DNA of 45,738 bases from Akkermansia muciniphila (GTDB lineage: Bacteria > Verrucomicrobiota > Verrucomicrobiia > Verrucomicrobiales > Akkermansiaceae), in NCBI GenBank assembly GCA_945874895.1, contig CAMCIC010000022.1, positions 1 to 45,738 on the forward strand, given 5' to 3'. Of the stretch, positions 1 to 45,738 are shown piece after piece. The notes below the pieces were generated by a model. It had not been told where the DNA came from, did not search any database, and saw only the letters and a list, made by a program, of their open reading frames with translations. Every line of letters begins with the position of its first letter. Within the stretch, counting starts at the first letter, position 1. A program made the translations under genes and the position numbers.

Positions 1-857
1 TAGCCCTCGTCGATGTCGAAGCCGTCGTCTTGGTTGAAGGCAAGAACAATGTGGCTGGTGTTGACCGTGCCACCGAAGAACTCGATGCCGTCGTCAGCGT
101 TGGCATACACTTCGATGTGATCGATTGTTGTGCCAGAGCCTACACCACCGAGAGTCAAGCCGTTGATTTCGCTGCCAGCAGCCGCGTCATAGACATAACC
201 ACCGTGGCGGATCGAAACATATTGCAAAGTTCCGCTGTTGTCAGCAGCAGTTGCGCCACCGTATTCAATCACGTCGGCGCGACCATCAGAGTCGCTGTCA
301 CTGGAGGATGCAGGTTGGAAGCCTTCGATGCGGTTTTCACCGATGTTGGTTGTTGACGAATAGCTGGCGATCGGAGCGTTGCCCAAAATCACAATACCAC
401 CCCAGCGACCAGCTGTTGTAGCGCTAGGCAAACTAGCAATGCTAGCGTCGGCGTCTATGTTTTGTCCTGTTGCTGCCTCAAGTTCATCAGTAGTGGTGAA
501 AATGATCGGTTGGTCGGCCGTGCCGCGCGCGTCGATTTTAGCTCCACGAGTAATTACCAAAGCGCCGAATTGGTCGTCATCTTTGCCAGTGGTTCCTTTG
601 GTGTCGAGGGTGGAATAGATTTTGGTGCCTGGTTCGATCGTCAGAGTAGCACCATTTGTAACAAAGACCTTGTCTTTCAAAATGTAGACATTGTCTTTGG
701 TCCAAGTGGTGTTAGCCGTGATCGCTTTGACGTTGGCGCCAAAGGAAGTGTTGGTAACAGTCTGAGTCGCAGTGACGTCGATCTGTGCTGCGTGAGCCAT
801 CGATGCGAACAATGCAATCATTGCAGCAGCGATATAATTTTGTTTTTTGTTTTTCAT
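1..857 (-). CDS. secreted right-handed beta-helix-like surface protein (C-terminus off the left edge)
   Basis: The minus-strand frame is open from an ATG at 857 to the window edge, giving 285 codons with no stop. It opens with a signal peptide: a Lys/Asn-rich start (MKNKKQN), a hydrophobic stretch of alanines, then a cut site near AHA-AQ at about residue 23. The mature part is rich in Gly, Thr, Asp and Asn with short beta-strand-like units such as GATLTIEPGTKIYS, AGRWGGIVILG, DNSGTLQYVSIRHGG and ANADDGIEFFGG. This pattern is typical of parallel beta-helix surface proteins often found beside TonB-dependent receptors. It lies 128 bp downstream of such a receptor on the same strand, so the two probably share transcription and a surface role. 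The ligand or substrate cannot be told from sequence, and no catalytic motif is visible. Confidence 0.75.
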   Translation of the reverse strand, partial: MKNKKQNYIAAAMIALFASMAHAAQIDVTATQTVTNTSFGANVKAITANTTWTKDNVYILKDKVFVTNGATLTIEPGTKIYSTLDTKGTTGKDDDQFGALVITRGAKIDARGTADQPIIFTTTDELEAATGQNIDADASIASLPSATTAGRWGGIVILGNAPIASYSSTTNIGENRIEGFQPASSSDSDSDGRADVIEYGGATAADNSGTLQYVSIRHGGYVYDAAAGSEINGLTLGGVGSGTTIDHIEVYANADDGIEFFGGTVNTSHIVLAFNQDDGFDIDEG

Positions 858-985
858 AGATTTGGTTGTTATGCTGAGTTCCGCCCGCGCATTGAAGTCG
901 AACCCGGAACACGGGGTGAGATTTACGCAAGTTTCATTAGTGATCCACTATTCCTCGGTGACGATTTCGTCATCTTCTCGTTTTG

Positions 986-3900
986 TTAGAATTCGGCTTT
1001 GAACTCCAACGAGTAGGTTCTGCCGGGGCTGGATGAACTGTAAGAAAGACCATTGAGAGGACCAGAGTCTGTGACGCTTCCGCCGCGATGCTCATACGTC
1101 TGATCCGTGCTGAGTAGGTTTCTAGCTCCAATGGTGACTTTGCCGTCGAAATGTTCGAATGCGATTTCACGCCCCACGATCAAATCGAGAGTTATCTGAG
1201 GCTTGATCCAGACGTCATAGTTATTGGGCTCACTGCGAAGAATGGTTGGATACTCATCCGTGAAATTGGAAGTAAGGAAAACGCTCCAACCAGAGTCGAG
1301 GGGTTCGTATCCGAGCGTAAGGTTGAAAATTTGACTGGGCTGGAATGGAAAACGAGTTTCAAGAGGCGTGATCACAATGCCTTGGTTAACCTCGTAACGA
1401 AGAGACGAGTCGATAAACGTATAATTGCCTGTTAATGTAAAAGGATTGTTTTGAGGTTTCCACTGAAGCTCAAGTTCCATGCCATTAATCAAGCCTGTAT
1501 CACCGTTGACATAAGTATTACTGTTCTGGCCTTGGTCAACACGTTGCACGACAACAATCGGACTATCCAAACGCTTGCGAAACAATGATGCGGTTCCTTT
1601 CAGTTGATCGGAGAAAACCCAGTCAAACGATGCATCCATATTTTCGATGGATGTCTCTGCCAAGTTCGGATTGCCTCGACGAATGATGCCGGTGTCCTGA
1701 GATATGGATTCAATCGGCAAGAATTCATGGAAAGTCGGGCGCGCCACCGTTCGGGACCAAGCGACATTGACCCAGGATTTTTCGGGAACGATATCGATGC
1801 CAGTGAAGACCGAAGGGATGAAAGCTTTGGTTGTAATCGAGCCGAATCGGCTAGGATCGCCTACTAGCAATCGGGTGAGTGGATCTGCCGCGACAGTATA
1901 CGATTTGATCTCCTCTTCCCACCTTGCTCCACCACCAAAGCGCCACAAATCATGGTGAAATGTGCTCGCCGTATAAAAGGAGCGCAGCGTCAGTTCGCTA
2001 TCCACATTCCGCACTTCCAGACCAGAGCCATTGACGTAATAGGGAGCGTCCGGGGTGACATAAACGGCGCGACCCGCACCGCTCCCTGTGCCTGGAACCG
2101 TCCCCGTGAGTTCTGCGCCGTAGCCATTGAAGTAATCGGCAATCAAAGATGGGTTTGCCGCTAGATATTCACCCAAATTTTTGAAGCCCGCGGGTAAAGG
2201 GCTGCCGTCTTTCAGGAATTGGGAATTCAATACGTTTGCTGCTGAAAACGGGGTAGCTGCTGCACTAGATGTCCACCATGCTGGGGGATTCCTTGCGATC
2301 CATCGCTCCCAGCTCGCCGTGCGCAAAAGATAGATTCGCCCTTGTTGCTCTCGCAATTTTGCAACAGAATTCACGCCTAAATTCAGCTCCAATCTGGGTC
2401 CATCTTCCTCGTCGTCTGAGAAATACAGAAATTGCGTCAGGTTTAAGGAACTCTCGGTGGAATCCTCTGTAATCGATTGCGTTTCACGGGATGAGTCAAG
2501 GCTGCCATTGCCATCATTCACGAAAGTCTGGTATTGCAGAACTGAGGTCTGGCCAAGCGATGGATTATAGACAATCGAAGGATCTTCTGCCGCCATCTCA
2601 GCTAGGATTGGATTTGCGAAATCAAGCATCCCGTGCTGAAAAGTCGAGGAGTGAGGCCGTGATTCGCTCGACTTCGATTTCGTCACGCTCCAGTTGAGAC
2701 TAGTGCCAATATCATTTTTATGATTGCCCTGCAGCTGTGCGATGTTGGTATCACGAATCACGGGATCAATCGTCCAAAACTCTTTGTTGTAAATCGCAGA
2801 TGCCCCGTAGGTCGATAGCATGACGTCATTTTTTGCAAGCGCACCAAAACGGTCATCACCTTCGATGGCAAATTCCGATCCATGGATGACATTGTCCGTA
2901 GCAATGCGTTTGCGGAAAAACGTAGCATTGATGGCATGATTCTCATTGATTTTCACGCCAGCACCGAGGAAGAAAGACCAATCCACTTCGCGGGAAAATT
3001 TCTCCTCAATCCAGCTGCGAGATGGCGAGGTAAGACGATTTTCTGGAGTGAGGGGGTTCAATTGATCCTGTGTCGCATGCTGGAAAGCCGTGATAAATCC
3101 GACTTCCATTCCGTTTTCGAGAGTGAACCTGTCACCGTGCACAGCGGACCAGCTTTGCGCCATTTCGGGAGTTGTCTCCTTGGGCATAAAATCGGAGGAT
3201 GCATGAAGCTCTTTTTGCTTGAGCAGATGGGCTTGAGCGGCCGCTTCCTGAGCTTTGGCTTTGTCGATCTGGCTTTGGCGTAAATTCGCGTTATTTTGAT
3301 TCCCTGGGACAATTCGATTGCCACCTCCGTTGAAAGAATTAGGCATACCTTGCTCATCAAATTTCCACATCAATGAATCCGGAATCGGTTGATTCACATC
3401 ACCCCAAAAACCAAGGCTGCGATTCGGGTGCACGAGCATGCGCTCGCCAAGATTCGAGTTGGTCGCGATCTTGTATTTGAACTGGCTGATGCGTTCGGTT
3501 GGGATGTTCAGAGTGTTGATGCGAATGGTTCCACCGCCAAAGTCACCTGGCAAACGCGGGTGATAGGTTTTGTTTACATCGATTCCCTGCAGCGCGTTGG
3601 TCGGAAAGATATCGAGCTGAACCGCCTTCCTAGAAGGGTCTGCTGATGAGATGGTTGCACCGTTGAACTGAGTCGTCACGTAACGGTCGGCCAAGCCCCT
3701 CACGACGGCGAACTTCCCGCCGACGATGTTAGCTCCCGCAACTTTTCCGATCGCGGATGCCGCATCGCTCGCACCCACTTTTCCGAAATCCTCGTTGGTT
3801 ATGCTGCTCATTACCACAGGAGTCGTTTGCACATCCAACATCATGCCATTTCCCGACTCGGTTTCTTGGTATTCCCCCACAACCGTTTCTTCATCGAGCG

Positions 3901-4495
3901 TGGTTTCCTCCGCAGCGGCATCGGCCGCCTTGACCTTGAGCATCAGACGTATCGTAAGCTTCTGTCCGGGCATGGCCGTGGCGGACTGGGTATCGCTCAC
4001 ATATCCGAGCTTGGAAGCGGATAGGGTGAGGTTTCCTGATGCCACAGCGGCGAAGGTGAAAACGCCTTGATCGTTGGTTTCTGCGGTTTTGCCTGTTCCT
4101 GCAATTTCCACGAAAGCGCCCTTGACTGGTTCCAGTTTCTCATCGGAAACCTCGCCCACAAGTTCGCAGAAACCTGCGGGCACGACGGGCATTTGAATCG
4201 GCGCAGGCAGTTCTGGGAGAGACTCGGGCACGCCTGCTTCAACGGGAAGCATCACCAGTGAAACAAAGGAATTTTGCTGCAACTGATAGGACTCCGCCAA
4301 GGTCTTGCCTTGCCATTGAGGCGTAATGCCCCACGATTCAGCGGCAAGCAGGCCCGCGCGCTCAGGAAACCAGCCCCACTCTTCTGCCAGATCCGCTGCC
4401 ATCGCGATGACAGGAAAAAAAACGCTCACAAAACACACCTGAAACAGGTATGAGGGCAGGCGTAGCAACGAAATGCGCGAAAAAATCTTCTTCAT
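986..4495 (-). CDS. TonB-dependent outer-membrane receptor with N-terminal carboxypeptidase-regulatory-like domain
   Basis: A 1169-residue protein with a signal peptide (about residues 1-33, ending AMAADL). A CarboxypepD_reg-like beta-sandwich follows at about 110-187 (from ELVGEVSD, through GAFVEIAGTGKTAETNDQG, to about TIRLML). The TonB plug is at about 220-330, with KVAGANIVGGKFAVVRGLADR and the landmark PGDFGGGTIRI. The rest is a beta barrel that ends in an aromatic residue (EFKAEF), as outer-membrane barrels do. The plug wording, with a VRGLADRY-type motif followed by SSADPSRKAVQLDIFP, fits a receptor subgroup often paired with a beta-helix surface protein, which is what lies downstream here. 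The substrate is unknown; no siderophore or sugar-cleavage genes adjoin it. Long internal insertions rich in Asn and Gln are probably extracellular loops. Confidence 0.9.
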   Translation of the reverse strand: MKKIFSRISLLRLPSYLFQVCFVSVFFPVIAMAADLAEEWGWFPERAGLLAAESWGITPQWQGKTLAESYQLQQNSFVSLVMLPVEAGVPESLPELPAPIQMPVVPAGFCELVGEVSDEKLEPVKGAFVEIAGTGKTAETNDQGVFTFAAVASGNLTLSASKLGYVSDTQSATAMPGQKLTIRLMLKVKAADAAAEETTLDEETVVGEYQETESGNGMMLDVQTTPVVMSSITNEDFGKVGASDAASAIGKVAGANIVGGKFAVVRGLADRYVTTQFNGATISSADPSRKAVQLDIFPTNALQGIDVNKTYHPRLPGDFGGGTIRINTLNIPTERISQFKYKIATNSNLGERMLVHPNRSLGFWGDVNQPIPDSLMWKFDEQGMPNSFNGGGNRIVPGNQNNANLRQSQIDKAKAQEAAAQAHLLKQKELHASSDFMPKETTPEMAQSWSAVHGDRFTLENGMEVGFITAFQHATQDQLNPLTPENRLTSPSRSWIEEKFSREVDWSFFLGAGVKINENHAINATFFRKRIATDNVIHGSEFAIEGDDRFGALAKNDVMLSTYGASAIYNKEFWTIDPVIRDTNIAQLQGNHKNDIGTSLNWSVTKSKSSESRPHSSTFQHGMLDFANPILAEMAAEDPSIVYNPSLGQTSVLQYQTFVNDGNGSLDSSRETQSITEDSTESSLNLTQFLYFSDDEEDGPRLELNLGVNSVAKLREQQGRIYLLRTASWERWIARNPPAWWTSSAAATPFSAANVLNSQFLKDGSPLPAGFKNLGEYLAANPSLIADYFNGYGAELTGTVPGTGSGAGRAVYVTPDAPYYVNGSGLEVRNVDSELTLRSFYTASTFHHDLWRFGGGARWEEEIKSYTVAADPLTRLLVGDPSRFGSITTKAFIPSVFTGIDIVPEKSWVNVAWSRTVARPTFHEFLPIESISQDTGIIRRGNPNLAETSIENMDASFDWVFSDQLKGTASLFRKRLDSPIVVVQRVDQGQNSNTYVNGDTGLINGMELELQWKPQNNPFTLTGNYTFIDSSLRYEVNQGIVITPLETRFPFQPSQIFNLTLGYEPLDSGWSVFLTSNFTDEYPTILRSEPNNYDVWIKPQITLDLIVGREIAFEHFDGKVTIGARNLLSTDQTYEHRGGSVTDSGPLNGLSYSSSSPGRTYSLEFKAEF

Positions 4496-4584
4496 TCAAA
4501 AGGATGGAAATTCCGCATTGGTTAGCACCGAATGCGGGCAAGAATCTTCTAGGACAGGCACACGGGAATCAGAATGGCAGCTTG

Positions 4585-4600
4585 GTGACACATTCGTAAC
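4585..4600. promoter_or_regulatory. operator-like palindrome, upstream copy
   Basis: GTGAC-N6-GTAAC, an inverted repeat with one mismatch, in the divergent gap between the TonB receptor (minus) and the ketosynthase (plus). It shares half-site and spacing with the perfect palindrome at 4663-4678, 78 bp further on. This suggests two sites for one dimeric regulator, but it rests on only two short sites. Confidence 0.35.
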
Positions 4601-4625
4601 AATAAAAATGCCCACGATGAATCAC

Positions 4626-4655
4626 TGGACTTCTCTCCCGTCCATCGGATACAAT
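4626..4655 (+). promoter_or_regulatory. sigma70-like promoter candidate for the ketosynthase
   Basis: TGGACT at 4626-4631, an 18-bp spacer, then TACAAT at 4650-4655, which matches the -10 consensus at five of six positions. The start of transcription would fall just ahead of the palindrome at 4663-4678, a layout that suits a repressor. Judged by eye only. Confidence 0.4.
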
Positions 4656-4662
4656 GGAGCGT

Positions 4663-4678
4663 GTGACGCAAATGTCAC
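4663..4678. promoter_or_regulatory. operator-like perfect palindrome
   Basis: GTGAC-GCAAAT-GTCAC, a perfect 5-6-5 inverted repeat 13 bp before the ketosynthase ATG. It sits immediately downstream of the candidate -10 box, where a bound protein would block transcription. It resembles CRP/FNR-type half sites (TGTGAC) but the spacing is not the usual CRP one, so the regulator is unknown. Confidence 0.4.
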
Positions 4679-4691
4679 TGATTGCCCTGTT

Positions 4692-5828
4692 ATGTCGTAT
4701 TTGATTCGCGGTCTAGGTGCTCTTTCGGCTCTTGGTGAGACGATGGGAGAGCATCGTGACGCCTTGCTTTCCTGTCGTGATGCATTTCGTCCGTTGGACG
4801 AGCTTGTGGGTGGAGGTTTCGCTGGCGTCCCGGCTGCGTGGATTTCCAACCGACAACTGCTGCTGCACCGTAAATGGTCACCCTGCTCGATGGCCGCCTT
4901 GCATGTGGCGAAACAAGCGGTGAGCGATGCGGGTTGGTCCGATGATGAACTACGCGATGCGGTGCTCATGCTGGGAACTTCGCGCGGTGGCGCGGCGGGC
5001 TGGTTGGAGTCCTGGCCGGAGCGGCGCGCTTTCCCCGTCATGCAAGCGAGCAACTCGATGCATGGTGAGGCGGCAGCGGCTGTCAGCATCGAACTGGGCA
5101 TGCGTGGATCCTATCAAGTCATCTCCACGGGCTGCTCGGCCGGTATCGACGCCTTGGGCATGGCGGCTATGCATTTGCAATGTGGCATGGCAAAACGCGC
5201 GCTCGTCATTGCCGTGGATCTTCCCTTGGTGACCTTGCTTCTGGCGAGCTATCAGGCTGCCGGCATCCTCTCCCGTGATGGCAAGAATGACCCATACCAT
5301 CCCCTGACTACTGGCATTTTTCCTGCCGAAGCCGCAGCGGCCATGACCTTGGAAATCGACGATGCACCCGGTGTGCGATTGTGCGGTTATCTGGCCAACT
5401 CGGATGCGAAGGACGCACTCTCGCTCTCGCCCACCAGCGGTCAATTGGTAGCACTCCTGCGGCAGGCACGGGAACGTTTCGGCGATCCCGCGGCCCTTTG
5501 CCCACATGCGACGGGCACGGCATCTCACGCCGTAGCCGAACCGCGTTGTCTCGACGAGGCCTTTCCCACCTCTACGCCTTCTCTGCATTTGCTCAAGCCC
5601 TATCTGGGTCACGGCATCGGCGCTGGCTCACTGCTGGAAACCGTGATCCTGAGCGACTTTCTCAAACGCGGGGAGTTGCCGCCCAATCGTAGCAATCTCC
5701 ACACACCACCACGATTCATCGCTCCTGATCAAGTATTGCCCTGCCAGGGATCCGTCTGGAAAATCGCCGCATCCCTTGGCGGTCACAATGCGCTTGTGGT
5801 ATTGCGACCTGATGAGACACGCCCGTGA
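4692..5828 (+). CDS. beta-ketoacyl synthase (KAS-like, orphan)
   Basis: A 378-residue thiolase-fold condensing enzyme. The Cys-His-His triad is present: C148 in STGCSAG, H272 in CPHATGT and H307 in KPYLGHGIGAG, so it should be able to perform decarboxylative Claisen condensation of acyl-ACP or acyl-CoA. It is somewhat shorter than FabF (about 410). I chose the ATG at 4692, because the homology-like sequence (SYLIRGLGALSALGE) begins there and the frame upstream looks non-coding. No acyl carrier protein, ketoreductase or dehydratase lies beside it, so it is not part of the housekeeping fab cluster. It could serve a specialised lipid, polyene or polyketide pathway encoded elsewhere. It is preceded by a candidate promoter and a palindromic site. 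Confidence 0.85.
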   Translation: MSYLIRGLGALSALGETMGEHRDALLSCRDAFRPLDELVGGGFAGVPAAWISNRQLLLHRKWSPCSMAALHVAKQAVSDAGWSDDELRDAVLMLGTSRGGAAGWLESWPERRAFPVMQASNSMHGEAAAAVSIELGMRGSYQVISTGCSAGIDALGMAAMHLQCGMAKRALVIAVDLPLVTLLLASYQAAGILSRDGKNDPYHPLTTGIFPAEAAAAMTLEIDDAPGVRLCGYLANSDAKDALSLSPTSGQLVALLRQARERFGDPAALCPHATGTASHAVAEPRCLDEAFPTSTPSLHLLKPYLGHGIGAGSLLETVILSDFLKRGELPPNRSNLHTPPRFIAPDQVLPCQGSVWKIAASLGGHNALVVLRPDETRP

Positions 5829-5900
5829 CTTCTTACACCGCTCTTACCTTGAAAAACCATACTGATCCATGGATGGTTTACACTTCCACGCCCACCTTCT

Positions 5901-6347
5901 ATGAAAAAAAAGCCATCGACTGCATCGGATGCCCGTGCCTGTCAGCCGAAACTTCTATCAGGAGGGAATCCGCAAATTCCCAAAGGCGAAGGCGATGCTC
6001 CGGTGCAGGCTTACATCGATGCGATGCCGGGCTGGAAACAACAACTCGGACGTGATCTGGATGCCTTGATCGTGTCCTGCGTGCCAGAAGTGCAAAAGGC
6101 GGTAAAATGGAATTCTCCGTTTTACGGCATGCCAGGCCATGGCTGGTTCGTCTCATTTCACGTATTGACCCGATACGTGAAAGTGACTTTCTTTCGTGGC
6201 ACTTTGCTGAATCCTTTGCCACCCGGCGGCACGCCAAAAAGCGGGGAGGCACGGTGGATTGACCTGTATGAGAACGATGACATACATGCCACGTCTTTGG
6301 CCTCATGGATTCGCCAAGCCGCTGAGCATCCTGGATGGACACCCTAA
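5901..6347 (+). CDS. DUF1801 / YdhG-like protein
   Basis: A 148-residue cytosolic protein. After a basic, low-complexity start (residues 1-30) it has the DUF1801 pattern: VQAYIDAMPGWKQQLGRDLD, then VPEVQKAVKWNSPFYG, then a strand-rich part with WFVSFHVLTRYVKVTFFRG and a C-terminal helix ending WIRQAAEHPGW. Members of this family have a YdhG/YjbR-like fold; their biochemical role is poorly known. It follows the ketosynthase by 72 bp on the same strand and is convergent with dapB, so it may share the ketosynthase transcript. A later in-frame start would remove only the variable N-terminus. Confidence 0.8.
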   Translation: MKKKPSTASDARACQPKLLSGGNPQIPKGEGDAPVQAYIDAMPGWKQQLGRDLDALIVSCVPEVQKAVKWNSPFYGMPGHGWFVSFHVLTRYVKVTFFRGTLLNPLPPGGTPKSGEARWIDLYENDDIHATSLASWIRQAAEHPGWTP

Positions 6348-6370
6348 GACTTGCCAAAAAATCCCAATTG

Positions 6371-7114
6371 TCATTTCAGACCTAATACATCCTGCATATC
6401 GTAGAGTCCCGCAGGTTGCATGACCAGCCACTGCGCGGCCTTCACCGCTCCGCTGGCAAAAGTCATACGTGAACTGGCCTTATGGGTGAGTTCCACACGC
6501 TCGCCATCAGCAGCAAAAATCACAGTATGATCGCCTACCACATCTCCACCCCGCAAGGTGTGCATGCCGATCTCCCTGCTGCTGCGTGCACCGGTAAGAC
6601 CAAAGCGACCGTGCACAATGTCATCATGGTAGCTGGTATTCGTTTCCTCGTTGAGAATCTCCAGCAATCGCCGAGCCGTGCCGGAAGGGGCGTCGATCTT
6701 ATGGCGGTGGTGCATTTCCGTCACCTCAATGTCGAAATGCTCGTTGCCTAGGATGCGTGCGGCATGGCGCGTGAGCCAGAACAAGGTGTTGACGCCGATA
6801 GAAAAATTCGGAGCGTAGACGATGGGCAATGACTCCGCAGCCTTGCGAATCAGGGTGCGCTCGTCCTCACTATGTCCCGTCGTGCCGATCACCAGACGTG
6901 TGCCCTGTTTCAATGCTTCCTCCAACAAGGTTTTCGTGAACGAATGGATGGTGAAATCGATCACCACGTCCGCCTTGGCCAGGGCTGCAACGAGATCCTG
7001 ACCCGCATCGTGAGTTGCAGTGACGGTGACACCAGCCTGACGGGAGGCCTCGATCACGGCCTGACCCATGCGACCGGATTTTCCTGTGACGAGAAGTTGC
7101 GGAGCGGTGGACAT
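6371..7114 (-). CDS. dapB: 4-hydroxy-tetrahydrodipicolinate reductase
   Basis: A 247-residue enzyme that reduces the DapA product with NAD(P)H in the diaminopimelate/lysine pathway. The N-terminal dinucleotide-binding fold is seen as LVTGKSGRMGQAV (residues 8-20). The family signature with the catalytic His pair and Lys is MHHRHKIDAPSGTA, near residues 150-163. VIDFTIHSF and LVIGTTGHSEDE are the usual cofactor-contact segments. Length is typical of short bacterial DapB. It is the last gene of dapF-dapA-dapB, 8 bp after dapA, so the three are almost certainly co-transcribed. Confidence 0.96.
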   Translation of the reverse strand: MSTAPQLLVTGKSGRMGQAVIEASRQAGVTVTATHDAGQDLVAALAKADVVIDFTIHSFTKTLLEEALKQGTRLVIGTTGHSEDERTLIRKAAESLPIVYAPNFSIGVNTLFWLTRHAARILGNEHFDIEVTEMHHRHKIDAPSGTARRLLEILNEETNTSYHDDIVHGRFGLTGARSSREIGMHTLRGGDVVGDHTVIFAADGERVELTHKASSRMTFASGAVKAAQWLVMQPAGLYDMQDVLGLK

Positions 7115-7122
7115 AAAAAATG

Positions 7123-8004
7123 TTAGATCAGTTGGTAGGATTGAAGCAAGGTGCGTAGGGTGGCGGTCTGGCTCTCAGAGAGACCGACCAGCGGCAGGCG
7201 GAACTCCGCACCGCACAGGTTCATGAGGTGAGCGGCCGCTTTGATCGGAACGGGATTGACATCGAGTGTCATCAATCCACGCAGCAGTGGGTAGTATTGG
7301 CGATGCAAGGCCGCAGCACTGGCGTAATCGCCATCGAGGCATTTCTGGACCAAATCACTCATCACGGTGGGAATGATGTTAGAGGCCACCGATACCAAGC
7401 CACTGGCACCGCAGATCATAAAGGGAAGTGTGAGCGGATCATCCCCGCTGAGTAGTGCGAAGTTTTCTGGCAGAGCCTGGCGCAATTGGCTGATGCGATC
7501 CACCGATCCGCCCGCTTCCTTGATGGCGGTGATGTTCGAGCAGGCAGCAGCGAGGCGCGCAGTGGTCTCCACGCTGATCTCGATGCCGGAACGGCCCGGC
7601 ACGCTATACAACATCACCGGCAGCTTGGTGTTTTGCGCGATGGTTTTGAAATGCTGGAACACCCCTTCCTGCGAAGGTTTGTTGTAGTAGGGGCAAACTT
7701 GCAAAGTGCCAGTCGCACCCATTTCCTCAGCAGCCTGCGTCAACTCGATCGCCTCCTTGGTGGAGTTTGCGCCGGTACCGGCCACCACTTCCACACGACC
7801 GGCGGCGCACTCCACGGCCAAACGAATCAGTTCCTTGTGCTCGTCCATATCAAGAGTGGGCGACTCACCCGTCGTGCCCACGGGGACGATGCCCGTGACG
7901 CCTCCGGCGACTTGGTATTCCACCAATTTCTGAAATGCGGGGACGTCAATGCGACCGTCGCGAAAAGGTGTGATGATGGCTGTGTAGGTTCCGCGGAATG
8001 ACAT
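7123..8004 (-). CDS. dapA: 4-hydroxy-tetrahydrodipicolinate synthase
   Basis: A 293-residue TIM-barrel aldolase that condenses pyruvate with aspartate semialdehyde, the first committed step toward diaminopimelate and lysine. Key residues are visible: Thr44-Thr45 in PVGTTGES, Tyr133 in MLYSVPGRSG, Arg138, and the Schiff-base lysine Lys162 in AIKEAGG. Length is standard. It lies 11 bp after dapF and 8 bp before dapB. I saw no lysine riboswitch upstream of the operon. Confidence 0.97.
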   Translation of the reverse strand: MSFRGTYTAIITPFRDGRIDVPAFQKLVEYQVAGGVTGIVPVGTTGESPTLDMDEHKELIRLAVECAAGRVEVVAGTGANSTKEAIELTQAAEEMGATGTLQVCPYYNKPSQEGVFQHFKTIAQNTKLPVMLYSVPGRSGIEISVETTARLAAACSNITAIKEAGGSVDRISQLRQALPENFALLSGDDPLTLPFMICGASGLVSVASNIIPTVMSDLVQKCLDGDYASAAALHRQYYPLLRGLMTLDVNPVPIKAAAHLMNLCGAEFRLPLVGLSESQTATLRTLLQSYQLI

Positions 8005-8015
8005 GATACAAGATG

Positions 8016-8825
8016 TTAGATTTCGATGGCACCCTCGAACACAAAGTCCGCCGGACCGCTGAGAGTGACGTTGCTAAAGTTTTGGCCTTGCGCGATGAAG
8101 CCGATTTCCAAGGTATCACCTCCGGCGACATCGACCTTCACGGGAGATGCCGCGCCGGAGAGCAAATGATGAATCAGCGCGCAGGCCGTCATGCCTGTGC
8201 CACAGGCAAGGGTCTCATCCTCTACGCCACGCTCATAGGTGCGGATGGCGATGTGCTGAGGACCCAGCACTTTGGCGAAATTGACGTTCGTGCCCGCGGG
8301 CGCAAAGGCCTCGTGATAGCGCAACAGCGTGCCATATTTCAGCACATCCACGGTTTGCAAATCATCGACCATCACCACCACGTGAGGCACGCCAGTATTG
8401 ATAAAATGGATGCTGCCCTGCAGACCATCGATGCCAAGATCGAGATTCAGGCGCAGATCATGCGGGGTGGACATGGCGATGCGCACATTTTCCTCCACCA
8501 TGTGCGCCGAGAGCGTGCCGGCCATGGTTTCAAAAGTGACCACATCCTTTGCTTCCTCCTCCAGATGGGCGGTAAAACGCCCGAAACAACGGGCTCCATT
8601 GCCGCACATTTCGGCCTCGCCGCCATCGGCATTGTAGTAACGGAATTTAAAATCCGCACCGTGTTCGGCAGGTTCCACGGCTAGCAAACCATCGGCACCG
8701 ATGCCACGATGACGATCGCAAAGCGCAGCAATGGTATCCTCATCGAGCTGGATCGTGAGGTCGCGATTGTCAATGACGATGAAATCATTGCCCGCGCCGT
8801 TCATTTTGTAAAAATGGAGTAACAT
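8016..8825 (-). CDS. dapF: diaminopimelate epimerase
   Basis: A 269-residue enzyme that converts LL- to meso-diaminopimelate for peptidoglycan and lysine. Both catalytic cysteines are present: Cys74 in AEMCGNGARC and Cys208 in TLACGTGMTA. The N-terminus (LLHFYKMNGAGNDFIVIDN) is characteristic of the family. It is the first gene of the dapFAB operon; the promoter must lie in 8826-9051, where I could not pick out a convincing -35/-10 pair. No Shine-Dalgarno sequence is evident before the ATG. Confidence 0.97.
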   Translation of the reverse strand: MLLHFYKMNGAGNDFIVIDNRDLTIQLDEDTIAALCDRHRGIGADGLLAVEPAEHGADFKFRYYNADGGEAEMCGNGARCFGRFTAHLEEEAKDVVTFETMAGTLSAHMVEENVRIAMSTPHDLRLNLDLGIDGLQGSIHFINTGVPHVVVMVDDLQTVDVLKYGTLLRYHEAFAPAGTNVNFAKVLGPQHIAIRTYERGVEDETLACGTGMTACALIHHLLSGAASPVKVDVAGGDTLEIGFIAQGQNFSNVTLSGPADFVFEGAIEI

Positions 8826-9051
8826 GGAAATTCGACAACGGGTGTAGGCGGAATCCGCAGGTCTTTCAAGCCCGCAATATGAAATTGCGCGCTGCGGAGA
8901 TCAAGCTAGGGAAAATCATGATCTGTAAGGCAGCGAGCGAGGATCCCATTTTCTCGATCACGCTCTACTAGGATGGATATGGATGGCTAATGGAGGATGC
9001 TTGATTCTACAGGCCTCAGAGAAATTCGTGCAGACGCGCAAGCGAAGTCGC

Positions 9052-9738
9052 TTACTTGGCGGAAAGCGCCTCGGAGATGGCTTTTTTTGCGAGTGGAGCC
9101 ATGGCCTCATAGCCCGCTTTGTTCGGATGCACCGAATCCAATTGGTATTCCTTTTTTAAGCCGTTTTGGGCATTGGCCAATTCTTTGTGGTAATCGAGAA
9201 AGACACAGCCTTGTTTTTTCGCATATGAGCGGATCATTTCGTTCAAGCTGATGATGCGCTCAGCGGGATTTCCCAACTCGCGACGCCAACCGAAGAGCGT
9301 TGCGGGAGGTATGGAAGCTAGGACGACGCGAATGCCATTTGCTTTGGCAATGTCCGCCATCGATGCGAGGTTATCCATGGTCTGCTCCGGAGTCATTGGT
9401 CCAGCATTGCCGGCCAGATCGTTGGTGCCGGCCAGAATCACTACGACTTTCGGTTGCAGGGCGATGACATCTTGGCGGAAGCGCAGCAGCATCTGCGATG
9501 AAGTTTGTCCGCTGATCCCGCGGCCTATGAAGGGATACTGGGAAAAAAATTCTGGCATGTTTCTGGGCCAGGCATCGGTGATGGAATCGCCCATGAAGAC
9601 CACCCGCTTTTCCGTGGCGGAGGGAGCCTTCAGATCCGCATTGTCTTTCTGATATCGAGCCAGATTGGCCCAATCCACCACAGGTGCGGAAAATGCGAAC
9701 TGACAGGTGAATAACGATACGAACAACAATTTGATCAT
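9052..9738 (-). CDS. secreted SGNH/GDSL-type esterase
   Basis: A 228-residue hydrolase with a signal peptide (hydrophobic residues 3-18, cut near AFSA-PV). All four SGNH blocks are visible: Ser52 in MGDSIT, Gly77 in GRGISGQTS, Asn106 in LAGTNDLAG, and Asp201/His204 in DSVHPNKAGY. Such enzymes remove acetyl or acyl groups from carbohydrates or lipids in the periplasm or outside the cell; the exact substrate cannot be read. It stands alone, divergent from the secreted protease gene at 9890. A second, dissimilar SGNH enzyme occurs at 42.4 kb. Confidence 0.88.
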   Translation of the reverse strand: MIKLLFVSLFTCQFAFSAPVVDWANLARYQKDNADLKAPSATEKRVVFMGDSITDAWPRNMPEFFSQYPFIGRGISGQTSSQMLLRFRQDVIALQPKVVVILAGTNDLAGNAGPMTPEQTMDNLASMADIAKANGIRVVLASIPPATLFGWRRELGNPAERIISLNEMIRSYAKKQGCVFLDYHKELANAQNGLKKEYQLDSVHPNKAGYEAMAPLAKKAISEALSAK

Positions 9739-9889
9739 GCGTGAAAGCTACGGACTGTCCTGATTCTGTCAACGCGGAATCTGAATCCGCCAGCGCACAC
9801 CCTGATTCCCTAACTTGATCGCCCTGGCCAGAGCACCCAGAGAGATTCATTGCCTTCCGCCACTTTCTGCGTTAGCCTGCAATCAATCC

Positions 9890-11197
9890 ATGATGCCAAC
9901 AAAGATCATCGCCACTGTGATCGGGTCCATGCTCGCCATGGGCATCGGGCATGCGGTGATGTTTTGGCAAACAGCGGACCCCGCGCACAACACTGGCACA
10001 CCTGGCGACAACTCAGGTTGGCAATACGAGGGCACCATGGACGGCTACCTCGGTGTTCCCATCGCACCGCACTTTTTCTTATCAGCCAAACACATAGCGG
10101 AACACAACGTGGGAGACGTTTTCTATTTCCATGGCGATGCCTACACGACGATCGCCGCCCACAACAGTCCGAACACGGATTTGCGGATCTGGGAAGTAGC
10201 TCATGCCAAACCCTTTCCCACATACGCACCTCTCTCGACTGGCGCAAACGATGTGGGCGCAGTGGCGACGATTCACGGACGCGGCTACCAGCGTGGCGTG
10301 GCCGTGGTGCAGAATAACGTACTCAAGGGATGGCGCTGGGGGACACCCGATGGCTTGCAAAGATGGGGGCGAAATGAGGTAACAGGATCTTTCGATGCCG
10401 GCGGATCTTACGGAGAAGTAATGTATTGCCACTTCAATCACAACGGTGTGACCCACGAATGCCATCTGAGTGTGGGCGATTCCGGTGGCGGCATTTTTGT
10501 GTTAGAGAACGGCCTGTGGCGATTGGCAGGCATCAATTTGGCGGTGGATGGACCTTTCCGCAAAAATGCCTCTGAAGGCGGTGGCTCCATGGCTGCCTTA
10601 TTCGATGTAGGCGGCATGGAGTATTTCGATGGCAGCAACTGGGTTCTGGAGAGTGACACGGTTGATGACAAGCCCAGCAGTTTCTACGCATCGCGCGTTG
10701 CCGCATCGCTGACCTGGATCAACAACACGGCAACGGGATCCAGCACACTGGCGATGGAAAACTTCAGTGCATGGCAAAAACTCTATTTCACTCCCGCCCA
10801 AATCGCGAATGCCAACCTCAGCGGCATGGCAGCGGATTACGACCAAGACGGCATCGTGCATTTGTTAGAATATGCCTTTCACCTTGAACCGATTTTTAAC
10901 GAGCGGAAAACCCTGGAAGCATCCACAGGAATTCGCGGAATGCCCATGATCAGAAAGGAAAGCATTGGCAACGAAGAGCGCCTGAGCATTGAATTCCTGC
11001 GCCGCAAAAACAGCAATGGCGCAGCCCTGACATATGTGCACGAATTTTCTCCGGATCTTGTTTCTTGGCAGACCGTGGGCACAGTCGATGTCACATCGAT
11101 CAACGATCGCTGGGAGCGCGTGAAAGTCACTGATGCCGTCACACGCGCGCAGAGCGCGCGCCGCTTCGCGCGGGTGCGAGTCAGCATCAACGAATGA
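9890..11197 (+). CDS. secreted trypsin-like serine protease with verrucomicrobial C-terminal module
   Basis: A 435-residue protein. I took the ATG at 9890 as the start because a signal-like segment follows (TKIIATVIGSMLAMGIGHA); the frame upstream is open but looks non-coding. The chymotrypsin-fold triad is His68 (LSAKH), Asp97 (NTDLRIW) and Ser198 (VGDSGGG). After about residue 300 comes a separate module with DYDQDGIVHLLEYAFHLEP, a variant of the Asp-rich LLEYA motif that recurs near the C-termini of secreted Verrucomicrobiota proteins, then a beta-rich end. The His context (SAKH rather than TAAHC) and the lack of a disulfide Cys there are unusual but seen in bacterial members. It is followed after 10 bp by a membrane-protein gene, so the two are probably co-transcribed. 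Confidence 0.85.
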   Translation: MMPTKIIATVIGSMLAMGIGHAVMFWQTADPAHNTGTPGDNSGWQYEGTMDGYLGVPIAPHFFLSAKHIAEHNVGDVFYFHGDAYTTIAAHNSPNTDLRIWEVAHAKPFPTYAPLSTGANDVGAVATIHGRGYQRGVAVVQNNVLKGWRWGTPDGLQRWGRNEVTGSFDAGGSYGEVMYCHFNHNGVTHECHLSVGDSGGGIFVLENGLWRLAGINLAVDGPFRKNASEGGGSMAALFDVGGMEYFDGSNWVLESDTVDDKPSSFYASRVAASLTWINNTATGSSTLAMENFSAWQKLYFTPAQIANANLSGMAADYDQDGIVHLLEYAFHLEPIFNERKTLEASTGIRGMPMIRKESIGNEERLSIEFLRRKNSNGAALTYVHEFSPDLVSWQTVGTVDVTSINDRWERVKVTDAVTRAQSARRFARVRVSINE

Positions 11198-11207
11198 AGC
11201 CCACACC

Positions 11208-11831
11208 ATGAACAGCACTGTAACTCCTCCTGTCCGCCTTGGTCCGCTCGCCAGTTTCACAGGCGGGTATCTCCTCATCGCAGTGGGAGCATCGCTGCGC
11301 TTCGGCAACAAAGAATTTCTTTTTTACATCGTCACCATGCTGGTATTGATCGCATCGGTCATGTCGATTCACCGACGCATGCCGTGGCGAGGGGAGCAAT
11401 TGTGGGCTTTATCCGTCTGGGGTTTGGCGCACATGGCGGGCGGCCTTTGGCCTCTGCCGGAAACGTCGTTGATCGATGATGGTCAGCGAGTTCTCTACAG
11501 CCTGTGGCTGGTGCCGCAGTGGCTCAAATACGATCAACTCGTTCACGCCTACGGTTTTGCCATCACAACCTGGCTGTGCTGGCATGGACTTCACCAGCAC
11601 CTACTTGCGAGATCATGCCAGCAAGTCGCACCTACCGTCGGTCTGCTAACGCTGGCCGCTGCAGGAGGCATGGGTTTCGGCGCGCTCAACGAGGTCATTG
11701 AATTCATCGCCGTGCTTACCATTCCCCACACGAACGTGGGTGGCTACGAAAATACCGGTTGGGACCTGGTCTTCAACCTCATCGGCTGCCTCATCGCCTC
11801 TGTCATGATACGACGGCGCTGGTGGGTCTAG
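11208..11831 (+). CDS. DUF2238 (YjdF)-like integral membrane protein
   Basis: A 207-residue protein with about six hydrophobic segments. Polar residues sit in or beside the helices in a pattern like the DUF2238/YjdF family: YDQLVHAYGF at about 105-114, LNEVIEF at about 163-169 and NTGWDLVFNLIG near the end. The function of that family is unknown. The start at 11208 is the first ATG after the protease stop, leaving a 10-bp gap that implies coupling to the protease. An earlier in-frame start would overlap the protease gene and looks unlikely. Confidence 0.7.
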   Translation: MNSTVTPPVRLGPLASFTGGYLLIAVGASLRFGNKEFLFYIVTMLVLIASVMSIHRRMPWRGEQLWALSVWGLAHMAGGLWPLPETSLIDDGQRVLYSLWLVPQWLKYDQLVHAYGFAITTWLCWHGLHQHLLARSCQQVAPTVGLLTLAAAGGMGFGALNEVIEFIAVLTIPHTNVGGYENTGWDLVFNLIGCLIASVMIRRRWWV

Positions 11832-11849
11832 TCGCCGATCGCACATGCA

Positions 11850-12512
11850 TCATATCGCGGGGAAAGACTTGTGGAGATCTGCTACCATTTCGTCCAAAAT
11901 GCCAAGGCCAACGGAGATTTTTCTGAGGAAACTCGGGTGATGGTGTACGAGGACGAATCGCTCATGACGAGACCAGAATTTTCTTAAGCGAGAATCAATG
12001 GCCACGGCTTCTCCCATCGTCTCACGACGTGCCGGATTGCCTCCTTCGATGCCGAGTCCCCCCACAGCGGCACTTTCGAAGAAAATGACTCCGTCATAAC
12101 GTGCCAGCTCTTCTTCCATCGAGGTGCCGAGAGCCTCGAAGAAATCCCCATCGCTTTCTGGCCAATACGCGGCGCCATCGATCGTGCCGCGGTCGCACAA
12201 AAGAATGCGATCGGGATAACGCGCCGATTGGATATCTTCCAAATTCCTCTGAACATGATAGATCGCCCGTTGGGAAGAACGGACGGCATCGAGTTCCTCG
12301 TAGCGAGGAAAACCACCAGTGAACATCAGCGTTGCCGCTTCCGGCACCACCACAACCCGATCGCCAATCTCACGGCGGAACAAGTCCACAGCGGTCGTTT
12401 TGCCACCGCCTGGACCTCCCGTCAGAACGATGCGGCAACGATGCCGGCCATTGCCAACGGTTTCCGCCGGACTGGGATATGGAGGGAAATGTTTTTCGGA
12501 ATCGATAGTCAT
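11850..12512 (-). CDS. NadR/Ttd14-like AAA ATPase (AAA_28)
   Basis: A 220-residue P-loop protein. The Walker A is LTGGPGGGKTT at residues 30-40, and LLCDRGTIDGAAYW at about 104-117 is the Asp-containing strand typical of the AAA_28 (NadR/Ttd14-like) group. VPEAATLMFTGGFPR matches the segment after Walker A in that family. These proteins resemble small-molecule kinases, but their substrates are mostly unknown; eukaryotic Ttd14 binds GTP and phosphatidic acid. It lies 55 bp downstream of a membrane-protein gene on the same strand and is convergent with the DUF2238-like gene. Cytosolic; kinase activity is only an inference. Confidence 0.8.
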   Translation of the reverse strand: MTIDSEKHFPPYPSPAETVGNGRHRCRIVLTGGPGGGKTTAVDLFRREIGDRVVVVPEAATLMFTGGFPRYEELDAVRSSQRAIYHVQRNLEDIQSARYPDRILLCDRGTIDGAAYWPESDGDFFEALGTSMEEELARYDGVIFFESAAVGGLGIEGGNPARRETMGEAVAIDSRLRKFWSRHERFVLVHHHPSFLRKISVGLGILDEMVADLHKSFPAI

Positions 12513-12567
12513 AAGAAAGAATGATGTTCACGGTCTACAAAAAGCGCGGAGGACAAAAATCGGACAA

Positions 12568-13098
12568 TCACTCGGATCGCAGCACCTCCACCGGCATGCT
12601 CGCCAATCGGCGATAGAGATTGCGCAAAGATAGAATCGGCCACCAGCGATAGAGATAAATTTCCAAGGGTCTCCACATCGCTACCCAGCCAACGATGGCG
12701 AGGCCTTCGCGCAGGAACTCCTGCCATTGCGTTCCCGGCGAACTGGGTATCACATGGGCGGTCACTTGGCAGGCAATCAGAAACAGGATTCCCACCACAA
12801 GCGCCGCGCGTCCCTCGCGCATCAAGCGCTTGAATTCACGCAGAGTCAGCTCGGCCTGATATTCGAAATAATGCGCGACCGAGTCAGCGACCCGTTCCCT
12901 CGCATCGGCACCAGCCAAGGATGCATGTGCGAGATGAATGACCAGCTTCAGATCATGCTGCCGAGGATGCTCTCGCGCCCAGCTCACGATGAACTCCTCC
13001 GCGTTGCGATCCAGATCCCGCTCATGAAAGGGCGATGGATCCATGGAGTTGAAGAGCTGGTTCAGATCATTCAACTTCAGTTCGATGAGTCCTGTCAT
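12568..13098 (-). CDS. conserved membrane protein of unknown function
   Basis: A 176-residue protein from the ATG at 13098. A GTG at 13143 would add 15 residues. I prefer the ATG because the conserved-looking part (LIELKLNDLNQLFNSMDPSP) begins right there. The first 100 residues are soluble and helical, followed by one or two hydrophobic segments (AALVVGILFLIACQVTAHVI and EGLAIVGWVAMWRPLEI) and a basic tail with LYRWWPIL. I recall similar hypothetical proteins in other bacteria with the same SMDPSPFHERDLD-like start, but no function is known. It is 55 bp upstream of the NadR/Ttd14-like ATPase, on the same strand. Confidence 0.7.
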   Translation of the reverse strand: MTGLIELKLNDLNQLFNSMDPSPFHERDLDRNAEEFIVSWAREHPRQHDLKLVIHLAHASLAGADARERVADSVAHYFEYQAELTLREFKRLMREGRAALVVGILFLIACQVTAHVIPSSPGTQWQEFLREGLAIVGWVAMWRPLEIYLYRWWPILSLRNLYRRLASMPVEVLRSE

Positions 13099-13144
13099 AT
13101 ACGGTTTCTGAGATTCATCAAATGTATCTCGGTTCTGCCGCACT

Positions 13145-13170
13145 TAGCAATCAGAATTAGCAATCAGAAT
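13145..13170. repeat. 13-bp direct tandem duplication
   Basis: TAGCAATCAGAAT occurs twice in perfect tandem at 13145-13157 and 13158-13170, just upstream of the membrane-protein gene. It may be a simple replication-slippage duplication; a regulatory role is not shown. Confidence 0.8.
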
Positions 13171-13570
13171 GGCATCGCGAGATGACTCTTGTCAGACAAG
13201 ATGAATTAGGTTCGTCAACCGAGGAAATGGGAACGATTCGACACCTCCATGCCTTTTCTGACGCTTTACAGTCGATTGTCCTGATCTTGCCTTAACTGGT
13301 GGCGAGAAAAGCACCATACCCAGCACGGTATCGTCTGCCAGATCTGACCAACCGGACGTAGGAAAAGACAAGAGCGCACGAAAGTGTTTCTTAGGAAAGC
13401 GAAAGTTATTTTTTGCGACGTTTGATCAAAGAGGCGGAAGGTAGTTCCATTTCATTCGATCAGATGCTTCCCATGTCAAAAAAAGATCCTCGTTCCCACA
13501 GGGTAGAGATGCGCTGGCTTGGCTGGGCCGACGCGGACGTCGGCGCTCCGTGAGGAAGAAACGCTACATT
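13171..13570. other. intergenic stretch without a recognisable gene
   Basis: About 400 bp between the clpC stop and the membrane-protein promoter region. No open frame here has coding character, and I see no RNA gene. The only structure is the GC-rich hairpin at 13527-13544 near the clpC end. The region should contain the clpC terminator and the promoter of the 13.1-kb membrane protein, neither of which is clear by eye. Confidence 0.6.
13527..13544. repeat. GC-rich palindromic hairpin downstream of clpC
   Basis: GCCGACG-CGGA-CGTCGGC, a perfect 7-bp stem with a 4-nt loop, 27 bp past the clpC stop. No T-tract follows on the minus strand, so it is not a classical intrinsic terminator. The unit looks like a short REP-type intergenic palindrome; only one copy is in this window. 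Confidence 0.5.
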
Positions 13571-16129
13571 TTATTCCTCAGGCTTTTCTTTCTTCGCAGT
13601 CAAGGCGGGTTTGGCGATGGCGGTTGGTTGGAACAGAAGCTCTTCGCTGTTGTCACGGCGAATGACCTCGACGTGGTCACCGGTCTTGATGTCTCCACGC
13701 AAGAGGGCCTCGGCAAGAGGGTCTTCGAGGTATCGCTCCACGGCACGGCGCATGGGACGCGCGCCGTAGCTCGGGTCGTAGCCTTTGGCAATCAACAGGT
13801 CGCGTGTCGACTCCGTGAGTTCGAGAGTGATGGATTTTTCTTTGAGGCGCTTGGCCAGTTTGGAAATTTCCAAATCGATGATGCGCGAAAGATCGGGCTT
13901 CTCCAACATATGGAAAACCACCAACTCGTCGAGACGGTTGAGGAACTCCGGCTTGAAGGAGCGCTTGGCTTCCTCGATGATTTTTTCCTTCATCGTGTCG
14001 AAGTCCGCTTCGTCGGCCGTCATCGCGTTGAAACCCAAGGTGCTCTGCCGTTTGATGGTCGAGGCACCGACGTTGGACGTGAGAATGATGATGGTGTTGC
14101 GGAAGTCGATCTTGCGACCCATCGAATCGGTGACCACGCCTTCTTCCAGAATCTGCAATAGCAGGTTCATGACATCGGGGTGGGCCTTTTCAACCTCATC
14201 AAAAAGGATGACACTGTAAGGACGGCGGCGCACTTGCTCCGAAAGCTGTCCGCCTTCCTCGTAACCGACGTATCCAGGAGGAGATCCGATCAGGCGGCTG
14301 GAGGTGAATTTCTCCATGTATTCTGACATGTCGATCTGGATCAGCGCATCGGGATCGCCGAACATGAATTCCGCGAGATTGCGGGCGAGGTAGGTCTTGC
14401 CAACGCCGGTGGGGCCGAGGAACAGGAATGAGCCGATGGGGCGTCGTGGGTCCTTGAGGTCGGCCCGTGAACGGCGCAGGGCTTTGGAAATCGATTTCAC
14501 TGCCTCGTTCTGACCGATGACGCGCGATTGCAGCTCGTCCTCCATCTTGAGCAGTTTTTCTGTTTCGCTCTCCTCCATGCGACGGAGCGGCACGCCCGTC
14601 CACTTGGAAACCACGGCCATAATGTCGTCTTCCTCGACATCGATGATCGACTCCTCCGACTGCGCGCGCCAGGCCTTCAGGGTGTCTTCCAATTTTTTCT
14701 TCGCGTTTTTCTCCGCATCGCGCATGGCGGCAGCCTTCTCAAAATCCTGATCGGCAATAGCGGCAAGTTTGTCCTTGTTGATCGTCTCGATCTCCGCTTC
14801 CAGCTCCTTGATGGCAGGTGGGCGCGTCATTTGCGAAATGCGCGCGCGCGCGCCTGCCTCATCAAGCACGTCGATGGCCTTATCCGGCAAGTAGCGTCCC
14901 GTGAGATAGCGCGCGGTCAATTTCACCGCCGCCTCGATCGCCGCAGGTGTGTAGCGAGCCTTGTGGTGGCTCTCGTATTTCGTGCGCAAGCCGTAAAGGA
15001 TTTTCACAGCATCCTCCTCGCTGGGCTCATCGACTTTCACCTGTTGAAAACGGCGCTCCAGAGCAGCGTCTTTTTCGATGTGTTTGCGATATTCGTTCAG
15101 TGTCGTCGCACCGATGCACTGCATCTCTGAGCGACTGAGTGCGGGCTTGATGATGTTGGAGGCGTCCATCGCCCCCTCGGCGGAACCGGCGCCTACGATC
15201 GTGTGCAACTCATCGATGAAAAGGATCACATTCTTCACCTTGCGGATCTCGTCCATCACCGCCTTGATGCGTTCTTCGAATTGGCCGCGGTATTTCGTGC
15301 CAGCCACCATCAGAGCGAGGTCGAGGGTGATCACGCGTTTGTCACGAAGAATTTCCGGCACGTTGCCCGAGGCGATTTCTTGAGCCAATCCTTCGGCGAT
15401 CGCAGTCTTGCCGACGCCGGCCTCACCGATGAGAACGGGATTGTTTTTCGTGCGACGACACAAGATCTGAATCACACGCTCGATCTCACTTTCACGACCG
15501 ATCACGGGATCCAGTTCTCCATCCTTGGCGCTCTTCGTTAGATCGCGACCGAATGCCTTGAGCGCAGGAGTTTTTGATTTTCCTTCGGGGGCCTCGGGGC
15601 CATTGCCAGCGGGTTTTTCGCCTTCGGAAAAAGGATCTTCTTCGTCGTCGGACTCGTCGCTATCACCATCGTCTGCCTGATCCGCAGGAGTGTAGTTGGG
15701 ATCGATCTCCGCGAGGATTTCGTTGCGGGCGGTCTGGATATCGACCTCCAACTGCTGCAGCACGCGGGCGGCCACGCCATCGCCCTCGCGCAGCAGACCT
15801 AAAAGGATGTGTTCGGTGCCCACATAGGAATGATTGAGGGCCTTGGCTTCCTTATCGGCGAGGGCCAGGACTTTTTTCACGCGCGGTGTGTAGGGAATGT
15901 TGCCGCCGCTCTGTCCTGCGGTGCCAGTGCCCACCTCCTTCTCTACCTCCATGCGCACGCGATCGAGGTCCAGGCCCATGCGTTCGAGCACGTTGACCGC
16001 CACGCCCTGACCAAGTTTGATCAGACCTAACAGAATGTGTTCGGTGCCTACATAGTTGTGGCTGAAACGGTCTGCTTCCTTGCGGGCCAGAGCGAGGACC
16101 TGTTGGGCACGAGGAGTAAAGTTGTTCAT
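13571..16129 (-). CDS. clpC: ATP-dependent Clp protease ATPase subunit ClpC
   Basis: An 852-residue Hsp100 unfoldase that feeds ClpP. Order: two Clp-N repeats (about 3-65 and 80-140), an acidic linker (about 150-185), the D1 AAA domain with Walker [10 protein letters not shown] at about 235-243, a UVR-containing middle domain near residue 430, and the D2 domain with GPTGVGKT near residue 555. Glu30 and Glu106, both in [10 protein letters not shown], match the two phospho-arginine docking glutamates known from B. subtilis ClpC (Glu32 and Glu106). It is the last gene of ilvE-mcsA-mcsB-clpC and its ATG overlaps the mcsB stop by 4 nt. clpP is not in the window. Confidence 0.97.
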
Positions 16130-17253
16130 GATTCAGAGTGTTGGGGTGGATCGGAAAAAGGGAGGTTTTTCGTTTGTGTCGATACCTTAACAGGCGCCGA
16201 CACATTTTGCAAATGCAGCCGGATGATTTGTGCGCGGCGTTCGTCACGCTGCTCCGGCGAGAGCTTCATGCCACAATGCAGTTGCAGGTGAGCGGGCTGA
16301 ATTTCCATCAACAAAGTATCACAAAGGCGCACTGTTTCCACGGGAAAGAATCCGAGGTTGGCACCGAGGCGAAGAATGGACAAATGGTTCAGCGCCTCTT
16401 TCGAATCGATGAGCCATGCGTGCTGCAGGATGCCGAAGGAACGACCCATCTTGTCGTGCAGCATCAAGGGCTCGTCTGCGAGCAATTTAAGACGCGCGTT
16501 AAGCTCGTGCGTGGCAACCTGCGAGATCACGCGCTCGAGGCGCTCGATGATCTCCAACTCGCTTTCGCCGAGGGTCGATTGGTTGGAAATCTGATAGAGA
16601 TTGCCCAGCGATTCCGTGCCCTCGCCGTAGAGACCACGCACGGCAAGTCCCATGCGGCCGATGGCGTGGAGCACCTGGCCGATCTGGTCACTGAGCACCA
16701 ATGCGGGCAGATGCAGCATCGCCGAGGCGCGCAAACCGGTGCCGAGATTCGTTGGGCAAGTCGTGAGAAAGCCAAGCTTACGATCATAGGCAAAAGGCAG
16801 GCGCTCCTGCAATTCGTCGTCCACCTCGTTGAGGGCGTCGTAGGCCACGCGCAGATTGAGACCCGGCCGTATCGACTGCATGCGCAGGTGGTCTTCCTCG
16901 TTGACCATGATGCTGAGCGACTGACGGCGCTCAATCACGGCGGCACTGCCCTCGGTGCGGGCAGCGTGCTCACGACTGATCAAATGGCGCTCGACCAGCA
17001 CTTGTTTTTGCACGGCGGTGAGTCCACTCAATGACTGAGCGAACGCGTCTTTCATCTGGCGCAGGTCTTGGATCACGGGAAGCATTTGCTCCATGGCCAA
17101 TCGTCGCTGATCCGCCGTGGCCCAGCCAGGGAAGGGCGCGAGTTCTAGATTGCGCGCCAAGCGGATGCGCGAGGTCAATACCACGGCATTGTCGACCGCC
17201 CCGCCAATCATCCAATCGGCTGGATGCCGGATCAATGTGGAAAATCGCATCAT
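16126..17253 (-). CDS. mcsB: protein-arginine kinase McsB
   Basis: A 375-residue phosphagen-kinase-fold enzyme that phosphorylates arginines on proteins and so marks them for ClpC-ClpP. Family landmarks are VVLTSRIRLARNLELAPFP near the N-terminus, MVNEEDHLRMQ, CPTNLGTGLRASAMLHLPAL and RGLYGEGTESLGNLYQISN. Together they supply the ATP-binding and catalytic Glu/Arg residues. It is about ten residues longer than Bacillus McsB, with the extra part at the C-terminus. Both ends overlap neighbours by 4 nt (mcsA upstream, clpC downstream), which signals translational coupling. Confidence 0.95.
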   Translation of the reverse strand: MMRFSTLIRHPADWMIGGAVDNAVVLTSRIRLARNLELAPFPGWATADQRRLAMEQMLPVIQDLRQMKDAFAQSLSGLTAVQKQVLVERHLISREHAARTEGSAAVIERRQSLSIMVNEEDHLRMQSIRPGLNLRVAYDALNEVDDELQERLPFAYDRKLGFLTTCPTNLGTGLRASAMLHLPALVLSDQIGQVLHAIGRMGLAVRGLYGEGTESLGNLYQISNQSTLGESELEIIERLERVISQVATHELNARLKLLADEPLMLHDKMGRSFGILQHAWLIDSKEALNHLSILRLGANLGFFPVETVRLCDTLLMEIQPAHLQLHCGMKLSPEQRDERRAQIIRLHLQNVSAPVKVSTQTKNLPFSDPPQHSES

Positions 17254-17774
17254 GGGTTTGTCACGCTGGGGTGGGGAATTTCAAGCCGACGGATTTCATC
17301 GCGCAGTTGGGCAGCGTCCTCGTAATTTTCCGCCTGAATGGCACTTTCCAATCGACCGCGCAGCTCTTCGAGTTGTTCATCGCGCGCGTGGATTGCTTCA
17401 AAGCCCTTCGGCACCTTACCGACGTGATGGACGCCCTGATGCATGCCGCGCAAAATCAGATCGAGCTCAGGACGGAAGGCATCAAAGCACTTGCTGCAGC
17501 CGAAGCGGCGCACGCGATTCAGATCATCGGCACTGAATCCACAATTCGAGCATTTTTTCACGCCGCTACCACGCGTTTTCCCGATGGCAGGAGTTCCCAC
17601 GAGCGCACTCGTAGGGGTGCCGGTCATGAGCATATCCGCCAACGAAAAACCTGTGGGATCGGTGACTCCTTTTTCCTGCGCACAGCTCTCGCAAAGACAG
17701 ACTTTTTTCATCTGTCCTTCCACCAACTGTGTGAGGAACACCGTGGCTTTTTGATCGCAAAAATCGCAGTTCAT
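17250..17774 (-). CDS. mcsA: McsA, zinc-binding activator of McsB
   Basis: A 174-residue protein with four CxxC motifs (CDFC at residue 3, CESC, CSNC, CSKC) in two zinc-binding units, then a C-terminal UVR coiled-coil motif (LESAIQAENYEDAAQLRDEI). This is the McsA layout; McsA activates the McsB kinase. It overlaps mcsB by 4 nt and follows ilvE by 12 bp. No ctsR repressor gene precedes it, unlike the Firmicutes ctsR-mcsA-mcsB-clpC operon. Confidence 0.93.
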   Translation of the reverse strand: MNCDFCDQKATVFLTQLVEGQMKKVCLCESCAQEKGVTDPTGFSLADMLMTGTPTSALVGTPAIGKTRGSGVKKCSNCGFSADDLNRVRRFGCSKCFDAFRPELDLILRGMHQGVHHVGKVPKGFEAIHARDEQLEELRGRLESAIQAENYEDAAQLRDEIRRLEIPHPSVTNP

Positions 17775-17786
17775 GGAAAAAATCCG

Positions 17787-18656
17787 TTAGGCGCAGGGAG
17801 TGCCGGTCGAGTTGGCGAGCGCGCGGAATGCTTCGATGAAGCGTGCCGTCAGCGGTCCTGGCTTGCCTTCGCCGATGGGGCGACGGTCCAGAGCAATGAC
17901 GGGAATCACCTCGGCAGCCGTGCCGGTAAGGAAGCACTCGTCTGCGATGAAAATATCGTAGCGGGTCAAGGTCTGCTCTTTTTTCGGAATGCCCAATTCA
18001 TCGGCCAATTGCAAGATCACCTGACGGGTCACGCCATCGAGCGCACCATCCGCGACCGGAGGGGTGAGCAGTGTGCCGTTTTTCAGCAAAAAAATGTTGT
18101 CGCCCGTGCACTCAGACACGTAGCCCTGCTCATTGAGCATCACGGCTTCCATAGCGCCGGCTTGGATTGCCTCCACCTTGGCCATGACGTTGTTGAGATA
18201 GTTCAACGACTTCACTTGCGGCATCAAAGCGGCGGGAGCGGGACGGCGGGTCGCACAGGTGATGATGGCCAATCCATTGGTATAATATTCCTCGGGATAC
18301 AACTGGATCGTCGAAGCGATGATGAACATGCTGGGACGCTCGCAGAGATAAGGATTCAGGCCCAGACCGCCCGTGCCACGTGTCACCACCAAACGGACAT
18401 ATCCATCGCGCAGACCGTTGGCTTTGATGGTATCCACAGTGAACTGAATCACCTGCTCCTGCGTCCATGGCAACTTCATCACGATCGCACGAGCCGAGTC
18501 GAACAAACGCCGGATGTGTTCCTCCAGTCGAAACACCCGGCCATTGTAAAAACGAATGCCCTCGAACACCCCATCGCCGTAAAGCAGGCCATGGTCGAAA
18601 ACGGAAATTTTCGCCTCTTGTTCGTCCACCAATTTCTCATCGAGCCATATTTTCAT
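17787..18656 (-). CDS. ilvE: branched-chain amino acid aminotransferase
   Basis: A 289-residue fold-type IV PLP enzyme that makes or degrades Leu, Ile and Val through their 2-oxo acids. The N-terminus MKIWLDEKLVDEQEA and SVFDHGLLYGDGVFEGIR are the family opening. The PLP lysine is Lys149 in QVKSLNYLNN, and SECTGDNIF carries the expected Glu. A TTG four codons upstream (18668) could also start it; I chose the ATG at 18656 because homologues start with M-K-I-W. A D-amino acid transaminase or aminodeoxychorismate lyase is possible by fold, but the KSLNYLNN sequence favours IlvE. It precedes mcsA by 12 bp. Confidence 0.88.
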   Translation of the reverse strand: MKIWLDEKLVDEQEAKISVFDHGLLYGDGVFEGIRFYNGRVFRLEEHIRRLFDSARAIVMKLPWTQEQVIQFTVDTIKANGLRDGYVRLVVTRGTGGLGLNPYLCERPSMFIIASTIQLYPEEYYTNGLAIITCATRRPAPAALMPQVKSLNYLNNVMAKVEAIQAGAMEAVMLNEQGYVSECTGDNIFLLKNGTLLTPPVADGALDGVTRQVILQLADELGIPKKEQTLTRYDIFIADECFLTGTAAEVIPVIALDRRPIGEGKPGPLTARFIEAFRALANSTGTPCA

Positions 18657-18732
18657 GTCCAAGCCCAAGTTAGCCGCCGTGCTGCTGATGACAAGCCCCT
18701 AAAACAAAGATTTTTTGACATGATGGATCCAG

Positions 18733-19344
18733 TTGGTGGTGATGGATTTCCTGATTGTGGAAGGCTCGTGTGAACGGGTGAAGCAGTTGCTCGATCGAAT
18801 CGCGGAAATCATGATTGAAGGACACGCGGTGACCGCCTTAGGGCATGCACGAGCTACGTTTGACCTCGATTGGCTCATTCCTCGCTCATCGTCCGGGGCG
18901 TGGCGATCCGCATTGACAAGCATGAGCTATCGGCCTTTTGCGGAATCGGAACATTTCCACCCATAGGAAGCGACACTCGATTTTCCGTTAGCTCCCGTGG
19001 ATTTGATATTTTCGCGCTGATGCGCATTCATCCACTCACGCTCGACGATGGCGGATTTGCTACCATGGTGGTGCGGCATGGAGGAGATGCCTCATTCGAA
19101 CGCATCAAAACCACGCGCGCCCAGTGAGATTTCGTTTCCTGATGGGCCTGGACCAGTGCCCCATCCGGTGAAATTTCATGATCCGCGCGATGCGGTGGAG
19201 CATTTTGCGAGCTCAACGCTCCACTGCCATCCGCCGAGGAAAGCTGGCTTCGCAAGGCAAAAGCCCAGCCGTTCCGCGGGGTCTGATTTTTCGAGACATA
19301 TGAAATATCTGCTGCGATTTCGCGTAGTGCAGCAGAATCCGTGA
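18733..19344 (+). pseudogene. decayed nucleotidyltransferase (AbiEii/MNT-like) gene
   Basis: The frame from 18733 encodes a recognisable stretch, IEGHAVTALGHARATFDLDW followed by LIP, matching the GGHAVxALGHARxTxDxDLL block of small nucleotidyltransferases, and continues to a stop at 18966. A compatible continuation (FDIFALMRI and DDGGFATMVVRHG) appears in a different frame at 18960-19127, and a last piece (KYLLRFRVVQQN) in a third frame ending at 19344. The second G of the usual GG motif is replaced (IEG) and a clean ORF is lacking. I read this as one gene broken by at least two frameshifts. The later fragments are weaker evidence than the first. Confidence 0.5.
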
Positions 19345-19354
19345 AAATTTCATC

Positions 19355-20467
19355 ATGAGACGCCGCGATTATCTTAAGACCCTGGCTGCCTTGCCCTTGG
19401 CCGGCTTCGCCGAAACTACTGGTGTGGAAACCCCCTCCTTGCCCAAGCCGGAAGAAGGCATCGCGGATGGCTGGACCATCTGCGTCTTGCCCGATACCCA
19501 GAACTACGCGAAGTATGGGAAAAACCAGGCGCACTTCCAGCGCATGACCGAATGGGTGGTCCAGCATCGCGAAGCATGGAAGATCCAGCTCGTCCTGCAC
19601 GAAGGAGATTTTGTAGAACAAAACAACATCGCCGAGGGCGGTGGGCGCGGCTGGGGCGATCAAAACTCGACTTCGCAATGGGCCAGCGCGAAACAAGCCA
19701 TGTCCGTCTTTTCTGGTGTTCTTCCCGCGGTGTTGGCCACGGGCAATCACGATTACGGCATTCGCAATGCGGAAACACGCGAATCCCAATTCCCCGCGAT
19801 GTTCCCGCTGGACTGGAATCCCCTCGTTTCCGATGGCAAAGGGGGCGGCATCCTAGTTGAATGCGCAGCCAATGCCTTTGGCGTCAAGACCCTAGAAAAC
19901 GCCGCCTATGAATTTCCCGCGCCGGATGGCCGGAAGTATCTGCTGCTCGCTCTCGAATGGGGGCCTCGCCGTGCCGTGGTGGAATGGGCTTTGGAGCTTT
20001 GCCAACGTCCGCGATTCGCCCATCATTTCGGGATTCTCTTGACCCACGATTTTATGCTCCCGGGCGACAATCGCGACGGACAAGATGGCAATCGCAAGCG
20101 TTCGGGCAATCCTCATACCTATGCCACATCCACTGATACTCACGATGGTGAGGATCTGTGGCAGCAGTTTGTGCGCAAGGCCCCCCAGATCCAGCTGGTG
20201 CTCAATGGACATGAAATGGGCAGCCATGTCGGTCGCCGCAGTGATCTCAATGACGCCGGGAAAGTCGTCCATCAATCGCTCTTCAACGCTCAAGGATTCG
20301 GTGGCGGGTCGGATGAGAAAGGCAATGGCGGAGACGGCTGGATGCGCTTTCTAACCGTATTGCCCAACCACGACATCGAGGTGCGCAGTTTTTCGCTCCT
20401 GCGTCATGAAGCCGGGAAAGATCCTTGGTGGCGTGACCCGCAGTGGAATTTTCGCCTGCGATTCTGA
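19355..20467 (+). CDS. Tat-exported calcineurin-like metallophosphoesterase
   Basis: A 370-residue protein whose start MRRRDYLKTLAALPLAGFA is a twin-arginine signal. The metal-binding motifs of calcineurin-like phosphoesterases follow in order: VLPDTQNYAKY (Asp), HEGDFVEQNN, ATGNHDYG, LLTHDFM and VLNGHEMGSH. It probably hydrolyses phosphoesters in the periplasm; the substrate is unknown. The gene stands alone, right after the decayed nucleotidyltransferase and 100 bp before proS. No clear Shine-Dalgarno sequence precedes the ATG. Confidence 0.88.
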   Translation: MRRRDYLKTLAALPLAGFAETTGVETPSLPKPEEGIADGWTICVLPDTQNYAKYGKNQAHFQRMTEWVVQHREAWKIQLVLHEGDFVEQNNIAEGGGRGWGDQNSTSQWASAKQAMSVFSGVLPAVLATGNHDYGIRNAETRESQFPAMFPLDWNPLVSDGKGGGILVECAANAFGVKTLENAAYEFPAPDGRKYLLLALEWGPRRAVVEWALELCQRPRFAHHFGILLTHDFMLPGDNRDGQDGNRKRSGNPHTYATSTDTHDGEDLWQQFVRKAPQIQLVLNGHEMGSHVGRRSDLNDAGKVVHQSLFNAQGFGGGSDEKGNGGDGWMRFLTVLPNHDIEVRSFSLLRHEAGKDPWWRDPQWNFRLRF

Positions 20468-20567
20468 TTTCCGCAGGACTCGGGTGACTTGACTTGATGT
20501 CACCACCTGCTTGCGCAAAAAAGCCGTGATTTTTGCGAGGAGCAATGATACTTTGCGGTCCCGCACC

Positions 20568-22097
20568 ATGTCTGAAGCCAAAACCGCCATCACACCCACA
20601 CGCAGCGAAAACTTTCCCGAATGGTATCAACAAGTCATTCGTGGAGCCGATCTTGCGGAAAATTCCGAAACCCGCGGCTGCATGGTGATCAAGCCTTGGG
20701 GCTACGGCATTTGGGAACTGATCCAACAACAACTCGACCGCCGCTTTAAGGCCACAGGCCACCAAAACGCCTACTTCCCGCTGCTCATTCCCCTCTCTTA
20801 TTTGGAAAAAGAAGCCGAGCACGCCGAGGGCTTTGCTACCGAATGCGCCGTGGTGACCCACCATCGTCTGGAAGCAGAAAAAGATCCAGAAACCGGCAAA
20901 ACGCGCATGATTCCGACGGGGAAACTCGATGAACCCTACGTGATCCGTCCAACCTCCGAGACGATCATCGGCGCCGCCTTCGCCCGCTGGGTCAATTCCT
21001 ACCGCGACCTCCCCCTGCTCATCAACCAGTGGGCCAACGTGATGCGCTGGGAAATGCGGCCGCGCATGTTCCTTCGCACCGCAGAATTCCTGTGGCAGGA
21101 GGGTCACACCGCACATGAAACCAAAGAAGAGGCCCTTACAGAAACACGACTCATCCATCGCGAATACGAAACCTTCCTCCGCGATCACCTCGCCATTCCC
21201 GTCATCCCCGGCGAAAAGACGGAGAACGAGCGTTTTCCCGGTGCAGAAATGACCCTCACTGTCGAAGCCATGGTGCAGGATCGCAAGGCCATCCAAGCCG
21301 GAACATCGCACTACCTCGGACAAAACTTCTCCAAGGCCCAGGACATCAAATTCACAGGACGCGATGGCACGATCCAGCATGTGCACACCACCTCATGGGG
21401 CGTTTCCACCCGCATGATCGGCACGCTGATCATGGCGCATTCCGATGATGATGGACTGATTTTACCACCACGCGTGGCCACCCAGCAAATCGTGATCATT
21501 CCCGTCACACCGAAGGAAGATACCAAACAAGCGGTCATCGATGCCTGCCAAGCTCTCGCAGAGGCCCTGCGCCACCTCAACTACCACGGTGACCCACTGC
21601 GCGTGCATGTGGATGCCCGGGACATCGGCGGCGGCGTGAAAAAATGGGAGTGGGTCAAAAAAGGCGTGCCCATTCGCGTGGAAATCGGTCCGCGCGATTT
21701 GGAATCAGGTAAGATCGCCCTCTCGCGCCGCGATCAACCTTCCTCTGAGAAGTCGTTTCACGACAAAGAAGAATTCCTACGCACAGCCGTGGAGACTCTC
21801 TCCTCCATCCATCTAAATCTGCTCGCTCGGGCCACCGCGCTGCGCGATGCAAACATCGAGTATTGCGATGACCTCGATGCCTTCCACGCCCATTGGAGCA
21901 AGGAGAATCCTGGTTGGTTGCTCACGCCATGGGCGGCGTCAGCCGAGCAGGAAGATGAACTGGCCAAACAGCACAAAATCACCATCCGCTGTCTGCCCTT
22001 GGCGGATGTGCCCTTGCCGCAAACCCCAGCATCCGCGCCATGCCTCCTAACAGGTCAGGACACCAAGCAGTGGGCGATCTGGGGCCGCAGTTACTAA
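20568..22097 (+). CDS. proS: prolyl-tRNA synthetase (short eukaryote/archaea-type)
   Basis: A 509-residue class II synthetase that charges tRNA-Pro. Motif 1 lies near EFPEWYQQ/KPWGYGIW, RPTSETIIG is the proline-binding TxE region, motif 2 is RPRMFLRTAEFLWQEGHTAH, and motif 3 lies near the anticodon-binding boundary. There is no insertion (editing) domain between motifs 2 and 3, and the protein ends in an aromatic dipeptide (RSY), both marks of the eukaryote/archaea-type ProRS. I chose the ATG at 20568; the frame is open for 19 more codons upstream but these look like leader. Found in many bacterial phyla, so not by itself a sign of transfer. Confidence 0.95.
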   Translation: MSEAKTAITPTRSENFPEWYQQVIRGADLAENSETRGCMVIKPWGYGIWELIQQQLDRRFKATGHQNAYFPLLIPLSYLEKEAEHAEGFATECAVVTHHRLEAEKDPETGKTRMIPTGKLDEPYVIRPTSETIIGAAFARWVNSYRDLPLLINQWANVMRWEMRPRMFLRTAEFLWQEGHTAHETKEEALTETRLIHREYETFLRDHLAIPVIPGEKTENERFPGAEMTLTVEAMVQDRKAIQAGTSHYLGQNFSKAQDIKFTGRDGTIQHVHTTSWGVSTRMIGTLIMAHSDDDGLILPPRVATQQIVIIPVTPKEDTKQAVIDACQALAEALRHLNYHGDPLRVHVDARDIGGGVKKWEWVKKGVPIRVEIGPRDLESGKIALSRRDQPSSEKSFHDKEEFLRTAVETLSSIHLNLLARATALRDANIEYCDDLDAFHAHWSKENPGWLLTPWAASAEQEDELAKQHKITIRCLPLADVPLPQTPASAPCLLTGQDTKQWAIWGRSY

Positions 22098-22116
22098 CAT
22101 CCTGTTCCAGAAAATC

Positions 22117-22386
22117 ATGTCGAACACCCACCAACTCCGCTACTCCTTGTTCATCATCGGCGGAGTGATTCTCGGCATCATCAGTCTGTGGGCAGGACGA
22201 TTTTTGCCGGGAACCGCGGGTGAAGTGCTGGCAAGGATTTTTCACATCCTCACCACTCCCATCATCCTCGAAGCCAGCTTCGGAATCTTAGGCATCGTGA
22301 TCGTTATGACCCTCGCGCATTACAACGAAAAAAACGCTGATGAGTGGGTGGAGATGGACTTTCCGGATGAGAAGAAAGACGGTTGA
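22117..22386 (+). CDS. small two-helix membrane protein
   Basis: An 89-residue protein with two hydrophobic segments, SLFIIGGVILGIISLWAG (about 9-27) and FGILGIVIVMTLAHY (about 55-69), and an acidic tail with WVEMDFPDEKK. I do not recognise the family. It starts 19 bp after the proS stop, so it may be read through from proS. Confidence 0.6.
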   Translation: MSNTHQLRYSLFIIGGVILGIISLWAGRFLPGTAGEVLARIFHILTTPIILEASFGILGIVIVMTLAHYNEKNADEWVEMDFPDEKKDG

Positions 22387-22517
22387 AGGATTTCATGGCA
22401 TTCGATGGAGCGCGGAATTTGTCCCACGTCATATCTCCCTTCTCGAACAACAGCAGAATGCATTCCTCGTTCCATTTCCGATCTTGCCAATCGGGTGGCA
22501 TGCCTCATAGTGATGCC

Positions 22518-23297
22518 ATGATGAAATTTTTCTCCCGCATCTTGTTTTTGAGCTCAGGTCTCATCTTTGCCGAACCCGCACCACCCACTCCTAACAACGT
22601 CGGAGTCGGCGCGCAAGCACCCAAAGGATGTGAAGTTTTATTCGATGGTTCCAAAAAGATGCTGGAAGAAAAATGGACCTACTGGCAGGGTCCACGCTTC
22701 GGATCCTCGCTGCCCATCCAGTGGCCGATTGTGGAAGATCCCATCGATGGTGGCACATGTGTCCGGACCGATGATCCCGCCGTGAAAAAAGGACAGTATG
22801 GCGTGGCGGACATCGTGACGAAAAAAGCCTTTCGCGATTTCCGCTTGCATGTCGAATTCTATATCACCAAGCCCGGCGGCAACAGCGGGGTCTATCTCCA
22901 GAACCGATATGAAATCCAGATTCTCGATGGCGACAAAACCAAACACGGCATGGGTGCGGTGATCAACGAAACGGAATCCCCCTATGCTCTCTACCGCGGC
23001 GTGAGCACTTGGAACAGCTACGACATCGTCTTCCGCGCCGCACGGTTCAAGGATGGGAAACGCACAGAGAAAGCGCTCGTCACGGTTTTTTTCAACGGCA
23101 AACTCGCACATCATAACATCCCCATCCATCAAGTCTGGGGCGGAGCGAATTCCGGGGTCGATGGCGGCAACGATGGCGGCAAAGGTATCACCGACACCCC
23201 ACAGGGCATCAAACTGCAGGCCGAGGGGCACGATGTACGCTACCGCAATCTCTGGATCAAGGAATTGGATTTGACGGAGCCAGACACCAGCCTCTAA
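22518..23297 (+). CDS. secreted DUF1080 (3-keto-disaccharide hydrolase-like) protein
   Basis: A 259-residue protein with a signal peptide (MMKFFSRILFLSSGLIFAEP; the ATG at 22521 is equally possible). The rest is one DUF1080 concanavalin-like domain: GCEVLFDGSKK at the start, FRLHVEFYI, the diagnostic GGNSGVYLQNRYEIQILDG near 137-155, then TWNSYDIVFRAARF and a C-terminal RNLWIKELD. DUF1080 proteins are abundant in Verrucomicrobiota and Planctomycetota; some cleave 3-keto-glycosides. The upstream in-frame extension to 22383 looks non-coding. Confidence 0.85.
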   Translation: MMKFFSRILFLSSGLIFAEPAPPTPNNVGVGAQAPKGCEVLFDGSKKMLEEKWTYWQGPRFGSSLPIQWPIVEDPIDGGTCVRTDDPAVKKGQYGVADIVTKKAFRDFRLHVEFYITKPGGNSGVYLQNRYEIQILDGDKTKHGMGAVINETESPYALYRGVSTWNSYDIVFRAARFKDGKRTEKALVTVFFNGKLAHHNIPIHQVWGGANSGVDGGNDGGKGITDTPQGIKLQAEGHDVRYRNLWIKELDLTEPDTSL

Positions 23298-23380
23298 CGG
23301 CATCGACTTCTTGCATCGCGATCCTACCCCGCCGTTTCAAAAAACAAAATTGCGCCATAGCGGCAACCGCACAAAGTCCG

Positions 23381-23908
23381 TCAAGGCTTCGGTGGCAACC
23401 AGCGCGTGATTTTTTCAAAATACGCCGGCTCGTTGATATCGGTATGCAGCACTCCGCCGGGCCCGATGTATTTCCATTCGTGGCAACCATAGCAGATCTG
23501 CAACACTCGCTGGCCGCGGGAGTCCGACCACACCAACGCGTAATCCGGATGAAAACCGGCGCAGGTCGTTTTCGGCGAGGAGAGTGCTTGATGCGAATCC
23601 GCACTGCCATAGAGATCCACAATTTCCTTCACTCGCGAAGTGGTGACGGGTTCGGGCTTTTGGTGAAAAGCGAAATCGGCAAAAAAACGATGCGGCTCCG
23701 TGCGCAATTGCTGAGCATAGACTTCGGCATCGCGCTTGGGGTGCGCCAATCCGCGATACACCTCGATGTTTTTCGCCTTTCGAAAATCCGCTCCCACCGC
23801 ACGCAAAGAAGCGAGCTCCGTAGACCGCAGAGGTTCGCCGCCACGCCAACAGGTGGCACAGGAGGCTAACAAAAGCAGGGGCAGAACGTAAATCGCTCGC
23901 ATCATCAC
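23381..23908 (-). CDS. lipoprotein of unknown function with CYGCHEW motif
   Basis: A 175-residue protein with a lipoprotein signal: MMMRAIYVLPLLLLASC, where Cys17 would be lipidated. No known domain is evident. A CYGCHEW motif near residue 138 resembles a metal-binding CxxCH but only one such motif is present, and its role is unclear. TTCAGFHPDYALVW is another conserved-looking block. Three in-frame ATGs at the start make the exact start ambiguous. Convergent with the DUF1080 gene. Confidence 0.65.
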   Translation of the reverse strand: MMMRAIYVLPLLLLASCATCWRGGEPLRSTELASLRAVGADFRKAKNIEVYRGLAHPKRDAEVYAQQLRTEPHRFFADFAFHQKPEPVTTSRVKEIVDLYGSADSHQALSSPKTTCAGFHPDYALVWSDSRGQRVLQICYGCHEWKYIGPGGVLHTDINEPAYFEKITRWLPPKP

Positions 23909-23999
23909 GGACCGATCATGCTCTACGCTTGAGGAAAATCAATGGGATTTCTGATTTCTTCGGCTTGCCCCGCGAGACCAGCTGAGACAGGATGACGAC

Positions 24000-24767
24000 A
24001 TGAACTCCGCAGGCAAGGCGCAACAATTGCGCGAGAGCAAAGGGCAAGGTCGCATCACCGCTCTCACAGCCTATGATTATCCGATGGCCAAGTTGCTTGA
24101 CGAAACAGGCATCGACCTGCTGCTCGTAGGTGATTCGTTAGGCATGGTCGTTCTGGGATTTCCTGATACGACGCACGTGACGCTAGAGCATATGATCCAC
24201 CACACGGCCGCCGTGGCTCGCGCCAAGCCGAAGGCCCTCGTGCTGGGTGATATGCCCATTCACACGTATGACGAACCCGTGCAGGCACTCGCATCAGCGC
24301 AGCAACTCATCGCTGCGGGAGCTGATGCCGTAAAGCTGGAAGGCGGGGAGGAAAAAGCGGCCACGGTTCAGGCCCTCTGCGATGCGGGCATCGAGGTGAT
24401 CGGCCACATCGGCATGCTGCCCCAGCATGTGGTGGAAGAAGGCGGCTATCGAAAAAAAGGCAAAACGCCCGCCGCAGCAGATCAATTGCTGCGCGATGCT
24501 CTCGCACTGCAGGATGCCGGTGCCTGCGCGCTGGTGCTCGAATCCATCGTGCCTCACGTCGCCGCACAAATCACCAATGAGATCTCGATACCCACCATAG
24601 GCATCGGCTGTGGCGAAAACACCTGCGACGGCGAAGTGGCGGTGATCACCGATCTGTTAGGCTCGTATCCCTGGTTCGTGCCGCCTTTCGCCCGACCCGA
24701 AGCGAATGTGGCAGAAGCCGTCCGCCTCGCAGCGCTCGCTTTCCAAAAGCGCGTCCGAGAAGAATGA
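24000..24767 (+). CDS. panB: 3-methyl-2-oxobutanoate hydroxymethyltransferase
   Basis: A 255-residue TIM-barrel enzyme that adds a hydroxymethyl group from methylene-tetrahydrofolate to 2-oxoisovalerate, the first step to pantothenate and CoA. Visible landmarks: TALTAYDYPMAKLLDETGID, LLLVGDSLGMVVLG with the metal-binding Asp, VLGDMPIHTY, DAVKLEGG, GHIGMLPQ and PTIGIGCG. An AGGA sits about 8 nt before the ATG, one of the clearer ribosome-binding sites in the window. panC is not beside it. Confidence 0.96.
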   Translation: MNSAGKAQQLRESKGQGRITALTAYDYPMAKLLDETGIDLLLVGDSLGMVVLGFPDTTHVTLEHMIHHTAAVARAKPKALVLGDMPIHTYDEPVQALASAQQLIAAGADAVKLEGGEEKAATVQALCDAGIEVIGHIGMLPQHVVEEGGYRKKGKTPAAADQLLRDALALQDAGACALVLESIVPHVAAQITNEISIPTIGIGCGENTCDGEVAVITDLLGSYPWFVPPFARPEANVAEAVRLAALAFQKRVREE

Positions 24768-24803
24768 TGGGTAGGCATGATCGAATGAATCGATTTTTTC
24801 GCC

Positions 24804-25622
24804 TCATCTTTGGGTGGGAAATTTTTCCTCCATGAGCCAACGTCGAATGACCTCATCATTCGCGCTGATATTGCCCAGCACGCGGTAGTTCGATCGCTCC
24901 AGCACCAGGGCGAGTTCCGATGGTTCATCAACCACGCACCACGGTTGCGAGCCAGAGGAATGGATGAACCGAAACTCCTGATCTTTTACCACCAGAAAGC
25001 CGACATGAGTGTCCAGACCCATGAGATAGATGCCCGGACGACCGCGGGTGGTCTCGAAGCGGAATGTTTTGTAAGGAATGCCCACACGGATGCGCAGATC
25101 CTCCATGGGCAGAAAGGTTCGTAAGATCTGCTGAGAGGCCTGTTGCGCAAGCTGAGAGCGCTCGATGCGGAACCCAGCCGCTTCCAGCACGGTGGTGACA
25201 AAATACCCGCAGGCGATTTTCCCCTCGCCGGGTGTGGTGGCCGTTCCATTGAAATCCCAGGGCGTTCCCAACCAGCAACGCATCATTTCCGGCAGGCTGT
25301 GCTCTAACAATTCGCGCGCCTGATCGATCACCGCTTTTTTTTCGCGCGCAGTCGTCGCCATGCGATAGCTTCCGGCATAATGTTTGCGCCAGCGCTGGAT
25401 GTCCTGCTTTAGCAAATTCCATTTCGCAGGATCGGGCGCTGGGGCCCGCTCTTTTTCCTCTGAGGGCAAAGCGCCCATCGTCCGATACCAGTGCATGGCT
25501 AGTGTGTCCCGATACCGATGCACGGCCCACGCAGCCGACACCGCCACCAGCAGTCCCAATACCCAGAACACCGCGCGATACGAACGCCGGGGAGCATACT
25601 GGTTGGTGGGTTTTTTTGCCAA
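24804..25622 (-). CDS. membrane-anchored NlpC/P60-like (papain-fold) protein
   Basis: A 272-residue protein from a TTG start at 25622; I see no better start. One N-terminal membrane segment (AVFWVLGLLVAVSAAWAV, about 17-34) anchors an outside domain. After a helical part (65-115) comes the papain-like core: LGTPWDFNG (118-126), Cys138 in IACGYFVTTVLEAAG, His206 in GLDTHVGFLV and His221 in FIHSSGS, in the order Cys-His-polar expected for NlpC/P60 hydrolases. It might cut peptidoglycan peptides or another amide, but the family match is by motif only. It follows the small gene at 25642 by 19 bp. Confidence 0.65.
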   Translation of the reverse strand: MAKKPTNQYAPRRSYRAVFWVLGLLVAVSAAWAVHRYRDTLAMHWYRTMGALPSEEKERAPAPDPAKWNLLKQDIQRWRKHYAGSYRMATTAREKKAVIDQARELLEHSLPEMMRCWLGTPWDFNGTATTPGEGKIACGYFVTTVLEAAGFRIERSQLAQQASQQILRTFLPMEDLRIRVGIPYKTFRFETTRGRPGIYLMGLDTHVGFLVVKDQEFRFIHSSGSQPWCVVDEPSELALVLERSNYRVLGNISANDEVIRRWLMEEKFPTQR

Positions 25623-25641
25623 AATCGAACGCGTTATGGGA

Positions 25642-25941
25642 TCAGATCAACCTGTATTCTCCGTCATCATCCATACCGATCCAGCCAACATGATCGAAGG
25701 CCCGATAAAGAGCCGGCAAAATGTCTTCCGAATCATCCTCACAATGCTCGATGGTCGCCGTGCTGGTCAGACCATGGGCCACCTCGATGCTGATCACAGT
25801 CTCGCAACCGTCGATGCGAATCCAATCGCCCCAGTTTTTGTGATCATGAGTGACCTCCAGTTTCTGAGCTCGCAAGGCCGCAAGCACCGACCGCAAGGTG
25901 GTGGGTTGGGAGGATTCGGGGATGGCGACGACAATGTCCAT
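25642..25941 (-). CDS. small acidic protein of unknown function
   Basis: A 99-residue, strand-and-helix soluble protein, with the ATG at 25941 taken as the start (an ATG at 25953 and a TTG at 25977 are alternatives). It opens MDIVVAIPES and has DWIRIDGCETVISIEVAH and many acidic residues near the C-terminus (HCEDDSEDILPA, GMDDDGEY). I do not recognise the family. It is 19 bp upstream of the NlpC/P60-like gene and probably forms an operon with it; it is divergent from thrB. Confidence 0.6.
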   Translation of the reverse strand: MDIVVAIPESSQPTTLRSVLAALRAQKLEVTHDHKNWGDWIRIDGCETVISIEVAHGLTSTATIEHCEDDSEDILPALYRAFDHVGWIGMDDDGEYRLI

Positions 25942-26106
25942 AACCGCAATCATACGGGAGCTACGGGACTTCGCCAAGCATTCAATGGCGGAAAAACCTC
26001 ACGTTATCACGCCGCCACCGCATGGCGCAGCCACCGATGCGCGCGTCCAAATTTTGACACAATTGACGATGGGCAGATGCGGAAAAATCTGTACTATTGC
26101 CGCGCC

Positions 26107-27069
26107 ATGCTTCCCGAGCCCATTCTCGAAACTCGTGTCTTCGCCCCCGCCACCGTGGCCAATGTTGCCTGCGGTTATGATGTGCTGGGCTTTGCGATCG
26201 ACTCCCCCGGCGACGAAGTCGTCGTCCGCCATTCTGACAAACCAGGGCTTCGCATCACTACGATCACAGGCGATGACGGCAAGTTGCCGAAAGACCCCGA
26301 GAAAAATACCGCGGGTGTAGCAGCCTTGGATTTCCTGCGCCATCTGGGCATGCTGGATCGCGGCATCGAAATGGAAATTCACAAGAAAATGCCCTTCGGC
26401 TCGGGCCTCGGCTCCTCAGCGGCCTCAGCAGTCGCTGGTGTCTACGCGGTCAATCGCCTGATCGGAGAACCTCTGACAAAAAAACAACTTCTTCCCTTTG
26501 CCATGGCGGGTGAGGCCAGTGCCGATGGCGCGTGGCATGCAGATAACGTAGCCCCCTGCCTGCTCGGTGGCATCGTTTTTATCCGTTCGAATGAGGAGCT
26601 GGACATCGCCCAAATCCCCGTGCCGAAAAACCTCTGGGCCGCCGTGGTCCATCCAGACATCGAAGTGCTCACGAAAGTGGCTCGTGAAATTTTACCCAAG
26701 GAAATTTTACTCGCCAATGCCACGCAACAGATCGGCAATCTCGGCGGTCTGATCTGCGGTCTGATCCAAGAGGACTACGGTCTCATTTCACGCTCCATCC
26801 ACGATGTGATCGCAGAACCCCGACGCCAGAAACTCATCCCCGAATTTTACAAGGCGAAACGCGCCGCGTTGTCATCCGGAGCGCTCGGCTTCTCGATCTC
26901 CGGCGCCGGCCCCTCGGTCTTCGCGCTTTGCGAGGGGGAGGAAACCGCTCGCAAGGTCGGCGATGCCATCTCCAAAGTCTTTTCCGCCGTGCCCCTTTCC
27001 AATCAAATTCACGTCTCGCAAATCAATCCGCGCGGCGTGCATGTGATCGACGAAAAAACCAACGCCTGA
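26107..27069 (+). CDS. thrB: homoserine kinase
   Basis: A 320-residue GHMP kinase that phosphorylates homoserine on the way to threonine. VFAPATVANVACGYDVLGFA and the ATP-binding glycine-rich loop PFGSGLGSSAASA are visible, with SISGAGPSVFAL near the C-terminus. The start at 26107 gives the usual length; the open frame reaches upstream to 25384 but that part is antisense to other genes. A TACTAT box at 26092-26097 sits only 10 bp before the ATG, so the message may have a very short leader. thrC follows after 6 bp. Confidence 0.95.
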   Translation: MLPEPILETRVFAPATVANVACGYDVLGFAIDSPGDEVVVRHSDKPGLRITTITGDDGKLPKDPEKNTAGVAALDFLRHLGMLDRGIEMEIHKKMPFGSGLGSSAASAVAGVYAVNRLIGEPLTKKQLLPFAMAGEASADGAWHADNVAPCLLGGIVFIRSNEELDIAQIPVPKNLWAAVVHPDIEVLTKVAREILPKEILLANATQQIGNLGGLICGLIQEDYGLISRSIHDVIAEPRRQKLIPEFYKAKRAALSSGALGFSISGAGPSVFALCEGEETARKVGDAISKVFSAVPLSNQIHVSQINPRGVHVIDEKTNA

Positions 27070-27075
27070 TCCGCC

Positions 27076-28374
27076 GTGTGGTATCACTCGACCAAACAAC
27101 CCGACCAACGCATACCGCTCAAGGAAGCGATCCTGCGCTCGTTGCCTGCCGATAACGGACTCTACATGCCGCAGGAAATCCGCCCGCTGCCAGATGAGTT
27201 CTGGCACGATTGGCGCCGCATGAGCTTCGCGGAGATCGGCTATCACGTAGCCCACTCGTTTTTCGGCGATGACATCCCCGCCGATGTGCTGCGAACGATG
27301 GTCGAGGAGACGCTCTGCTTTGATGCCCCGCTCGTGCAACTGGCGCCCGCCGATTTTGTGTTAGAACTTTTTCACGGCCCCACCTTGGCCTTCAAGGACT
27401 TCGGCGCGCGTTTCATGGCACGGTTGATGGCCTGGCTGACGCGGGATGAGGATCGCGAACTCACCGTGCTGGTAGCCACTTCCGGCGATACCGGCGGAGC
27501 CGTGGCATCCGCCTTCCATCAAGTGCCCGGCACTCGCGTGATCATCCTTTTCCCCAAGGGCAAGGTCTCGCCATTGCAGGAAAAACAACTCACCACCCTG
27601 GGTCATAACATCACGGCGATCGAGATCGACGGCAGCTTCGATGACTGTCAGCGTCTGGTGAAATCCGCGTTTCTCGATGCAGACCTGTCGCAGCGCCTCA
27701 ATCTCACCTCGGCCAATTCCATCAACCTCTCGCGACTCGTCCCGCAGAGTTTCTACTACTTCCATAGTAGCCGGATGATGCCCGAGGGAGTGGACCCGGC
27801 TTTTGTGGTGCCATCGGGCAATTTCGGCAATCTCACCGCCGGCTTGTTGGCGCAGCGTCTGGGATTGCGGGTGAAGCACTGGATCGCTGCCACCAATCGC
27901 AACGACGTGGTGCCCGCCTATCTCCGCAGTGGTCGCTACGAACCGCGCCCCAGCATTGCCACACTATCGAACGCCATGGACGTCGGCGCGCCTTCGAACT
28001 TTGTGCGCATGCAGTATCTGTTCGGCGACGACTGGCCGCGCATGGCGGCGAGCATTTCCGGCGATTCCTTTGACGATGACCAAACCCGCGCCGCGATCCG
28101 CGAGGTCAAGTCGCTCTATCAATACGAGATCGATCCGCACGGTGCCGTCGGCTGGTTGGCCGCGCGGAAATGGCGGGCCGCCCACCCCAGCACCCCGACG
28201 ATTGTGTTAGGGACCGCCCACCCGGCGAAGTTCCTCGAAGTGATGGAAGCCGAGCTGGGGCAGGGCTCCATCGAAATCCCCGAACGCCTCGCCTGCCTCA
28301 CCCATCTCCCCAGTCATGCCCATCACCTCGCCGCCGATGAAATCGCATTCCGGCAGTGGTTGAACCATGCGTAG
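27076..28374 (+). CDS. thrC: threonine synthase
   Basis: A 432-residue PLP enzyme that turns phosphohomoserine into threonine. It starts at GTG 27076, 6 bp after thrB. The N-terminal block MWYHSTKQ, LFHGPTLAFKDFGARF with the PLP lysine Lys107, and ATSGDTGGAVASAF identify it; the DDCQRLVKSAF and FVVPSGNFGNLTAGLLA blocks are also typical of the longer bacterial threonine synthases. thrB-thrC is a two-gene operon here; no attenuator-like leader was seen. Confidence 0.96.
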   Translation: MWYHSTKQPDQRIPLKEAILRSLPADNGLYMPQEIRPLPDEFWHDWRRMSFAEIGYHVAHSFFGDDIPADVLRTMVEETLCFDAPLVQLAPADFVLELFHGPTLAFKDFGARFMARLMAWLTRDEDRELTVLVATSGDTGGAVASAFHQVPGTRVIILFPKGKVSPLQEKQLTTLGHNITAIEIDGSFDDCQRLVKSAFLDADLSQRLNLTSANSINLSRLVPQSFYYFHSSRMMPEGVDPAFVVPSGNFGNLTAGLLAQRLGLRVKHWIAATNRNDVVPAYLRSGRYEPRPSIATLSNAMDVGAPSNFVRMQYLFGDDWPRMAASISGDSFDDDQTRAAIREVKSLYQYEIDPHGAVGWLAARKWRAAHPSTPTIVLGTAHPAKFLEVMEAELGQGSIEIPERLACLTHLPSHAHHLAADEIAFRQWLNHA

Positions 28375-28489
28375 CAAAAACTGTGATTGAGGTCAGCTTT
28401 GCGGGTCACGAAACCAAGCGTCCACAATCTCATTGTCTGCTTGACCAGCCGCAACTACGTGCTAAATCAAGTGCTAAATATCGGTTATC

Positions 28490-29602
28490 ATGAAAACATT
28501 TTGCTCTCGACTTCTCCGTTGTTCCGCACTGGCCGCATTTCATTGTTGCATGGTGTCAGTTGTTTTCGCTCAAACTTCTAGCCCGTCCGACCTCGATCGC
28601 GACGGGATTCCGAATGTTTCCGACCCCGATGTCGATAACGACGGGATTCCCAACGGTCGGGATCGGAACATCGATGGAGGAACTGCGCGGTCCGGACCTC
28701 TCCGCGGGAAATTCATCGGCGATCGACTCCCCAATGCTCACAGCGCAGAGTTGGATATGGATGCGGATGGGCTGCCGGACAATCACGCCAGTGAGACCGA
28801 CATCGACGGGGATGGACTGCTTGATTCGGATCGGAGGCTCGAATTCGATATTGACGCGGATGGGATCGCCAACGGTTTGGATGGAGAGGCCGATGGCGAT
28901 GGGATCGTCAACACCAAGGATGTCGACATGTATGGAGATGAGGCAATCAATGATATCTTCGTGGGTGGTGGAGCAGAGGAGGCCTACGCGCCCGATGAAT
29001 CGGTAGGGCCCATCATCGATTTCGTGAGTGGCGAACTTCGCAGGATTTTCCAAATTCCGGCATCTGATCTCGGTTTGCGTGTCAGAGTGCAGCCCAACAA
29101 GTTCGGCAACAAGGTCACTGGCCTGTGGCGTTACTTGAGTGCGGATCACATACAAATCTATGCCAAGTGGTGTTACTCCGAAGACAATCCGGATGATTTG
29201 TTGGTCACCGTAAATTACGAATACAAAGGCCCCTACTCAAACAACCCAGAGGATTATGCCAATCCCGAGTTTTACGTCGTTTCCGAAGAGTCCAGACTTT
29301 ACGCACAGTATCCACGTGGTCCATTTACGTTCGTGAGTTGGCTCCCCGCGGAACCTGCAGGTTTCTTCTACACAGAACCAAACGAGCAAGCCACGGGCTT
29401 CGCTCCTCCTTACGAGGCCTTGAGAGCTGCGCTTAGCACCTATCCGAACTTCTCTTCCGATCCCGAATTCCTTGGCTTCTCCGGCAATCTTACTAAGACC
29501 CCCGGCCTTACGAGCCTGCAGTCCCTGATCACTCTCCAACGCACCATCATGCGCGTCACCAGGAGCGGGTATGGGAGGCTTGAGTCTCGGACGCTTCGCT
29601 AA
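28490..29602 (+). CDS. secreted protein with thrombospondin type 3-like calcium-binding repeats
   Basis: A 370-residue protein with a signal peptide (residues 1-28, ending VVFAQ). Residues about 33-150 hold tandem DxDxDGIxN-type units such as DLDRDGIPN, DVDNDGIPN, DMDADGLPD, DIDGDGLLD and DIDADGIAN, typical of calcium-binding stalks. The remaining 220 residues form a separate domain rich in aromatic residues (WCYSEDNPDDLLVTVNYEY, FVSWLPAEPAGFFY) that I do not recognise. It is likely exported or on the surface. A TTGACC lies 50 bp upstream, but I could not fit a convincing -10. Confidence 0.75.
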   Translation: MKTFCSRLLRCSALAAFHCCMVSVVFAQTSSPSDLDRDGIPNVSDPDVDNDGIPNGRDRNIDGGTARSGPLRGKFIGDRLPNAHSAELDMDADGLPDNHASETDIDGDGLLDSDRRLEFDIDADGIANGLDGEADGDGIVNTKDVDMYGDEAINDIFVGGGAEEAYAPDESVGPIIDFVSGELRRIFQIPASDLGLRVRVQPNKFGNKVTGLWRYLSADHIQIYAKWCYSEDNPDDLLVTVNYEYKGPYSNNPEDYANPEFYVVSEESRLYAQYPRGPFTFVSWLPAEPAGFFYTEPNEQATGFAPPYEALRAALSTYPNFSSDPEFLGFSGNLTKTPGLTSLQSLITLQRTIMRVTRSGYGRLESRTLR

Positions 29603-29617
29603 CGCATCGCCGACTCC

Positions 29618-30109
29618 TCAAAAATCCGGATCGAGCCGAGGCTTCCAGAGTTTGGTGTAGACCTCGTCGAAATGTGCTTTGAGGATCGAGTTTTCTTCAA
29701 TTTTCTTGAAAAGCTCAGGCAGGATTTTCCAGTCATTCACAAACATGGCCGGGCACACCATCGCATAAGCCACCACCGGCGTTTTGTTTTTTTCGTAAAT
29801 CGCCTTGAGCTCGTTGTAGGTTTTTTTCTGACTGCGTTCGTTGTCCATCAGATCGATGCGATAAGGCCACCCGCCGTGATGCGCGGGATCCATGATCGAT
29901 AGTTTCACAAAATTGAGATAATGACTGCCATCGTTCATGATTCCGGGGGCTTCTGCAGCGGGCGCGTGTCGTCCCGTGATGGCTTCCATTTCCTCGGCAG
30001 TGATTTTTTCGCCCTTGAGAAAACGCTGCATACCCTCCTCAATCGTCAACGCGCTGAGCGGAAAACAAAGCATCCAGAAAGTCGAAGCGATGGAGAATAA
30101 TTGTTTCAT
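29618..30109 (-). CDS. small secreted protein of unknown function
   Basis: A 163-residue protein with a signal peptide (MKQLFSIASTFWMLCFPLSA). The mature part is mostly helical and charged, with EEMEAITGRHAP and a C-terminal block LFKKIEENSILKAHFDEVYT. No family recognised. It is divergent from the helical-repeat protein at 30162, with only 52 bp between the starts, so both promoters must share that gap. Confidence 0.65.
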   Translation of the reverse strand: MKQLFSIASTFWMLCFPLSALTIEEGMQRFLKGEKITAEEMEAITGRHAPAAEAPGIMNDGSHYLNFVKLSIMDPAHHGGWPYRIDLMDNERSQKKTYNELKAIYEKNKTPVVAYAMVCPAMFVNDWKILPELFKKIEENSILKAHFDEVYTKLWKPRLDPDF

Positions 30110-30161
30110 ATTGGCTAACTTATCGTTTTACAAAATCCAATCATACCGTTAGGAAATGTCC

Positions 30162-32552
30162 ATGATAAAACATCGGATATTCGTAATTTTGTTAGGAGTT
30201 CTGACTTGTTGCGGGGAAGTGCTGTGGGCGCAAGAAGATCCGAAAAAAACTCCCTACGCGGCCAATACCTATGCATACGACAGAAAAGAAACAGGTCCTT
30301 ATTTTCGCAAGCTGCGCCGCATTCGCGAAGCCGAGGGCAATGCCGCCGCTGCAGCGCGACTGGACGGTGCGTGGAAACTGTTTTTGGAGCGATTGCAAAA
30401 ACGGTTACCGGATGTCAAAACGCGCCACGCCTTCGATACGTGGGCGTTTTGGACATGGCACGAAGCAGAATTTGACAGCGGCTTGAATGATCCCGAGTGG
30501 GCCTTGCTCTTGTATCAATGGATTTATGATGAAGCGCAGCAGAGAAAGTGGCCCGACTGGGTGACACACGTGCGGCCGAACGTGATCTATGCGCACAGCA
30601 CATTGTGCCAGTGGGCCCAACGGCGTATGGTGATGAATGTGGCGGAGGACTATTTTGCCGGCATCAAGTTCGATTTGGATCCCGGCAAGCTGCCGGCGTC
30701 GACACTGTGGGCGCCAGATTTGCCCTATGTCACCATGCGCCAATTTCCCGTGATCGTGCCCAGCACGAAGCACGTGGTGCCGTGGCAGCGAAAAGAGCAA
30801 AAGGACTCCAGCAAACCCACCTACATGGACAACCTGCTCATCGGTCTGATGGAGCATCTCGCTCTTGAGGACTATCAAATGGGACGATGGGATCGAGCGA
30901 TGGAGCGCTATCTGTGGATTTTGGAATGGAATTCTGCGATCGGTAAGCACAATGCCGATCCGAAAAAACCGTATGAGCTGAAGCGCGAAGACGCCGATGC
31001 GTATCGGAATGCGAAATTGGTCATGGCAGGAATTCTTGACAAACTGGGCTATCGCGAAAAAGCGCTGACATTGGTCGATCAGGGCCTGGAGCGCAAAAAG
31101 AAAAGCATTTACTCGAACAAACAGCTGAAATTGCTCGAGGTCATGAGAGCGCGTTTGACATGGCAACAAGGAAAAGGCGATGCCGCCTTACTGGGCAAGC
31201 TCAACGCCATCCTTGCCCTCGAAGGCAAGGACCCTGGCGTGCCAGTGGGAGCGATGGATTCCGCACGACTGATGAAAGCCGATTGTCTCGCCAGCATGGG
31301 TAGAAAAGGCGAGGCGGAGACATTACTGAAGGGCATTTGCGAGAGAAAGAAGCGCAGCGCATTGGGATGGCTGGATGCCGAATTGGCATTGGTGAATCTC
31401 GATTTGAGCCAAGCGCGATGGGCAAGCGCTGAAAAAAAACTTCACGAGCTGATGCAAGCCGTGCGCCTCAAGGGAGTGAAAATCGAAGAACTGGATCTCT
31501 ATCAAATGTATGTGCAATGGGCGCTGATGAGCGGGAAATGGGAGGAAGCCCTGCGCGGCCAACGCGAAGTGCTCCGCTTGCTGGAAGCGTTCCGTATGAC
31601 GCCGCTGCTGCCGCTCGAGCAGGCCCGTTTGGCCAGAATCCTCGCCGAACTGGGAAATATTGCTGAGTCCGAGGCACAGGCGAAATTAGCTAAATCAGGC
31701 GCCACCGGCAGAGGTGCTCATTTCACTGACAGAATCGAGCAAGAACTCAATGAATTGAAAAACCGAGCCAACGTGATCGCAAAAAGCAAGGTGCGCATGC
31801 AGCCGCGAAGCGTCATGACCGCACCGATCGCAGGCTTCCCATCCCGCACCGTTCTGACATTGATCAATCACGGCACAGTCGAGGCGAAAGGCGCCATCAA
31901 GGTAAGCGGTCTACCGGCCACAATCACATGGGATGAAAAAACGAGCCATGCTGTTGTGGAAGTCACGGATGCGCAAGGCGGCGCAAAAGAACAGACAAGC
32001 GGCGAAATCAGAATCGCAGCAGGCCGGATGGCGCAAGTTTCCTGTTTTGGCAAACTCAACAGCGAAAATGCGCGGAAAGTCCTATTGGAATGGGTGGGGG
32101 ATGATCGCCAAAGCTGTGAATGGAGCATCGAAAACGGAGACAAGGAAAGCGATGGCGCGGTCATTGATGCCGGGTCATACGATCACGATCCCTTTTTCAT
32201 GATTCCCGTGCATCATCACCTCCAGTGCAAGGTCAAGGGATCCGTGAATTTGCGTGTCGTCACCTCCAAGCCCTGTCGGGTCGAGCTGTATGATGAAAAA
32301 GGCGGATTGCAGATGGTCGATGCGGAAGGAAACGGCAGCCTGAAAGACAGTGGCGACTGGTTAGGGGCGGACCGTGATAGAAATCTGGCCGCGGAGATTT
32401 TTGCTGACGCTACAACGGGGGAGACGCGCTTCTTGTTGCTGCTGGATCCGGCACAGGAAATCGAAAAAGAAGCCCTGAAAGTGCGGGTAGAATGGCTGAT
32501 GGACGGCAAATGGTATCCTGCGGCCGAAGATCAAATCACTCCAGGAAAATAA
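30162..32552 (+). CDS. large secreted helical-repeat (TPR-like) protein
   Basis: A 796-residue protein. I prefer the ATG at 30162 over 30156 because AGGAA at 30151-30155 is well spaced (6 nt) for the later one. A signal peptide (HRIFVILLGVLTCCGEVLWA) is followed by about 500 residues of helix pairs with TPR-like spacing, for example LVMAGILDKLGYREKALTLV, VRLKGVKIEELDLYQMYVQW and ARLARILAELGNIAESEAQA. The last 270 residues look beta-rich (LVLTLINHGTVEAKGAIKVSG-like strands, then RVVTSKPCRVELYDEKGG). I recognise no named domain; periplasmic or surface scaffolding is a guess. Its end faces mutS. Confidence 0.7.
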   Translation: MIKHRIFVILLGVLTCCGEVLWAQEDPKKTPYAANTYAYDRKETGPYFRKLRRIREAEGNAAAAARLDGAWKLFLERLQKRLPDVKTRHAFDTWAFWTWHEAEFDSGLNDPEWALLLYQWIYDEAQQRKWPDWVTHVRPNVIYAHSTLCQWAQRRMVMNVAEDYFAGIKFDLDPGKLPASTLWAPDLPYVTMRQFPVIVPSTKHVVPWQRKEQKDSSKPTYMDNLLIGLMEHLALEDYQMGRWDRAMERYLWILEWNSAIGKHNADPKKPYELKREDADAYRNAKLVMAGILDKLGYREKALTLVDQGLERKKKSIYSNKQLKLLEVMRARLTWQQGKGDAALLGKLNAILALEGKDPGVPVGAMDSARLMKADCLASMGRKGEAETLLKGICERKKRSALGWLDAELALVNLDLSQARWASAEKKLHELMQAVRLKGVKIEELDLYQMYVQWALMSGKWEEALRGQREVLRLLEAFRMTPLLPLEQARLARILAELGNIAESEAQAKLAKSGATGRGAHFTDRIEQELNELKNRANVIAKSKVRMQPRSVMTAPIAGFPSRTVLTLINHGTVEAKGAIKVSGLPATITWDEKTSHAVVEVTDAQGGAKEQTSGEIRIAAGRMAQVSCFGKLNSENARKVLLEWVGDDRQSCEWSIENGDKESDGAVIDAGSYDHDPFFMIPVHHHLQCKVKGSVNLRVVTSKPCRVELYDEKGGLQMVDAEGNGSLKDSGDWLGADRDRNLAAEIFADATTGETRFLLLLDPAQEIEKEALKVRVEWLMDGKWYPAAEDQITPGK

Positions 32553-32566
32553 ATGTGGGTGTAGGA

Positions 32567-32603
32567 CAAGCATCATGTGCCTTATCGTAAGGATGATGAC
32601 TTG
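32567..32603. terminator. hairpin between convergent genes (possible bidirectional terminator)
   Basis: Nested arms CAAG/CTTG, CATCAT/ATGATG and CCTT/AAGG around the loop ATCGT, with small bulges, lie in the gap between the helical-repeat gene and mutS. The position fits termination for both, though neither side has a strong T-tract. Confidence 0.45.
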
Positions 32604-32615
32604 CTGCCTGCCTTT

Positions 32616-35108
32616 TCACCAACTGCCGAAGAGATCCATTTGCGGGGGATGAGCCTCGGGGAGGTACTGGCTGTTGCGGGTGTTTTTGGCCTTGGGGCCT
32701 TCTTTTTTCGCTTCGGGACGGGTGGAGTGAAGCTCGAGGTGGCTGAGAATCGCTTTGGCGCGGTCGATGACAGGCTGCGGCAAACCGGCGAGACGGGCGA
32801 CCTGGATGCCGTAGGATTTATCAGCGCACCCGGGCAGGATCTTGCGCAAAAAAATGATCTCATCGTTCCATTCGCGCACCGCAACGTTGAAATTCGCCAC
32901 CGCCGTGCGGGTATGGGTGAGATCCGTGAGCTCGTGGTAGTGCGTGGCGAAGAGCGTGCGGCACATCGTCAGATCGTGCAAATGCTCGGCGACGGCCCAC
33001 GCGATCGATAGACCATCAAAGGTCGCGGTGCCGCGGCCAATTTCGTCAAGAATGACCAGCGACGACTCCGTGGCGTTGTTGAGAATGAGCGCGGTTTCGT
33101 TCATTTCCACCATGAAGGTCGATTGCCCGCGCGAGATGTCATCCGAGGCGCCGACGCGACAGAAAATCCGATCTACTATACCTATCGTAGCAGATTCCGC
33201 CGGCACATAGGCTCCGATCTGCGCCATCAGGGTGATCAGAGCAACCTGGCGGATGTAGGTGGATTTGCCCGCCATGTTCGGACCGGTGATGATGTGCAAC
33301 AAGGAGTCCTGTGCAGCGAGGGTGGTATCATTCGGCACGAAGGTCTCGCCGACCAATGTCTGCTCCAGCACTGGATGGCGGCCATTCACAATGGTGAGTT
33401 GTTTCTCCCGCACGAGCTGCGGCCGCACGTGACGAAAGCGTTGTGCAGTCTCAGCCAGCGAACAGAGGACATCGAGTGTGGCGATGGCGGCGGCGCTGGA
33501 CTGCAGGGCATCGAGATGTTCGCCAACCTTGGCACGGAGTTGCAGAAAGAGTTCATACTCCAACTGACGCGAGCGTTCCTCGGAACCTAACACTTTTTGC
33601 TCCATCTCCTTGAGCGCTGGCGTGATGTAGCGCTCGGCGTTGGCTAGGGTTTGTTTGCGGGTGTAATCATCTGGGACCTTGGCGAGCTTGGAGCTGCTAA
33701 TCTCGATGAAGTAGCCGAAGACGTTGTTGAACTTGATTTTGAGGCTATCGATGCCTGTGCGTTGCCGTTCCGATTCCTGCAAGCGGGCGATCCAACCCTT
33801 GCCATCGCGGGAGATGCTGCGCAATTCGTCGAGCTCGGCGGAATAACCATCGCGAATGATGCCGCCTTCCTTGAGCGAAGCGGGTGGTTCCTCGGCGAGT
33901 GCCTGACGGAAAGCCGTGGTCAGGGCGGAAAAATCGTGGAGCTGCGCCACGATTCTTTGCGCCTGCGCAGGAACCTCGGGAAGAGCGCGGAGATCCTCTT
34001 TCAAGGGAGGGATGCAATCCAGAGAAACAGTGAGTTGCTGCAGATCGCGGGCGTTTCCGGCGCCTTGTGCCAGGCGGCTGGTGGTGCGCTCAATGTCGCG
34101 GATCTGGCGCAGGGCCTCCCGGCATTTGGACAGCACGAAAGGTTCCGCGATCAGGGCGCTGATGAGATCCTGGCGCTCTACCAACAGAGTGATGTTGCGC
34201 GAGGGATGGAGAATCCACTCGCGAAGCAATCGCGCGCCCATGGGCGTGTGGGTATGATCGAATACTCCGAGCAGCGTGTGCTCCCGACCCGAGCGCGAAT
34301 CCACGAGGTCCAGGTTGCGCTGCGATGCGGCATCGATCAGCATCACGTCGAGCGAATCGCGGACGCGCAAGGAGCGCACGTGAGAACAGTTGCGACGCAG
34401 TTGATGGATCAGATAATGCAGCACCGCACCGGCGGCTCCTACGGCAGCGGCAAGATCTGAGCAGCCGAAGCCATCGAGCGATTGCACGGCGAAGTGATCC
34501 AGCAGCAAGGGCTGCGCCTGACCGGGCAGAAACGCATACCCGTCATAGGCGAGGGCATGGGGCAAGGCGCCGAAAGTAGCCGTCTGATCCTCAGGGATGA
34601 GCAGTTCCGCGGGAGATAGGCGACCCAGCTCATCATGCAGTTGCGCCACGTCGGCATACTCGCCCACGGTGAATTCGCCCGTGGAGTGATCGATGCACGC
34701 AAGACCGATTTTTTTGCCCTGTTGGAAGACAGCGGCGAGGTAGTTCGAACGCTGTTGATCGAGCAGATTGATGTCATCGATGGAGCCTGCGGTGAGAATG
34801 CGAGCGATCTCACGTTCGACAATTTTCCCCGGTTTCGGCTCAGACGTTTGTTCGGCGATGGCGACCCGTTTGCCAGCCTTGACGAGCCGTGCGATGTAGG
34901 ATTCTGCCGCATGCCAGGGAATGCCGCACATCGGCACCAGATTGCGTTTCGTCAGGGCCACATTGAGGATGGGCGCGGCGACCTTGGCATCCTCAAAAAA
35001 CATCTCGTAGAAATCCCCGAGGCGATAGAGCAGTATGATGTCCGCGGGCAAAGTACGCCGCATGGCCTGATACTGGGCCATCATCGGTGTGAGTTCGTTA
35101 CCGCTCAT
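32616..35108 (-). CDS. mutS: DNA mismatch repair protein MutS
   Basis: An 830-residue mismatch-recognition ATPase. The N-terminal mismatch-binding Phe-x-Glu lies in RLGDFYEMFFEDA near residue 32; the connector, lever and clamp regions follow. Walker A is ITGPNMAGKSTYIRQVALI and Walker B is LVILDEIGRGTATFDG (most MutS have GRGTSTYDG). KSYGIQVARLAGLP closes the ATPase domain. It lacks nothing obvious, though the C-terminus is short compared with E. coli (853). mutL is not in the window. Transcribed alone or with nothing after it; convergent with the gene at 30162. Confidence 0.97.
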   Translation of the reverse strand: MSGNELTPMMAQYQAMRRTLPADIILLYRLGDFYEMFFEDAKVAAPILNVALTKRNLVPMCGIPWHAAESYIARLVKAGKRVAIAEQTSEPKPGKIVEREIARILTAGSIDDINLLDQQRSNYLAAVFQQGKKIGLACIDHSTGEFTVGEYADVAQLHDELGRLSPAELLIPEDQTATFGALPHALAYDGYAFLPGQAQPLLLDHFAVQSLDGFGCSDLAAAVGAAGAVLHYLIHQLRRNCSHVRSLRVRDSLDVMLIDAASQRNLDLVDSRSGREHTLLGVFDHTHTPMGARLLREWILHPSRNITLLVERQDLISALIAEPFVLSKCREALRQIRDIERTTSRLAQGAGNARDLQQLTVSLDCIPPLKEDLRALPEVPAQAQRIVAQLHDFSALTTAFRQALAEEPPASLKEGGIIRDGYSAELDELRSISRDGKGWIARLQESERQRTGIDSLKIKFNNVFGYFIEISSSKLAKVPDDYTRKQTLANAERYITPALKEMEQKVLGSEERSRQLEYELFLQLRAKVGEHLDALQSSAAAIATLDVLCSLAETAQRFRHVRPQLVREKQLTIVNGRHPVLEQTLVGETFVPNDTTLAAQDSLLHIITGPNMAGKSTYIRQVALITLMAQIGAYVPAESATIGIVDRIFCRVGASDDISRGQSTFMVEMNETALILNNATESSLVILDEIGRGTATFDGLSIAWAVAEHLHDLTMCRTLFATHYHELTDLTHTRTAVANFNVAVREWNDEIIFLRKILPGCADKSYGIQVARLAGLPQPVIDRAKAILSHLELHSTRPEAKKEGPKAKNTRNSQYLPEAHPPQMDLFGSW

Positions 35109-35192
35109 GTGCGGACATTGTTATGCAACCATGCCGATGATGGGAATCAGAAAGCTACGCAAGAGGGATTTTTTCCAACCATCCGCTCGATC

Positions 35193-35210
35193 TCCCGCAT
35201 GAGAGCGGGA
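35193..35210. other. short hairpin downstream of the rhamnose ABC operon
   Basis: TCCCGC-ATGAGA-GCGGGA, a perfect 6-bp stem 17 bp past the stop of the binding-protein gene on the minus strand. It could help end the operon, but no T-run follows. Confidence 0.35.
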
Positions 35211-35227
35211 AGTCAGTCGTTGCAGCG

Positions 35228-36223
35228 TCAGAAATCAAACCCATCGATGTTCTCTTTCGTGAAAACAAAGGGCGTTCCCAGTAGCACGTTGTCGCCCTTG
35301 ATCGCGAACTTGCCGAGTTTTCCGGCATCGAATTCCGTGGCGCCCGCCTGCAATTTCCCTTGGGCCACCGCAGCAGCAACTTGCACGGTGAGGTAACCGA
35401 GGTCTTCCACTTTCCACAATACAACCGCTTGCGTCACGCCTTCCTTGACATAACTTTTGTTTTCGCTGGGCAGACCCAGACCCAGAACCTTGATGCTGCC
35501 TGCTTTGCCAGCCTGCTTCACGGCTTCAGCAGCACCCGGCACGGCAGGCGAGCAAACGGCGATCACCGCCTTGAGGTTCGGATAAGCGCTGATCAGATTT
35601 GTTGTCTCTTGCTGCGCTTTATCCTTCTGGTCGTCACTTGGTTTGATCTCAACCAATTTCATGTTGGGATATTTGGCCGCCTGGCGCTCTTGAATGTACT
35701 TGATCCACTCGTTGGTATTGGCCGCCGTGAGAGTAGCCGTGATGATGGCAAATTCGCCTTCGCCACCCGTCAAAGAAGCGGCCGTGTCCATGAGTTGCTC
35801 ACCAATCCCTTGGGCGGTCGCTTGATTGACAAAAAACGCGCGGGCATCCGTCTGCGCATCGGCATCATAAGTGACCACTTTGATCCCAGCATTTTGCGCC
35901 TTTTTGAGGGCCGTCGATATGCCATCCTTGTTTTCGCACGCGGCAGCAATCACATCGACACCCAGCGAAATCCAGTTCTCCACGATTTCATTTTGTTTCG
36001 CCGGATCGGTATTCGTCGGGCCATCAAACAATAACTCTGCACCGAGGTCCGCAGCGGCAAGACGCGCGCCTTTTTCACAGGTGACAAAATATTGGTTGCC
36101 TTTGCTTTTGGGCAGCAATCCGATGGTCAGTTTGCCATTGGCATTGCCGCCGTTTGATTTTTGTTCGCAGCCCGCAAGGAAAAATGCGGCGGCACATGTG
36201 AAAATCCAAGAGATGCGTTTCAT
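35228..36223 (-). CDS. rhaS: rhamnose-type ABC transporter substrate-binding lipoprotein
   Basis: A 331-residue periplasmic binding protein with a lipobox (CAAAFFLAGCEQKS, Cys19). The fold is type I (LacI/RbsB-like) and LTIGLLPKSKGNQYF, LFDGPTNTDPAKQNEIVENW and SLGVDVIAAACENKDGIST match the RhaS/LsrB (AI-2/rhamnose) subgroup. It is the last gene of the operon and overlaps the upstream permease by 4 nt. Rhamnose is inferred from the rhaI at the operon head; AI-2 or another sugar cannot be excluded. Confidence 0.88.
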   Translation of the reverse strand: MKRISWIFTCAAAFFLAGCEQKSNGGNANGKLTIGLLPKSKGNQYFVTCEKGARLAAADLGAELLFDGPTNTDPAKQNEIVENWISLGVDVIAAACENKDGISTALKKAQNAGIKVVTYDADAQTDARAFFVNQATAQGIGEQLMDTAASLTGGEGEFAIITATLTAANTNEWIKYIQERQAAKYPNMKLVEIKPSDDQKDKAQQETTNLISAYPNLKAVIAVCSPAVPGAAEAVKQAGKAGSIKVLGLGLPSENKSYVKEGVTQAVVLWKVEDLGYLTVQVAAAVAQGKLQAGATEFDAGKLGKFAIKGDNVLLGTPFVFTKENIDGFDF

Positions 36224-37275
36224 AGCGTTTTGTCGTTGGTGGTGGTGATGCTGAGAGATTGCCTGCGAGCGCGGCCCGATGCAAGAGATTTCAGAATCAC
36301 TCCGGCGGCCAATGCCACCAGCAGGAGCAATCCTGTTAGAATGCCGGAAAGCTCACGAGAGACGCTGGCGATCGGCTGATCGAAGATCTGAAACGATGTG
36401 ATGCGTCCGAGCCCGTTGTTCAGGATGGCAACAGCGACGTATCCTAACAATGTGCCATAAATGCTACCAGCGCCACCGAAAATGCTCGTTCCCCCCAATA
36501 CCACCGCCGTGATGGCCAGGAGCTCATAGCCAATGCCGACATTGGCGCGGGCTTCGCCGAGACGAGCCAACAAAATCACCGCGGCCAGACCGGCGACAGC
36601 ACCTGCGATCACATACGCCATGCCCGTATTCCCACGCACCGAAATCCCCGCGTAACGCGCGCCCTCAGGGGCATAACCGATCGCGCGCAACGAGCGCCCC
36701 CATGTCGTCTGATGCACCAACAAAGCCATGAGAATCGCAACGACAAAAAAGATCCACAATTGCGTGGGCAAGCCGAGAAAATTGCCATTGCCTATGCTCA
36801 AAAAGCCGTTAGGAAATCCCGAATAGGCTTCCGATCCTTTCGTGAGGGCTTCCGCCAGTCCGCGAAAAAGCGAAAAGGTCCCCAAAGTCACGATCAGGGG
36901 TGGGAGATTCATTCTCGTGATCAAAAACGCATTGCCCCATCCACCGAGAGCACCGAGAGAAATCGCCGCCATCGCCGCAAGCCAAGGCGACATATCGTAT
37001 TGCTTCACAAGGAGGCCAAAGACCACCGCACACAGGCCCATCATCGAACCGACGGATAAATCAATGCCACCCGTGAGAATCACAGGAGTCATGACCAAGG
37101 CCAGCAATCCAATTTCCACCGAGTGACGAAAGATGTTAGAAACATTGCTCGATGCGAGGAAATTTCTACCGAAATTCTGGAAGATCAATACCTCCAACAG
37201 AATCACCAGCAGCAACACCGTTTCGTGTCTGGCAAGGAGGGCCCCGAGATGAAATTTCTTCCTTTGTTGTGTCAT
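36220..37275 (-). CDS. rhaQ: sugar ABC transporter permease (CUT2 family)
   Basis: A 351-residue inner-membrane permease with about nine hydrophobic segments. LTGGIDLSVGSMMGL and GTSIFGGAGSIYGTLLG are the CUT2/BPD_transp_2 landmarks. I prefer the ATG at 37275 (MTQQRKKF); a TTG at 37284 would overlap the preceding permease stop by 4 nt and also fits. Acts with the other permease and the ATPase to import the sugar delivered by the binding protein. Confidence 0.87.
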   Translation of the reverse strand: MTQQRKKFHLGALLARHETVLLLVILLEVLIFQNFGRNFLASSNVSNIFRHSVEIGLLALVMTPVILTGGIDLSVGSMMGLCAVVFGLLVKQYDMSPWLAAMAAISLGALGGWGNAFLITRMNLPPLIVTLGTFSLFRGLAEALTKGSEAYSGFPNGFLSIGNGNFLGLPTQLWIFFVVAILMALLVHQTTWGRSLRAIGYAPEGARYAGISVRGNTGMAYVIAGAVAGLAAVILLARLGEARANVGIGYELLAITAVVLGGTSIFGGAGSIYGTLLGYVAVAILNNGLGRITSFQIFDQPIASVSRELSGILTGLLLLVALAAGVILKSLASGRARRQSLSITTTNDKTL

Positions 37276-37280
37276 GCCAT

Positions 37281-38213
37281 TCAACCCTTCGAATGTTTCT
37301 TATGATTCCAACCATCGGCCACCACCGCCAGGATGATCACCAGACCTTGAATGGCTTTCTCCCAATAGGGCGGTTGATGGAAATGGGTAAGAGCGGGATT
37401 CACGTTGGCCAGTAAAAACAGCCCGGGCAACACGCCCCATAGTGTGCCACGCCCACCGCGGATCGCGATGCCACCGACCACCGCTGCGGCGATGGCCTTG
37501 AGTTCGAGCCCATCGCCGCAACTCGGTTGGATTTGCGGCGACTGCACGAGGTTCATGACCGCAGCCACAGCGGCGAGCAAACCCATGCTGACGAACACGC
37601 CGAAGGTCGTTCGTTTGGGATTGATGCCTGCCAATCGCGCGGCTTCCGCTTCACTGCCCACGGCGTAAATGGCACGCCCTGCACCGATGTTTTTCATCCC
37701 CCAAGCCAGTGCCACCAGTAGGAAAAACGCGACACCGATGACCGTCCCCTGTCCCTGCGCTTGGCTCATGCCGAACCATTGAACGCCCTCGGGCAAATTG
37801 AGCAGACGACCCTGTTGCCACAATCGTAGCGCTTCCTGCCAAGTCACCATCGTCGCCAATGTCACAACGATGCTGGGCAGACCGAGATAGGCCACCAACA
37901 CGCCATTCAACGCGCCCATGAGCACACCCGCCCCCAGTGCTGCAGCAATCGCAAGCGCTAAGGGCAATTTCGCGGCAGCGACCAAACCCGCAACCACGGC
38001 ACACATGCTAAATTGCGCGCCGAGCGAAATATCGATCTGTCGTGAAATGATGACCATCGCAACTCCCAGTGCGACGATCATTGCGGGCATCTGTGAGGTC
38101 ACCCGTGATAGCAACGGTTGCCACTGGAAAAAATGAGGCGCCACAATCGCCAGCGACAACAGCAACAGTCCCAGAGCGGCGGCGACAATCCATTCACGTG
38201 AATGCTTTTTCAT
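37281..38213 (-). CDS. rhaP: sugar ABC transporter permease (CUT2 family)
   Basis: A 310-residue inner-membrane permease with ISRQIDISLGAQFSMCAV and GGIAIRGGRGTLWGVLPGLF, matching the same family as its neighbour but clearly a different paralogue. CUT2 rhamnose importers often have two such permeases, which fits here. Its ATG overlaps the end of the ATPase gene by 4 nt. Confidence 0.87.
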   Translation of the reverse strand: MKKHSREWIVAAALGLLLLSLAIVAPHFFQWQPLLSRVTSQMPAMIVALGVAMVIISRQIDISLGAQFSMCAVVAGLVAAAKLPLALAIAAALGAGVLMGALNGVLVAYLGLPSIVVTLATMVTWQEALRLWQQGRLLNLPEGVQWFGMSQAQGQGTVIGVAFFLLVALAWGMKNIGAGRAIYAVGSEAEAARLAGINPKRTTFGVFVSMGLLAAVAAVMNLVQSPQIQPSCGDGLELKAIAAAVVGGIAIRGGRGTLWGVLPGLFLLANVNPALTHFHQPPYWEKAIQGLVIILAVVADGWNHKKHSKG

Positions 38214-39715
38214 GCGACCTCCTTGCTCTTATGTCCTAGTGCCGCCGCCATGATGCCGGCAGCATCCGCGGTTGCACCCTCTGTGATTGATACCAATTTC
38301 CCGCCGCGCATCACCGCGATCCGGTCGCTCATGCCCAACACCTCCGGCAAATCGCTGGAAATCATAATGACAGCCAAGCCTTCCTTGGCGAGACCGCGTA
38401 TGATTTTATGAATCTCACTCTTTGCGCCCACGTCCACGCCTTGCGTAGGTTCATCCAAAATCAACAAGCGCGGTTGGGTGGCCAACCAACGCGCGACACT
38501 GACTTTTTGCTGATTGCCCCCGCTCAGAGAAGCGCCAGGGGCGTCGGGCCCATACGCCTTGATTCCTAGGTCGCGAATCATCTGCAACGCCAAATGTTGC
38601 TCTGCGGCTTTGCGCAGAAAATGTCGCGGAAACATTCTCCGGTGGATCGCCATGGTAATATTGTGCGCGATCGGCAAATCGAGAATCACACCATGCTTGC
38701 GGCGGTCCTCAGGCACGTAAGCAATCCCCTGCGCGATCGCTTCCGCTGGCGAGGAGAGGACCACCTCACGATGGTCTAACAAAATTTTCCCTGAGCTGGC
38801 AGGGGTGATGCCGAACAGGATGCGCGCCAGTTCCGTGCGACCCGCGCCGACGAGCCCCGCCATGCCGAGAATTTCTCCTGCACGCACCGTGAGCGAAATA
38901 TCGCTAACGCCACTGTCCGCACAACTGACATTCTGCATTTCAAATACCACCTCGCCCACTCGCGATTCGGCAGGGGGGTAGATCGAAGAAACTTCGCGCC
39001 CCACCATCAACTGGATCATTTGCGATTCATTCAACTGGGCCACTGCATGGGTGCCCACACTCTCGCCATCGCGCAGCACAGTCACACGATCGGCAAGCGC
39101 AAAAATTTCCTCCAACCGGTGGGAAATGTAGACCACACCCACGCCGGCGGCACGCAGATCACGCACGACAGCAAAGAGCAGATGCTGTTCTTTTTGTGTA
39201 AGCGATGCCGTGGGTTCATCCATGATCACGATGCGAGCGCCCGAGCCCAAGGCACAGGCGATTTCCACCAACTGCTGTTCGGGCATCGAAAGCGACGCGA
39301 CTTCGGCATCCGGTGAGATTTCCGCACCGATGCGCTGCAATAATTCCGCAGCGCGATGGCGTTGACCCGCCCAATCGACCTTCGCGTAAGGGCGCGATGT
39401 CTTCAAACGCAGTCCGATGTTTTCCGCAACACTGAGGTCCGGGAACAACGCGGGTTGTTGATAAATGCAGGCGATCCCCAGCTCTTGCGCTTTGGCGGGA
39501 GTAAGTGCGTGCACGACTTCACCCATCACCTGCATCTGTCCTGCATCCGGCAAATGGGCGCCGGTGATGACCTTGATGAGTGTGGATTTGCCAGCGCCAT
39601 TTTCGCCCAGCAGTGCATGAACCTCGCCCGCTTGTAATGCAAAAGAAACCCCCTTCAAGGCGCGTACCGCGCCGAAGGACTTCTTGATATCGGACAGTTG
39701 TAACAGCGTTTCCAA
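38210..39715 (-). CDS. rhaT: sugar ABC transporter ATPase, two nucleotide-binding domains
   Basis: A 501-residue CUT2-type ATPase with two domains. The first has Walker A LLGENGAGKSTLIKV (about 36-50), signature ASLSMPEQQLVEIA and Walker B ARIVIMDEPTASLT. The second has the degenerate P-loop GLVGAGRTELARILFG, signature ASLSGGNQQKVSVARWL and Walker B LLILDEPTQGVD. The start is a TTG at 39715, 12 bp after the rhaI stop; no ATG is near enough. It energises sugar import. Confidence 0.9.
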   Translation of the reverse strand: METLLQLSDIKKSFGAVRALKGVSFALQAGEVHALLGENGAGKSTLIKVITGAHLPDAGQMQVMGEVVHALTPAKAQELGIACIYQQPALFPDLSVAENIGLRLKTSRPYAKVDWAGQRHRAAELLQRIGAEISPDAEVASLSMPEQQLVEIACALGSGARIVIMDEPTASLTQKEQHLLFAVVRDLRAAGVGVVYISHRLEEIFALADRVTVLRDGESVGTHAVAQLNESQMIQLMVGREVSSIYPPAESRVGEVVFEMQNVSCADSGVSDISLTVRAGEILGMAGLVGAGRTELARILFGITPASSGKILLDHREVVLSSPAEAIAQGIAYVPEDRRKHGVILDLPIAHNITMAIHRRMFPRHFLRKAAEQHLALQMIRDLGIKAYGPDAPGASLSGGNQQKVSVARWLATQPRLLILDEPTQGVDVGAKSEIHKIIRGLAKEGLAVIMISSDLPEVLGMSDRIAVMRGGKLVSITEGATADAAGIMAAALGHKSKEVA

Positions 39716-39727
39716 GGTCTTGGGATT

Positions 39728-40927
39728 TTATGCGTAACTGGAGCCTATGCTGAGACCGAGTGCCATGCGACGTTCGACGCGTTCCTTGGCAACCGCGGCC
39801 TCGTAGCCACTGATACGGTGAGCGTCAAGTGGATCCGCAGGCAAGTCATGCGACTTACGCCAATCGGCCACCACCCCGCTCACATCGGCATGAAAAGCTT
39901 TCTTCAAGCACATCTCCGCATCGATGATACGACCTTCTGCCTGATAGCGAACCATCGCCTCGTGATCCACCATCGCCGCCTTCGCATACAGCTCCTGTGC
40001 TGTCGTGACGGTCTGAATCATCGCTTCAATCTTGGGCTTGAGGTTGTGCGATTGGTCGATCATGTATTCGATCTTTGGATAGACGCCCCCACGCTCCCAC
40101 GCGTAGAAATGGATTTCATGGAAAATGCGGAAGATCTGATAGGGGTCGATGGAGCCGAGAGTCAGATCGTCATCGGCGTATCGGCGGTCATTGAAATGGA
40201 AACCACCGAGCATGTTTTCATCCAGCAACCATGCAACGATTTGCTCGATGTTTTGCGACAGGTAATGGTGCCCCGTATCCACAAGGACCTTGGCCTGAGG
40301 GCCGGCGATTTTTGCCATCATGTAGGCCATGCCCCAGTCCGCGAGGTCGGTTTGATAGAAGGCGGGCTCAAAGGGCTTGTATTCCACCAGCAGAACCTGA
40401 TCCGGATCAAGGTGCTGATGTGCCTCACGCAGTGCATACTCGAAACGGTGCTTGCGCGCGCGAATGGAATCTTGGCCGGGATAGTTGGTGCCATCCGCAA
40501 ACCACAGGGACACGGCGCGGCTGTGCAGCTCTTTCCCCAAGGCAATGCTATCGCATATGTGCTTCGTCGCCATCGCACGTATCGCCTCATCGGGATTCGC
40601 CACGCTGCCCAGCTTGTATTCCTGGTGCTGAAACAAGTTTGGATTGATCGAGCCGATGCGCACGCCGTGACGTGAGGCAGCGGCAGCGATCTCAGCAGCT
40701 TTGCTGAAATCAGGGAAGTCCCACAAGACATGCGTCGCCACCGTAGGGCAGCAGCCCGTCAGGCGATGCACTTGACCAGCGTCTGCCAGCTTGTCAGGCA
40801 TATCAATGGCGGCCGCCGGTTGATGAAATTTACCGAAGCGAGTGCCGGTATCAGCGTATCCCCATGATGGAGTTTCAATAAAAAAGTTTTCGAGCGCTTG
40901 GAAAGCAAGGGTTTCAGGGGTTGTCAT
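39728..40927 (-). CDS. rhaI: L-rhamnose isomerase (RhaI type)
   Basis: A 399-residue TIM-barrel isomerase converting L-rhamnose to L-rhamnulose. It resembles the rhizobial RhaI type rather than E. coli RhaA. Metal-ligand blocks are visible as LLVEYKPFEPAFY, VLVDTGHHYLSQN and GGFHFNDRRYADDDL, with YAWERGGVYPKIEYMIDQS further on. It heads the operon, transcribed ahead of rhaT-rhaP-rhaQ-rhaS. The kinase, aldolase and a regulator are not in the window. Confidence 0.88.
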   Translation of the reverse strand: MTTPETLAFQALENFFIETPSWGYADTGTRFGKFHQPAAAIDMPDKLADAGQVHRLTGCCPTVATHVLWDFPDFSKAAEIAAAASRHGVRIGSINPNLFQHQEYKLGSVANPDEAIRAMATKHICDSIALGKELHSRAVSLWFADGTNYPGQDSIRARKHRFEYALREAHQHLDPDQVLLVEYKPFEPAFYQTDLADWGMAYMMAKIAGPQAKVLVDTGHHYLSQNIEQIVAWLLDENMLGGFHFNDRRYADDDLTLGSIDPYQIFRIFHEIHFYAWERGGVYPKIEYMIDQSHNLKPKIEAMIQTVTTAQELYAKAAMVDHEAMVRYQAEGRIIDAEMCLKKAFHADVSGVVADWRKSHDLPADPLDAHRISGYEAAVAKERVERRMALGLSIGSSYA

Positions 40928-40972
40928 AGTAACGTGAAGGGGTGCCCCGCTTCATGATTCGTTTCCTATGGT

Positions 40973-41001
40973 TTGACAAGGCAAAAACCGATTTTTTTAT
41001 C
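40973..41001 (+). promoter_or_regulatory. sigma70-like promoter candidate for kptA
   Basis: TTGACA (40973-40978) matches the -35 consensus exactly. A 17-bp spacer leads to TTTATC (or TTTTAT one base earlier), a moderate -10. It lies about 50 bp upstream of the kptA start in the gap divergent with rhaI. Confidence 0.4.
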
Positions 41002-41047
41002 CTTTGCCTTGGCTCATGCATCGCTCACTGTGATGCTCCGACTTGTC

Positions 41048-41596
41048 ATGAGTTCATTTGAAAACCAACTCAGTCGTTTTTTGAGTCTGGTGCTACGCCA
41101 TGACCCAAGCTCCATCGGCTTGCAACTCGATGAAAACGGCTGGGCTCGCTTGGCGGACTTGATCGCCTGCATGAAAAAGCACGGCAAACGAGTCGATCAG
41201 GCCATGATTTTGCGCGTGGTGGAGACCAGTGACCCGCAGCGCTTCCGTGTCTCCGATGATGGCGTATCGATCCGCGCGAATCAGGGGCACTCGATCGCCA
41301 TCGAACTGAAGCTGGAGAAAATGGCTCCGCCCCAGTGGCTCTATCACGGCACCGCGGTGAAATCGATGCCCGCCATCGTGCGTGAGGGGCTGCGCAAACA
41401 ATCGCGCCATCACGTTCCTCTCAGCGTGGACCGCGCCAGCGCAAAAAAAGCTGGCGCGCGTCACGGTAAGCCCGTGGTGTTGGAAATCGCCGCACAACTC
41501 ATGGCACAGCACGGCTATCCGTTTTACCACGCGGATAATGGCGTCTGGTTCACGGACCATGTTCCGCCCGATTACCTGAACCAGCGCTTCACCTGA
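41048..41596 (+). CDS. kptA: RNA 2'-phosphotransferase (KptA/Tpt1)
   Basis: A 182-residue enzyme that moves an internal RNA 2'-phosphate to NAD+. The catalytic Arg17-His18 pair is in LRHDP, followed by the winged-helix part, DPQRFRVS, IRANQGHS (about 75-82), YHGT (99-102) and HHVPLS (121-126). The usual block is HVHLS; here the second His is Pro, a departure of note. ATGs at 41033 and 40973 lie upstream in frame, but homologues start at SSFENQLSRFLS-like sequence, so I chose 41048. The bacterial role is unclear because bacteria lack the fungal tRNA-splicing substrate. No RNA ligase is nearby. Confidence 0.88.
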   Translation: MSSFENQLSRFLSLVLRHDPSSIGLQLDENGWARLADLIACMKKHGKRVDQAMILRVVETSDPQRFRVSDDGVSIRANQGHSIAIELKLEKMAPPQWLYHGTAVKSMPAIVREGLRKQSRHHVPLSVDRASAKKAGARHGKPVVLEIAAQLMAQHGYPFYHADNGVWFTDHVPPDYLNQRFT

Positions 41597-41639
41597 CAAA
41601 TGGCTTTCAGACAACACTGGCAATCGCATGGACTTCCCT

Positions 41640-41690
41640 TTGTCCCAACGGGACAACTCATCTCAGCCCACGATGCAATCGTGGGCTGAG
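41640..41690. repeat. palindromic intergenic repeat cluster
   Basis: Two hairpins side by side: TTGTCCC-AAC-GGGACAA (41640-41656) and a perfect 13-bp stem with a 3-nt loop GCA (41662-41690; arms CTCAGCCCACGAT and ATCGTGGGCTGAG). The unit resembles REP/bacterial interspersed palindromes of the kind spread by REP-associated transposases; no transposase is nearby. Starting 43 bp after the kptA stop, it could also end the kptA transcript. Confidence 0.7.
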
Positions 41691-41916
41691 CCCCCTCCTC
41701 TGCCCGCGCATCCCGTCAGGACGCAAACTGAAGACGGCTCCGGTTACCCTGCACCATGGGCTCCTCATGAGTCGTCACGTTATGACGAAGAATGAACAGC
41801 CATTTCAGCGGTCAGCACGTATTGACGCAACAACTGTAACAACTTTACCCAGTGACCGCAGCAGTTCACGACAAACGACTTTCTTGTTTCTTACTTTTTC
41901 TAAGCTACGAAATAGC
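41691..41916. other. intergenic stretch, no gene seen
   Basis: The 320-bp gap 41597-41916 holds the palindrome cluster and nothing else I can name. The remaining part has no open frame with coding character and no RNA gene. It includes a GCATCCCGTCAGGACGC imperfect hairpin near 41710 that could be part of the same repeat family. Confidence 0.5.
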
Positions 41917-42279
41917 TCACTCCGAACCCATGGAGTTTACCACCTGCACCCAGGGCAGAAAAGATGCCAAGGCGTGAATGCACAGCGCGATGCCTTGCAT
42001 CAGCAGCGAAAGAGAAACCCATATCACTCCTTTGCGATTATACCACGCGATCATGATGGTGGAAATCATCAACCCCGCGAAAAACAACAAGGTGATGAAG
42101 GGACTGGCCAAGAAGATGCGAGATAGAGTGGGCCATGTCACGCCGATTTCATTCATCATCTCCGCCATTCTGGGCAAGAAGCCCATGAAAAACAATTCCG
42201 GTATGAACAACAAGATCGCCAGCACAGTAACGAGACTAGGGTAACGCAGATCAGAGGGCACGTTCGATTCGGTTGTCAT
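41917..42279 (-). CDS. small three-helix membrane protein (GspF-like segment)
   Basis: A 120-residue protein from the ATG at 42279. Three hydrophobic segments lie at about 16-34 (TVLAILLFIPELFFMGF), 56-75 (FITLLFFAGLMISTIMIAW) and 83-105 (WVSLSLLMQGIALCIHALASF). The part MAEMMNEIGVTWPTLSRIFL resembles the membrane-flanking stretch of type II secretion GspF proteins, but it is far too short to be one. No function is known. An upstream frame to 42570 is antisense to the SGNH gene and looks non-coding. Confidence 0.6.
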   Translation of the reverse strand: MTTESNVPSDLRYPSLVTVLAILLFIPELFFMGFLPRMAEMMNEIGVTWPTLSRIFLASPFITLLFFAGLMISTIMIAWYNRKGVIWVSLSLLMQGIALCIHALASFLPWVQVVNSMGSE

Positions 42280-42388
42280 GATGTCCCCAGTTTGCCCGCT
42301 GGAAATTATTTGGCAAGAAGAAGCCTCTGCAGCGACTTGTGCGCGGACGGGTCTGTTGATTCCTTTCCGTGATTGGACTAAAGTTGCC

Positions 42389-43066
42389 CTAATGTGGCAC
42401 GTGAGGGCGCACCGCCTCAGCCAGCAACTTGTATCCCGCTTCGTTGAAATGAAGTTGATCGGCAACAAAAAGTTCTGGTCTGATCTTGCCAGCGGCATCG
42501 AGTGTAATGGAAGAAGCATCAATGAAGATGAGATTTTTGTTCTTCTTCGACTCATCCGCGATGGCTGCATTCAACTGATCGCACGCGGCTTTTTCATGCC
42601 AACGGGCCGGTGAGGGACTGAGAGCGATGTAGGCAATGGGGACGTCCGGAAGTTTCGCCCGGATGGTGGCGACGAAGGTTTTATAGTCGTGAAACACTTG
42701 CTCGGCGGATTTTCCGGTATGGATGTCATTGCCCCCAGCTCGAAGAAAAATCATTTTCGGTTCATAGGGAAATATCATGCGCTCGGCGAAATGCGTGCTG
42801 TCCACGATTTCGTTGCCGCCGAAGGCTCGGTTCAGAATGATCGCACCGGGAAAATCCTGGGCGAGAGACTTCCAGCGGACGATGCCAGACGAACCGATAA
42901 AGAGCAGCGCGTGCTTCGGAGGCGGCTGGCTAACGTCGCTTTTCTCGAATGCAGCGATATCTTTTTCCCACTTCGCAAAGTCATGTGGCTTCGCCTCTGC
43001 ACGGGGCTCGGCACCCACAAAAGTCATCATCAACATCAAGGCGATCCATGAAACCCGCGTAAGCAT
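42389..43066 (-). CDS. secreted SGNH/GDSL-type hydrolase
   Basis: A 225-residue protein from the ATG at 43066 (MLTRVSWIALMLMMTFVGAEP, a signal peptide); an ATG at 43075 is as likely. SGNH blocks: Ser in LLFIGSSGIVRW, Gly/Asn in NRAFGGNEI, Asn in LRAGGNDIHTG and Asp/His in VADQLHFNEAGYKLL. The nucleophile block is GSS rather than the classical GDS, as in a subset of bacterial esterases. The substrate is unknown. It is 109 bp upstream of the small membrane protein, and divergent from pyrE. Confidence 0.83.
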   Translation of the reverse strand: MLTRVSWIALMLMMTFVGAEPRAEAKPHDFAKWEKDIAAFEKSDVSQPPPKHALLFIGSSGIVRWKSLAQDFPGAIILNRAFGGNEIVDSTHFAERMIFPYEPKMIFLRAGGNDIHTGKSAEQVFHDYKTFVATIRAKLPDVPIAYIALSPSPARWHEKAACDQLNAAIADESKKNKNLIFIDASSITLDAAGKIRPELFVADQLHFNEAGYKLLAEAVRPHVPH

Positions 43067-43192
43067 ACCACTCATACGGAATCGGATCGCCTTCCATATC
43101 AATGAGTGCTGATGAGCCAAGCAATCGGCCATTTTGACAATTTCCCACGCTTCCTGCTTTTCCTCATCACAAAAATCCGCCACTCTCCCGCC

Positions 43193-43759
43193 ATGTCCGA
43201 TTCCGTATCCGCGCTCCGCTCACTTTTGTTAGAAAAATCCGTTCGCACCGGCACCTTCACATTGGCCTCAGGGAAAATCAGCGATCTTTACATCGACTGC
43301 CGCGTCTCTACGCTCGATGCCCATGGCGCGAACCTCGTCGGTGAGGTCGGTTGGACCGCGGTGAAAGAATACATCGCCGCTCACGATCTGCACATCGATG
43401 CCATCGGCGGCATGACCATGGGTGCAGATCCGATTTCCCTCGCCGTCGGCATGTTTTCTGCCCGCGAAAACCCTGCCGCACCGCTTCAGGTTTTCACGGT
43501 GCGCAAGGAGCCCAAAGGCCACGGCCGCGGTAAGCAAATCGAAGGAAATTTTTCCCCAGGAAATACGGTGATCGTAGTAGATGACGTGATCACTACGGGG
43601 GGCTCAACACTCAAGGCCATCGATGCCATCGAGGCGGAAGGCGGGAAAATCGCTTTCGCACTCGTGCTCGTCGATCGCGAGGAAGGGGGCCGCGCCGCCA
43701 TCGAAGCCCGCGGCATCCCCGTGCTGGCACTCTACGCCCGCAGCAATCTGTTAGGCTAA
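43193..43759 (+). CDS. pyrE: orotate phosphoribosyltransferase
   Basis: A 188-residue enzyme that joins orotate to PRPP in UMP synthesis. The PRPP motif VIVVDDVITTGGSTLKAID lies near residues 123-141, with FTLASGKISDLYIDCR at the N-terminus, DAIGGMTMGADPIS and the flexible KEPKGHGRGKQIEG loop. The ATG at 43193 fits the usual length; the frame upstream is antisense to the SGNH gene. The kinase-fold gene follows after 12 bp. Confidence 0.95.
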   Translation: MSDSVSALRSLLLEKSVRTGTFTLASGKISDLYIDCRVSTLDAHGANLVGEVGWTAVKEYIAAHDLHIDAIGGMTMGADPISLAVGMFSARENPAAPLQVFTVRKEPKGHGRGKQIEGNFSPGNTVIVVDDVITTGGSTLKAIDAIEAEGGKIAFALVLVDREEGGRAAIEARGIPVLALYARSNLLG

Positions 43760-43771
43760 TCCGCTGCCCTC

Positions 43772-44794
43772 ATGATCTCCCGCTGCAAGGAAAAATACCA
43801 ACCCTCCGCCCTGTTGCGGCAGTATCTCCACCGCTTTGCCCGGCAGATCGAGATCCCCATGGTCTATGACGACCTGTTTCGTTTCCAAGGCGTTGTCCCC
43901 TACGAGGATCCCTTCGGCAACGAAACGCTGTGGATGACGGTGATGTATCCACCTGAGATGCGGCAGTCCCTGCAGTCGCGACTCATTCGCATTTATACCG
44001 AACTCAAAATCGGCGGCGAGAGCGGTCTGCACGAGCACCTTAGCGTGGATCGCATCGACTTCGGCGAGTTCGGCAATTCCAAACCCTTCCGCATCCGCAT
44101 CACCAACCTCTATAACGACAACTCGGATTATTTCTATGTGAAACAGGCCGATGCCTCACGCATCTACGGTCTCGAGCTCGAACACATCCTTTCGCCCAAC
44201 CGCATCAACTACCTCGTGAATGGCAACACGCTCATCGAGGAACACATCGCCGGCGTGCCGGGAAATGTGTTCCAACGCGATCATTTGCGGCGCCCCGAAC
44301 TGAATCGTGTCCGTATCGCCAAGGAATTCACCAAATTCAACGAGCGTTGCTTCATCCGTTTGTTAGGTGATATGCGCAGTGTGAATTACGTCGTCGATAT
44401 CACACCGGACTTCGAGGAAGTGCAATACCGCGTGCGCCCCATCGACTTCGACCAACAATCCTACGAAGGCCCGGGCCGCACCTACCTCGCCTATCATTTC
44501 GATTCAAACCGCGCCGTGACCAAACTCGCCTTCGGCGAACTCAACCGCCGCACCATCGAGCAATACGTTGAGGAAGAGCGCGCGCAAATGGCTCGTCGCG
44601 CCCGCGTAGAAAGCACCCGCCTCAAAGCCGTGCTGGGCATCATGCGCCGTGAGGAGCTGGCACCGCGGCCGCACGTGGCGCGCCTCGCCAAAGACCTGAT
44701 GAAATATCACAAAACCGATGTCTTTCACGACTGTGAGACCATGGGCGAACTCACCGCCGTTCACATCATGCACATGCTGGGCATGAACGATTGA
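43772..44794 (+). CDS. conserved protein with kinase-fold signature (function unknown)
   Basis: A 340-residue protein I do not recognise by name, but residues 105-232 fit a protein-kinase-like (APH/HipA/fructosamine-kinase-type) fold. Lys124 in YFYVKQ matches the beta-3 ATP lysine, Glu135/Glu137 in GLELEHIL the alpha-C Glu, NTLIEEHIAGVPG (152-164) the hinge, Asp200 and Asn205 in LLGDMRSVNYVV the catalytic loop with exact D+5=N spacing, and Asp225 in PIDFDQQ the metal Asp. The N-terminal 100 residues are an extra domain and the C-terminus (about 245-340) is helical. It has no signal peptide. It follows pyrE by 12 bp and precedes ssrA. Activity and substrate are inference only. Confidence 0.75.
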   Translation: MISRCKEKYQPSALLRQYLHRFARQIEIPMVYDDLFRFQGVVPYEDPFGNETLWMTVMYPPEMRQSLQSRLIRIYTELKIGGESGLHEHLSVDRIDFGEFGNSKPFRIRITNLYNDNSDYFYVKQADASRIYGLELEHILSPNRINYLVNGNTLIEEHIAGVPGNVFQRDHLRRPELNRVRIAKEFTKFNERCFIRLLGDMRSVNYVVDITPDFEEVQYRVRPIDFDQQSYEGPGRTYLAYHFDSNRAVTKLAFGELNRRTIEQYVEEERAQMARRARVESTRLKAVLGIMRREELAPRPHVARLAKDLMKYHKTDVFHDCETMGELTAVHIMHMLGMND

Positions 44795-44885
44795 GCCGCA
44801 AAAGAAAGAGATCGCTTTTGAAATTCATCCGATTTCCCTTGAATAAAACAACCGCATCGCGCATCGTATCCCTTAGACAGCAAAC

Positions 44886-45237
44886 GGGGGCGTTCTGGTT
44901 TCGACGGGATGTTTGACGCGCTGACTGCACGTGGAGGTTGATCGGTTGGCCTCCTTAAAAGCCGGTCAAAACAAATAAATGCAGACTCTAACGAGCTCGC
45001 ACTGGCTGCTTAATTGACGGCCACGTCTGAACCCCGACGCCTGTTAGGGGGGAAGGCGACACTTAACAGGCTGGGCATGAAGTCGGGTGACCGGATGGAT
45101 TGCTGAGAACTCACAGGTCTCTAGGAAAGCAACGCCGCATGAGGGCCGCGCTTCTCCGAATCACCGACCCCATGCTAAACGTGTAGAAGTCATCGTAGAC
45201 GGCGTCTCGGACAGGGGTTCGACTCCCCTCGCCTCCA
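44886..45237 (+). ncRNA. ssrA: transfer-messenger RNA
   Basis: A one-piece tmRNA of 352 nt that rescues stalled ribosomes and tags the unfinished protein. The 5' end GGGGGCG pairs with CGCCTCC near the 3' end as the tRNA-like acceptor stem (one G-U pair), and GGTTCGACTCCCC gives the T-arm. The 5' part has the classic TTCTGGTTTCGACGGG. The tag reading frame is at 44981-45013: resume codon GCA, encoding ADSNELALAA, then TAA. The C-terminal ALAA matches the ClpXP/ClpAP degradation signal. CCA is not encoded. A possible promoter is TTGAAT near 44840, but its -10 is uncertain. Confidence 0.96.
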
Positions 45238-45382
45238 CTTGCTGGTGTTTTTCACCCTCCTGATCGCATCTTCCCCCAAGCAGTGGGAAGAATGCGCTTG
45301 GGAGTTGCGGTATCTGGTCCTCTCGCCTCCTCCAGTCACGATCGGCAACTCGATTCATGCCCGCAGCTGGCAGTCGCCGCAC

Positions 45383-45417
45383 AAAAAAGCGGCCGTCCCC
45401 ATCAAGGAACGACCGCT
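45383..45417 (-). terminator. Rho-independent terminator of the right-edge gene
   Basis: On the minus strand a 9-bp stem (AGCGGTCGT with ACGGCCGCT, one G-U pair) and a 12-nt loop are followed directly by six T. It begins 21 bp past the stop at 45439, exactly where the terminator of the right-edge protein should be. Confidence 0.85.
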
Positions 45418-45438
45418 GTATCTCGCTTTCCTTGGCGA

Positions 45439-45738
45439 TTACTGGGCGGCTGCCTCCGTCACTTTCAGGCGGATGTAGTCGCTGTTGTCTGCTCCTGCAT
45501 CGCCATCCGTGCGGAAGGTGTGCCACTCCCAGCCACTGTCCAGTGTTGGCAGCGCAGGCTCGATCGCACTTCTCACCGAAGTCGCATCGGCTCCCTCCAC
45601 TTCCGTCACCACCACCGTGTTCCAGGTGCTCAGGTCGTCCGATCCCTCAATGGTGTATTTCACCAGATCTTTCGTCGCTTCCTGCTTGCTGCCGTTCGAC
45701 GCGAAGGTCGCTGCAGCTCGGGTCGCCACCGTGTAGGT
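45439..45738 (-). CDS. C-terminus of a secreted protein (N-terminus off the right edge)
   Basis: The minus-strand frame is open for all 100 codons from the edge to the TAA at 45439. The fragment is beta-rich with KYTIEGSDDLSTWNTVVV, LDSGWEWHTFRTDGDAGADN and a final YIRLKVTEAAAQ. The YTIEGSDDLSTW pattern resembles the C-terminal module common in large secreted Verrucomicrobiota proteins, and the last residues fit a strand ending. The rest of the protein cannot be seen, so its function is unknown. A strong terminator follows. Confidence 0.65.
   Translation of the reverse strand, partial: TYTVATRAAATFASNGSKQEATKDLVKYTIEGSDDLSTWNTVVVTEVEGADATSVRSAIEPALPTLDSGWEWHTFRTDGDAGADNSDYIRLKVTEAAAQ

Follow-up and report, generated by a model that had tools for sequence, protein, structure and literature searches.

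A conserved bacterial protein family with a predicted kinase fold, encoded next to pyrE in Akkermansia muciniphila

What does the protein do that is encoded between pyrE and the tmRNA gene ssrA in Akkermansia muciniphila, and does it belong with either of these neighbors? We approached this question on contig CAMCIC010000022.1 (assembly GCA_945874895.1), of which the whole stretch of 45,738 nucleotides that was analysed is referred to as the window. A preliminary description of this DNA had read the product as a kinase-fold protein from its motifs and had proposed coupled expression with pyrE. The kinase-fold reading holds for a family that is uncatalogued in the libraries searched.

The gene and its family

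The pyrE stop codon (43757-43759) is separated from the ATG of the family gene at 43772 by 12 bp on the same strand (Table 1). The upstream gene matches the NCBIfam pyrE model TIGR00336 (9.8e-39, 132.9 bits, over the cut-off of 106.8) as well as Pfam Pribosyltran (5.6e-08), while the tmRNA starts 91 bp downstream of the kinase-fold ORF. The protein is probably cytosolic, as judged by the lack of a signal sequence by eye. Elsewhere in the window, 40973-41596 (+) encodes a Tpt1/KptA-family RNA 2'-phosphotransferase (Pfam PTS_2-RNA, 8.9e-46) and 42389-43183 (-), divergent from pyrE, a GDSL-like lipase/acylhydrolase (Pfam Lipase_GDSL_2, 7.7e-19).

Table 1. Coordinates of the kinase-fold gene, its predicted active-site elements, and its immediate neighbors in the window.
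Feature	Position	Strand	Remarks
pyrE (orotate phosphoribosyltransferase)	43193..43759	+	Immediate upstream neighbor; likely start ATG 43193
Kinase-fold protein gene	43772-44794	+	ATG to TGA, 340 aa
Codons 100-106, FGNSKPF	44069..44089	+	Putative nucleotide-binding loop, flanked by predicted strands 90-98 and 106-112 (DSSP)
Lys124	44141..44143	+	In strand 117-125; 100% of 94 representatives; putative ATP phosphate anchor
Glu135 to Glu137	44174..44182	+	In helix 128-140 of the model (alpha-C-like); 99% and 100% of 94
Catalytic loop G199-D200-M201-R202-x-x-N205	44366..44386	+	D and N in 100% of 94
D225-F226-D227	44444..44452	+	DFG-like metal-binding motif; 100% of 94
tmRNA (ssrA)	44886-45238	+	Tag ADSNELALAA; neighbor only

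A search of near genomes, which took in the window's own, found relatives in 45 of 57; the 12 genomes that yielded no match include one of the same genus (G001), and in another near genome (G004) the copy is divided between two contig ends. Across the window's phylum, Verrucomicrobiota, about one fifth of the genomes carry a relative (59/288, or 60/288 with a weak partial match in G312, E 2.9e-4, that was left out of the count), as do about one quarter of the Bacteroidota genomes (68/247). Copies are nearly always single and full-length. Since the weakest full-length match still scored E 2.1e-108, with a sole weaker match at about 3e-4 in both phylum searches, the borders of the family are sharp at the search sensitivity used. 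A genome-contig scan with the patterns FGNS.. and R.AKEF.., from which the catalytic residues are absent, yielded at least 578 confirmed relatives, the best 80 of which are all titled Verrucomicrobiota or Bacteroidota; culturable relatives with the family were met there in Hymenobacter and Pontibacter. No copy was found in plasmid, phage, and viral-contig collections. The family is conserved at full length and spans Verrucomicrobiota and Bacteroidota, the phyla sampled. COX1 was of no use as a correlate of family presence, as it is present in 236 of 247 Bacteroidota genomes and too common to discriminate.

Several single genomes deviate from this pattern. A genus of the window's own family (g3) has no copy, with 20 genomes listed without a match (e.g., G011 and G076), an apparent lineage-specific loss. 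Among the 247 Bacteroidota genomes, only G426 carries two copies, the second being more divergent (E 2.1e-108). The copy of one metagenome-assembled genome (L049:65-1078, +) carries an in-frame stop, which reflects either an assembly error or decay.

The family changes at a pace like that of pyrE, not slower: of 12 distinct loci, 5 are more similar to the window in this protein than in pyrE (89.1 vs 86.2 and 81.3 vs 75.9% identity, among others), and 7 are less similar (as with 74.3 vs 82.2%). On the gene tree, the phyla need three changes, and 0% of 200 bootstrap trees have one, while the well supported branches force only one phylum change. The tree is without a clean split of the two phyla, and transfer between them is possible on its branching pattern.

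In the libraries searched, the family bears no named function, in keeping with the preliminary description. No credible model match was obtained in Pfam (25 and 38 members searched), NCBIfam (1 and 38 members), PADLOC (42 members), or PHROG (1 member). Each library model that did match hit no more than two members (best E 0.0018), the sole kinase-type Pfam match at E ≤ 1 among the 25 and 38 members being ABC1 in one member (E 0.2). Profile searches of the PDB likewise brought up no credible match, with E values no better than 0.043 and 0.18, and, judged by titles and abstract openings among the matches listed, no paper is evidently about the family. Should this widespread and nearly always single-copy family without a credible library entry be an active kinase, the bacteria concerned possess a phosphorylation step that has so far gone unnamed.

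Predicted fold and active-site residues

The AlphaFold2 model, based on a 42-row alignment, has a mean pLDDT of 85.8 and a pTM of 0.86. It is bilobal with a kinase-like order of elements, in which an N-lobe sheet with an alpha-C helix is followed by a helical C-lobe. Confidence is lowest near the catalytic loop and the DFD motif, with block means of 62-73 at residues 191-210 and 221-240 and values under 50 at residues 228-232. In a Foldseek search of the PDB, all 50 matches listed are kinase entries, some of them pseudokinase domains, and the 12 of 1915 matches at E ≤ 0.001 are without exception kinase or pseudokinase domains. All of these are remote similarities, with query TM-scores from 0.22 to 0.39 and E values down to 5e-4; the top query TM-score among the 12 belongs to VPS34 (0.39). 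Re-alignment with VIA-align 2 against 993 chains placed PI3K, PI4K, or PIKK kinases at all of the best 50 positions (Z 11.9 to 9.4, 234-268 residues aligned), headed by VPS34 (7rsj, Z 11.9, 258 aligned, 4.5 Å, 9% identity). According to the tool's own guidance, best Z values of 7-8 are frequent and predominantly helical models go up to 14; by that measure the top value is good, not overwhelming. The viral library BFVD contributed 12 matches at E ≤ 0.001, of which 9 carry a kinase annotation and 3 no named function. The predicted structure is thus a bilobal kinase, in agreement with the Foldseek matches and the VIA re-alignment, and a protein-kinase-like fold, which the preliminary description had proposed from motifs, is supported by the model.

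The N-terminal 109 residues modelled alone (pLDDT 84.7) gave no convincing fold match, neither with Foldseek (E 0.81 at best) nor with VIA (Z 2.9 at best). As the cut at residue 109 passes through the N-lobe sheet, this null result does not imply a new domain.

To describe conservation, 207 sequences were extracted and two short ones dropped; the remaining 205, some of which are the same gene fetched twice, were reduced at 80% identity to 94 representatives (43 Bacteroidota, 51 Verrucomicrobiota). The landmarks Lys124, Glu135, Glu137, Asp200, Asn205, and Asp225 had been placed correctly by the preliminary description, and its four key residues (Lys124, Asp200, Asn205, and Asp225) proved invariant in 94/94 representatives, together with Glu137, Phe226, and Asp227, while Glu135 is kept in 99%. 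This conservation exceeds chance because it is kept in representatives that are less than 80% identical and come from two phyla. Nor is it built in, as the scan patterns lacked those residues. The catalytic loop reads GDM(R/H)xxN in 92 of the 94, residue 202 being Arg in 85, His in 7, and Phe and Ser in one each. Asn205 and Asp225 are spaced by 20 residues in 79 of the 83 rows in which a script matched both motifs. Over the full alignment, mean column identity is 62% (38 members, two phyla) and reaches 63% over the first 109 residues (36 members).

Kinases carry their nucleotide loop between the strands just before the Lys strand. Residues 100-106 sit just ahead of the strand with Lys124 in the model and by this position likely form the corresponding loop. 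Within it, Asn102 and Pro105 are found in 100% of the 94 representatives, Gly101 in 95%, Phe100 in 88%, and Ser103 in 82%, a conservation that is partly built in for the loci from the genome-contig scan.

Likeness to named kinase families

The closest structural neighbors of the model, VPS34 and the other PI3K, PI4K, and PIKK kinases, display a resemblance only, at about 9% identity. hhalign pairs GDMRSVN of the family with GDRHLDN of VPS34 and IDFD with IDFG, but the pairing is not significant. Against the single VPS34 sequence, a weak test, the score of 11.5 falls under the mean of shuffles (15.8, sd 2.5, n = 40). The motif DRHxxN characterizes the PI3/PI4-kinase family and occurs in the VPS34 sequence. 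In contrast, it occurs in none of the 205 sequences of the present family, which mostly have DM(R/H)xxN. Moreover, the metal Asp and the Asn are 20 residues apart in the family but 13 in VPS34, as counted on the VPS34 sequence. PF00454 found no match at E ≤ 1 in either member set (25 and 38), and none in 198 Bacteroidota genomes, some with the family, in a search in which no control genome passed the cut-off. That the family is a PI3K is not supported, and common descent with PI3K, PI4K, and PIKK lacks a sequence tie.

HipA, APH, and FN3K, with which the preliminary description had suggested a comparison, are no closer by profile: in the 25 and 38 members searched, Pfam gave no match to HipA (PF07804), to APH (PF01636), or, at E ≤ 1, to FN3K. 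Their structures are absent from the best 50 of the 993 VIA chains, which excludes none of them. The D-x-H-x-x-N loop of HipA, which 31 of 33 reference loci contain, has a counterpart in the D-M-H-x-x-N of 7 of the 94 representatives; however, the hhalign probability is 0.4% (31 sequences), and the aligned part lies outside the active site. HipA is adjoined by a HipB-type antitoxin gene (PMC9758233); in the present family, no neighbor recurs widely over 119 loci (ORFs ≥ 80 aa). For APH, hhalign brings the catalytic loop into register with that of the family (23 reference sequences of 30 loci), but with a probability of only 2.5% (23 sequences). By sequence, then, neither PI3K nor HipA nor APH is significantly linked to the family.

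A fold that is recognizable only by remote methods is shared with other divergent kinases. In the passages considered, this applies to the Legionella kinase families described as potential effectors (PMC9758233) and to SelO, a separate family (PMC3281104); nothing in these passages of the two papers points to the present family.

Candidate activities and gene neighborhood

Given the predicted fold and the conserved catalytic set, we consider the protein likely to be an active ATP-dependent phosphotransferase, whichever substrate it uses. It would constitute a family of its own with a protein-kinase-like fold and depend on ATP and Mg. ATP would occupy the interlobe cleft, where the 100-106 loop and Lys124 would hold it; Lys124 is probably paired with, and thereby braced by, Glu135 or Glu137. 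Asp200 would act as the catalytic base, while Asn205 and Asp225, perhaps joined by Asp227, would bind Mg.

Regarding the substrate, a protein is our first guess, held with less than even confidence, because conservation over the whole length suggests a large conserved partner; the pace of change, no slower than that of pyrE, weighs somewhat against it. A metabolite follows closely as the second guess, and a lipid substrate or a non-kinase transfer makes up the remainder; the preference for a protein over a metabolite is itself a guess. The fuller picture of a new bacterial protein-kinase family, with a PI3K/PIKK-like core, an N-terminal extension of its own, and a stand-alone phosphorylation pathway in Bacteroidota and Verrucomicrobiota, is possible, though we would not call it probable.

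Within the active phosphotransferases, the protein might be a small-molecule kinase that works alone on a metabolite, similar in action to APH, fructosamine kinase, or choline kinase, a sub-case we regard as conceivable but doubtful. It would agree with the lack of a recurrent partner gene and the many unrelated kinds of neighbors, with the APH catalytic loop falling into register, and with the model, in which the next long helix follows about 16 residues after DFD and leaves no long activation segment. Against it stand the low hhalign probability and the missing Pfam match for APH, as well as the conservation that reaches across the first 109 residues.

Kinase-fold proteins with other chemistry exist, SelO being an AMPylase on this fold, and the DFD and DM(R/H) motifs of the family depart from those of classical kinases. 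A SelO-like AMPylase or another non-kinase transferase is nevertheless improbable: the 25 and 38 members have no SelO Pfam match, and nothing specific to AMPylation was found. Even less likely is a catalytically dead scaffold. The first Foldseek match, the TYK2 JH2 pseudokinase domain, and the uncertain modelling of the catalytic loop would fit a pseudokinase, but the catalytic Lys, Asp, and metal Asp are lost in none of the 94 representatives from two phyla, and these conserved residues are the ones a working kinase needs.

Turning to gene order, we asked what accompanies the family gene. By tblastn (E 1e-5), pyrE is near the family gene in 15 of 110 loci from 13 distinct genomes, all of close relatives (L031 and L032 repeat two of L001-L008). 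Eight genomes of the genus (L001-L008, among them the window's) and two metagenome-assembled genomes (L034 and L035) have it immediately upstream; in L010 and L033 it precedes the family gene at a distance of some 830 bp, and in L022 it follows at about 1.1 kb. As a divergent pyrE could escape tblastn at this threshold, a search for its PRPP-site motif was added, which picked out 5 of 140 loci, each of them already among the 15; neither tblastn (110 loci) nor the motif (140 loci) placed pyrE in any further locus. Of the 110 loci, 59 were scanned for a tmRNA: apart from the window, the gene has one beside it in three of them (L002-L004, all in the genus), and none was found in the genus loci L005, L031, and L032 or in any other of the 59. 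Hence, the adjacency to pyrE and the ssrA neighbor, both reported in the preliminary description, are real in the window. The pyrE adjacency extends no further than the genus and some close relatives and is not conserved across Verrucomicrobiota, coupling to pyrE is not supported beyond these relatives, and the tmRNA adjacency is limited to part of the genus. A role in pyrimidine synthesis or trans-translation, suggested by the short codirectional gap after pyrE and by its recurrence in the genus, is contradicted as a family-wide function because the linkage is missing elsewhere, and we give it hardly any credence.

Other neighbors were counted over 119 of the 140 loci with a home-made ORF picker (ORFs ≥ 80 aa), and for the codirectional counts the family gene was set in for all loci but L049. 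A codirectional neighbor within 60 bp is present upstream in 44 and downstream in 42 of 137 loci, while 50 of 135 loci lack one up to 100 bp away in both directions. The two commonest neighbors (16 and 15 of the 119 loci) are encoded on the strand opposite the family gene, and their position differs between loci. For a Pfam scan, 47 neighbors were chosen, one per cluster and side, and 7 short or overlapping ones left out; the remaining 40 close codirectional neighbors contained 68 Pfam families of many unrelated kinds, each in one protein, a design that hides recurrence, which was counted separately over the 119 loci. Recurrent neighbors are lineage-specific, and gene order reveals no fixed operon partner.

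Three such neighbors were looked at individually. In 9 Verrucomicrobiales loci, a 169-aa protein without a Pfam match is encoded directly upstream (cluster 90, L055:1636-2142, +). In 7 Verrucomicrobiales loci, the family gene is directly followed by a methyltransferase gene (cluster 144), the one member tested (L068:7020-7595, +) being nearest to the NCBIfam ornithine lipid N-methyltransferase OlsG, below the cut-off (115.7 of 350 bits). Further, a bshA-like gene precedes the family gene in 7 Bacteroidota loci (cluster 321; L163, L166, L167, and others), and the one member tested (L164:6027-7214, -) is the bacillithiol synthesis gene bshA (TIGR03999, 581 bits).
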